From Chitinophagaceae bacterium (lineage in GTDB: Bacteria > Bacteroidota > Bacteroidia > Chitinophagales > Chitinophagaceae), in assembly GCA_947381435.1 (NCBI GenBank), contig CANCVE010000029.1, positions 1 through 40,651 on the forward strand: a stretch of DNA of 40,651 bases, written 5' to 3'. The position numbers and the translations under genes are program-made. Positions 1-40,651 of this stretch are shown piece after piece. Position 1 is the first letter of the stretch; each line of letters begins with the position of its first letter. Below the pieces are notes generated by a model that saw only the letters and a list, made by a program, of their open reading frames with translations, was not told the origin of the DNA and did no database searches.

Positions 1-91
1 TTGTTAGCTTTTGATAGGTATCCCTGTCAGAAGTATTGCGCTGTAATTCCTTGAGTAACGAAAGCTCTGATTCGCTGAATTGTAATGTCAT
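1..91 (-). CDS. Transposase-like protein, N-terminus only (cut by window edge)
   Basis: A minus-strand reading frame starts with ATG at 91 and stays open to the window edge, giving about 30 residues that begin MTLQFSESELSLLKEL and continue with QRNTSDRDTYQKLT. The pattern of a helix, a 'L..LKEL.R...DRD.Y.KL' segment and then presumably a helix-turn-helix resembles the first helix of the DNA-binding domain of IS630-type transposases and related HTH proteins. The family assignment rests on this short motif alone, and the catalytic DDE part lies outside the window. It could also be a stand-alone HTH regulator. Confidence 0.4.
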   Translation of the reverse strand, partial: MTLQFSESELSLLKELQRNTSDRDTYQKLT

Positions 92-524
92 CTATAGAAT
101 AACGAATATTTTAGCCATTTAGTGTGCAAAACTAAATCAGATTAGTATATATACATCCAATCTACAATGGTTGCTTTTGCAAAATAAATGCCATCCCTAT
201 TCAATGCTCATTCTTGCTTTTTATTAAGCAAAGTACAGTAATACTTTTTTCAATTGGCTTAGTAACAATAAAGCACATGACAGAGTAATGCGCTAGCACT
301 CTGAAACAGTTCCGCCTGCAAAATGTAAATAGACTACGAAAAAAGAGTTAGTAGATGATTATATACAAAAGCTAAAAGGTTATGGCATGAAAGATTTTAA
401 ACTAAATGAAATAGAAGGACAATTGTTTAATAGATATGTTCTTTAAACCTCGAATACCGCATTATACCACACTCCTATCAACAATTACACACCTTTTGCG
501 TTTTACTCCTACACAAAATAGAAT
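92..524. other. Gene-poor stretch before the photolyase gene
   Basis: This 433-bp gap lies between the transposase-like gene and the photolyase gene, which diverge from it. No full-length gene is visible. The only coding-like piece is the short remnant at 333-446. The rest is AT-rich, and I could not pick out a convincing promoter or terminal inverted repeats of an insertion sequence. Confidence 0.5.
333..446 (+). pseudogene. Possible C-terminal remnant of an unknown gene
   Basis: A short frame with no stop for 37 codons ends at the TAA at 444-446. It reads TTKKELVDDYIQKLKGYGMK followed by DFKLNEIEGQLFNRYVL. The charged, helical composition looks like real protein. There is an in-frame stop just upstream at 330-332, and the only internal ATG (387) would leave 19 residues. 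It could be the tail of a gene broken by the neighbouring mobile element, or chance. Confidence 0.2.
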
Positions 525-1829
525 ATGGATTCAGTAAATATCATTTGGTTTAGAAGAGACTTACGTTTGGCCGATAATGCAGCATTGTATCATGCACTGA
601 AAAGCGATAATGCCGTGCTTCCTATGTTTATTTTTGATAGAAACATCTTGGACAAACTGGAGGATAAGGCAGATAGAAGGGTGGAGTTTATTCATGCGGC
701 ATTGAAAGAAATGCAACATCAATTAACCGAAATGGGTAGTAGTCTCACTGTATTATATACTACCCCGATTGATGCTTTTAAACAATTATTGGCTCAGTAT
801 TCCATAAATAAAGTTTTTACGAACCACGATTATGAGCAATATGCAATGGATAGGGATGCCCAAATTGCGAATCTATTGCAAGAACATGGGGCTAGCTTGC
901 ATACGTATAAAGATCAGGTAATTTTTGAAAAGGATGAGGTGACCAAGGATGACGGTAAGCCTTACACTGTTTTTACACCCTTTAGTAATAAGTGGAAAGC
1001 CGCCCTTAGGCCTTTTCATTTAAAGGCCTACCCTACCGAAAAGTATTTTAATAACTTCTATAAACAATCTGCACTACCTATTCCGACCTTGGAAAGTATG
1101 GGTTTTGTGGCTGTAGATAAACCCTTTCCGAGTAAAGAACTCAACCTTGCCTTGGTGAGTAAATACCAAGAACAGCGAAATTTTCCTGCCATTAAAGGCA
1201 CTTCACAATTGGGTGTGCATCTTAGGTTCGGCACGGTGAGTATTAGAGCAATTGGGCGGCAATGCCAAGACTTGAGTACTACGTTTTTGAATGAATTGAT
1301 TTGGCGGGATTTTTATCATGCCATTCTCTGGCATTTTCCACATTTGCGCCGTGGTGAAGCTTTTAAAAAAGAATATGCACTGATAGAATGGGAGAATAAT
1401 GAGACTTATTTTGAGAAATGGTGTGCAGGCAAAACGGGGTATCCGATAGTGGATGCTGGAATGCGCGAACTAAATGCTACCGGCTTCATGCACAACAGGG
1501 TTCGTATGATTGTGGCTTCTTTTCTTACTAAACATTTACTGATAGATTGGCGTTGGGGAGAACTATACTTTGCCCAAAAACTCCTAGACTTTGATTATGC
1601 TGCCAATAATGGCGGTTGGCAATGGGCGGCAGGATGTGGCTGTGATGCTGCACCCTACTTTAGGGTATTTAACCCAACACTTCAAACAGAAAAGTTTGAT
1701 AAGGACCTGAAATACATTCGGAAATGGGTGCCTGAGTTAGATAGCTTTCAATATCCGCAGCCAATAGTAACTCATGAGGTTGCTCGCAAGAAAGTACTTG
1801 AAGTTTATGCAAAAGCATTGAAGGGATAG
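525..1829 (+). CDS. phr: Cryptochrome/deoxyribodipyrimidine photolyase (class I type)
   Basis: This 434-residue FAD flavoprotein should use blue light to split cyclobutane pyrimidine dimers in DNA. The N-terminal antenna-binding Rossmann domain opens with IIWFRRDLRLADN (residues 6-18). The C-terminal FAD domain has ELIWRDFYHAILWHFPHL, GYPIVDAGMREL, HNRVRMIVASFLTKHLL and NNGGWQWAAGCGCDAAPYF, the signatures of class I CPD photolyases. The length fits the family. The ATG at 525 places the first strand at residue 4, as expected. It stands alone, with a gap of over 400 bp upstream and a convergent gene downstream. Cryptochrome-type photoreceptors share the fold, but the bacterial CPD-type motifs make repair the more likely role. 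Confidence 0.93.
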   Translation: MDSVNIIWFRRDLRLADNAALYHALKSDNAVLPMFIFDRNILDKLEDKADRRVEFIHAALKEMQHQLTEMGSSLTVLYTTPIDAFKQLLAQYSINKVFTNHDYEQYAMDRDAQIANLLQEHGASLHTYKDQVIFEKDEVTKDDGKPYTVFTPFSNKWKAALRPFHLKAYPTEKYFNNFYKQSALPIPTLESMGFVAVDKPFPSKELNLALVSKYQEQRNFPAIKGTSQLGVHLRFGTVSIRAIGRQCQDLSTTFLNELIWRDFYHAILWHFPHLRRGEAFKKEYALIEWENNETYFEKWCAGKTGYPIVDAGMRELNATGFMHNRVRMIVASFLTKHLLIDWRWGELYFAQKLLDFDYAANNGGWQWAAGCGCDAAPYFRVFNPTLQTEKFDKDLKYIRKWVPELDSFQYPQPIVTHEVARKKVLEVYAKALKG

Positions 1830-1877
1830 AGGAAGAGGAGAGATTGAAGAAGCCTTTAATATGGAGGATAATTTAAC

Positions 1878-1918
1878 CGCAGAGTTCGCCAAGTCTTTTA
1901 CGCAGAGAAGGCGCAGAG
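1878..1918. repeat. CGCAGAG-word intergenic repeat
   Basis: The 7-mer CGCAGAG occurs at 1878-1884, 1901-1907 and 1912-1918 within the short convergent gap between the photolyase and methyltransferase genes. Similar 'cgcagag...cgcagag' strings are scattered between genes in many bacterial genomes, as far as I recall. Only one copy of this type is seen in the window. Confidence 0.45.
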
Positions 1919-1985
1919 ATTTTATTCTATTTCTATAAGAAGTGCTTTTTGAGGAAGCAAAGACTGGAAGTTATACTCTCCACAA

Positions 1986-2030
1986 ACTCATAATTCATAT
2001 CTCAGAACTCATAACTAAATTACGCTTTGC
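1986..2030. repeat. Heptameric ACTCATA repeat running into a stop codon
   Basis: Five 7-bp words follow each other without gaps: ACTCATA, ATTCATA, TCTCAGA, ACTCATA, ACTAAAT (1986-2020). The run continues into the stop codon (complement of 2020-2022) and last codons of the minus-strand methyltransferase gene. The 45 bp from 1986 to 2030 match 30262-30306 at 39 of 45 positions, where the copy sits in the same place relative to a different minus-strand gene. Confidence 0.75.
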
Positions 2031-2919
2031 TCATTACATAAATAACAGAACTGCAAAGTTTGTTGTTGCTTGATGCTTTTAGGTTAGACATCAATCCATT
2101 CCAAACAGCTTTTACTAAGTTCTGCTTACCAGTTTTGTATTGTTCGCTTAGCATACTTACATAAAAGCTATCAAACCACATGGGCTTGTAAGCGTCTACC
2201 TTAAAGCCTTTTAGCGCAGCCAATTGTTTCATGCTTGCAGGAGAGAAATGGTATAAGTGGCGGGGAACATCATAAGCAGCCCAATGTTCGCCATAGTTAG
2301 CGGCATCAGTACTAGTGTAATTGGGAACAGCAATAATTAGTTTACCATTCTCTTTTAAAATAGAAAAATATTGTTCAAGATAACCATGTAGGTTGTGTAC
2401 GTGTTCTAGCACATGCCACATAGTTATTACATCGAAGGTATTGGGCTGTAGAGAAAACAAATCTTCAGGACTATTCAGAAACAAACCAAACTTATCTACC
2501 GCTACTTTTCTAGCAGTAGCATCGGGTTCTAATCCTGTCACTTTCCAACCTGCTTGTTGCATGGTATTGGCAAAAGCACCTGTGCCTGCACCAACATCTA
2601 ACAGATTGCCATTAGATAGTTTGGTAGCATCTACTATCAAGTCTTTCTTTTGACCTAAAGTAATATTTCGTACTCGGTGGTACAGTTTATTGATGAGCCC
2701 TTCCTGTGTATCTGAGTGAGAAACGTAGCTAGTAGATTGGTAATATGGACCAATATTGGCTTCGTCGGGAACATGCTGCGTAAAGCGAAGGGTACAATTG
2801 CTGCACTCCCATATTTCAAAATAATTATTACTTACTGTATAATCTTTTGCCTTTAACTGAGGGGCTATTTGAGAACTATTGCAGCAAGGACATTGCTGAT
2901 AGGTAATTGTAGATGCCAT
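2020..2919 (-). CDS. Class I SAM-dependent methyltransferase with N-terminal zinc-ribbon-like motif
   Basis: The 299-residue protein begins with a cysteine cluster (C10, C12, C13, then C39 and C42 in ECSNC) that looks like a zinc ribbon. A Rossmann methyltransferase core follows: LLDVGAGTGAFANTM is the SAM-binding motif I, VTGLEPD the motif II acid, and FDVITMWHVLEHVHN motif IV. This layout is common in Bacteroidota methyltransferases near surface-polysaccharide or lipid genes; the substrate cannot be read from the sequence. It is the last gene of a minus-strand run, 18 bp after the small membrane protein. Its final codons and stop lie inside a heptameric repeat that also overlaps the end of the ydcF-like gene at 30296. 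Confidence 0.8.
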   Translation of the reverse strand: MASTITYQQCPCCNSSQIAPQLKAKDYTVSNNYFEIWECSNCTLRFTQHVPDEANIGPYYQSTSYVSHSDTQEGLINKLYHRVRNITLGQKKDLIVDATKLSNGNLLDVGAGTGAFANTMQQAGWKVTGLEPDATARKVAVDKFGLFLNSPEDLFSLQPNTFDVITMWHVLEHVHNLHGYLEQYFSILKENGKLIIAVPNYTSTDAANYGEHWAAYDVPRHLYHFSPASMKQLAALKGFKVDAYKPMWFDSFYVSMLSEQYKTGKQNLVKAVWNGLMSNLKASSNNKLCSSVIYVMSKA

Positions 2920-2937
2920 TAAAATGAATGTAACAGA

Positions 2938-3126
2938 TTAAATATAATAGTATAAAAGAGATCCCATGGTAAGTAGGGAAAGGAAAATAGTATAAAGAAA
3001 CAAACGATTTTTATTCTTTGAATTAAAAAAACTCATTCTTGAAGCGATCACATCTATTGCAAGAATAAGTACAAAGATGGAAGCTACAGCTTTGACAAGT
3101 ACCAAAAATAGTTTCAAATTAAACAT
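2938..3126 (-). CDS. Small two-helix membrane protein
   Basis: A 62-residue hydrophobic protein that I do not recognise as a named family. The start at 3126 (MFNLKLFLVLVKAV) leaves one base after the stop of the preceding gene; an upstream ATG at 3159 would overlap that gene by 32 bp and is less likely. Two membrane segments are visible, about residues 3-25 and 42-62, joined by a short basic loop containing FNSKNKNR. The C-terminus, LLTMGSLLYYYI, is strikingly like that of the neighbouring gene (LMGVGALLYYYI), also at DNA level. It is probably co-transcribed with its neighbours, and a role as a membrane partner of the preceding protein is an inference. Confidence 0.65.
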   Translation of the reverse strand: MFNLKLFLVLVKAVASIFVLILAIDVIASRMSFFNSKNKNRLFLYTIFLSLLTMGSLLYYYI

Positions 3127-3127
3127 A

Positions 3128-3715
3128 CTAAATATAATAATATAGCAAAGCGCCAACACCCATTAGGGCAAGAATAAGTGCATAAACCCACCAATAATCC
3201 TCTTCTTTGTGCTTGATAATCATTTCTAGCTTATCCTCTTCTGTTTCTTCGGTTAGAATTAAGTTTTCGCCAGTGCTGTATAGTTCAACAAGGTTTGCCC
3301 TTGAATCGTTCGTATTGTTTAGTTTGATATCGGCGGAAGGAACAAGGGTTGCACCTGTGTCTGCAATGAACATCAATTCATCATCATAACCCTTTTGTAG
3401 CTTGCCAATGCCTGGCAATTCAACCGCTTTATTGCTATCTAAGTTGCTCTTTATGGCGGCAGTAAACTCTTGAAACTTTCTTGCTACCTGCCACTCTTCC
3501 ACTTGCATTTCTCTTCCTAAATAAATAAAAAGACTCTTATCTACTGCATCAGAATTACTTTTTGTAAAGACAATTTTAGACTGAGGAGCACGTAATAGTC
3601 CTTTAACAAAATCGAGGGAAGCTGGTATCTCTTGTAGGGAAAAAGAACCTAAGCCAGGAATGCCTACTTTTTTGTTTACAAGAAAATATTTATACAAGAA
3701 TGGGTACATAAACAA
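3128..3715 (-). CDS. Membrane-anchored protein with two HU/CCDC81-like repeats
   Basis: A 195-residue protein with two similar modules, each marked by a glycine turn: VGIPGLGSFSLQ at residues 18-28 and VELPGIGKLQKG at 98-109. Each turn is followed or preceded by helices. This is the pattern of the paired HU-like (CCDC81-type) domains seen in Bacteroidota envelope proteins that often also carry a SPOR domain. Here the C-terminus is instead an acidic linker (TEETEEDK, about 155-162) and one membrane helix (about 175-195). The start is 3 bp after the stop of the barrel gene, so translation is probably coupled. MFMYPFLYKYF could also begin at the second ATG (3709). The domain call is from motif spacing only. 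Confidence 0.55.
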   Translation of the reverse strand: MFMYPFLYKYFLVNKKVGIPGLGSFSLQEIPASLDFVKGLLRAPQSKIVFTKSNSDAVDKSLFIYLGREMQVEEWQVARKFQEFTAAIKSNLDSNKAVELPGIGKLQKGYDDELMFIADTGATLVPSADIKLNNTNDSRANLVELYSTGENLILTEETEEDKLEMIIKHKEEDYWWVYALILALMGVGALLYYYI

Positions 3716-3718
3716 CTA

Positions 3719-5596
3719 TTATCTGAACGAATATACAACTCCTGCCAATAACTGGAAACCTAACACTTGATATTGGTTCCAACGTTGGTAGTGATTGTTT
3801 AAAAAATTATTAAATTGAATCCAAGCGTCTAGCTTTTTCATTACCGGAAACTCAGCCCCCAAATTGGCATCGAAAGCAGGCGTCAACTTGCTACTTTGCT
3901 TTGCTTGATTGCGGTAATAGCTTCCATCAAAAAAGAATAAATCGCTCTTTAGGGTAAGGTCATTCAATACCTTCCAGTGCAAAGTACTGTAAATTTCTAA
4001 TGGCAATAACCCATAAGCCTTATTATTCACACTAAGTTTTGTAAACTGTGTATAAGTGGCACCCGCTAAAATGGATAGCTTTTCTTGATTGGAGTAGCTA
4101 ATTTCTGCCTTCAATCGCAAAGCTTGTATAGAAGGTTCATTCAATACCAAGAAATTCTGGTTACTACCAGCAATAGTGTCATTTACAAACAAGGCGGTGT
4201 TGTCCATATTTAAGAACGAAAGTTTTGCATTAGCCGTAATATGATTACTAATGCTACCCTTTGCCCCAACATAACCTTCATTTATTTTTGTATTGAACAA
4301 TGAACTTACGGGTATGATGTATGGATTTGTTTCTGACAAACTCCTATAATTGTTCTTTTGGAAATATCCAATCCATCCAGCACTAACTAGAAGCTTCTTA
4401 TAAGCAATATTTTTTTCGGCAGTGAAGTTTGGTAAGAGAACAAACTTTCCATTATCCCAAGCAGGAACTAATCCTATGGTAGCCTTAAAGTTTGGCGTAG
4501 TAAAACGAATGGATGCATTGAAACTATAAATATTGTTATCGATAGAAACAGTATCCTTAAATTGTTTATTGGAGTAGTGCGTAATATCTGCCGTAGGAAT
4601 TAGATCTAAAATAAATAATCTACTAAAAGCCTTACTAACAGGAGCTTTAAGTACGATGTTAGTCTCTTTAGTGGCACTTGTATTGAAATAAGCATTAAAA
4701 TCTAACTGCGGATGATAAGTTATACCATAAGCTGTGGGCATTTTATTGGCGAATCCAACAGAAAAACCAAGTGCGTTAAACTTATTGCGTAAAGTGTCGC
4801 CATTTACTTTTAATGAATCTGGCTTGAAGCCATACCTATATACACTATTGTTATTCCAATAAACTTTTGAGGTAATTTCTTGGTTCTTTTTTGTGGTAAA
4901 TATGCCCAACAAGTCAATACCCATCCTTTTGTAATCTTGCAAAGGCAAACTACCCTTAGCAGACTGATACTTGGCATGTGCTGTAATCATTGTTTTCTTT
5001 CCATCACCAAAGGAGGCTCCCGCTTCTAGATAAGGCGAAGAATTGTTGCCATAACCTGCTTTAACATACTGGTTTTGTTCCCAAGTAAAAGCAGAATCAG
5101 CTGCCAAAGCCAATGGCTTTATAGGCACGGGCTGATAGGAGAAGAATAGGTTTTGCGAAGGGATATTATAGGTAAGCTGCAACTTAGTAGTATCTAACAA
5201 AGGCGTTGCCGCAGTGAAATTTATCTTAGAAGCATTCCTCAAAGAAGGCTTAAAAGAGGATGTGATGATAACCTCTTTTGCTGTACTCAGGGTATCGTCA
5301 ATGGAAGTGGTATCTTTTATTATCGTCATTTCAGTAACATTAATAGTCTCTTTCTTTTTCGGAGAAAGATCTATTGGGGCTACTTTCGATTCTGCCAATG
5401 GTACCGCAGGCGTTCCTTGTCTTGTTGCAGCACCCGACCCTCGTTTACCCTTTTTTGAAGAAGCCGTTTGCTTTTTGGCAGGCTTAGAGGTAGTTGCTTT
5501 TTTCTTTTTCTTATGAGAATGTTGTGCATTCAATGCTGTTACCGACAGCGTCAGTAGCAATGTAAACAACAGTATATTTTTTAAATAGTGCATCAT
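3719..5596 (-). CDS. Outer-membrane beta-barrel protein (TonB-receptor-like)
   Basis: The 625-residue precursor has a signal peptide (MMHYLKNILLFTLLLTLSV, cleavage near ALNAQ), then a strongly basic linker (HSHKKKKKATTSKPAKK and KKGKRGSG, residues 26-55). After this comes a long stretch of alternating hydrophobic strands with aromatic girdles that ends in VYSFR, a typical terminal barrel strand with aromatic residues. No clear TonB plug motif was seen, so the TonB relation is uncertain. It starts 12 bp after the TPR gene and stops 3 bp before the HU-like gene. This TPR-plus-barrel pair suggests one envelope complex. MMHYL offers two adjacent ATG starts. Confidence 0.7.
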   Translation of the reverse strand: MMHYLKNILLFTLLLTLSVTALNAQHSHKKKKKATTSKPAKKQTASSKKGKRGSGAATRQGTPAVPLAESKVAPIDLSPKKKETINVTEMTIIKDTTSIDDTLSTAKEVIITSSFKPSLRNASKINFTAATPLLDTTKLQLTYNIPSQNLFFSYQPVPIKPLALAADSAFTWEQNQYVKAGYGNNSSPYLEAGASFGDGKKTMITAHAKYQSAKGSLPLQDYKRMGIDLLGIFTTKKNQEITSKVYWNNNSVYRYGFKPDSLKVNGDTLRNKFNALGFSVGFANKMPTAYGITYHPQLDFNAYFNTSATKETNIVLKAPVSKAFSRLFILDLIPTADITHYSNKQFKDTVSIDNNIYSFNASIRFTTPNFKATIGLVPAWDNGKFVLLPNFTAEKNIAYKKLLVSAGWIGYFQKNNYRSLSETNPYIIPVSSLFNTKINEGYVGAKGSISNHITANAKLSFLNMDNTALFVNDTIAGSNQNFLVLNEPSIQALRLKAEISYSNQEKLSILAGATYTQFTKLSVNNKAYGLLPLEIYSTLHWKVLNDLTLKSDLFFFDGSYYRNQAKQSSKLTPAFDANLGAEFPVMKKLDAWIQFNNFLNNHYQRWNQYQVLGFQLLAGVVYSFR

Positions 5597-5608
5597 TGTA
5601 TGTATTCT

Positions 5609-8600
5609 TTATTGTGGGGTTTCTACTTTATTAGTTTTGTTTTTCTCTTCAATTACTTTGGCTAATTTATCTACTGCTTCTTTTTTCAAATCGGCAATGG
5701 CGCTATTCTCCGAAACACTTTTAAAGGTAGCTTCTGCATTGAACAAGTCTTTTTGTTTAAAATATAAATCACCCAGTAAAATATAACTTTTAGTAACCCA
5801 ATAATCATAAGACCCATTGTCTTTTATGACTTGAAACGCCGCTTTCTCTACTAGGTCGTACTTCTCTTGCAAAAACAATATTTCTGCAAGCCTATACTGA
5901 GACTCTGCACCATATTCACTTTTACCCAATGCTATAACAGCCTTGAAAGCAGTGGTGGCTTCATCTAGTTTATTATCTGCCTGATAGCTTTTTGCAACAA
6001 CCATATTGGCCATCATCTTATCGTCGGTCTGTGTGCCGGTTTGTGCTAGCAAATCTTTGGCATTGTCTGTTGCATCCTTAAATTGTTGTAAATGATATTG
6101 GCAACGCAACAACCCACGCATTGCTTCTAGCTTGTTCTCTTGCAGATTGGTTAATCCTTTCAGTTGAATAAAATACTTCTCTGCATTTGTATAATCTTTC
6201 AGGTTAAAGAAATAAATCCTAGCACTTTGCAAGGCACTTCTTTCGGCATATTTGTTCGGCGCCTTTGCAGCAACTGCATTATAATAAGGCAATGCGGCAT
6301 TTACATCTTTTGCAGTAATGTATAGTTCGGCAGAGAAATAGTTAGCCTCAATAGCATACTTACCATTAGGATATTGCTTTATATAACTAGCAAAACCAGC
6401 CTTCGCATTATCAAATTCTTTTGCCTCATACTTTATAGACGCCGCACGATAAGTTAATGAATCAGCTTCTGAAACACTTACCATCTTACCATTTTCTTGC
6501 ATAAAGCTGATAAACTCATTCGGCTTTTGGTTATTAATAAATATGGTGCGGATATATTCTATGGCCTCATCACTCTCTTGTGTGTTAGGATAGTTTTTAA
6601 CCAACTTTGTAAAGTTGGTTAGTGCCTCGTCGCTTTTCTCTGTATTAAAATACGAAACCCCTGTTTTCAGCAACGCTTTTGGCCATAGTGATGAAGCTTG
6701 CTTATTGGCCAATATTTGTTGTAAAGGCGTAATGGCATCATTGTATTTCTCCTCGGCCAAGAAACTATTTGCTATTTCCAAGTTAGCATCTGCGGCTAAG
6801 GTAGAACTAGGATATTGTAACAACAAGCTCTGCATTAACGCTAGCTTGTCCTTGTTTTTGTTTACAGCCCCAGCAATAACCGCCTTTTGATACAATGCAT
6901 AATCGGCCGTTTTTAGCTGATGAACAATGATATCGTCATAAATTTTCACTGCTGGTTTGTATTGCTTTAGCATGTAGTAGCAATCGGCGTTGCGTATGTA
7001 AGCATCTTGTTGCAAAGGGGTAGCATCATACTTTAATACATTTGCTACTTCTGCAAATTGTTTTTGAGCCGAGCGGTAATCTTCCTTTTTCAGGTAGCAA
7101 TAACCTAGACTATAATGCGCATTGGTAGCATTAATTTCTCCGTTGGTTAATGGGTTTACTAAATAATTAGAAAAAAAACCTACTCCATCATCCAATACAC
7201 CAGACCTGTAGGCAATTTCCCCCTTCCAGAAATAAGTGAAGGAAAGTAACTTACTATTATGGGGCGCCTTTATCAATCGGGTTAATAGTTTATTAGCTTC
7301 CTCTAGTTGTTGATCATTAATTAGTTCTACTGCTCGGCCATACAATATTTTAGGATATATTTTCTTCACCATATCGCTCTGAGCTTTAAGGCTTTCAAAT
7401 ATGGATAATGCATCCTTGTAGTTACTTGTATTTGCCAATACTCCCACAAGCAATTCCTTTGCCTCCTGGTTATTTTTACTGTTTGGATAGTCTACTATAA
7501 ACTGCTTTAGTTCGGTTAAAGCCACATCCATGTAGCCTAATTCGTACGAAAGCTTAGCATAACTAAAAGAGGATATTTCTTTCTGAATAGCATTACTATT
7601 ATTGCTAGAACAGAACAGGAAGGCATTACGCGCATTTTCTTTTTGGCCTGTTTTAAGGTAAGCATCAGCCAATAAATACATACTGTTTTGTGCCAAAGAA
7701 TCTTCCTTACCACCCAATTGTTTAAAGCCTTCAATACTCTTATCCCAGTTCCCTGCTTCGTAATAGCAGTAACTCAACTCGTATAAATCTTCTCTATTTA
7801 CCTTTTCCGACCTTGTAATGTACTGCTCCAAGTAAGGTAATGCCGATTTAAACTCCCTCTTGTCAAAATATAGTTTACCAGCCAATTGCCTCAATTGCAA
7901 GTCGTAAAACTGATTGTCTTTCTTCAATATATCCTCCGTATACTTTAACGACTGTTCTCTTTCGTTCATGAAATAATAAATCTCAGCTATATAAAAAGGA
8001 ACAACTGTAGTATAAGCAGGGCTTGTTTCGGCTATTTTAAAGGCAGCTAATGCACCTTTGAAATTCTTTTCGCCAAAGGCAATGAACCCATAGTAATAGT
8101 TTGCATCTATATAGTTAGAGTCGGTAGGAATCTGCCTGATAGCATCAAATAAAGGCTTGGCTTCCTGAAATTGTTTCAAAGAAAAGTAACTGTATGCCTT
8201 ATGAAACTTCATTTCGCCAATGTCTGCGTTACTCAAGTTGGTAATGCCAGCCTTACCATAATAGGTAATGGCATCCGTATAATTTTTATTTCGGAAGTAA
8301 TATTCTCCCAATTCGTACGAAAGTCTTTGCACCAAAGGAACATCCTGTTGCAGCTCTATAAATGCTGCCGCTTTATTCTTTACGGAAGAGTCGTTTAGCT
8401 TTAATCCACAAGAAAGAAAATAGTACTTACTCTCTGTTGCAACCGTGGATGGATAATTACTTTTATCAATCCCATTACTATTAATAGTCTTGAAGATTGG
8501 GTAGGCCAAGCTGTATTCTTCTTTCGAAAAATATTCTTTAGCTAGCTTGTATTCTCCATCAATATCATTGGTTATCTGCGTGTATTGCGCAAAAGAGGGT

Positions 8601-8653
8601 GTGCAAAACAGTGAAACAATTAAAATAAAACTTGCTATTATTCGGGGATACAT
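5609..8653 (-). CDS. Large periplasmic tetratricopeptide-repeat protein
   Basis: The 1014-residue protein has a signal peptide (MYPRIIASFILIVSLFCT, cleavage near PSFAQ) and then TPR units through most of its length. Examples are ALPYLEQYITRSEK, DALSIFESLKAQ, DAITPLQQILANK and EALTNFTKLVKNYPNTQESD. The last part (YDYWVTKSYILLGDLYFKQK) resembles the outer-membrane TPR modules of Bacteroidota. TPR arrays bind protein partners, and the neighbouring barrel gene is the obvious candidate. It is the first gene of the five-gene minus-strand run that ends at 2020. The start at 8653 is supported by the signal peptide. The partner and process are unknown. Confidence 0.85.
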   Translation of the reverse strand: MYPRIIASFILIVSLFCTPSFAQYTQITNDIDGEYKLAKEYFSKEEYSLAYPIFKTINSNGIDKSNYPSTVATESKYYFLSCGLKLNDSSVKNKAAAFIELQQDVPLVQRLSYELGEYYFRNKNYTDAITYYGKAGITNLSNADIGEMKFHKAYSYFSLKQFQEAKPLFDAIRQIPTDSNYIDANYYYGFIAFGEKNFKGALAAFKIAETSPAYTTVVPFYIAEIYYFMNEREQSLKYTEDILKKDNQFYDLQLRQLAGKLYFDKREFKSALPYLEQYITRSEKVNREDLYELSYCYYEAGNWDKSIEGFKQLGGKEDSLAQNSMYLLADAYLKTGQKENARNAFLFCSSNNSNAIQKEISSFSYAKLSYELGYMDVALTELKQFIVDYPNSKNNQEAKELLVGVLANTSNYKDALSIFESLKAQSDMVKKIYPKILYGRAVELINDQQLEEANKLLTRLIKAPHNSKLLSFTYFWKGEIAYRSGVLDDGVGFFSNYLVNPLTNGEINATNAHYSLGYCYLKKEDYRSAQKQFAEVANVLKYDATPLQQDAYIRNADCYYMLKQYKPAVKIYDDIIVHQLKTADYALYQKAVIAGAVNKNKDKLALMQSLLLQYPSSTLAADANLEIANSFLAEEKYNDAITPLQQILANKQASSLWPKALLKTGVSYFNTEKSDEALTNFTKLVKNYPNTQESDEAIEYIRTIFINNQKPNEFISFMQENGKMVSVSEADSLTYRAASIKYEAKEFDNAKAGFASYIKQYPNGKYAIEANYFSAELYITAKDVNAALPYYNAVAAKAPNKYAERSALQSARIYFFNLKDYTNAEKYFIQLKGLTNLQENKLEAMRGLLRCQYHLQQFKDATDNAKDLLAQTGTQTDDKMMANMVVAKSYQADNKLDEATTAFKAVIALGKSEYGAESQYRLAEILFLQEKYDLVEKAAFQVIKDNGSYDYWVTKSYILLGDLYFKQKDLFNAEATFKSVSENSAIADLKKEAVDKLAKVIEEKNKTNKVETPQ

Positions 8654-8855
8654 ATTTTTAATTAAACCTTGTGTAATAAATATTTTGCCAATGAAAGACT
8701 TAATCTTACAGGCTTAGATTAATAAGAGAACGAAATATGAAATGAAATATTGTTCAATGCTGTCAGTATTAACATTCAATATTGTTTTTAATAAAAGCAA
8801 TTCGAAAACTAAGAATTACATTAACACCTCGCTTATTTCTTCTCCTAAATCTTCG

Positions 8856-8941
8856 CGTCATTGCGAGGAACGAAGCAACCCTTTTAAATCACTTTAAGCG
8901 TACTTTTCCTGAAAAAGGTTGCTTCGTTCCTCGCAATGACG
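8856..8941. repeat. Perfect 25-bp inverted repeat, dispersed-repeat type
   Basis: Positions 8856-8880 (beginning CGTCATTGCGAGGAACGAAG) are the exact reverse complement of 8917-8941, with 36 bp between. Near-identical 'GTCATTGCGAGGA' hairpins occur in many unrelated bacterial genomes as dispersed elements; this is recalled, not searched. Transcribed from either side it would form a very stable stem. It sits in a promoter-bearing region, about 185 bp before the thioesterase start. Confidence 0.85.
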
Positions 8942-9072
8942 GGGAGACCTTAGCGTTTTTAAAAGAAGTCATTAGCCATTGTATGCTCATTCCTTTCCTT
9001 CAAATCATTAAACCTAATTTTAAAACAACTAAAAGTAATTTGCATTGAGGAGTACAAACATCGTTTTTTTAA

Positions 9073-9105
9073 TTTGTTCATAAACAAACCTTCACAATAT
9101 CTTTA
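9073..9105 (+). promoter_or_regulatory. Candidate Bacteroidota promoter with overlapping palindrome
   Basis: TTTG at 9073-9076 and TATCTTTA at 9098-9105 are 21 bp apart, which is close to the -33 TTTG and -7 TAnnTTTG pattern of Bacteroidota promoters. The next gene starts 23 bp later. The upstream part also forms the palindrome TTTGTTCATAAACAAA (9073-9088), which could be a regulator site. Confidence 0.4.
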
Positions 9106-9128
9106 CTAACACAAAAACAGTAATAGAA

Positions 9129-9542
9129 ATGTACACGGCAGAGACTTTGGTAAGAGTGAGATATGCAGAAACCGACAAAATGAGTGTTGTTTATCATGGC
9201 AACTTTGCCCAATATTTCGAGGTGGGGCGTGTAGAAGCCATGCGTGCATTGGGTTATAGTTATAAAGAAATGGAAGCCGATGGTGTTATTATGCCTGTGG
9301 TAGAACTGAATTGCAAGTTTTTGCGTCCAGCAGTTTATGATGATTTGCTTACCATAAAGACTTTGTTAAAAGAAATGCCTACCAATTATAGAATCACATT
9401 TCACCAGGAAGTTTATAATGAACTGGGCAAACTACTAGCCGCTGCACAAGTAACTTTATACTTTATGGATGCTGCTACCATGACCAAGACGACGATGCCC
9501 ACTAGATTGGCGAATGAATTAAAAGCTTTTTATAATGACTAA
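9129..9542 (+). CDS. YbgC-like acyl-CoA thioesterase (hotdog fold)
   Basis: This 137-residue protein should hydrolyse acyl-CoA thioesters in the cytoplasm. The family signature is clear near the N-terminus: RVRYAETDKMSVVYHGNF (residues 9-26), with the catalytic aspartate at 16 and the Tyr22-His23 pair. YFEVGRVEAMRALG, the start of the central hotdog helix, follows. The length is normal for the 4-hydroxybenzoyl-CoA thioesterase/YbgC family, whose substrates range from short-chain to aromatic acyl-CoA, so the substrate here is open. It is a single gene; a palindrome array begins about 100 bp after its stop. Confidence 0.88.
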   Translation: MYTAETLVRVRYAETDKMSVVYHGNFAQYFEVGRVEAMRALGYSYKEMEADGVIMPVVELNCKFLRPAVYDDLLTIKTLLKEMPTNYRITFHQEVYNELGKLLAAAQVTLYFMDAATMTKTTMPTRLANELKAFYND

Positions 9543-9640
9543 TCTTCGAGCTTCCATTATTAACCTTTAATATTCCTATAGAATACTAAATTTCTTCAAA
9601 AAAGCGCGGATTGGGAAATACTCAATACGGATTTTGGTCG

Positions 9641-9864
9641 AAACACTACGGTTTAGGAGGCAAAGAATACGCTCTTTTACGCAAACACTACGGTTTGGAG
9701 GTGAAACAGTAGTGTTTGCCACCCAAAGACATGCCTTTAGACTCCAAACAGTAGTCTTTGGACTCCAAACAGTAGTCTTTGAACTCCAAACAGTAGTGTT
9801 TGCTCTCCAAACCGTAGTGTTTGAACTCCAAACCGTAGTGTTTGTGCTTCAAACCGTAGTGTTT
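9641..9864. repeat. 21-bp phased array of short palindromes (about 11 units)
   Basis: Units start at 9641, 9662, 9683, 9704, 9725, 9746, 9767, 9788, 9809, 9830 and 9851, an exact 21-bp step. Most units are AAAC-N6-GTTT followed by seven bases such as GAACTCC. The six-base core is CGTAGT in the last three, AGTAGT in four central ones and ACTACG (reverse complement of CGTAGT) in units 1 and 3. Unit 5 reads AAAG-ACATGC-CTTT, where both arms changed but still pair. Since 21 is divisible by 3, a 78-codon open frame runs through it (repeating LQTVVF), which I do not believe is a protein. The surrounding gene-free gap is 9543-10147. Confidence 0.9.
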
Positions 9865-9930
9865 ACCTAAATACGTGTATAGTTTGAGAGGGAAAGGGGC
9901 TTTTTAGAGCGAGAAAGGGTAGAGAGTTGG

Positions 9931-9970
9931 TCTGAATCAGGATTGTTTTGATAAAAGGATGGGGAGGATT
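9931..9970. repeat. GAATCAGGAT-type intergenic repeat
   Basis: The string TCTGAATCAGGATTG is followed by two more AGGAT words at 9956-9960 and 9965-9969. From memory, strings with 'tctgaatcaggat' and repeated 'aggat' are scattered between genes in several Bacteroidota genomes. Only one copy is present here. Confidence 0.3.
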
Positions 9971-10147
9971 ACTCGCCGATACTGGGGAATGCCAACAATC
10001 CATAGTTAACTGACCCAAATAAACCATTACATTCGCTAATGAATGCCGTTGATATATATTTTAAGAGATAATTCAGAAATTATCTTTCAAAACAAACATG
10101 CGACAACACAAACTTTGGCGGTAATTTTTATTTGAAATCACAAAACT

Positions 10148-10762
10148 TTGAAAAAGAAGAAGAAAAAATATCGGAATCCTGACATTGAGTATAGACAACC
10201 GTTGTATGATATTTATAAAAGTAAATATCCTTATTACAACTTAAAAAGTAATGCGATTGGTAGCTTATTTTTAGTAGGACTTTTTTTTACAGTATGGGAA
10301 ATAAACATATATAGGGAGACTTTCATTTCTGTCTATATTCCTTTAAGCATTTGGATTTTGACTGGTTTGATTATATCACCATTTTTCAAAAGAACTTTCA
10401 ATATTTTCTGTTTCAATCCTTACACGCCGGGAGAAACAGCAATCTTTTGGCATATCTTCTTTAATATTATTTCTTTTGGAGGAATGTTGGTGTTTTTGTT
10501 TATGTGGACAAATCAAACATATTGTGACAAGTCAAAAACCATTGAAACAGTTAGAATAAATTCTATTGGACATTTAGCAAAAGGGAGAAATGGTTGTGGA
10601 AATCCATATGCTAAAATTACTTATCAAGGTAACGAAAAAGAACTTGTATTTAGTTGTGGGACAGAAATAGAAAAGTTTAGCCAAGTTTATATTGAAGTAC
10701 AAAAAGGTTTTTGGGGTTATAAAGTAATAACTAAAAAGACATTATTTGCAGGACAATGGTAG
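10148..10762 (+). CDS. Orphan membrane protein of unknown function
   Basis: A 204-residue protein that I do not recognise. The frame is closed by a stop at 10133-10135, and the only suitable start is TTG at 10148, giving the very basic start MKKKKKKYRNPDIEYRQ. Three hydrophobic segments lie at about residues 37-55, 60-80 and 98-125. A soluble C-terminal domain of about 80 residues follows, with three cysteines (C131, C154 and C174 by approximate count) and beta-like sequence such as YAKITYQGNEKELVF. It stands alone between repeat-rich DNA and a terminator, which fits an acquired accessory gene. No function is proposed. Confidence 0.6.
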   Translation: MKKKKKKYRNPDIEYRQPLYDIYKSKYPYYNLKSNAIGSLFLVGLFFTVWEINIYRETFISVYIPLSIWILTGLIISPFFKRTFNIFCFNPYTPGETAIFWHIFFNIISFGGMLVFLFMWTNQTYCDKSKTIETVRINSIGHLAKGRNGCGNPYAKITYQGNEKELVFSCGTEIEKFSQVYIEVQKGFWGYKVITKKTLFAGQW

Positions 10763-10920
10763 AGTGAAAAACAGCAGGCAACATTAAGTTTGAAATTATT
10801 GGGGCTTGACGAGTATTACCCCCATCTAGCCCATGAATGCACAACCAAAAAGTACTGCTGGAAAAATAAGGGTATTCGAGCATGACTCCTGACCTGTTTG
10901 TTATTGTAAATAAAATACAA

Positions 10921-10953
10921 ACGGTCAACAACCTTAAAAAGATTATTGACCGT
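10921..10953 (-). terminator. Stem-loop terminator after the DUF6526 gene
   Basis: ACGGTCAA (10921-10928) pairs with TTGACCGT (10946-10953), and the stem extends inward with two mismatches. On the minus strand it is followed by a T-rich stretch. It lies 10 bp after the stop of the minus-strand gene and may also serve the converging orphan gene. Confidence 0.65.
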
Positions 10954-10962
10954 AATATTTCA

Positions 10963-11391
10963 TTAAACACGATGATTGTCTGCTCGCCAATTTTTGATGG
11001 CTTGTTTTATTTGCTTATTACTCAAGTTTTCTTGCAATGCCTTAGTGGCAAGGGCAACTACTTCATCATCTGATGCAAACCGTAAGGCAATAATTTGTTG
11101 AATGGTCAATTTATTACTCAAAGGTTTGCCTTTAAGTATAAAATACCGCAAACTCTCCTCTGCACGGATGGCTCTGTCCTGCGCTTTAAGAGCAAAGATT
11201 CTAATATAAATAAATAACAACACAAGAATAAAAGCTACCAAACAAATAAGCGAGGCAGAATAAAGATTCTCTTTGACCGAATGTGCCAAGTTGATAAATG
11301 AGCCAATAAGCAAAGCTAAAATGGCAAAAAAAGTAAGCCCGTGCCAACCTAAAACTAACCTTGTGTGATTCTTGAAATTTTGTTCTTTCAT
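10963..11391 (-). CDS. DUF6526 family membrane protein
   Basis: I place the start at ATG 11391 (MKEQNFKNHTRLVLGWHGL), giving 142 residues; a longer frame from 11487 adds 32 residues of poor quality. Two membrane helices follow (about residues 17-36 and 46-67), then a conserved cytoplasmic tail: LKAQDRAIRAEESLRYF, GKPLSNKLTIQQIIALRFAS and DDEVVALATKALQ. 'QDRAIRAEE...IIALRFASD' is the hallmark of the DUF6526 family, which has no known function. It is a single gene with its own terminator. Confidence 0.82.
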   Translation of the reverse strand: MKEQNFKNHTRLVLGWHGLTFFAILALLIGSFINLAHSVKENLYSASLICLVAFILVLLFIYIRIFALKAQDRAIRAEESLRYFILKGKPLSNKLTIQQIIALRFASDDEVVALATKALQENLSNKQIKQAIKNWRADNHRV

Positions 11392-11591
11392 ATTTAAATA
11401 TTTAATTAGTTGGGTGCAAGTTCGGTGTTTTACAGACTTGCGAAATAAAATATTGTATCTACAGTTCAATATTAAAAAAGGAAACAATGCCTACCTTACA
11501 TTTATTCAACTACTACTATTTTAATGGAAATAAAAGTTCAAATACAATTCATATTATAAAAGAAGTTATCTTGGCTGCAAATTTTTAGTAG

Positions 11592-12689
11592 ATGAAAAAA
11601 CAAATCCCAAGTCTTAATGGATTGCGAGCCTTGAGTATCTTTTTAGTTCTTCATGCACACGGATATTTATCTGTTATCACTTTTCTTCAACATTTATTTT
11701 CTCATATATCACCTTCTATATCTGCTAGTTTAGCACAAACTATTCAGACAGCCGAAATACCTGGCGGGCAAATTGGGGTAAACATATTCTTTGTAATATC
11801 TGGTTATCTCATTACTTTATTACTTATAAAAGAAGAAAAAGCGAATGGGTTTGTTTCCCTAAAACTGTTTTATATACGCAGAACCATCAGGATATTCCCT
11901 GTTTATTATTTTTTACTTTTTGTTTATTTCTTGTTTCAGATTTTCGGTATATTTAGTTTTAGCACTGACTCATGGATACGCTCTCTTACTTACTCTAAAG
12001 ACTTCCCTTTGGAAAAAGGTTCCGATTGGGAAACAGGTCATCTTTGGTCATTATCTGTAGAAGAACATTTTTACCTACTGTGGCCACTAATTTTTAAGTT
12101 TTTAAAGAAAAACAAAATGGCTTTTGCCATATTGGTCATTGTTGCATCTACTGCTGTAAGACTATTTACAGAAACCACACACATGCACCTCTTTTCAAGA
12201 GCAGATGCCCTCATGTGGGGCTGTATTTTTGGCTTGTATAACGATAGAATTATTGCTTTTATAAACAACGCTTATCAAAAAAGCAAGTATTTAATGCTAC
12301 TTCCGTTTATTGTTTTGCTATTAGCTATTGCTAGCAAAAAACTATTGGCATTGGCAGGCTTCTATAATACCGAACATATTGTTTCGGCATTTTTTGGCTC
12401 TTTCGGAATGATAACTGATATCTCTATTGCCTTTACGATACTAATTTCTATCAACTTCGAAAATAATTTATGGTTTAAATTATTGAACTGTTCTTTTCTA
12501 GAATACATAGGAAAACTATCCTATAGTATCTATTTGTGGCAGCAAATATTTTTTTCAGAGAAAGTTGGAAATTTAAAATCATTTCCTCTCAATATAATCT
12601 TGATATTTGTTGTTGCTAATCTTTCTTTTTATCTGGTAGAGAAGCCTTTACTTAGTTTAAGAACAAAGTTTAAAGCAAAGGGAGTATAG
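11592..12689 (+). CDS. Acyltransferase 3 family integral membrane O-acyltransferase
   Basis: The 365-residue protein has about ten membrane helices and should move an acyl group, often acetyl, from inside the cell to a surface sugar. The signatures are IPSLNGLRALSIFLVLHAHG (residues 4-23, with the conserved Arg and His), GVNIFFVISGYLIT, FYIRRTIRIFPVYY and HLWSLSVEEHFYLLWP. These are typical of OafA/ExoZ-like enzymes without the extra SGNH domain. It opens the plus-strand polysaccharide locus, about 60 bp before a small membrane ORF and the O-antigen polymerase-like gene. The acceptor sugar is unknown. Confidence 0.9.
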   Translation: MKKQIPSLNGLRALSIFLVLHAHGYLSVITFLQHLFSHISPSISASLAQTIQTAEIPGGQIGVNIFFVISGYLITLLLIKEEKANGFVSLKLFYIRRTIRIFPVYYFLLFVYFLFQIFGIFSFSTDSWIRSLTYSKDFPLEKGSDWETGHLWSLSVEEHFYLLWPLIFKFLKKNKMAFAILVIVASTAVRLFTETTHMHLFSRADALMWGCIFGLYNDRIIAFINNAYQKSKYLMLLPFIVLLLAIASKKLLALAGFYNTEHIVSAFFGSFGMITDISIAFTILISINFENNLWFKLLNCSFLEYIGKLSYSIYLWQQIFFSEKVGNLKSFPLNIILIFVVANLSFYLVEKPLLSLRTKFKAKGV

Positions 12690-12752
12690 TATTTCTATTA
12701 CAAAAAGGTTAATTCTGATACTCTCAAACAAAAAAATGAATTTATTTTAGCA

Positions 12753-12905
12753 ATGCGTACTAACCCTACATTGGTTTATAAAGCCAAAAAGAAGGAGGCA
12801 CAACAGCAAAAAACGAACATAGTTACTCGAAAAGTAGCAATTGGGTTTGCTGCTTTTATACTAATTGTATTATTTCTTAAAATGGTAATGCCGTCATCGC
12901 CTTAA
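12753..12905 (+). CDS. 50-residue single-pass membrane peptide
   Basis: A short open frame starting at ATG 12753 encodes MRTNPTLVYKAKKKEAQQQK, then TNIVTRK, one membrane helix (VAIGFAAFILIVLFL) and the tail KMVMPSSP. It stops 3 bp before the ATG of the O-antigen polymerase-like gene, so translational coupling is likely. The basic cytosolic N-terminus followed by one hydrophobic helix predicts an N-in orientation. It matches no family that I know. The position between two polysaccharide enzymes and the well-formed topology favour a real gene. Confidence 0.55.
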   Translation: MRTNPTLVYKAKKKEAQQQKTNIVTRKVAIGFAAFILIVLFLKMVMPSSP

Positions 12906-12908
12906 TTA

Positions 12909-14423
12909 ATGATAAATATAGAGATACCCATTAATGCGGAACCATTTTCTAAAAGGCAATTTATAGTTGCCAAGCTGAAGCAATGGGTTGTATTCGAGAA
13001 AATGTTCAATCTGTTTGGGTTTTGTGTGTTTACGTTGCTCTCTAGTTTATTTGCCTATTTAATAGTATTAAAGGGTTTTCCATTTGGCATAACTATTATA
13101 GGTGCACTAGTAGCTCCTGTAGGCTTGTATGTCATTGCCTCCAACCCGCATATAGCAATATTTAGTTACATCACATTGGCAAACTCAATCATGTTTTTGC
13201 TACTTATTGGTGTAAATTTTCCATTAGGAACTGTAATGGATGGCATGTTACTAATGCTAGTAATAAATTTTTATGTTCAACAAAAGAAAAAGAAACGTTG
13301 GGATTTGGTGAGTGGGCCAATGAGTAAGGCAATCCTAGCATGGATTCTTTACAATATGATGGAATTAATAAACCCAATAGCAGCATCAAGGCTTGCATGG
13401 GTTTATACTATCCGTACATGTGGTGTAGTTGCGCTGAGTTATTATATGTTCATATTTAATATCCGCACAAAGGAATTTATGAGAACCATCATTGCTCTTT
13501 GGATGTTTTTTTGTTTTGTAGCGGCTTGGTATGCATTTAAGCAAGAGTTTTTTGGTTTCTTCTCATTTGAAGAGAGCTATTTACACTCAAGTGCCTTAAT
13601 TATGCAATTGTTGTTCATTGCTGGACATTGGCGAAAGTTTTCTATTTATTCAGACCCAGTAACTTTTGCCTATAATATGGTTGCTGCTGCTGTTTTTAGC
13701 ATTGGACGACTAACTGGCCCCGTAACTCCTAAAAGAAAATTTTGGCTTATTCTATTAATCTTTTCTTGTCTTTTCAATATGTTATTCTCTGGTACAAGAG
13801 GTGCGTTTCCATTGGTACCTGTTGCTTTGGTATTATATGCCATCATTAAGTTTAGCAGGAAGATTTTAATATTTAGCATCATAGCAGCCCTTTTTATTGT
13901 AGGATTAATTTTTGTTCCCACTTCCAACCAAAATATTCTTCGTTTTCAATCGGCATTCCGTCCCAACGAAGATGCCTCCTATAAAGTACGTAAGTACAAC
14001 CAATCTCGTATCAAACCATATATATGGACTCACCCAATGGGTGGAGGGTTAGGCTCTACGGGCGAATGGGGTAAAAAATATTCTCCCGGCACTTATCTTG
14101 CAGACTTCCCTCCTGATAGTGGTTATGTAAGAACAACTGTGGAAACAGGATTTATTGGGTTGACTATTTTTGTAATAATGATCTTTACCATTTTAAAAAC
14201 TGGTGTAAATAATTATTACAACATTCGTGATCCCGAATTGAAGGCGATTTGTTTGGGTGCAACATTTGTAATTTTTATTTTTAATATTGGTAATTTTCCA
14301 CAAGAAGCAATCGTACAGTTTCCATCGAATGTGCATTTTTATATAGCAGCGGCATTAATAATTTTGACAAAAAGAATTGATGACCAACAAAATCAACTAG
14401 TACATGAGCAAAATATTATTTAA
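12909..14423 (+). CDS. O-antigen polymerase/ligase family membrane protein
   Basis: The 504-residue protein has about 11-12 membrane helices and a large external loop towards the C-terminus with GTRGAFPLVPVAL and HPMGGGLGSTGEWG. These are typical of the Wzy/WaaL (O-antigen ligase) superfamily, which joins lipid-linked oligosaccharides into a polymer or onto a carrier. Whether it polymerises or ligates cannot be told from sequence. Its last 20 bp overlap the start of the next glycosyltransferase gene, so the two are probably translated together. It is the central step of the locus between the acyltransferase and the glycosyltransferases. Confidence 0.85.
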   Translation: MINIEIPINAEPFSKRQFIVAKLKQWVVFEKMFNLFGFCVFTLLSSLFAYLIVLKGFPFGITIIGALVAPVGLYVIASNPHIAIFSYITLANSIMFLLLIGVNFPLGTVMDGMLLMLVINFYVQQKKKKRWDLVSGPMSKAILAWILYNMMELINPIAASRLAWVYTIRTCGVVALSYYMFIFNIRTKEFMRTIIALWMFFCFVAAWYAFKQEFFGFFSFEESYLHSSALIMQLLFIAGHWRKFSIYSDPVTFAYNMVAAAVFSIGRLTGPVTPKRKFWLILLIFSCLFNMLFSGTRGAFPLVPVALVLYAIIKFSRKILIFSIIAALFIVGLIFVPTSNQNILRFQSAFRPNEDASYKVRKYNQSRIKPYIWTHPMGGGLGSTGEWGKKYSPGTYLADFPPDSGYVRTTVETGFIGLTIFVIMIFTILKTGVNNYYNIRDPELKAICLGATFVIFIFNIGNFPQEAIVQFPSNVHFYIAAALIILTKRIDDQQNQLVHEQNII

Positions 14424-15606
14424 TAAAGACATAGTAATAGTAGGGCAGCAGCCTTGGGATACAGAAATAGGCAGTAACTGTAAGAATATTGCCCTAGAAA
14501 TGAGTAAACACAATAGGGTTTTATACGTAAACTCCCCATTGGACAGAATAAGTAAATTAAGAAATAGAAAAGATCCAAAAGTTCAAAAGCGTTTAAGGGT
14601 AATTGATGGAAATGAGAATGGATTGGTAGAAATAAAAAGTAATCTTTGGAATCTTTATCCAGATGTTTTGATAGAATCTATCAACTGGATGAGTTCGCAA
14701 CTGATGTTCGAAACTCTAAACAGATTAAACAATAGAAGCTTTGCATTATCAATAAAGAAAGCAATCAGAAAACTAGGCTTTACAGACATCATCTTATTCA
14801 ACGATAATGATATGTTTAGGTGTTTTTACATGAAAGAATATCTAAAGCCAAAGGCAAGCATTTATTACTCTAGAGATTATATGTTAGCGGTTGATTACTG
14901 GAAGAAGCATGGGGAGAAACTGGAATATAAACTAATAATGAAAAGCGATTTGTGTGTTGCAAATTCTACTTATCTGGCGGATTATTGTGGTCGTTACAAT
15001 CGCAATTCTTTTTATGTGGGGCAAGGCTGCGAATTGGATGTATTTATGAGAGCATCCGAAACCAAATTACCGGCCGATTTGGAACATATTCATAAACCCA
15101 TCATAGGATATGTTGGCGCACTACAAAGCATCCGATTGGATATGGAAATTATTGGTCATATTGCTGCTGCTAATCCAGAATGGAGTGTGGTGCTGGTAGG
15201 CCCCGAAGACAACGAGTTTAAACGAAGCGTATTGCACCAAATAAATAATGTTTATTTCTTAGGAAGTAAAGATCCAAAAGAATTGCCCGCATACATAAAT
15301 GCCTTTGACGTTTGTATAAATCCGCAAATAGTTAGTCAGGTAACCATTGGCAATTATCCACGCAAGATAGATGAGTATCTAGCTGTAGGAAAACCTGTTG
15401 TGGCAACAAAAACAGATGCAATGAGTATATTTGGCGACCATACGTACTTGGCAGAAACGAAAGAAGATTATATTCTATTGATAGAAAAGGCACTAACAGA
15501 GAATAGTGATACTTTGAGAGAAAAAAGAAAAGCCTTCGCAGCCTCTCACACTTGGGAAAACAGTGTGGCTGAGATTTACAAGGCAATTCAAACGGTTATT
15601 TATTAA
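14404..15606 (+). CDS. Glycosyltransferase, GT-B fold (GT4-like)
   Basis: This 400-residue enzyme probably adds a sugar to the growing lipid-linked oligosaccharide. The N-terminal half (IVIVGQQPWDTEIGSNCKN) is the acceptor side. The C-terminal half has the donor-binding features of GT4-like proteins: IGYVGALQSIRLDMEII, WSVVLVGPED, VYFLGSKDPKELPAYINAFD and YPRKIDEYLAVGKPVVAT with the acidic E-x7-type region. It overlaps the polymerase-like gene by 20 bp and is followed after 36 bp by the GT8 gene. Donor and linkage are unknown. It could equally be filed as a family 1 glycosyltransferase. Confidence 0.83.
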   Translation: MSKILFNKDIVIVGQQPWDTEIGSNCKNIALEMSKHNRVLYVNSPLDRISKLRNRKDPKVQKRLRVIDGNENGLVEIKSNLWNLYPDVLIESINWMSSQLMFETLNRLNNRSFALSIKKAIRKLGFTDIILFNDNDMFRCFYMKEYLKPKASIYYSRDYMLAVDYWKKHGEKLEYKLIMKSDLCVANSTYLADYCGRYNRNSFYVGQGCELDVFMRASETKLPADLEHIHKPIIGYVGALQSIRLDMEIIGHIAAANPEWSVVLVGPEDNEFKRSVLHQINNVYFLGSKDPKELPAYINAFDVCINPQIVSQVTIGNYPRKIDEYLAVGKPVVATKTDAMSIFGDHTYLAETKEDYILLIEKALTENSDTLREKRKAFAASHTWENSVAEIYKAIQTVIY

Positions 15607-15642
15607 ATACATAATTCAAAATAATAAACTCATAAATAAATT

Positions 15643-16533
15643 ATGGCAACCCCCAAACCCCTAACAGTTGTTGTAGCCTGCGATAATCACTATTTGATAT
15701 TGCTAGCAGCACTTATTAAATCTATTGAGGCAAACTTACGCACTGGGCAGCCATTAGATGTTTATGTAATTGAAGATAACCTTACACTTGCCAATAAGCA
15801 GAAACTACAAAACTCCATAGATAGCCAAATAACTACGCTGAAATGGCAAAAGATGGAGGAGGTGATACCAGCAGGAATGCAGCTACCTTTAGATAGAAGT
15901 TCATATCCCCTAAACATCTACATGCGCTTATTCATTCCTTATTTTATACCAAAGGAGGTAGATAAAGTATTGTATTTGGATGTTGATATGATTGTACAAA
16001 GCGATATAACTACCATATTTGAACAAGACCTGGGAGACAAGTTAATTGCCGCAGTATTAGACCCTCGTATTATTACATTCGATAATTCATGGGGAGGAAT
16101 ATTAAATTATGAAGAATTAGGACTGTCTGGCAAAACAAGATACTTTAATACGGGGCTTATTTTGATGCAGTTAAAAAGTTGGCGAGAAAATGACTTAACA
16201 ACGAAGATTCTTCAATGTATTGACTCAAACAAAAAATACTTAAACTACCCTGACCAATATGGTCTCAACGTAGTATTGGCCAATAAATGGTTTGAACTTA
16301 GCCCACTTTGGAATCACTTTTCTACAATTGACACAATAGAAAAACCAAATCTGATTCACTTTGTAGAACGTAAACCTATCTATCAATCATACAATTATAA
16401 CCAAGATTTTAAGAAGACATTTTACTTCTACTTGAATCAAACAGAGTGGAAAGGGTTTAAACCCATTGGTGAATCGTCAAGATATATCAAAAAGTTTAAA
16501 AACATTTTGGCGAAAGTGAAAAAAATGTTTTAA
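15643..16533 (+). CDS. Glycosyltransferase family 8 protein
   Basis: The 296-residue enzyme has the GT-A fold of LgtC-like galactosyl/glucosyltransferases. It starts with the nucleotide-sugar strand LTVVVACDNHYLILLAALIK. The metal-binding DxD is in YLDVDMIVQSD (Asp113 and Asp115). NIYMRLFIPYFIP precedes it, as is usual, and IHFVERKP near the C-terminus resembles the 'H-F' donor-site motif. It should use a UDP-sugar with retention of configuration. The tail after residue 270 is basic, with KKFKNILAKVKK, and may touch the membrane. It is part of the polysaccharide locus. Confidence 0.88.
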   Translation: MATPKPLTVVVACDNHYLILLAALIKSIEANLRTGQPLDVYVIEDNLTLANKQKLQNSIDSQITTLKWQKMEEVIPAGMQLPLDRSSYPLNIYMRLFIPYFIPKEVDKVLYLDVDMIVQSDITTIFEQDLGDKLIAAVLDPRIITFDNSWGGILNYEELGLSGKTRYFNTGLILMQLKSWRENDLTTKILQCIDSNKKYLNYPDQYGLNVVLANKWFELSPLWNHFSTIDTIEKPNLIHFVERKPIYQSYNYNQDFKKTFYFYLNQTEWKGFKPIGESSRYIKKFKNILAKVKKMF

Positions 16534-16574
16534 GTAAACTTACTACCTGATAAACATTCTTTAGATTTGATTTA

Positions 16575-17456
16575 ATGAGAATTGCACACCTAATTTTAAC
16601 GCACGGTAACCCTGAACATCTACATAGATTGATAAAGCGGCTGCAACATAAAAATGCAGACTTCTTTATTCATGTTGATTTAAAAACAGATATCAATCCC
16701 TTTTTGCATTTAGAAAATTTAGGGCAAGTCTACTTTGTCCGCCCAAGGGTTAATGTTTATTGGGGAGGTTACAGTATTGTAGAAGCAACATTGAATGGCA
16801 TTGACTGCCTTTTACAAAACAAACGATACGACTACATTAATTTATTGAGCGGTCAGGATTATCCATTAAAGGATACCTATACTATTCATAAATTTCTTAA
16901 AGACAACCCAGGTAAAGTATTTACTGAGTTTCAGTCTATTGACAACGAATGGACAGAAGCAATCCCAAGAATAAAGAAATATTTTCTAACCGATACGCCA
17001 TTTATTGGCAGTACTTTTTTAGCCAATATCATTTCCACTTTGATGCCTGCAAGAAAGTTACCAAAAGGAATGGTTGGCGTTGGTCGTTCGCAATGGTTTA
17101 CCATGTCTACGCTTCATGCAAATAACTTGGTTGATTATTTACTCGATTACCCAGAAATTCAACAATACTTTAAACACACATGGGGTAGTGACGAATTTTT
17201 CTTTCAGACAATGATTTATAATTCAGATTATAAATCGGATATGGTAAACAACAATCTCCGCTATATAGACTGGTCTGAAGGGAAAGCGAGTCCTAAAACA
17301 TTGACAATAGATGATGCAGATAAGCTTTTAAAAAGTGGGAAACTTTTTGCCAGAAAATTTGACAGTAAAATAGATAGTAAAATATTAGATTATCTGGACG
17401 AGCAAGCAGCAATAGCTGTACGCAATCGCCCGCCAGAAGAAGAAGAGGAAGATTAA
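16575..17456 (+). CDS. Glycosyltransferase family 14 (core-2/I-branching type)
   Basis: A 293-residue protein of the family that includes beta-1,6-N-acetylglucosaminyltransferases and bacterial relatives. The diagnostic pieces are AHLILTHGNPEHLHRLIKRL (residues 4-23), FFIHVDLKTD, VYWGGYSIVEATLNGID, YDYINLLSGQDYPLK and WGSDEFFFQTMI. In bacteria such enzymes often form branches on surface glycans. The last residues are strongly acidic (PPEEEEED). It lies 41 bp after the GT8 gene and 12 bp before the GT2 gene. The exact linkage is not predictable. Confidence 0.88.
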   Translation: MRIAHLILTHGNPEHLHRLIKRLQHKNADFFIHVDLKTDINPFLHLENLGQVYFVRPRVNVYWGGYSIVEATLNGIDCLLQNKRYDYINLLSGQDYPLKDTYTIHKFLKDNPGKVFTEFQSIDNEWTEAIPRIKKYFLTDTPFIGSTFLANIISTLMPARKLPKGMVGVGRSQWFTMSTLHANNLVDYLLDYPEIQQYFKHTWGSDEFFFQTMIYNSDYKSDMVNNNLRYIDWSEGKASPKTLTIDDADKLLKSGKLFARKFDSKIDSKILDYLDEQAAIAVRNRPPEEEEED

Positions 17457-17468
17457 AAAATAGATATA

Positions 17469-18380
17469 GTGAAAAAGGTATCCATCATAACGGTAAATTT
17501 TAATCACAGCCACGTAACCGACGAGCTGCTAGCATCTATTGCTATTAAAAATACGTACACAAACGTGGAGATAATAGTGGTAGACAATGCCAGCATAAAT
17601 AATCCGGTACCAGCTTGGATAACCCAATATCCTCATGTAAAATTTATTAGAAGCGAAGTAAACCTTGGTTTTGCAGGTGGCAATAATCTTGGCATTAATG
17701 CTGCTACAGGCGAGTATTTATTTTTGGTAAATAATGATACAGAATTTACGTATAATCTAATTGAAACATTAGTAGAAACGCTTGACAAATACCCAAAAGT
17801 AGGTATGGTTTCTCCTAAAATATGCTACTTCGATAAGCCCAATATGTTGCAATATGCAGGCTATACCCCAATGGATTATTTTACTGCTAGAAATAGTTGT
17901 ATTGGTCAATTTGAAACGGATAAAGCACAATATGACAACGTAACCGGCGAAACAGGTTTTGCTCATGGTGCTGCCATGATGGTAAAAAAAGAAGCTACAG
18001 ACAAGGCAGGTTTGATGGCAGAAAACTTCTTTTTATATTATGAAGAAATGGACTGGGCCGATAAGATTAAACATGCAGGTTATGAGGTATGGGTAAATAT
18101 GCAAGCGCTTATTTTTCATAAAGAATCAATATCTGTAGGGAAAAAGAGTGCCCTTAAAGAATACTTTATGAACAGAAATAGGATTCTTTACATCCGAAGA
18201 AATGCCACAACATTTCAGAAGTTGGTATTTTATTTTTATTTCATGACGGTGGTTGCGCCTAGAAACATATTCTCCTATTTAAAGAACAAAGAGTTTAGTT
18301 TTATCAGGCAATTGATTAGAGCCATTTGGTGGAACATCAGTAATAGCAGGGATAGTAAGTACCTTGGCTTTAAAAATTAG
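17469..18380 (+). CDS. Glycosyltransferase family 2 (rhamnosyltransferase-like)
   Basis: The 303-residue enzyme starts at GTG 17469 (MKKVSIITVNFNH), 12 bp after the previous stop. GT2 features are the nucleotide-binding strand VSIITVNF, EIIVVDNASINNP, GFAGGNNLGINAATGEYLF and the metal-site region FLVNNDTEF. The region GAAMMVKKEATDKAG and FFLYYEEMDWADKIKHAGY is typical of WbbL-like rhamnosyltransferases. No membrane helix is certain, but the C-terminus (LVFYFYFMTVVAPRNIF) is hydrophobic and may sit at the membrane. It is the last glycosyltransferase of the run; a 183-bp gap with a possible promoter follows. Confidence 0.88.
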   Translation: MKKVSIITVNFNHSHVTDELLASIAIKNTYTNVEIIVVDNASINNPVPAWITQYPHVKFIRSEVNLGFAGGNNLGINAATGEYLFLVNNDTEFTYNLIETLVETLDKYPKVGMVSPKICYFDKPNMLQYAGYTPMDYFTARNSCIGQFETDKAQYDNVTGETGFAHGAAMMVKKEATDKAGLMAENFFLYYEEMDWADKIKHAGYEVWVNMQALIFHKESISVGKKSALKEYFMNRNRILYIRRNATTFQKLVFYFYFMTVVAPRNIFSYLKNKEFSFIRQLIRAIWWNISNSRDSKYLGFKN

Positions 18381-18416
18381 GTATTAGCTTGAAGAAAAAG
18401 TATAACTTTCGTACCT

Positions 18417-18424
18417 TATATTTG
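18417..18424 (+). promoter_or_regulatory. Candidate -7 box TATATTTG before the MBOAT gene
   Basis: TATATTTG followed by AC at 18417-18426 fits the Bacteroidota -7 consensus TAnnTTTG and matches the words before the ppk gene and the small lipoprotein gene. It lies about 140 bp before the MBOAT start. The best upstream TTG (18389-18391) is 25 bp away, a little far. If real, it would give the acylation pair its own promoter. Confidence 0.35.
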
Positions 18425-18563
18425 ACACTTTATATTTAGTAAACGCACTGACAAATAGTACTAACTGCTGCTTTTAATATCCCAAGCCCCCATTTATAGA
18501 GGTATTGGATACAATTAAAAACAGAAAATAAATTGCAAACACCCTTAAATTAATTGAGATAAT

Positions 18564-19994
18564 ATGATTTTTAATTCTGTAGTCTTTGCAATCTTCTATA
18601 TCATTGTCACTGCGCTATATTTTATCCTCGACCACAAATACCGCTGGATACTTCTACTTGCAGCAAGTTGTTATTTCTACATGGCTTTTGTGCCAGTTTA
18701 CATCCTGATATTAGGCTTCACAATTGTAATAGATTACTATGCAGGCATATATCTTGAAAAAACTCTCGACCCAAAAAAACGAAAACAGTTACTCTTCTGT
18801 AGTTTAGCTGCCAATGTTGGCGTCTTGGTTTTCTTTAAATATTACAACTTCTTAAACACAAATCTCTCTATTCTCTTCAATAATTTCAATGCCCATAATC
18901 CGCTCCCTTATCTAACTATTTTATTGCCTATCGGGTTGTCATTCCATACGTTTCAGGCAATGAGCTACACTATAGAGGTTTATAGAGGCAATCAAAAATC
19001 GGAGAAACATTTCGGAATCTATAGTTTATATGTCATGTTTTATCCTCAGTTAGTTGCTGGGCCAATAGAGCGACCTCAAAACATTCTACACCAAATGCAT
19101 GAAAAACATGAATTTGATTATGGCAATATGGTGGATGGATTAAAGCAAATGCTTTGGGGTTTCTTTAAAAAACTAGTCGTTGCCGATCGCCTCTCTATCT
19201 ATGTCAGTTCTATTTTCGATCATGCAGAGATACACAATGGAAGTTCAATAGCTATTGCATGCTTGTTCTTTTCCGTTCAGATTTATTGCGATTTCTCTGG
19301 CTATTCGGATATAGCTATTGGTAGTGCAAAAACGATGGGCTTCGATTTGATGACCAATTTCAGGCGTCCTTATTTTGCAAAATCAATCAACGAATTTTGG
19401 AGTAGGTGGCATATTTCTCTATCTACTTGGTTTCGAGATTATTTATATATCCCACTAGGGGGCAATCGTGTGCCTCAATTAACGCTGTACAGAAATCTTT
19501 TTATTGTATTTCTAATAAGTGGCATTTGGCATGGAGCAAACTATACATTCATCATTTGGGGAGCACTACATGCAGTATTTACCATTATTGGTGTTATTAT
19601 CACTCCTTTTACCAAAGATTTGCACCTAAAATTACACATAAACAAAAAGATTACAGACCTAGCCAGACAACTTTTTATAATAGTACTTGTAACTTTTGCT
19701 TGGATATTTTTTAGGGCTACCTCCATGGACAATGCCTTTACCATTATTAAAAACTTAAAAACAATTGGTCAGCATCCATTTTTGGGTGATAGCATCAGCA
19801 ACTTTGGGCATTGCTTATTAGCTATTTCATTATTATTCATAATAGAATATAAGAAGGAATATCTGCCTTCCAAATACAACTTCTTTCAGCATCCAAACAT
19901 TTATATCAGATGGGGTTCGCTGATATCAATGCTTGCATTGATATTAATTTTTGGCGTATTTAATGGCGGTCAGTTCATTTATTTTCAATTTTAA
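18564..19994 (+). CDS. MBOAT family membrane-bound O-acyltransferase (AlgI-like)
   Basis: The 476-residue protein has many membrane helices and the AlgI/DltB-type core. Signatures are YFYMAFVPVYILIL, LPIGLSFHTFQAMSYTIEVY, YPQLVAGPIERP, FSVQIYCDFSGYSDIAIG, NFRRPYFAKSINEFWSRWHI and LISGIWHGANYTFIIWGALH. His323 in IWHGA is the conserved catalytic histidine. Such proteins carry an acyl group, usually acetyl, across the membrane for transfer to an extracellular polymer. The SGNH-type gene starts 14 bp later, the arrangement seen for alginate and cell-wall O-acetylation, so the two probably acetylate the glycan made by this locus. Confidence 0.92.
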   Translation: MIFNSVVFAIFYIIVTALYFILDHKYRWILLLAASCYFYMAFVPVYILILGFTIVIDYYAGIYLEKTLDPKKRKQLLFCSLAANVGVLVFFKYYNFLNTNLSILFNNFNAHNPLPYLTILLPIGLSFHTFQAMSYTIEVYRGNQKSEKHFGIYSLYVMFYPQLVAGPIERPQNILHQMHEKHEFDYGNMVDGLKQMLWGFFKKLVVADRLSIYVSSIFDHAEIHNGSSIAIACLFFSVQIYCDFSGYSDIAIGSAKTMGFDLMTNFRRPYFAKSINEFWSRWHISLSTWFRDYLYIPLGGNRVPQLTLYRNLFIVFLISGIWHGANYTFIIWGALHAVFTIIGVIITPFTKDLHLKLHINKKITDLARQLFIIVLVTFAWIFFRATSMDNAFTIIKNLKTIGQHPFLGDSISNFGHCLLAISLLFIIEYKKEYLPSKYNFFQHPNIYIRWGSLISMLALILIFGVFNGGQFIYFQF

Positions 19995-20008
19995 CCTTAT
20001 CCATCTCT

Positions 20009-20962
20009 ATGGCACTTTTCCTTAAACGCTTGTTCTTTTTTATTTTGGTCATCATTGCTGCAGATCAGTTAATTGGCTTTTGCCTTCGTACATTATATTT
20101 CAGCCAGCATAAAGGTCAATTTGCACAAACTACTTATGCCGTAGATAGTGCCAATCAGGATATTATCATATTTGGAAGTTCGAGGGCAGTGCGCCATTAT
20201 TCGCCAAGTATTATATCAAAAGCATTTGGAAAATCATGTTACAATGTAGGCAGAGATGGTCAGCAAATTCCTTATTATGCTGCTTTAGAGGATGTAATTT
20301 TTGAGAGAAGAAAGCCTTCAATGGTCATACTAGATATTAATACATGGGAGTTTGTAGAGAATAGTAGCCGTTATGAAAAGTTGTCAATTTTATTACCTTA
20401 TTGTCGCAAACATTCAGAACTTATTAAATACATTCAAATTGATAACCCATTCGAAAAATACAAACTATTTAGTGCAATCTATCCCTATAATTCAACGCTT
20501 TTTATAGCTGCCAACAACAAGATTTTTGAAAATAAGATTCCTTCTGATGAAAATGGGTATGATCCATTAAACAAAAAAATGGATGATGCAGGAATAACAT
20601 TTACCAAAAAGATTTTAGAACAGGCTAAAATAGACAGCGAAAAGAAACATCCAAAACTAGATAGTACTGCTTATGCTTTATACAAACAGTTTCTTCAAAA
20701 ATGTGTAGACGCACATATCCCAACTTTTGTAGTTATTTCTCCTACATTAGCACCTGAAATCCCCAATGAAAGAAAAGACAAACTTTTGTCTATCACTAAA
20801 GAATTTCCGTCCGTTACTTTTTTAGATTACAGTAACAATCCTAATTATAATGATCATTTTGAAAAGTTTGCGGATGTGTTTCACTTAAACAGAGAGGGTT
20901 CTGAAGAATTTACAAGCGAACTCATTAGCAAACTAGGTAAAGTATCTCAACAATTTAAGTAA
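20009..20962 (+). CDS. SGNH-hydrolase-like partner of the MBOAT protein
   Basis: A 317-residue protein with an N-terminal membrane anchor (residues 6-28, FFFILVIIAADQLIGFCLR region) and an extracytoplasmic domain. Block I is IIIFGSSRAVRHYSP with the likely nucleophile Ser57. The C-terminal block DVFHLNREGSEEF has the D-x-x-H pair Asp289/His292. This is the SGNH/GDSL arrangement of AlgJ/AlgX-like and DltD-like O-acetyltransferases. It follows the MBOAT gene by 14 bp. It probably takes the acyl group from the MBOAT protein and puts it on the polysaccharide. An esterase role is the alternative. Confidence 0.72.
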   Translation: MALFLKRLFFFILVIIAADQLIGFCLRTLYFSQHKGQFAQTTYAVDSANQDIIIFGSSRAVRHYSPSIISKAFGKSCYNVGRDGQQIPYYAALEDVIFERRKPSMVILDINTWEFVENSSRYEKLSILLPYCRKHSELIKYIQIDNPFEKYKLFSAIYPYNSTLFIAANNKIFENKIPSDENGYDPLNKKMDDAGITFTKKILEQAKIDSEKKHPKLDSTAYALYKQFLQKCVDAHIPTFVVISPTLAPEIPNERKDKLLSITKEFPSVTFLDYSNNPNYNDHFEKFADVFHLNREGSEEFTSELISKLGKVSQQFK

Positions 20963-21426
20963 GAATATTATAATCACAACTTAATAATAACTTGATTTAT
21001 ACTACTGATTTAAAGAGAAAATAGGTTATTACTTAAGGATATTTTTGCCACAATGCCCAATGTTTTTTACCAAGTATACTAGGAATATGGGTTATTATTA
21101 GAATAGATTAAAATTATAGATACATTAAATTTTAGTGTCCTTTATTTTTTTCCTAGTGCGCTTATCCCCCTCCTAGGTAGAGTTGAAACCCATTTGATAT
21201 AAAACAGCTCTTTATAAAGCCAAGCTCCCAATTTTAACAATTGAATCATCTTTCACGGCCCTTTTAAGATCTTATACGCATCATATAACATCTTATAAAT
21301 GGAGCAGTTTTTTATAAAGTGAGAGCTACCCCACTAATGGCTATTTTTAAAGAACTCGAGTCTGTAAACCAAAGAAGTTATTGCTTACAAGTAAAGAGGG
21401 ATGAAACTAAATTCCTCTATAATATT
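20963..21426. other. Gene-free region between convergent units with a direct repeat
   Basis: This 464-bp AT-rich stretch lies between the end of the polysaccharide locus and the 3' end of the lgt-like gene. It has two related words exactly 100 bp apart: CAGCTCTTTATAAAGCCAAG at 21205 and CAGTTTTTTATAAAGTGAGA at 21305, each ending in AGCTCCC or AGCTACC. ATCTTATA also occurs twice between them. No terminator with a clear T-run and no coding frame were found. Confidence 0.45.
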
Positions 21427-22713
21427 CTAAGTTGTACTAACCATATCCTTCTTTCGCGATACAACAATAAAGAAAATAATTCCAACAATTATCATTACCG
21501 AAGAAATTAGTTCTGCTTGTGTTGGTTGAAATAGAAGACTTTCATAGCGCGTATTGACCCTTATTTTTTCGATTGTAAATCTTTCCAATCCGTTAAAAAT
21601 TAAGTATAGACCAGTTATTTGTCCAGCCTTTTTCAATTTCTTACGAAGCGACCAAAGAATAAAAAACAAAATAGTACAAATCACTGTTTCATATAATGCA
21701 GTAGGATAAACTGGAATTGGCAATTGGTTACAATATTGAGTGCCGTCACAATTTGTAATTCTTACTCCCTCACTAATCACATTGTGTGGGAAATTATAAG
21801 CAAACAACCAATCTGGCAAATGCCAAAATGAAGGAAAAGAAATATGGCGAACAAGGTCCATTGTTTTGTATTGGCTTAAATAAAAATCCATATTATGCCC
21901 CATTTGCATTCTAAAGTCGGTTTCTGTAGCAGGAATTACTTTACCCAAAGAAGAAGAAATATAGCTACTATTTAGAATGCCCCAATCGCCATCTCCACTT
22001 ATTTGACAGCCAATTCTACCAATTGCATAGCCTAACATCAATGCTGGAGAAAAAGAGTCTGCAAGATGAATGACCACTATTTTATACTTTTTAGCATAAA
22101 AAGCAATAGCCAAACCTGCACAAATTAAACCTCCGTAAAAGGTTAGCCCACTAAAAGAAATTAATGCTTCAATAGGATTCTTCACAAAATCATTCCAGTT
22201 TTCCAAGTTGTGAAAAACCTTTGCTCCAGCAAAACCAAATATTGCCGCATAAATAACTAAATCTCCTACACGGTCACTTGGCCAAATACGAATTACCCTT
22301 TCTTCGGGCAATGCTAGTTTCTCTTTGTTTTTTTCCCACCATTTCATTCCTACAAAAACGGCTGCAACCAATACCCCTACAGGCAAATTTCCTTTAGTTG
22401 ATAATATAAAAGATTGTGGATCAGAAAGTGCATTACTCATCATAAAAGCACCAATTATTTTATATCCAAACAAAAAACCGATAACCCCATTTAGAATTAA
22501 ATCAATTAAAGATGCTGGAGCACCAACTAAAATTTTTTCTTCGGTATAGGAGAGAAAACCATCTCCTTGTTTACGTTTAAGTTCTAATGTAACGATACCG
22601 GCTGAAGCCAAAAAACAAATTGCAACAAAAAAACCAAATGTATTTACTAATCTAAGGAAGGTGAGGTCAACGCCAAACCAGTCTTTAAAAGCATAATATA
22701 AGTTTGGGTACAT
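21427..22713 (-). CDS. lgt: Prolipoprotein diacylglyceryl transferase family protein (Bacteroidota type)
   Basis: The 428-residue membrane protein should attach diacylglycerol from phosphatidylglycerol to the lipobox cysteine of prolipoproteins. Family features are GAKVFHNLENW, SFSGLTFYGGLICAGLAI, SFSPALMLGYAIGRIGCQIS followed by GDGDWG, and VYPTALYETVICTILFFIL near the C-terminus. It is longer than the roughly 290-residue E. coli enzyme, with an insert after GDGDWG (about residues 236-295). The classic GRxGNFxNxE motif is altered to GRIGCQISGDGDWG, which is usual for one Bacteroidota branch as far as I recall. It is a single gene, preceded by the terminator of the bacilliredoxin gene. Confidence 0.8.
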   Translation of the reverse strand: MYPNLYYAFKDWFGVDLTFLRLVNTFGFFVAICFLASAGIVTLELKRKQGDGFLSYTEEKILVGAPASLIDLILNGVIGFLFGYKIIGAFMMSNALSDPQSFILSTKGNLPVGVLVAAVFVGMKWWEKNKEKLALPEERVIRIWPSDRVGDLVIYAAIFGFAGAKVFHNLENWNDFVKNPIEALISFSGLTFYGGLICAGLAIAFYAKKYKIVVIHLADSFSPALMLGYAIGRIGCQISGDGDWGILNSSYISSSLGKVIPATETDFRMQMGHNMDFYLSQYKTMDLVRHISFPSFWHLPDWLFAYNFPHNVISEGVRITNCDGTQYCNQLPIPVYPTALYETVICTILFFILWSLRKKLKKAGQITGLYLIFNGLERFTIEKIRVNTRYESLLFQPTQAELISSVMIIVGIIFFIVVSRKKDMVSTT

Positions 22714-22812
22714 ATTAAGTTAGTTATAAAATTAAAACTGGGTTATTTAGAAAGGCTGCAATGTTAACCAATAAAGTGTTTACGACAGCAAATGTATTTG
22801 TTATTATAAATC

Positions 22813-22844
22813 AAAAAAGCCTCACTAAGAAAGTGAAGCTTTTA
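22813..22844 (-). terminator. Terminator of the bacilliredoxin gene
   Basis: Read on the minus strand, AAAAGCTTCACT and AGTGAGGCTTTT form a 12-pair stem (one G-U) around the loop TTCTT, with a run of six T at its end. It lies 65 bp past the stop of the 22909-23325 gene. Confidence 0.8.
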
Positions 22845-22908
22845 AATATTTGCTATCAGTCGTAAAAAATGTAATCAGTTATATTAATTACTGACTGGCG
22901 AACTAAGA

Positions 22909-23325
22909 TTAATTACAGTATTTATCAAATTCTGCAATCAAATGATGCGCAATTGCTTGTGCAGGACGACCTTCTATTTGATGACGCTCTACCATACTCA
23001 CCAATTCTCCGTCTTTAAACAAAGCAATTGCTGGAGAAGAAGGAGGATAAGGAAATAATAACTCACGTACTTTTTTAACTGCATCTACGTCAAAGCCTGC
23101 AAAGCTCGTTGCTAAATGATCTGGTTTTTTTGTAGCATTATTAATGGCCATCAAAACACCTGGTCTACAAGCTCCTGCAGCGCAACCACACACAGAATTA
23201 ATAACAACCAAAGTAGTTCCTTCTTTACCAATTGTCTCTGAAACGGATGCAGAGGTATTCATATCCTCAAAACCATTTTCTGTTAACTCTGCCTTCATTG
23301 GCAACACTATTTCTGCTGGATACAT
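22909..23325 (-). CDS. Bacilliredoxin, BrxA/BrxB (YphP/YqiW) family
   Basis: The 138-residue thioredoxin-fold protein removes bacillithiol from oxidised protein cysteines. The active-site motif is NSVCGCAAGACRPG, with the CGC cysteines at 46 and 48 and an extra cysteine at 53. MYPAEIVLPMKAELTENGFE is the standard family N-terminus, and PYPPSSPAIALFKDGELV and ERHQIEGRPAQAIAHHL complete the fold. The length is normal. It is transcribed divergently from hsp20 and has its own terminator. Together with the YtxJ-like gene about 3 kb away it points to bacillithiol as the main low-molecular-weight thiol. Confidence 0.92.
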   Translation of the reverse strand: MYPAEIVLPMKAELTENGFEDMNTSASVSETIGKEGTTLVVINSVCGCAAGACRPGVLMAINNATKKPDHLATSFAGFDVDAVKKVRELLFPYPPSSPAIALFKDGELVSMVERHQIEGRPAQAIAHHLIAEFDKYCN

Positions 23326-23401
23326 ATTAATTAATTTAAATTGAAATGCAAAATTAAAGAAAAGGATACTATATTATTGAATGTAAAAAAGGTCAATTCG
23401 C

Positions 23402-23434
23402 CTTTTTTCGACTATCGAAAAAGACAAATCGTCT
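23402..23434. promoter_or_regulatory. Two adjacent palindromes between brx and hsp20
   Basis: CTTTTTTCGA and TCGAAAAAG (23402-23423) form an inverted repeat around CTA. It is followed directly by AAGACAAATCGTCTT, a second inverted repeat with 5-bp arms. The pair lies in the 230-bp divergent region, so it could be an operator, a terminator-like element in the hsp20 leader, or chance. Confidence 0.3.
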
Positions 23435-23555
23435 TCTAAAGGTCGCAATTGCTGCCATAATGTCTTTATATAAATTACTTTCTTGCCTTTGGAATACGTT
23501 TTGAGAAATAATAAATCATAAAACAATTATTTATAAACAATAAAATTTAAAGATT

Positions 23556-23987
23556 ATGACACTAGTAAAGCACAGCAGTCCAAGAATCATCAATGATTTA
23601 TTTGATGAAGTATTCAACCGTTTTCCAGCTACATGGGGAAACGATAGTCATCCACAAAAAGTATTTCCTGCAGTTAACATTATTGAAGCAAATGATGCCT
23701 ATCAATTAGAGCTAAATGCAGCTGGATTAAACAAGGAAGACTTCAAAATTAATGCTGAAAATGACTTGTTGACTATCATCTATGAAAGAAAAGAGGAAGC
23801 CGAAAAGAAAGAAGGAAAAACAATCAGAAAAGAATTTACACAACAAAGTTTTAAGCGCAGCTTTGGATTAGACGAAAAAATTAATGTTGAGGGAATTACT
23901 GCCAAGTACGAAAATGGCCTACTCAAACTTCACCTCCCTAAAAAAGAGGAAGTTAAAGTATCTCCTAAGGAAATTAGTATTTTATAA
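23556..23987 (+). CDS. Small heat-shock protein, Hsp20/alpha-crystallin family
   Basis: A 143-residue ATP-independent chaperone that holds unfolding proteins. The start MTLVKHSSPRIINDLFDEVF is the usual short N-terminal helix. The alpha-crystallin domain runs from about residue 38 (PAVNIIEANDAYQLELNAAG) through FKINAENDLLTI and FTQQSFKRSFGLDEKIN to KYENGLLKLHLPKKEE. The C-terminal ISIL is the I-x-I/L oligomerisation motif. It is a single gene with a strong terminator 35 bp after its stop. Confidence 0.95.
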   Translation: MTLVKHSSPRIINDLFDEVFNRFPATWGNDSHPQKVFPAVNIIEANDAYQLELNAAGLNKEDFKINAENDLLTIIYERKEEAEKKEGKTIRKEFTQQSFKRSFGLDEKINVEGITAKYENGLLKLHLPKKEEVKVSPKEISIL

Positions 23988-24021
23988 TTAGTGTTGGCAG
24001 GTTTAGTTTAGTTTGAATTAG

Positions 24022-24048
24022 CCCCATGTTTTTACATGGGGTTTCTTT
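24022..24048 (+). terminator. Terminator of hsp20
   Basis: CCCCATGT and ACATGGGG form a perfect 8-pair stem with loop TTTT, followed by TTTCTTT. It is placed between two convergent genes and may act for hsp20 mainly. Confidence 0.85.
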
Positions 24049-24072
24049 ATTAATATTGAAATTAATAAGAAG

Positions 24073-24699
24073 TTATTCTAATCCACCAAAATGAGGATGT
24101 GTAATTGCTTCCAAAAAAATTAGAACCACCTCAGGTTTTAAAATTACTGAGAAGATAATTCCAAATATAGCACCCCAAAGATGGGCATCATGATTAATTG
24201 AGTCTCCACCTTTTCTACTCATATAAATGGTATAACTCAAATACATAACTGCATAAATTATAGCGGGAACTGGCAAAACAAATACATATAAAGTACTCCA
24301 GGGCATTAGTAAAATCATGGAAAAAACAATTGCCGAAACAGCACCAGAAGCACCAAGACTTCTATAATGATAATTATTTCTGTTCTTAATATAACTTGGT
24401 ATTTGGCTCACAATTAATGCCCCTAAGTAAAGGACTATATACCATATTTTACCCAAACCCAAATAGTCATTGTAGGCCGCTTCCCAATTGTTTCCAAAAA
24501 AATATAGGGTAAACATATTGAAAGCCAAGTGTTGAATATCAGCATGAATAAACCCTGAAGAAATAAATCTATACCATTGATTATCTCTTGTAATTGCAGG
24601 TGGATAAAAGATAAATTCATCAATCAATTTTTCATTTGAAAAAGCGAAAAAGGAAATAATACAGGTTATTGCAACAATAAACAATGTAATCGTGATCAT
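24073..24699 (-). CDS. Rhomboid family intramembrane serine protease
   Basis: The 208-residue protein has about six membrane helices. The catalytic serine is in SLGASGAVSAI (Ser118) and the histidine in HDAHLWGAIFG (His173), giving the rhomboid Ser-His dyad. The conserved SGFIHADIQHLAFNMFTLYF precedes them, with the H-x3-N type stabilising residues His57 and Asn61. It should cut transmembrane segments of other proteins; the substrates are unknown. The short form without extra domains is typical for bacteria. It is convergent with hsp20 and follows the DUF6089-like gene, from which a terminator separates it. Confidence 0.92.
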   Translation of the reverse strand: MITITLFIVAITCIISFFAFSNEKLIDEFIFYPPAITRDNQWYRFISSGFIHADIQHLAFNMFTLYFFGNNWEAAYNDYLGLGKIWYIVLYLGALIVSQIPSYIKNRNNYHYRSLGASGAVSAIVFSMILLMPWSTLYVFVLPVPAIIYAVMYLSYTIYMSRKGGDSINHDAHLWGAIFGIIFSVILKPEVVLIFLEAITHPHFGGLE

Positions 24700-24720
24700 A
24701 TAATAAGATTAATTAAAATA

Positions 24721-24755
24721 AAAAAACCGCCTTAAAAAAGTTAAGACGGTTTTAA
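24721..24755 (-). terminator. Terminator of the DUF6089-like barrel gene
   Basis: On the minus strand, AAACCGTCTTAA and TTAAGGCGGTTT make a 12-pair stem with one U-G pair and a short T-rich loop, followed by more T. It begins about 22 bp after the stop at 24777. Confidence 0.8.
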
Positions 24756-24776
24756 ATATTCTGTAGTTAATGTTTA

Positions 24777-25721
24777 CTAATAAACAGCCCTAGCACATCT
24801 AAGTTGTCTTCTTCCACTTGGATTTCGAGGAGAATAGAATCCAGTACCAGACTCAATAGAGCTAAGTTTGATGCTTAGTCTAACTTGAAAAGTATAATAA
24901 ACGTCATTCTTTGAAGGATTTCCTCTTGGCCAAGAATTGTTGCCTAAAGTTGGATCTTGAATAATTGGCACTCCTGTTTTTGGATCTAATCTATTCCAGC
25001 CATAAGCTTTCCCTGCTTCCAATTGTTTAATGAGTGTACTATTACTTGCTTTTGAGATAGCGGAATCCCAAGTGTTTCTGTCAATATATTTACCTGAAAC
25101 ATCATCCAAATAATCGGTAAAAAGGTTTCTGTAATTTACTTCAACCCCAAGTGAAACCTTTTCTGAAATTTCGTACCTAACACCAAACCCCATTTGTATA
25201 TTTAGTTGAGTCAAATTATATTTAGTATCCCCATTTTTAAGTCCTGGTATATTTTGTCCTTCAGTTCCTATGCTGTGCAATGAAACATCTCCAATTCCCT
25301 TAATAGTCCTTAAAGGATGTGGATCAAAATGATATACAGATGGCCCAACAAATACGTATGGTATTATGCTATTGAAAGAGTTATCTAATATGTCAAACTC
25401 TCCCAACAAAGAAGCTTCTTGAATCGCAGATTTAAAACTTAAGTTCCTTTGCCTCATGTAAGCCAATTTAGAATCTAAATCATCTGCTTGTACACTCATT
25501 CCTGAAAGATTTAATCTCAATCTAAATCTATTTGTAAAGTCGTAGGCAGCCCCCAGACTATACGCTGGTTTGTAAACAGGACTACTACCATTAGTTAAAT
25601 CACCCACATAGCTACATGTACCTAAAGCAGCAGTAAGACTAAAACCCTGAGAACTAACAGATGTACTTATCAATAGAAAAGTAGCAAATTGAATAGCCAA
25701 AAGAAACGATATTTTTTTCAA
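24777..25721 (-). CDS. Outer-membrane beta-barrel protein, DUF6089-like
   Basis: The 314-residue precursor has a signal peptide (MKKISFLLAIQFATFLLIS, cleavage near SVSSQG). The opening of the mature part, SLTAALGTCSYVGDLTNG, and the strands FTNRFRLRLNLSGMSV, RQRNLSFKSAIQEASLLGEF and IIPYVFVGPSVYHFDPH match the DUF6089 porin-like family of Bacteroidota. It is probably an 8- to 10-strand barrel. A longer loop at about residues 215-275 (EAGKAYGWNRLDPKTG) carries an insertion. The C-terminus is unusually arginine-rich (NPSGRRQLRCARAVY) rather than ending in a classic aromatic strand. It is a single gene with its own terminator, and its function is unknown. Confidence 0.75.
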   Translation of the reverse strand: MKKISFLLAIQFATFLLISTSVSSQGFSLTAALGTCSYVGDLTNGSSPVYKPAYSLGAAYDFTNRFRLRLNLSGMSVQADDLDSKLAYMRQRNLSFKSAIQEASLLGEFDILDNSFNSIIPYVFVGPSVYHFDPHPLRTIKGIGDVSLHSIGTEGQNIPGLKNGDTKYNLTQLNIQMGFGVRYEISEKVSLGVEVNYRNLFTDYLDDVSGKYIDRNTWDSAISKASNSTLIKQLEAGKAYGWNRLDPKTGVPIIQDPTLGNNSWPRGNPSKNDVYYTFQVRLSIKLSSIESGTGFYSPRNPSGRRQLRCARAVY

Positions 25722-25981
25722 TTTTTTTATATTTAAATATTTTTAAAATTTCCCCCCTACCAAATTAGATAAAAATATTAATCAGTTTTATCCATCATGT
25801 AATTTAAAGAGAATAATTATTGCGCTGCAAAGTATATAAAAAAGTTGTTAAAAAATAAATTACAACGAAAAATATAGGGAGAATGTTTACAAAAGTTAGT
25901 TTGGTGCAAATAATTACAAATAAATGAATAATGTTTGTGAAGAAAAAAAATGTTGGAATCAAAAAATCGTATTAAATCAAT

Positions 25982-26317
25982 TTAATTAACAAATAATTGT
26001 TCCGTTATTTCGTCCATGCTAATCCCATAGTGACTTTCATCATAAATACATTCTCCATTTTTTATTAATAGTACCTGAGGGGATTCGTGGTGAACTTCAA
26101 ACAATTCAGCAATAGCAATAGAAATGTCTCTATACTTAATTAAGTCTAGAAAATAAAAGTCTGTTCCACTAGGCTGAATTGATTTTTCTAACCTGTTTTT
26201 AGCAACACTACTTACGCTACACCGAGTGCTATGTTTAAATATTACTTGATATTGTAAAAAAGACTTGCTCTTAATTTGTTCAAGAATACTTAAATCGCAT
26301 ATTTCAATCCAATCCAT
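25982..26317 (-). CDS. ytxJ: YtxJ-type bacillithiol-system monothiol protein
   Basis: A 111-residue thioredoxin-fold protein with a single active-site cysteine in FKHSTRCSVSSVAKNRLE (Cys33). The rest also fits YtxJ: FYFLDLIKYRDISIAIAELF and VHHESPQVLLIKNGECIYDESH. YtxJ is linked to bacillithiol through co-occurrence and is thought to act as a bacilliredoxin-like protein. It starts 14 bp after the small lipoprotein gene and is probably co-transcribed with it from the TATATTTG promoter at 26481-26488. Confidence 0.88.
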   Translation of the reverse strand: MDWIEICDLSILEQIKSKSFLQYQVIFKHSTRCSVSSVAKNRLEKSIQPSGTDFYFLDLIKYRDISIAIAELFEVHHESPQVLLIKNGECIYDESHYGISMDEITEQLFVN

Positions 26318-26331
26318 TTTCTGAGAATAAT

Positions 26332-26451
26332 TTATCCTGTAAAATATCTTTTATTTGTAGAAGGACAGCCCTTATAACGCTGAGATGCACAAGAAGACAA
26401 AACCAATGCAGTCGATAAAACCAAAATGAAACACAATAAGAAGTTCTTCAT
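26332..26451 (-). CDS. 39-residue lipoprotein
   Basis: A short gene starting at ATG 26451 encodes MKNFLLCFILVLSTALVL followed by SSCASQRYKGCPSTNKRYFTG. A hydrophobic signal ends in LSSC, a good lipobox, so the mature lipid-modified peptide would have only about 19 residues with one further cysteine. A -7 promoter word lies 30 bp upstream and the ytxJ gene starts 14 bp after its stop. Short lipoproteins with a 'GCP.TN' tail recur in Bacteroidota as I recall, but no function is known to me. A role beside YtxJ is inference. Confidence 0.7.
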   Translation of the reverse strand: MKNFLLCFILVLSTALVLSSCASQRYKGCPSTNKRYFTG

Positions 26452-26480
26452 ATTTTAAAATCTTTCAAGATAATACGGGT

Positions 26481-26488
26481 CAAATATA
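26481..26488 (-). promoter_or_regulatory. -7 promoter box TATATTTG for the lipoprotein-ytxJ pair
   Basis: Read on the minus strand, CTATATTTGACCCGTAT lies about 30 bp before the lipoprotein ATG. It shares 13 consecutive bases (CTATATTTGACCC) with the sequence before ppk1 at 33134-33146 and fits TAnnTTTG. A clear -33 TTTG was not seen. Confidence 0.5.
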
Positions 26489-26589
26489 GAGATTTACGTT
26501 TGTAAGATGTTGCATTTCTAAACCCAGTTATAATTATTTTTCATGTTTATGGCTAGATTAACAAATAATTTTCTCAAATAATAAAGCCT

Positions 26590-27162
26590 TCAAGCCCTGA
26601 TAATAACAACATTGCCATTTTTTAACCATTTAATTACAGAAGAAGGTTCTTTAGGAGAATTGTCACTTTGCCTATACCCAACCACATAGTCAACGCCATT
26701 AATAATTTCTTTTTCTATGTCTGCAAAAAATGACGGAGTAAGTTGTCCACTGATATTTGCAGAAGTGCTAACAATAGGTTTTTGAAATCTTCTAATTAAA
26801 TGCTTGCAAAAAATTTCATCGCAAATTCTAATTGCCACACTGCTATCGTCACCCATTATGTTTTCGGCCAAACCAATTACGCCTTCATAAATAACTGTTG
26901 TAGGCTTGTTAACCGTTTCTAAATAATCAAAAATAGAAAGATCCAATTGTGTAACGTGGTGCATTACCTCTCTTTCTGTTGCCATTAATACAATCATTTT
27001 CTTAGCATCTTCTCTCTTTTTTAAATGATATATTTTCGAAACGGCAGCTTCATTTGTGGCGTCGCATCCTATCCCCCAAACAGTATCGGTTGGGTACAAA
27101 ATCAATCCACCTGCATTTAGCACCTCTAAACATTTCTCTATATCTTCCTGAAAATCCTCCAT
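26590..27162 (-). CDS. tsaC: L-threonylcarbamoyladenylate synthase (TsaC/Sua5 type)
   Basis: The 190-residue enzyme makes threonylcarbamoyl-AMP from threonine, bicarbonate and ATP, the first step of the t6A37 modification of ANN-decoding tRNAs. Motifs are LILYPTDTVWGIGCDATNE (residues 16-34), KIYHLKKREDAKKMIVL with the conserved KR..K, and PIVSTSANISGQ. The length is that of TsaC and lacks the C-terminal Sua5 domain. It is a single minus-strand gene, divergent from dapD. The other t6A genes are not in the window. Confidence 0.9.
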   Translation of the reverse strand: MEDFQEDIEKCLEVLNAGGLILYPTDTVWGIGCDATNEAAVSKIYHLKKREDAKKMIVLMATEREVMHHVTQLDLSIFDYLETVNKPTTVIYEGVIGLAENIMGDDSSVAIRICDEIFCKHLIRRFQKPIVSTSANISGQLTPSFFADIEKEIINGVDYVVGYRQSDNSPKEPSSVIKWLKNGNVVIIRA

Positions 27163-27336
27163 TACTTTTTAAATTATTTTAATTAAAATTAAACATCCGC
27201 CAATTATATGCATCCCTATCTCACTTTGAAACGGAGCAAAAATAAGTTGACTAGTTTTCAGTAAAATACTTTGTCTTTTTAGTTTATTCCCTACAACTTA
27301 GTACTTACAACCTCCTTTGCAAACATATATTTCAAA

Positions 27337-27357
27337 ATTCATACTTCATAACTCAAT
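27337..27357. repeat. Three ACTCATA-like heptamers before dapD
   Basis: ATTCATA, CTTCATA and ACTCAAT follow each other at 27337-27357. They resemble the longer heptamer runs at 1986 and 30262 but are too few to be sure they belong to the same family. Confidence 0.35.
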
Positions 27358-27367
27358 CTCTCTCTCT

Positions 27368-27375
27368 TATGTTTG
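27368..27375 (+). promoter_or_regulatory. Candidate -7 box TATGTTTG before dapD
   Basis: TATGTTTG fits TAnnTTTG and lies 16 bp before the dapD ATG, which would give a very short leader. No convincing -33 element is visible at the right distance. Confidence 0.3.
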
Positions 27376-27391
27376 CAAAAATTGATTATAT

Positions 27392-28204
27392 ATGGAATTA
27401 AAGAATCGCATAGAAGCTATATGGAATGATAGGGCTTTGGCAAAAGAAGCAGATTATATAGAAACAATCCGCGAAGTAATTGAGCAAGTAGATAAAGGTA
27501 TTCTCCGTACTGCATCGCCATCAGAGAATGGATGGGTAGTAAATGAGTGGGTGAAACAGGCTATCCTGTTGTATTTCGGTATACAGCAAATGGAAACTTA
27601 CACATTGCCTCCATTTGAATTTTATGATAAAATGTTGTTGAAAAAAGATTATGCCTCCATCGGCGTTCGTGCAGTTCCTCATGCTGTGGCGCGTTATGGT
27701 GCATACTTAGCAAAGAACGTTGTATTGATGCCTAGCTATGTAAACATTGGTGCTTATGTAGGCGAAGGAACAATGGTAGACACTTGGGCTACTGTGGGAA
27801 GTTGTGCCCAGATTGGCAAACACGTTCACCTAAGTGGTGGTGTTGGCATTGGTGGTGTGCTTGAACCATTGCAAGCAAGTCCTGTTATTATAGAAGACGG
27901 TTGTTTTTTGGGTAGCAGAAGCATTGTGGTAGAAGGAGTTATTGTAGAAAAAGAAGCCGTTTTGGGTGCTAATGTAGTATTGACTCAATCTACTAAGATA
28001 ATTGATGTTAGTGGTGCTGAACCTATTGAATATAAAGGCCGTGTTCCTGCAAGAAGCGTGGTTATTCCTGGCACTTATGCCAAGAAGTTTCCTGCTGGCG
28101 AATATCATGTAAACTGTGCTTTAATAATTGGTACTCGTAAACCTAGTACTGACTTGAAAACAAGTTTGAACGATGCGCTTAGAGATTTTAATGTAAGCGT
28201 CTAA
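27392..28204 (+). CDS. dapD: 2,3,4,5-tetrahydropyridine-2,6-dicarboxylate N-succinyltransferase
   Basis: The 270-residue enzyme transfers succinyl from succinyl-CoA to tetrahydrodipicolinate in lysine and diaminopimelate synthesis. The N-terminal helical domain (LKNRIEAIWNDRALAKEAD) is followed by a left-handed beta-helix: NIGAYVGEGTMVDTWATVGS, AQIGKHVHLSGGVGIGGVLE, PVIIEDGCFLGSRSIVVEG. The C-terminus has VPGTYAKK-like VIPGTYAKKFPAGEYHVNCA. The length is normal for trimeric DapD. The stop codon is directly followed by a heptameric repeat cluster. Confidence 0.95.
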   Translation: MELKNRIEAIWNDRALAKEADYIETIREVIEQVDKGILRTASPSENGWVVNEWVKQAILLYFGIQQMETYTLPPFEFYDKMLLKKDYASIGVRAVPHAVARYGAYLAKNVVLMPSYVNIGAYVGEGTMVDTWATVGSCAQIGKHVHLSGGVGIGGVLEPLQASPVIIEDGCFLGSRSIVVEGVIVEKEAVLGANVVLTQSTKIIDVSGAEPIEYKGRVPARSVVIPGTYAKKFPAGEYHVNCALIIGTRKPSTDLKTSLNDALRDFNVSV

Positions 28205-28304
28205 TTCAGTGAGCAGTTATATAGTGAACAGTAATCAGTGATTATTAAATAAAAAACTGATAACTGTTCACTGATAACTGTTTACTGTTAACTGATAACT
28301 GTGA
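28204..28304. repeat. Inverted clusters of 7-bp CAGT/ACTG repeats
   Basis: Left cluster (28204-28239): ATTCAGT, GAGCAGT, an 8-bp slip, GAACAGT, AATCAGT. Right cluster (28256-28304): ACTGATA, ACTGTTC, ACTGATA, ACTGTTT, ACTGTTA, ACTGATA, ACTGTGA, seven exact 7-bp steps. The two halves can pair into a long imperfect stem. The 18-mer at 28223-28240 (AGTGAACAGTAATCAGTG) is identical to 39767-39784. The cluster fills the gap between dapD and the transporter gene and reaches its possible GTG start. Confidence 0.88.
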
Positions 28305-28312
28305 AAGAGAAA

Positions 28313-29227
28313 ATGAAATTAGCTGGTTTTGGTATCGCCCTTTTGGGGGCGATACTTTTTTCTACAAAAGCAATTTTTGTAAAGCTTGCTTTTCATGCCA
28401 CCCATACAGACGCTATCACGCTGCTCAGTTTGCGCATGTTGTTTTCTCTCCCTTTTTATCTGATTATTGCTTTTGTTTCTTCCCGCAAGGAAGGCTCGGT
28501 AAATATTACCCCAAAACAATGGTTTTATATCGGTTTGCTGGGCTTATTCGGCTACTACATAAGTAGTCTATTCGATTTTATTGGTTTGCAATACATCACC
28601 GCAGGGCTTGAAAGACTAATACTTTTTCTATATCCCACATTTTCTGTTCTACTTAATAACATCATTTTTAAAATAAAACTAAACCGAACTCAGATTATTG
28701 CTTTACTTCTAACTTATATAGGTATAGGTCTTGCTTATTTTGGTGAGTTTAAATTGGATACCAATAACCCTAATTTCTTTTTCGGATCGCTGATGATTTT
28801 TTTATGCAGCATTACCTATTCTTTTTATTTGGTAGGTACAGGCCGATTAGTAAACAAAGTGGGGTCAGCCAGATACACCACTTATGCCATGTTGTTTGCA
28901 ACCCTCGGAATCTTTACACATTTTGCTATCACAAAACCATTAACTAACTTTGTTTTTACGCCAATGCTAATAGGCTACGGTTCAGCCTTAGCCATTATTG
29001 CCACCGTTATTCCTTCCTTCATGATTTCTTATGCCATGAAAAAAGTTGGTAGTAATAATGTATCCATCATTACCAGCATTGGCCCTGTAAGTACTATCAT
29101 TCAAGCGCATTTTATATTGGGAGAAAAGATTTTTCTTGAACAGATATTAGGAACCATCCTAGTGGTTATTGGAGTTTTATTGATTGGATGGAAGTCAAAT
29201 TCAGAAGAAACTATACCTAATAAGTGA
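28313..29227 (+). CDS. EamA/DMT family transporter
   Basis: The 304-residue protein has ten membrane helices in two five-helix halves, as in the drug/metabolite transporter superfamily. The first half starts at GFGIALLGAILFSTKAIFV and the second at FFFGSLMIFLCSITYSFYLV. The region ISSLFDFIGLQYITAGLERL and the end QILGTILVVIGVLLIGW are typical EamA sequence. I prefer the ATG at 28313 (MKLAGFG), because the GTG at 28301 lies inside the repeat cluster. The substrate is unknown. The last codons and TGA stop overlap the first degenerate unit of the following palindrome array. Confidence 0.87.
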   Translation: MKLAGFGIALLGAILFSTKAIFVKLAFHATHTDAITLLSLRMLFSLPFYLIIAFVSSRKEGSVNITPKQWFYIGLLGLFGYYISSLFDFIGLQYITAGLERLILFLYPTFSVLLNNIIFKIKLNRTQIIALLLTYIGIGLAYFGEFKLDTNNPNFFFGSLMIFLCSITYSFYLVGTGRLVNKVGSARYTTYAMLFATLGIFTHFAITKPLTNFVFTPMLIGYGSALAIIATVIPSFMISYAMKKVGSNNVSIITSIGPVSTIIQAHFILGEKIFLEQILGTILVVIGVLLIGWKSNSEETIPNK

Positions 29228-29425
29228 TTTTTTTCTCAAAATAAGAGGTCTCTTATTGCCAATAAGCTTTAGCTTATTCCAAATAAGAGGTCACTTATTG
29301 CCAATAAGCTTAAGCTTATTCCAAATAAGAGGTTACTTATTGCCAATAAGAATAAGCTTATTCCGAATAAGAGGTTACTTATTGCCAATAAGAATAAGCT
29401 TATTACGAATAAGTGACCTCTTATT
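29219..29425. repeat. 21-bp phased array of AATAAG-N6-CTTATT palindromes
   Basis: Nine full units start at 29240, 29261, 29282, 29303, 29324, 29345, 29366, 29387 and 29408, an exact 21-bp step. A degenerate unit at 29219 holds the stop of the transporter gene. Each unit is AATAAG, six core bases, CTTATT and a three-base linker (GCC after odd units, CCA/CCG/ACG after even ones). Odd cores are AGGTCT, AGGTCA or AGGTTA; even cores are CTTTAG, CTTAAG or AATAAG. The last core, TGACCT, is the reverse complement of AGGTCA. Beyond the array, 29426-29627 shows nothing I can name. An 82-codon frame through it is a by-product of the period. Confidence 0.92.
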
Positions 29426-29627
29426 TTACTGATTCAATTAGAAATTTTAAAAAGGGCAAACCGAAGAAGTTACTATCCCTTCCTTTTATGTATGAAGACT
29501 GGCTGCACCTTCATCAATAGTTAATTATTTCTTTCATTCAAAACAACTAAATCAATTGAATAAAACAACACTATCCTTCTTTTTTACTATTCTTGCCAAT
29601 TACTCAATCAGCATTAACTAGAAAAAA

Positions 29628-30221
29628 GTGTATTTCTATTCAATAGATAAACCTTCGGTGGCAGAATATAAGGATAAGGGAAGCCGTTTTATTGCGTATG
29701 CTTACCCCTTGAAGGATGCGGAAGATTTTAAAAAGATTTTATTGGGCTTGAAGAAGGAGCATCCCAAAGCGGTGCATCATTGTTTTGCCTACCGAATTGG
29801 AACTGATGGAAACAACTTTAGGGTTAGTGATGATAAAGAACCAAGCGGCTCGGCAGGTAAACCAATACTAAATGCCATAGATAGCAGACAATTAACCAAT
29901 GTATTGATTGTGGTAGTAAGATATTTTGGCGGAACTTTATTGGGTGTTCCAGGATTGATAAATGCCTATAAATCAACAGCAGCAATGGCGTTGCAATTGG
30001 TGCCTGCCATACAATACCCCATAGAAATTAACTACCAATTGCAGTTCGATTACACCATGATGAATGAGGTAATGATGATTGTGAAACATTTTAACTGCTC
30101 GGTATTGAAACACGAAAGCCAGCTATTCAACGTTTTGGAGATAGGCATCCCAAAAGCCAAATTGAAAGAAGCATTAGACAAACTAAAAGAACTGCACACG
30201 GTAGAAGTGAAGAAGTTATGA
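29628..30221 (+). CDS. YigZ/IMPACT family protein
   Basis: The 197-residue protein starts at GTG 29628 (MYFYSIDKPSVAEYKDKGSR). The IMPACT-family core is clear: SRFIAYAYPLKDAEDFKKIL, HHCFAYRIG, RVSDDKEPSGSAGKPIL and VVRYFGGTLLGVPGLINAY. The C-terminal domain (residues about 135-197) is the smaller alpha/beta part found in bacterial YigZ. Members are implicated in translation or stress control through relatives of yeast Yih1, but the bacterial role is unsettled. It stands alone after a repeat array. Confidence 0.9.
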   Translation: MYFYSIDKPSVAEYKDKGSRFIAYAYPLKDAEDFKKILLGLKKEHPKAVHHCFAYRIGTDGNNFRVSDDKEPSGSAGKPILNAIDSRQLTNVLIVVVRYFGGTLLGVPGLINAYKSTAAMALQLVPAIQYPIEINYQLQFDYTMMNEVMMIVKHFNCSVLKHESQLFNVLEIGIPKAKLKEALDKLKELHTVEVKKL

Positions 30222-30261
30222 GTATTAGATAGTTAGAAATAAGATATCAATTAGTCAATGG

Positions 30262-30306
30262 ACTCATAATTTATATCTCATAACTCTTAGCTAACTTACG
30301 CTTTCC
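30262..30306. repeat. Second copy of the heptameric ACTCATA repeat at a gene end
   Basis: ACTCATA, ATTTATA, TCTCATA, ACTCTTA, GCTAACT run at 30262-30296 and lead into the stop codon (complement of 30296-30298) and last codons of the minus-strand ydcF-like gene. The match to 1986-2030 is 39 of 45, including eight identical bases (TTACGCTTT region) that are coding in both genes. Confidence 0.75.
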
Positions 30307-31054
30307 CCGTTAGTTTGTAAGCTAATATTCCTATCAATTCTTTAAAAGTTCCCTCCCAATAGCAAAGTACAACCATGGAAGGCAAAATGTATTCCTCCCA
30401 AGAATAAAATTTCTTTACAGCTACAAAAGCACAAGGAAAGGGTACAATTTGTAACCCTGCTTTTCTAAAGACTTTCATTGCCCTTGGCAAATGAAAAGCC
30501 GAGCTTATCAATACATAAGGCCCATTTAGGTGTAATGAATCAATAATATGTTTTGAAAAGGTTGCATTTTCATACGTATTTCTCGATTTATTTTCTTTTA
30601 AAATATCTTTTGCAGGCACGCCAGACTTAATTAATTCTTCTACAATATAATCTGCCTCTCCGGGTTGTTTATAAACTAGATTAGCAGAACCACTTGTAAT
30701 TAATATTTTCTTTATGATGCCCTGACGATATAAAATATTAGTTTGAATAAACCTGTCGGCAGCACCACTAAAATGACCAACATTATCTTTATCATAGCCT
30801 GCCATTCCTCCTAGCAGAATTCCTACTTCATATCGTTTGCCTGGTTCTAGCCCACTATTGTTTTCTTGTAAAGACAGTGCAACTTCATTTTGAATAAATC
30901 CATTAGAAAAAAACACGGACAATAAAACAATTGCCACTAGTAGCTTTGACTTTGTTTTTTTATTTTTTGTGATTAAGAAAATAATAAATAAAAGCAATAT
31001 CCAACTGAAAGGCTGAATGAATACGTAAAGAATTTTACTAAGTATAAAAAACAT
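30296..31054 (-). CDS. YdcF/ElyC/SanA-like DUF218 membrane protein
   Basis: I choose ATG 31054 (MFFILSKILYVFIQPFSW), giving 252 residues; a frame from 31102 adds 16 residues that look untranslated. Two membrane helices (about residues 5-30 and 38-53) lead to the DUF218 domain: EVGILLGGMAGY, GAADRFIQTNILYRQGIIKK, LITSGSANL, ESRNT-like NKSRNTYENATFSKHII and YVLISSAFHLPRAMKVFRKAG. Family members such as ElyC and SanA affect envelope integrity, perhaps by handling a lipid-linked intermediate. The final Lys-Ala codons lie in a dispersed repeat. Confidence 0.83.
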   Translation of the reverse strand: MFFILSKILYVFIQPFSWILLLFIIFLITKNKKTKSKLLVAIVLLSVFFSNGFIQNEVALSLQENNSGLEPGKRYEVGILLGGMAGYDKDNVGHFSGAADRFIQTNILYRQGIIKKILITSGSANLVYKQPGEADYIVEELIKSGVPAKDILKENKSRNTYENATFSKHIIDSLHLNGPYVLISSAFHLPRAMKVFRKAGLQIVPFPCAFVAVKKFYSWEEYILPSMVVLCYWEGTFKELIGILAYKLTGKA

Positions 31055-31356
31055 ACTATTAATTAAAGATTGATTAATAACAATCAATGACAAAGAAAAC
31101 AATTAGAAATGACACTTTTGGGTTTATTACATCAATAGGAAAAGAAAGATGGTATTTATTCATTCTACATCTCAAAATAATAGCAATATATTACCTTGTT
31201 CTTTGAAATAAAAACCGTTTTCGGAAATTTTTTTATATCTAGTTGTATATTCTTGCATTATTGTCAATAAATTGCACTGCGATTCAATATAAAAGAAATT
31301 GCATTTAGAAGGATATACTAAACAATCATATATCATTAACAATTAAAAAGAAAAAA
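31055..31356. other. Divergent promoter region between the ydcF-like gene and the T9SS protein gene
   Basis: About 300 bp, very AT-rich. A short motif CCGTTTTCGG near 31215 followed by a T-run could form a weak hairpin. No confident TAnnTTTG box was found for either gene, and no small ORF stands out. Confidence 0.4.
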
Positions 31357-33030
31357 ATGAAGAAAACGTTTACACTCGTTGCTGCTCTTTGTGGCTTATT
31401 TGCTGCAAAAGCACAAACTGCCTTTACTCCAGGCAATCTCGTTATTTACAGAGTAGGTGATGGGTCAGCAAAAGTAGCTGCCAAAGCTACACCGGTATTT
31501 CTTGATGAATACCTTATTACTCCAGCCACATTATTCACCAAAACTTCTACTGTGGTTCAGTCAATTGCACTGCCAGCAAAATCTGGTTCTGCACCATTAT
31601 TAATTACAGCTACTGGCAACAGCTCACCTGAAGGTCAAATCACTCGTTCTTCTGACGGAAAATTCCTAGTTTTTGCTGGTTATAATGATGCGTCTGATAC
31701 ATCAACTGTCTCTCCTGCCACAACTGCATCAACTGATGTTGCACGTGTTATTGCTACTGTAGATCAAACTGGTGCTATCACATCAACTACCGCTCTTACA
31801 AACTGGGCTTCTAAACAAGGAGCACGAGCAGTTGCTTCTGCGGATGGCAAGAAATTCTTTTTAGCCACTAGTGGAGCGGGAATATTCTCTGCAAATATTG
31901 GTGATACCGCAGTTAGAGTATCTGCTTACAACAAAAATTCTCGTCCTAACCAAAGCCCTACTTCTCGTTCTGTAGCAGTTTATAACGGAAAAGTTTATGT
32001 TTCCTATCAATCTTCTTATTTCCCAGGAAGCGTAGGAACTACAACAACCTCTGTTTCTATGGCTACTTTGGGTTCAGTTGATGCTCCTGATACTGCTATA
32101 ACAGTATTACCAGGAATTGATACAGTTTATGCAAGTGCAAAAACAACAAAGGCTTCTCCTTATCAATTTTTATTGTTGAATTTATCAAAAGGAGATGTAT
32201 TATACATTGCTGATGACGCAACTAATGGCGCAATTGCAGAAAGAGGTATTCAAAAATATTCTTTAGTATCTGACAGATGGGTTTACAACGGTTCAATATA
32301 TGCGGCTGGCAGCAGAGGACTTACTGGATACAATAGTGGTGATACTGTTGCTTTGTTTGCAACTTCTGGATCAAAATTGTTTGGAGCTTTAGACATAACA
32401 GGTTGGAACACACACGTTTCAGGTGATTCTGCTGTAATTTTAGCTTCTTGCCCAACTAATACTGCTTTCAGAGGTTTAGCTTTTACTCCTGGTACTCCAC
32501 CACTTGCAGTTACACTAAAATCTTCATTAACTGCTTCTGTTATTAATAGTAGTGCGGTTCTTTCTTGGGCTACCGCTACAGAAAGTAATAACAAAAACTT
32601 TGTAATAGAAAAGAGTTTAGATGGTAAATCTTTTGCTGCAATCAAAACTTTGTTGGCTAATAACAAACCATCTTCTTACACCTTCACTGATCCAAGTAAG
32701 TTGAATGCAGTTCAATACTACCGTTTAAAAATGACTAACAATGATGGTAGCTTTACCTACAGTGGAGTAGCTACGGTTACTAACAAAGTAGCAGTTCACA
32801 TTGGTGTTTCTCCAAACCCAGTTATTAGTAATGCAACAATTTCTCATAGCCTTGCAACTTCTGGTGCTACTTTAAAGATTACAAATATTTTAGGTAAAAC
32901 AGTAGCTACTTATCCAGTACAAGTTGGCGCTACTCAAACAAGTGTTGATGTGGCTCACCTTACTTCTGGTAGCTATATTGTTTCTTATGTAAATGGAGGT
33001 TCTACTACTACAACTCAGTTTGTTAAGTAA
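31357..33030 (+). CDS. Secreted protein with type A T9SS sorting domain
   Basis: The 557-residue precursor has a signal peptide (MKKTFTLVAALCGLFAAKA-Q). The main domain begins FTPGNLVIYRVGDGSAKVAA and contains repeated Ser/Thr-rich strands such as GQITRSSDGKFLVFAGYND and KGDVLYIADD, which suggest a beta-propeller-like fold. A fibronectin-like segment follows (SAVLSWATATESNNKNFVIE). The C-terminal 75 residues are a Por sorting domain (VSPNPVISNATI, LKITNILGKTVATYPV, LTSGSYIVSY). It should cross the outer membrane by type IX secretion and be attached to the surface or released. Its activity is unknown. A strong terminator follows. Confidence 0.87.
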   Translation: MKKTFTLVAALCGLFAAKAQTAFTPGNLVIYRVGDGSAKVAAKATPVFLDEYLITPATLFTKTSTVVQSIALPAKSGSAPLLITATGNSSPEGQITRSSDGKFLVFAGYNDASDTSTVSPATTASTDVARVIATVDQTGAITSTTALTNWASKQGARAVASADGKKFFLATSGAGIFSANIGDTAVRVSAYNKNSRPNQSPTSRSVAVYNGKVYVSYQSSYFPGSVGTTTTSVSMATLGSVDAPDTAITVLPGIDTVYASAKTTKASPYQFLLLNLSKGDVLYIADDATNGAIAERGIQKYSLVSDRWVYNGSIYAAGSRGLTGYNSGDTVALFATSGSKLFGALDITGWNTHVSGDSAVILASCPTNTAFRGLAFTPGTPPLAVTLKSSLTASVINSSAVLSWATATESNNKNFVIEKSLDGKSFAAIKTLLANNKPSSYTFTDPSKLNAVQYYRLKMTNNDGSFTYSGVATVTNKVAVHIGVSPNPVISNATISHSLATSGATLKITNILGKTVATYPVQVGATQTSVDVAHLTSGSYIVSYVNGGSTTTTQFVK

Positions 33031-33057
33031 TATTCTCTCTGAATAACATTTAATGAA

Positions 33058-33088
33058 GGGTGCTGCCAATTTGCAGCACCCTTTTTTT
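33058..33088 (+). terminator. Terminator of the T9SS protein gene
   Basis: GGGTGCTGC (33058-33066) and GCAGCACCC (33073-33081) form a perfect 9-pair stem with loop CAATTT, followed by seven T. It is a textbook intrinsic terminator 27 bp after the stop. Confidence 0.93.
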
Positions 33089-33134
33089 GTTCTTTCCTTT
33101 TGAAAATATCATGTAATCAGCCCGCTAATGAACC

Positions 33135-33142
33135 TATATTTG
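33135..33142 (+). promoter_or_regulatory. -7 promoter box TATATTTG before ppk1
   Basis: CTATATTTGACCCCTAT spans this box, 25 bp before the ppk1 ATG. Thirteen bases (CTATATTTGACCC) are identical to the word before the lipoprotein-ytxJ pair. The element follows directly after a terminator, where a new promoter is expected. Confidence 0.5.
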
Positions 33143-33167
33143 ACCCCTATAGCAGATTTGTAATTTT

Positions 33168-35237
33168 ATGGAAAAAAATAAGTTAATCCAGAGGGATATA
33201 AGTTGGCTTAGTTTCAATGCCCGTGTACTTCAGGAAGCAAATGACCCCACTGTTCCACTTAGGGAAAGAATCCGATTTCTAGGTATATTTTCTAACAATA
33301 CAGATGAGTTTTTCAGGGTAAGAGTAGCTACCTTAAAAAGAATGGTAGAATATGCCGAAAGAAGAAAACGCCTAAATATGCACATGGAGGAAAACCCTCA
33401 AAACATATTAGAGCAAATACATTCAATAGTTCTTAGGCAACAAACCGAATTTAATAGAATTTGGGAAGGTGTATTAAAAGAATTAAATGCAGACAATATT
33501 TTTTTACTCAATGAAAAACAATTAAATCCCGAACAACAAACCTTTGTAAGAACCTTCTTCGACGAACAGGTTCGGAGCAATGTAATTCCGCTCATAATAG
33601 AAAACTTACCACAAATGCCTTATCTAAGAGATAAGAGTATTTATTTGGGCGTGGTAATGAGAAAAAAAGATGATGCTTATCAACAAAAATATTCCCTTAT
33701 AGAAATACCCGTTGGCGCCATTGGAAGATTCGTTTTGTTGCCATCAGCCAAAGGAGAGCAAAACATTATTTTGCTGGAAGATGTAATTCGTTTTAATCTT
33801 CCAATTATATTTTCTTACTTCGGATTTGATTATTTTGATGCCAATGTTTTTAAAATAACCAAGGATGCAGAAATAGATTTAGACCAAGATGTAAGTACCA
33901 CTTTTGTAGAGAAAATAGAAAAGGGTTTAAAAAACAGGCGTAAAGGAAAGCCCGTTCGTTTTGTTTACGATAAAGACATGGATGCAGGCTTATTAGAATA
34001 TTTAATAAGAAAACTAAATCTGAGCAATAAAAGTAATATCATTCCTGGGGGACGGATACATAACTATAGGCATTTTATGGATTTTCCTGATGTGTTTACA
34101 GAACAAAGTACCCGTAATAAACCATTTACACATCCCGATTTAAAGGGGGCAATCAGAGTAACTGATGTAATGCTTAAGAAGGATGTGATGCTGCACTTTC
34201 CATATCATAGTTATGATAGTGTTATCGATTTGCTTAGGGAAGCAGCAATGGATCCTCAGGTTACCAGCATAAAAATGACAGCTTACAGACTAGCTTCTAA
34301 TTCGAAAGTTATTAATGCCTTAGTGAATGCTTCTCGTAATGGCAAGGAAGTGGTAGTGATGCTTGAACTAAAAGCACGTTTTGATGAGGAAGCAAACCTT
34401 GCATGGAAGGATGTTTTAGAACAAGAAGGGGTAAAAGTATTATTGGGTGTACCTAAAATGAAGATTCACGCTAAGCTTTGTATCATAAAGAAAAGAGTGG
34501 GAACAAGAACCATACAATATGGCTTTGTAAGTACCGGAAATACCAATGAAAAAACCGCAAGAGTCTATGGAGACCATTGTCTGTTTACAGCTAATAGAAC
34601 TGTGATGGCAGATATAAATAGGTTATTTAATTATCTGGAGAACTGGAAATTAGGCACTAGTCAATTGCACCTTTGCAAAACTTTATTGGTTTGTCCTACC
34701 AATATGCGTTCTTCTTTTGAGGCACAAATAATTAAGGAAATTAAATATGCCAAAGCTGGTAAAGATGCTTCTATAACGCTAAAAGTGAATTCCTTAAGTG
34801 ATGCAAAATTGATTGAACGATTGCAGGAAGCTGCCGAAGAAGGAGTTAAGATTCACCTGATAGTACGAGGCATATTCTGCGCTATTTTAGATAAAAAGAA
34901 AATTAAACACCATGTAAAAGCCATCAGCATTGTAGATGAGTATTTAGAACATGCACGTGTAGTAATATTTAAGAATGGAGGTAAAGATAAAATCTATATC
35001 AGTTCGGCAGATTGGATGGTAAGAAACTTAGATCATCGTTTGGAAGTGGCTATTCCTATTTTAGATAAGAATATAAGAAAAGAGTTAAAAGACATCATAC
35101 ACATTCAATTGGAAGACAACGTAAAAGCAAGAATTCTAGACAAAACATTGAGCAATAATTATGTACCAACTAATGATAAAAAGAAAGTACGCTCTCAGAT
35201 AGAAACATACAATTATCTTCATCAGAAAACAATTTAA
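33168..35237 (+). CDS. ppk1: Polyphosphate kinase 1
   Basis: The 689-residue enzyme polymerises the gamma-phosphate of ATP into polyphosphate and can run in reverse. It has all four PPK1 regions. The N domain is RDISWLSFNARVLQEA with SNNTDEFFRVRVATLKR; the head domain includes YLRDKSIYLGVVMRKK. The C1 and C2 catalytic domains have MTAYRLASNSKVINAL, VPKMKIHAKLCIIKKR with the phospho-accepting histidine at 434, and YGFVSTGNTNEKTARVYGDH. A second HxK-type site is in EHARVVIFKNGG, and ISSADWMVRNLDHRLEVA completes C2. The exopolyphosphatase gene starts one base after its stop. Confidence 0.96.
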   Translation: MEKNKLIQRDISWLSFNARVLQEANDPTVPLRERIRFLGIFSNNTDEFFRVRVATLKRMVEYAERRKRLNMHMEENPQNILEQIHSIVLRQQTEFNRIWEGVLKELNADNIFLLNEKQLNPEQQTFVRTFFDEQVRSNVIPLIIENLPQMPYLRDKSIYLGVVMRKKDDAYQQKYSLIEIPVGAIGRFVLLPSAKGEQNIILLEDVIRFNLPIIFSYFGFDYFDANVFKITKDAEIDLDQDVSTTFVEKIEKGLKNRRKGKPVRFVYDKDMDAGLLEYLIRKLNLSNKSNIIPGGRIHNYRHFMDFPDVFTEQSTRNKPFTHPDLKGAIRVTDVMLKKDVMLHFPYHSYDSVIDLLREAAMDPQVTSIKMTAYRLASNSKVINALVNASRNGKEVVVMLELKARFDEEANLAWKDVLEQEGVKVLLGVPKMKIHAKLCIIKKRVGTRTIQYGFVSTGNTNEKTARVYGDHCLFTANRTVMADINRLFNYLENWKLGTSQLHLCKTLLVCPTNMRSSFEAQIIKEIKYAKAGKDASITLKVNSLSDAKLIERLQEAAEEGVKIHLIVRGIFCAILDKKKIKHHVKAISIVDEYLEHARVVIFKNGGKDKIYISSADWMVRNLDHRLEVAIPILDKNIRKELKDIIHIQLEDNVKARILDKTLSNNYVPTNDKKKVRSQIETYNYLHQKTI

Positions 35238-35238
35238 A

Positions 35239-36120
35239 TTGAATTTAGCAGCAATAGATATAGGTAGTAATGCAGCTCGTTTATTAATTTCTAGCGTATT
35301 TGTTAATGATAAGGGCAAACCAGAATTTAATAAAATAAATCTGGTTAGAATTCCATTACGATTAGGATTTGATGTTTTTGAAAAGGGAGAAATTGGTGAT
35401 GAACGTGTAGAAATGCTGATACAGACCATGAAAGCTTACCGACACTTAATGAAAGTGTACGAAGTAAATGACTTCCGGGCTTGTGCCACTAGTGCCATGC
35501 GTGATGCAAAAAATGGAAAGGCTATCATTAAAAAAGTTAAAGAAGAAACAGGTATTACTATTGAGATATTGACTGGAGATAAAGAAGCTTCCATGATAAA
35601 TCAGACGCATATTGCCGAAATGCTCGATAAGTTTCACTCCTATTTATATGTAGATGTGGGTGGTGGAAGCACGGAACTTACGTTTTTTGATGAAGGTAAA
35701 ATGAAGTATCGGGAGAGTTTTAATATTGGCACCATCAGACTATTGAAAGGGCAAGTAGAAGATTCTTCATGGGATACTATGCGCGATCATCTTAAACAAA
35801 ACATTAAGTCTGTATTGCCAATTACAGCTATTGGTAGTGGTGGAAACATTAATAAAATATTTTCTCTCAGTAAAAAGAAAGAAGGGAAACCATTGAGTCT
35901 TCAGTTACTAAAAGACTTCCATAAGGAACTTAGTAGCCAAAGTATTCAAGAATTAATTAGTGTTTATAAGCTAAAAGAAGATAGGGCAGATGTAATTGTG
36001 CCAGCCTTACTTGTATATATGAATGTAATGCGATGGGCAGGAATAACCGAAATATATGTGCCAAAAATTGGCTTGGCCGATGGACTTATTCAGACATTAT
36101 ATGATGAGATAAAGAAATAA
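35239..36120 (+). CDS. ppx: Exopolyphosphatase / guanosine pentaphosphatase (Ppx/GppA family)
   Basis: The 293-residue protein starts at TTG 35239 (MNLAAIDIGSNAARLLISSV), one base after the ppk1 stop, so the two are translationally coupled. The actin-like ATPase motifs are AAIDIGSNAARLL, FRACATSAMRDAKNGKAII, LTGDKEAS and YVDVGGGSTELTFF. It lacks the C-terminal HD domain of the long E. coli Ppx, which is common for short Ppx proteins. It should remove terminal phosphates from polyphosphate and perhaps from pppGpp. Pairing with ppk1 gives synthesis and breakdown of the polymer in one operon. Confidence 0.92.
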   Translation: MNLAAIDIGSNAARLLISSVFVNDKGKPEFNKINLVRIPLRLGFDVFEKGEIGDERVEMLIQTMKAYRHLMKVYEVNDFRACATSAMRDAKNGKAIIKKVKEETGITIEILTGDKEASMINQTHIAEMLDKFHSYLYVDVGGGSTELTFFDEGKMKYRESFNIGTIRLLKGQVEDSSWDTMRDHLKQNIKSVLPITAIGSGGNINKIFSLSKKKEGKPLSLQLLKDFHKELSSQSIQELISVYKLKEDRADVIVPALLVYMNVMRWAGITEIYVPKIGLADGLIQTLYDEIKK

Positions 36121-36134
36121 ATTATCTATAACAC

Positions 36135-36168
36135 AATGGGCAGTAACTGTTAAAGGTTACTGCCCATT
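36135..36168. terminator. Bidirectional terminator between ppx and the SDR gene
   Basis: AATGGGCAGTAAC (36135-36147) and GTTACTGCCCATT (36156-36168) form a perfect 13-pair stem with an 8-base loop. T-rich sequence lies on the plus side, and a weaker T-run on the minus side. It serves two convergent genes. Confidence 0.88.
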
Positions 36169-36189
36169 TTCTATTATACAAATGTTCAA

Positions 36190-36948
36190 TTAATCCTTAT
36201 AAAACAACGAAGCACTTCCTTGGGCAGTACAAGTAACTACCAAATCGTTAATGCAAACATGTGGCGGCAACGATGCACAATACAAGGCAATATCTGCTAC
36301 ATCCTCTGCATGAAGTGGTTCATATCCTTCGTAAAATGCAGCAGCTTTTGCACCATCTCCCTTAAACCGTATGTTAGAAAACGCTGTATCTGCCGAACCA
36401 GGATGTATTGCAGTAACCTTTATTTTATTGGGTAATAAATCTATACGCATCGATTTACTAATGGCATCTACAGCAAACTTTGTTGCACAATAAACATTCC
36501 CGTCCTTATAAACTTCTTTGCCAGCCGTAGAACCAAGATTGATTATATGTCCACTTTTACGAGCAATCATTAACGGAATCACCGCCTTCGATACATACAA
36601 TAATCCTTTTAAATTAGTATCTATCATGGTTTCCCAATCGTCTAGGCTAGCGTTCTCAAAACTATCTTTCCCTAGTGCCAATCCTGCATTATTAATCAAA
36701 ACGTCTATTGCTTTCCATTCAGTAGGCAGCGATTCTATCGCCTCAAAAACCCTCTCTTTATCTTGCACATCAAATACCAATGGCAAAACCTTAGCGCCAA
36801 ATATTGCTATTAGTTCTTCAGCAACTTCTTTCAGTTTATCAGCCCTTCTTCCGGTAATTATACAATTATAATTAGCTCCTGCAAACTTTGTAGCCATTGC
36901 CTTTCCAAAGCCTGAGGTAGCACCTGTAATCAATACTGTTTTATTCAT
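36190..36948 (-). CDS. Short-chain dehydrogenase/reductase, YdfG-like
   Basis: The 252-residue NAD(P)-dependent oxidoreductase has the glycine motif TGATSGFGKAM (residues 8-18), then CIITGRRADKL where two arginines suggest NADP preference, and VLINNAGLALGKDSF. The catalytic residues are Ser140 in IINLGSTAG and Tyr153/Lys157 in VYCATKFAV. The pattern (D-x-E-x-M-x-D-T-N, then PLMIARKSGHIINLGS) is close to YdfG, which reduces L-allo-threonine and 3-hydroxy acids, but the substrate is open. It begins 9 bp after the stop of the large secreted-protein gene, so they share a transcript, although no functional link is evident. Confidence 0.9.
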   Translation of the reverse strand: MNKTVLITGATSGFGKAMATKFAGANYNCIITGRRADKLKEVAEELIAIFGAKVLPLVFDVQDKERVFEAIESLPTEWKAIDVLINNAGLALGKDSFENASLDDWETMIDTNLKGLLYVSKAVIPLMIARKSGHIINLGSTAGKEVYKDGNVYCATKFAVDAISKSMRIDLLPNKIKVTAIHPGSADTAFSNIRFKGDGAKAAAFYEGYEPLHAEDVADIALYCASLPPHVCINDLVVTCTAQGSASLFYKD

Positions 36949-36957
36949 TCTTAAATA

Positions 36958-39672
36958 TTATCTTATCAAAACAACGGTTCCGTTTGCAGTGAGCGTTTTA
37001 CCCAAATAGTTTTTCCCTTGTACCACATACACATACGTTCCTGAAGGTTGTTTTACGCCATTATAAACACCATCCCATCCTTGACCTATCTGCGATGTAG
37101 TGTACAGTAATTGTCCAAACCTATTGTAAATACTAAAGTAATCAAGGTTCAAAACACCTACTGGTATTGGTTTTATAATATCATTAATCCCATCTCCATT
37201 AGGTGTAAATGCATTTGGCACAAACAGTTCTGGTAGTGTCTGAAATATTAAAACTTTTATAGTATCTGTACTAAAGCAGGCTTGCTTATTCTTCATAGTA
37301 GCAACTACTTTGTAAGTAATGGAGTCTACTCCATAGCCATAAACAGCCGTTGGGTTATGTACTTTATTATTGTTTAAATAGGTGTTAATGTTATTAATAG
37401 CCGTCCATACAAAGCTAGCCGTAGATGTGTCTACACTTCCTTTTGCCTCAAGATTCAAAGGTTGATTCACCACCACACTTGTATCGTTTCCTGCACTAAT
37501 TTCTATTTTGGGTATTACACTTATTCTTACAGTATCTGTTCTTGGTTTGGGGCAAGTATTCTTACTAGTAAAATAGGTGGTTAATACATAGTTTGTAGAA
37601 GTGTCTGGCATTGCTATAGTGTTTAGTGAGGCACTATCCTGCAATCCTGAAGTTGTAGACCAATTAAACTTATCGGCAGTAACCGATGCATGAATTATTG
37701 CACTCTTCCCATAACAAATAGCATCATCTAGACCAGCATTTGCAATAGGATAAGGATATACATTCACCAATAATGTATCCCATGCTACACACTTTTTCCC
37801 TAAATTGGCTTGTACATAATAAATGGTTGGGTTGATTAATGGTTGAACCTTTGGATTGGAAATACCAGCAATTGTTTCTTTGGTATTATTACTTTTCCAT
37901 GAATAGGTTTTCCCCAATGATTTTGCATGTAACTGAATAGAATCCATTTGGCAAATACTTGTATCTGAACCAAGTGATACAGATATATTAGGGATTGTAT
38001 TTACTATAACAGAGTCTTTTGCCACGCAGCCCGAGTCGGTCATGGTAACATAAAAGGTAGCTGTGTCTTTTGGATATATGAAAGGATTAGGCGTATTTGG
38101 ATTGATGATAGAATCTAATGATGTCCATTTAAACTTTTCATTACCAGTTGACCCTTGTTCGGAAGCAGATAGCTGAATAGTATCTTTACTACAAACAAGA
38201 ACGCTCCCTTTTGGATTCATTAATATTATAGGTACAGACTTCACATCCAATATTTGAGTAATGCTATCCGTACAACCATTGCTATTTTGAACCCATAACT
38301 TAATGCTTTTCTGTCCACTATTCGGATACAGATAAGAAGGATTCTGGAGTGAAGAAGTATCGGTAGAAACAGTGGATTCTCCAAAGTTCCAACGCCAATT
38401 CGTTAATTTTCCATACTTACTATAAGTTGAATCTGCAAAACTGTAAGGCGTTTGAATGCAACTACCCTTAATGGCAATCTTTGCTACAAAACCTGGAAAA
38501 ACACGCACTAAAGACTTTGCAGAATCTTGGCATCCTCCAGAAGCCGTTACTAATAGCGAAAGAGGATAAACGCCTGTATCTTTATATATATGTATTGGTG
38601 TGGCAAGTGAAGATAAATTAGAATCTGGTGTAGAAAGTGGATCTCCAAAGCTCCATTCATATTTAGCAATGTTTGAGTTTGTAGATTCATTAAAGAAACT
38701 AAAAATAAAATTATTACAATTAATATACTGCGGATTTAGTTTGGCAGCCTGCAAAGCACAATTGGCAACCGTTATGTGTATTTCCTTTTTAGTTGTACCT
38801 ATCAACGTATCATGTCTAAATTCCTGCGCACAAACTGCTACCACATAATCTCCTGTTTCGCTAGGTGCTGTACCTGAAATAATACCTGTTTTTGGATTGA
38901 TAGAAACTGCCGAACCCAATGGATAACCTCCATCAAACAATGGAGAGTTGTAGGGTACGCTTATAAATGGCGGATCGGCAGGAGGATTAGGAGAAGCACC
39001 AATTCCTTTACCAGATCTATTTCCATCATCCCCCCCTAGCAACCCATCACAAAAGCTATATACTAAAGAGTCTCCATCTGCATCGGTAGCACTAAAATCG
39101 AACGTAAAAGGAGAGTTATAGCAGAGTAAAACCGTATCCTTCTGTACGAAACTTGGGCTACTATTATTTCTATAATTTACACCATTTATTAATCCAGGTA
39201 TCTTGTTACTATAGGTAACACCTACTTTATTAGACTGAACTACATTTACAATACCAGCAATTCGGCAACACCGCTGCACAGCAAGAATATAACCTGCACT
39301 ATTATCCGGCAAATCAACTTCTGTTACATATTTATTTATTAAATATGCTACTCTTGGTTTAGGTGATATACAAAGATTATAGGATTTTTTATCAAGAATC
39401 ACACTACCATTTCGAACAGAATCAATAGTTAGTGTTCTATATAATTCATTGGTACCTGCATCAAATACACCTAAAAATATCTGACCATCTATCTGTCCAC
39501 CCGAAGAACTAATATCCAAATACTGCCTTACTGTAATTCTGTACTTCGAGGTATTTGGTGAAGCACCAACACCTATGTATTCATATTGAATCCAACCGCC
39601 CTTTAGGTGTTTGGCTTCAACGGTGTTGAATAATCCCAGCAACGTTATTATTAAAAGTAAAAATCTCTTCAT
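36958..39672 (-). CDS. Large secreted PKD-domain protein with gliding-type (type B T9SS) sorting domain
   Basis: I start at ATG 39672 (MKRFLLLIITLLGLFNTVEA), which gives a proper signal peptide and 904 residues; the longer frame from 39750 adds 26 residues before it. The mature N-terminus KHLKGGWIQYEYIGVGASPN is typical of these large Bacteroidota surface proteins. PKD-like domains follow (YEWSFGDPLSTPDSN, WRWNFGESTVS), then Ig-like repeats with 'SLGSDTSICQMDSIQL'-style cores. The C-terminus LFVPNAFTPNGDGINDIIKP through SGTYVYVVQGKN is the CHU_C sorting domain. It should be exported by T9SS and may act in adhesion or gliding. Confidence 0.9.
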   Translation of the reverse strand: MKRFLLLIITLLGLFNTVEAKHLKGGWIQYEYIGVGASPNTSKYRITVRQYLDISSSGGQIDGQIFLGVFDAGTNELYRTLTIDSVRNGSVILDKKSYNLCISPKPRVAYLINKYVTEVDLPDNSAGYILAVQRCCRIAGIVNVVQSNKVGVTYSNKIPGLINGVNYRNNSSPSFVQKDTVLLCYNSPFTFDFSATDADGDSLVYSFCDGLLGGDDGNRSGKGIGASPNPPADPPFISVPYNSPLFDGGYPLGSAVSINPKTGIISGTAPSETGDYVVAVCAQEFRHDTLIGTTKKEIHITVANCALQAAKLNPQYINCNNFIFSFFNESTNSNIAKYEWSFGDPLSTPDSNLSSLATPIHIYKDTGVYPLSLLVTASGGCQDSAKSLVRVFPGFVAKIAIKGSCIQTPYSFADSTYSKYGKLTNWRWNFGESTVSTDTSSLQNPSYLYPNSGQKSIKLWVQNSNGCTDSITQILDVKSVPIILMNPKGSVLVCSKDTIQLSASEQGSTGNEKFKWTSLDSIINPNTPNPFIYPKDTATFYVTMTDSGCVAKDSVIVNTIPNISVSLGSDTSICQMDSIQLHAKSLGKTYSWKSNNTKETIAGISNPKVQPLINPTIYYVQANLGKKCVAWDTLLVNVYPYPIANAGLDDAICYGKSAIIHASVTADKFNWSTTSGLQDSASLNTIAMPDTSTNYVLTTYFTSKNTCPKPRTDTVRISVIPKIEISAGNDTSVVVNQPLNLEAKGSVDTSTASFVWTAINNINTYLNNNKVHNPTAVYGYGVDSITYKVVATMKNKQACFSTDTIKVLIFQTLPELFVPNAFTPNGDGINDIIKPIPVGVLNLDYFSIYNRFGQLLYTTSQIGQGWDGVYNGVKQPSGTYVYVVQGKNYLGKTLTANGTVVLIR

Positions 39673-39748
39673 GACGGTCAATCCAGTTATATAAACTTGT
39701 AGGATTATCTTTTTAGGAAAAGTGATGCCTGACAAATTTAGGGAAACC

Positions 39749-39869
39749 AAACAGTTAACAGTAAACAGTGAACAGTAATCAGTGCAGAAAGTGCTTAATC
39801 TCCAAAGTTTTAACTTTTAACTTATTTACTGCTCACTGTTAACTATTTACTGTTTACTGTTCATTGAAA
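39749..39869. repeat. Inverted clusters of 7-bp CAGT/ACTG repeats, second copy
   Basis: Left cluster (39749-39783): AAACAGT, TAACAGT, AAACAGT, GAACAGT, AATCAGT. Right cluster (39828-39862): ACTGCTC, ACTGTTA, ACTATTT, ACTGTTT, ACTGTTC, then ATTGAAA. Both keep exact 7-bp steps, and the two halves can form a long imperfect stem around about 44 bp that also contains two TTTTAAC words. It lies between two minus-strand genes, ending 3 bp before the stop of the edge gene. It shares an 18-mer with 28223-28240. Confidence 0.88.
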
Positions 39870-39871
39870 GG

Positions 39872-40651
39872 CTATTTTCCTACCTGCATCCTCGCATACC
39901 AGTTGCCGGCAAAGTCAGTTTCGTTTTTTACGTACAGAAAAAGCATATCGGCCGAACCAAATTCAGCAAATGGAATTTCCTTTTCCGTATGTGCTGGTAC
40001 ATCAATTGCCACGCCTACCATCACACCATCTAAAACGTGTGTGGCAAAATATTGTTGTGGTAAATCTGATTTATTCTTCAAAACAAAAACACTTTTAGGC
40101 ACAATCAAATCGCCAATGCACAACATAATGGTATTCGCCAAAACCAACCCCGATTTCTCTACCGTTGGGTTCGTTCCATCGCCTGTTAGCAGGCTAAAGT
40201 CGAAATAAGTAAGACATTTGGTAATGTCCGGAAAAAACTCTTTTCCTACCGAAAACATGGTCGTCATCAATGCTTCTTCCACAGGTACCCTGCTCGTTTT
40301 TACTGTTCCTATTACCGCTTTTACAACGGTGTTGCTATCTGTTTTATCGCCCAATGCAGCAGTAACATCCGTCTCAAAGCCAGCGTATCTTGTAGCAAAA
40401 GGCACACCGCCCAATTGGGTTTTATACTGATTTGCTTTCACAGACATTCGATGTACTATTTGCAGGATATTATCTTTTGTAAGATGATTAAACTCGTCGA
40501 GCCCCTTAGGAAAAAATTGTTTGTAGGTAGCAGACCCAACTGCAAACACGGCAGCGATGGCATGATAGTCTGCATGAACACCATCGTAAAACTTCTTAAC
40601 GGCAACCCGAAGCTCTACTGTAAATCCTGTGCTGTCCGATTTGTCGATCGA
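39872..40651 (-). CDS. Unidentified protein, 5' end cut by window edge
   Basis: The frame is open from the window edge to the stop at 39872, at least 259 codons. A GTG at 40549 is not a needed start, because coding-like sequence continues upstream (FTVELRVAVKKFYDGVHADY, HAIAAVFAVGSATYKQFFP). The N-terminal half is helical (NHLTKDNILQIVHRMSVKAN). The C-terminal part looks like a beta-sandwich ending VKNETDFAGNWYARMQVGK. No signal peptide can be judged. I do not recognise the family. The stop codon is 3 bp from a heptameric repeat cluster. Confidence 0.7.
   Translation of the reverse strand, partial: SIDKSDSTGFTVELRVAVKKFYDGVHADYHAIAAVFAVGSATYKQFFPKGLDEFNHLTKDNILQIVHRMSVKANQYKTQLGGVPFATRYAGFETDVTAALGDKTDSNTVVKAVIGTVKTSRVPVEEALMTTMFSVGKEFFPDITKCLTYFDFSLLTGDGTNPTVEKSGLVLANTIMLCIGDLIVPKSVFVLKNKSDLPQQYFATHVLDGVMVGVAIDVPAHTEKEIPFAEFGSADMLFLYVKNETDFAGNWYARMQVGK

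Follow-up and report, generated by a model that had tools for sequence, protein, structure and literature searches.

How do two repeat arrays on one bacterial contig come to share a 21-bp step when their letters are unrelated? The contig, referred to here in its whole length of 40.65 kb as the window (C29), is part of a Chitinophagaceae draft genome (G000; 4.88 Mb, 231 contigs), and the closest named relatives of the polyphosphate kinase of this genome are found in Chitinophagaceae MAGs, the top one at 91% identity (JANYEU010000082.1). The locus touches on a question that is open in print, namely why, in some bacteria, intergenic DNA is filled with repeats that keep one length but vary widely in sequence; bacterial satellites of constant size and variable sequence were reportedly described by Subirana and Messeguer in J. 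Bacteriol. in 2020. Because the array sites can be compared between sister species, and the samples reveal a genus boundary, descent, helical-phase selection and a dedicated enzyme become separable by comparative genomics.

The two arrays of the window

The first array (positions 9641-9864) starts 99 bp downstream of its left neighbour, a thioesterase-like gene (4HBT; 9129-9542, plus strand). Its eleven units begin at 9641 + 21k, in the exact 21-bp steps that a sequence-only reading of this DNA had noted, and Tandem Repeats Finder assigns a period of 21 to positions 9741-9864 with 90% matches. The flip of the core described in the same reading is likewise borne out: the three left units (9641-9702) carry ACTACG, AATACG and ACTACG, and among the centre and right units (9704-9864) seven carry AGTAGT or CGTAGT and the one at 9725 carries ACATGC. 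The arms follow the proposed palindrome AAAC..GTTT in seven of the eleven units; two have AAAC..CTTT and are not complementary there, one has AAAG..CTTT, and the unit at 9662 is out of register. Palindromy of positions 9682-9864, also claimed from the letters, is above that of column-permuted versions (p 0.01, the lowest value the test can give), and the two halves of the array form a 108-nt inverted repeat that is 70% complementary (9623-9730 with 9754-9861).

The second array (29239-29427, nine units) has a 42-bp alternation, in which two 21-bp units take turns. It lies between an EamA-type transporter gene (28301-29227, plus strand) and a UPF0029 gene (29628-30221, plus strand), the left and right anchors of the orthologous site discussed below. 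Positions 29236-29413 are palindromic at p 0.02 against the column-permuted null, and the predicted RNA fold of the array consists of three hairpins with a z of -10.4 against dinucleotide shuffles. The two arrays had been called unrelated, and this holds by eye as well as in whole-unit comparisons, where the pair is absent from the significant ones.

To the right of the first array, a DUF6526 gene (10963-11487, minus strand) adjoins the corresponding array in the sister species G003. Between array and DUF6526 the window has a 204-aa ORF without a Pfam match (10148-10762), and at the corresponding place in G003 the gap between array and gene measures only ~110 bp. An inverted repeat, GTCATTGCGAGGAACGAAGCAA...TTGCTTCGTTCCTCGCAATGAC, at 8856-8947 represents a motif common across bacteria and has similar copies at several places in G003. 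Heptamer-based repeats (AACTGTT/AAACAGT) are located at 28255-28302, 39749-39784 and 39813-39861; they recur as 14-bp arrays elsewhere in G000, and 7, 14 and 21 have a common factor. The window contains no tRNA gene and no Rfam family at gathering score, and a known structured RNA was accordingly dropped as a candidate.

The register in the genome and the genus

Tandem arrays were detected by ungapped autocorrelation (periods 8-119) in 700 kb of the window genome, i.e., in 35 stretches of 20 kb that comprise the first 20 kb of C1-C11, C13-C16 and 20 more contigs, unselected for content; five stretches obtained because they held matches (L033-L037) are omitted from this census. A genome scan returning just the two arrays of the window had been named as possible counter-evidence to a common mechanism, and the census returned 65. 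Sixty of these are mainly intergenic (less than half coding), in a sample that is 81% coding according to a simple home-made ORF caller, and the intergenic arrays mostly share a common register. Their periods are 14 (five arrays), 21 (20), 22 (three), 41 (six), 42 (11), 43 (two) and 44 (one), with single arrays at 30, 58, 59, 63, 64, 66, 71, 83, 84, 97, 109 and 111. Periods of 21-22, 41-44 or 63-66 account for 46 of the 49 intergenic arrays of period 18-66, and none of the 60 has a period of 17-20 or 23-29. Derived from the period and its nearest multiple, the unit measures 20.5-22.2 bp in 50 of the 55 arrays of period at least 18, a figure of little meaning for the longest periods. Tandem Repeats Finder, applied to the window and to 20 stretches, among them the five chosen ones, agrees with this pattern, and no array appeared at any period of 8-69 when the first 300 kb of the sample were Markov-shuffled.

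The density amounts to 9.3 arrays per 100 kb, perhaps slightly inflated as 9 of the 65 arrays lie less than 2 kb from a contig start, and extrapolation from this seventh of the genome suggests ~400 intergenic arrays in all. The median length of intergenic arrays of period at least 20 is 179 bp (10-90% range, 95-266). The register is the constant feature of these arrays; palindromy is common, not universal. Excess palindromy over the column-permuted null was found at p<=0.05 in 14 of the 43 unselected arrays of period 20-22 or 40-44 (seven at the smallest attainable p), and RNA folding gave a z of -2 or lower against a permuted null in 18 of the 37 unselected arrays of at least 100 bp. A/T or AA/TT power at 10.5 bp showed no excess over tiled random 21-mers, and intrinsic curvature by phased A-tracts was rejected on these grounds.

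A position downstream of a plus-strand gene, noticed for both arrays of the window and correct for both, does not extend to arrays in general. The 48 array-bearing gaps with a called gene on both sides, arrays sharing a gap being merged, comprise 26 codirectional, 16 divergent and 6 convergent ones; the split is similar for all gaps of at least 150 bp, with 118, 48 and 28, respectively. Fifteen of 25 codirectional placements are nearer to the upstream stop and 10 nearer to the downstream start, and a terminator role was discarded as there is no clear 3' bias.

In the samples, arrays on the register are restricted to the genus. All six congeners sampled (36-80 kb each, 379 kb) hold them, amounting to 12 of the 22 arrays detected there (three in G005, one in G006, four in G007, one in G010, two in G011 and one in G012). 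No register array was found in samples of 11 genomes from the family and order but outside the genus (40-80 kb each, 720 kb), where six arrays have periods of 8, 12, 15, 37, 81 and 96. Coding arrays were retained in both sets. Some congener contigs (G005:C60, G005:C8, G006:C96, G011:C217, G012:C113 and G007:C47) were picked because they had already appeared in searches; of these, G005:C60 and G006:C96 carry their family-1 arrays beyond the 20 kb sampled, and the G005:C8 stretch includes a tail match. One congener also harbours arrays of 9-bp units, a different register (L188:3398-4257, G012:C1). A Y1/RAYT transposase is a doubtful common cause, since Y1_Tnp is not genus-restricted: it has seven matches in the window genome and is present in 20 of 24 genomes, including G013, G014, G025 and G031, in whose samples register arrays were absent.

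A dispersed element and its orthologous sites

Homologous copies of the first array stand at eight places in its own genome, the window included. A BLAST search with window positions 9600-9990 yielded 24 rows, which comprise these eight places with array sequence and nine rows that match the tail only, all within query positions 316-374. A hit at C49:1358 was set aside as chance, because its surroundings show no array. Within the genus, 4 of the 12 other genomes also have BLAST matches to the family. One copy (C12:30651-31029, 70%) aligns with query positions 8-387, that is, with window 9607-9986 (plus strand), right-hand tail included, and pairwise alignments give 71% over 413 bp for copies A and B, 71% over 351 bp for A and C (inverted) and 69% over 362 bp for A and the window. 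The tail segment with CTGAATCAGGATT (9930-9973, plus strand) is present elsewhere in the genome without an array according to BLAST; this motif occurs without an array at further places in the own genome and in congeners, and in G005 its copies are ~100 bp apart. Phage, plasmid and viral-contig collections held no copies detectable with the single query or pattern used in each, and no site examined is an unambiguous empty site of the family. In G002, G003 and G012 no array was seen near the thioesterase gene; the G003 locus was rejected as an empty site, being rearranged with an array of the same family beside DUF6526.

The element has a recurrent 12-unit form. Copies A, B, C and C2 and the G005 copy measure exactly 247 bp from cap to cap, corresponding to 12 units of 16 bp and 11 spacers of 5 bp (12 x 16 + 11 x 5), and their halves are mutual inversions. 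The dispersed copies have common ends, as seen in the five equal 247-bp copies, one of them in a congener. The window copy (9661-9886, plus strand) is 226 bp long, the 247-bp form minus 21; other cap-to-cap lengths are 243 bp in G003, 223 bp in G002 and 388 bp in one G006 copy, the latter two measured from other left boundaries. Nine copies entered the comparison of lengths and arms; C100, C9 and C115, which are cut by contig ends, and further G006 copies were left out.

Pairing statistics were obtained from an ungapped alignment of the five 247-bp copies, which represent two subfamilies. The mirrored halves pair at 72.8%, and in 28 of 123 pairs both sides have changed; for the three outermost units the mirror value is 88.1% (core 93.3%, spacers 70.0%), with 20 of 62 pairs changed on both sides, and for the inner units only 57.4%. 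Mirrors shifted by 1-3 units pair at 53.5-65.1% and contain 9 to 23 covarying pairs of 92-113; at a displacement of one unit, pairing is 65% and 23 of 113 pairs covary. Since displaced mirrors also covary, some of the covariation is shared by every unit. The local palindromes pair at 63.5% (outer four 82.1%, core 45.0%), with 11 of 96 pairs covarying, and the local spacers at 22.7%. The change of both arms to AAAG..CTTT, present in a single window unit, had been read as a local compensatory change; as a rule this is not borne out in the five full-length relatives, where local cores pair at 45% and mirrored outer arms at 88%. With local spacers at 23%, local compensatory pairing was dismissed as the main constraint.

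The outer arms change together. Within a copy, the identity of the outer 62-nt arms is 0.95 for A, C2 and G005 and 0.87 for B, and it ranges over 0.69-0.76 among the remaining five, giving a mean of 0.82, compared to an average of 0.73 and a best-of-four value of 0.77 between copies; in four of the nine copies, the likeness of the arms is no higher than 0.75. Copy C and the G003 copy have GGAATG for GGTTTG in each arm, a variant that breaks the local palindrome and keeps the mirror. The predicted RNA folds are long hairpins, with z -11.0 for the window array and -12.8 for copy A (dinucleotide shuffles). Both stem selection and template-switch homogenisation predict covarying arms, and the mirrored 12-unit element lends itself to testing whether template switching homogenises arms.

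Array sites were compared with those of the sister species G003 and G040. L084 belongs to G040, and G039, which holds L083, was treated as G003 because their matches are identical. Fourteen sites or groups were examined (two in the window, three in L162, four in L166, two in L168 and three in L172); five are without sufficient flanks, and the other nine yielded ten comparisons. The same family occupies both sites in six of the ten: L168:6489, L168:13198 and L172:9543 with G040, and L172:2994, L166:10918 and window 9641 with G003. For the last of these, family membership rests on BLAST and sequence reading, the unit profiles being only 0.38 alike; the DUF6526 neighbour is conserved in G003 and the thioesterase side is rearranged. 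Three comparisons reveal orthologous sites with different letters and the register kept. The G003 counterpart of window 29239 has 20-bp units, AAAACGATTTTATTCCTAGA, between the same flanks; at L162:15455, TTGGTTAACACTTTGCCGCAT in G040 replaces AAAGTTTGAACTTTTGCGATG, with flanks of 91% and 81%; and L168:6489 corresponds in G003 to a two-copy 41-bp repeat of other sequence. In the tenth comparison, L166:14147-15328, G003 has no array, and the G000 arrays there are off-register (periods 58 and 97).

Judged by their letters, the L162:15455 and G040 units may be distant relatives: their similarity of 0.52 is reached by 3 of 33 G000 arrays, L162:15455 itself among them, the G040 unit is closest (0.82) to L168:13198 of G000, and the L169:16285 array mixes both cores. 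Members of the 20-bp family of G003 also occur at other places in G000, with period 20 on C65 and C50 and 21 on C17, and therefore the two species hold different families at the 29239 site. This one family has a 20-bp period in members from G003 and G000 and a period of 21 in the remaining matches. At L330:1235-1634 (G040:C7), two different 21-bp unit families are joined with the register unbroken.

Pairwise comparison of 33 G000 arrays of period 21 or 42 (31 unselected ones and the two of the window) placed 11 of 528 pairs above the 99.9% null, where 0.5 would be expected. Twelve of the 33 have a significant relative in this set and 21 have none, and support for common descent is therefore confined to part of the arrays. 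With a seventh of the genome sampled, the number of arrays with relatives may be underestimated; the first window array has no relative among the 33, yet seven further places in the genome. The sequence-only reading had taken shared geometry without shared sequence to suggest a common mechanism or machinery and not descent from one repeat. The geometry stands, with 46 of 49 arrays on a ~21-bp register; the exclusion of descent does not, given the relatives of 12 arrays. These relatives, the seven further places and the 20-bp family in two species imply that descent and dispersal explain part of the geometry.

Origin of the arrays and comparison with known systems

The reading we prefer, to which we assign a probability of about one half, is that the first array of the window is a copy of a dispersed, hairpin-forming, genus-specific satellite element, which has been copied and homogenised by slippage and template switching and has inherited its register. 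Copies would spread by insertion or ectopic conversion; replication slippage would gain or lose whole units, so that the period is kept; and template switching or conversion between the arms would keep the inverted halves alike. Substitutions would drift, and families would therefore lose their sequence likeness earlier than their period. Helical-phase selection may have contributed as well to the narrow unit range of 20-22 bp, close to two turns of B-DNA: a drifting unit length should yield some arrays of 17-19 or 23-25 bp, and as there are none among 60, selection is favoured. The sharp limits of the register and its continuation across the family junction of L330 speak for such two-turn phase selection. 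Replacement of one array by another is not the rule, given the same family in six of the ten orthologous comparisons.

Helical phase is also central to the idea that the arrays serve as tracks for a hypothetical dimeric nucleoid-type protein, one dimer binding per two helical turns, with the step selected and not the letters. The concentration of 46 of 49 arrays on the register, the lack of periods 17-20 and 23-29 in all 60, and the register running on over the two-family junction in G040 (L330:1235-1634) are consistent with it, as is the protein requiring a constant repeat size that was proposed for other bacteria (PMC8161180). However, there is no 10.5-bp phasing excess in A/T or AA/TT over tiled random 21-mers, 29 of 43 arrays are without excess palindromy and 19 of 37 without excess folding, and the samples of neighbouring genera lack such arrays; we give protein tracks a low probability. 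It is very doubtful that a machinery of the genus handles modules of two helical turns at fixed intergenic addresses, overwriting the letters in register and keeping address and step.

Strong predicted folds (z -11.0 for the window array, -12.8 for its relative and -10.4 for the 29.2-kb array) and covarying arms might indicate that the arrays act as RNA, transcribed long hairpins terminating transcription or protecting mRNA 3' ends like REP/BIME. Such a role appears quite improbable, as 3' ends are not clearly preferred (26 codirectional, 16 divergent and 6 convergent gaps), about half of the arrays have no excess folding, and template switching can keep arms alike without any RNA function (PMC8794818). 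The window element could also be a MITE moved by a transposase, as may be compared with BrickBuilt, or by a Y1/RAYT-type enzyme. Its dispersed copies, recurrent length and common tail, the seven Y1_Tnp matches in the genome and the precedent of BrickBuilt (PMC4596501) agree with this view, which is still unlikely: Y1_Tnp occurs in 20 of 24 genomes, including the four whose samples are free of register arrays, and mobility alone gives no account of a register common to unrelated arrays. The least credible candidate is that of ordinary neutral minisatellites whose palindromy arose by chance, which the period census already disfavours. Tandem arrays do arise by slippage, and 29 of 43 arrays taken singly are not significantly palindromic, but ordinary slippage is expected to generate many periods, whereas 46 of 49 arrays follow one register and the shuffled control has none; in addition, excess palindromy is more frequent than expected (14 of 43 at p<=0.05) and the mirror arms covary.

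Several known systems share single traits with the arrays. CRISPR repeats span 24-48 bp and alternate with non-repetitive spacers of regular size (PMC3733652), and the 16-bp units and 5-bp spacers of the window family led us to reject a CRISPR array. REP, BIME and REPIN sequences are likewise short intergenic palindromes, at times clustered and often in inverted pairs (PMC3733652, PMC3116915). In most REPs a GTAG or CGTC tag marks the end, and their arrangement varies (PMC3733652), whereas the arrays described here keep strict 21-bp steps over up to 12 units, and in the window units GTAG is confined to the core and absent from the end. Template switching at quasipalindromes accounts for inverted-repeat arms changing together; it is a mutational mechanism, not an element, and leaves the 21-bp step unaccounted for (PMC8794818).

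The nearest system in Bacteroidetes is BrickBuilt of Porphyromonas gingivalis, a MITE that contains a 23-nt minisatellite (PMC4596501). Like the arrays of the window genome, it is intergenic and dispersed, has a unit near two helical turns (23 nt) and bears flanking tails. Its own features are a single 23-nt direct-repeat family, a leader, a tail, small inverted-repeat ends and 19 copies in one strain; the mirrored halves seen here are not mentioned for BrickBuilt in the available part of PMC4596501. A literature search, judged by titles, retrieved none on such arrays in this genus or on mirrored 21-bp arrays.

Taken as a class, the arrays match the known bacterial satellites of constant size and variable sequence, which according to Subirana and Messeguer comprise 20-23-nt repeats in many bacterial groups, with a repeat length of two helical turns and a function not known to these authors (PMC8161180). 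Both have a 20-22-bp register, are non-coding and form multiple one-length families per genome with different letters; here, the constant 20-23-nt unit is found in 46 of 49 arrays, 60 of 65 are mainly intergenic and the genome holds several families. With regard to the species specificity of satellites, the window family has matches in four of the 12 further genomes searched in the genus. The mirrored long-hairpin architecture, the recurrent 12-unit form, a family common to species of a genus and orthologous sites with different arrays set the present case apart, the terms palindrom, hairpin, orthologous and Bacteroidetes having no occurrence in the main text of PMC8161180. The constant-size pattern is already published, and the present genus allows it to be compared between sister species.
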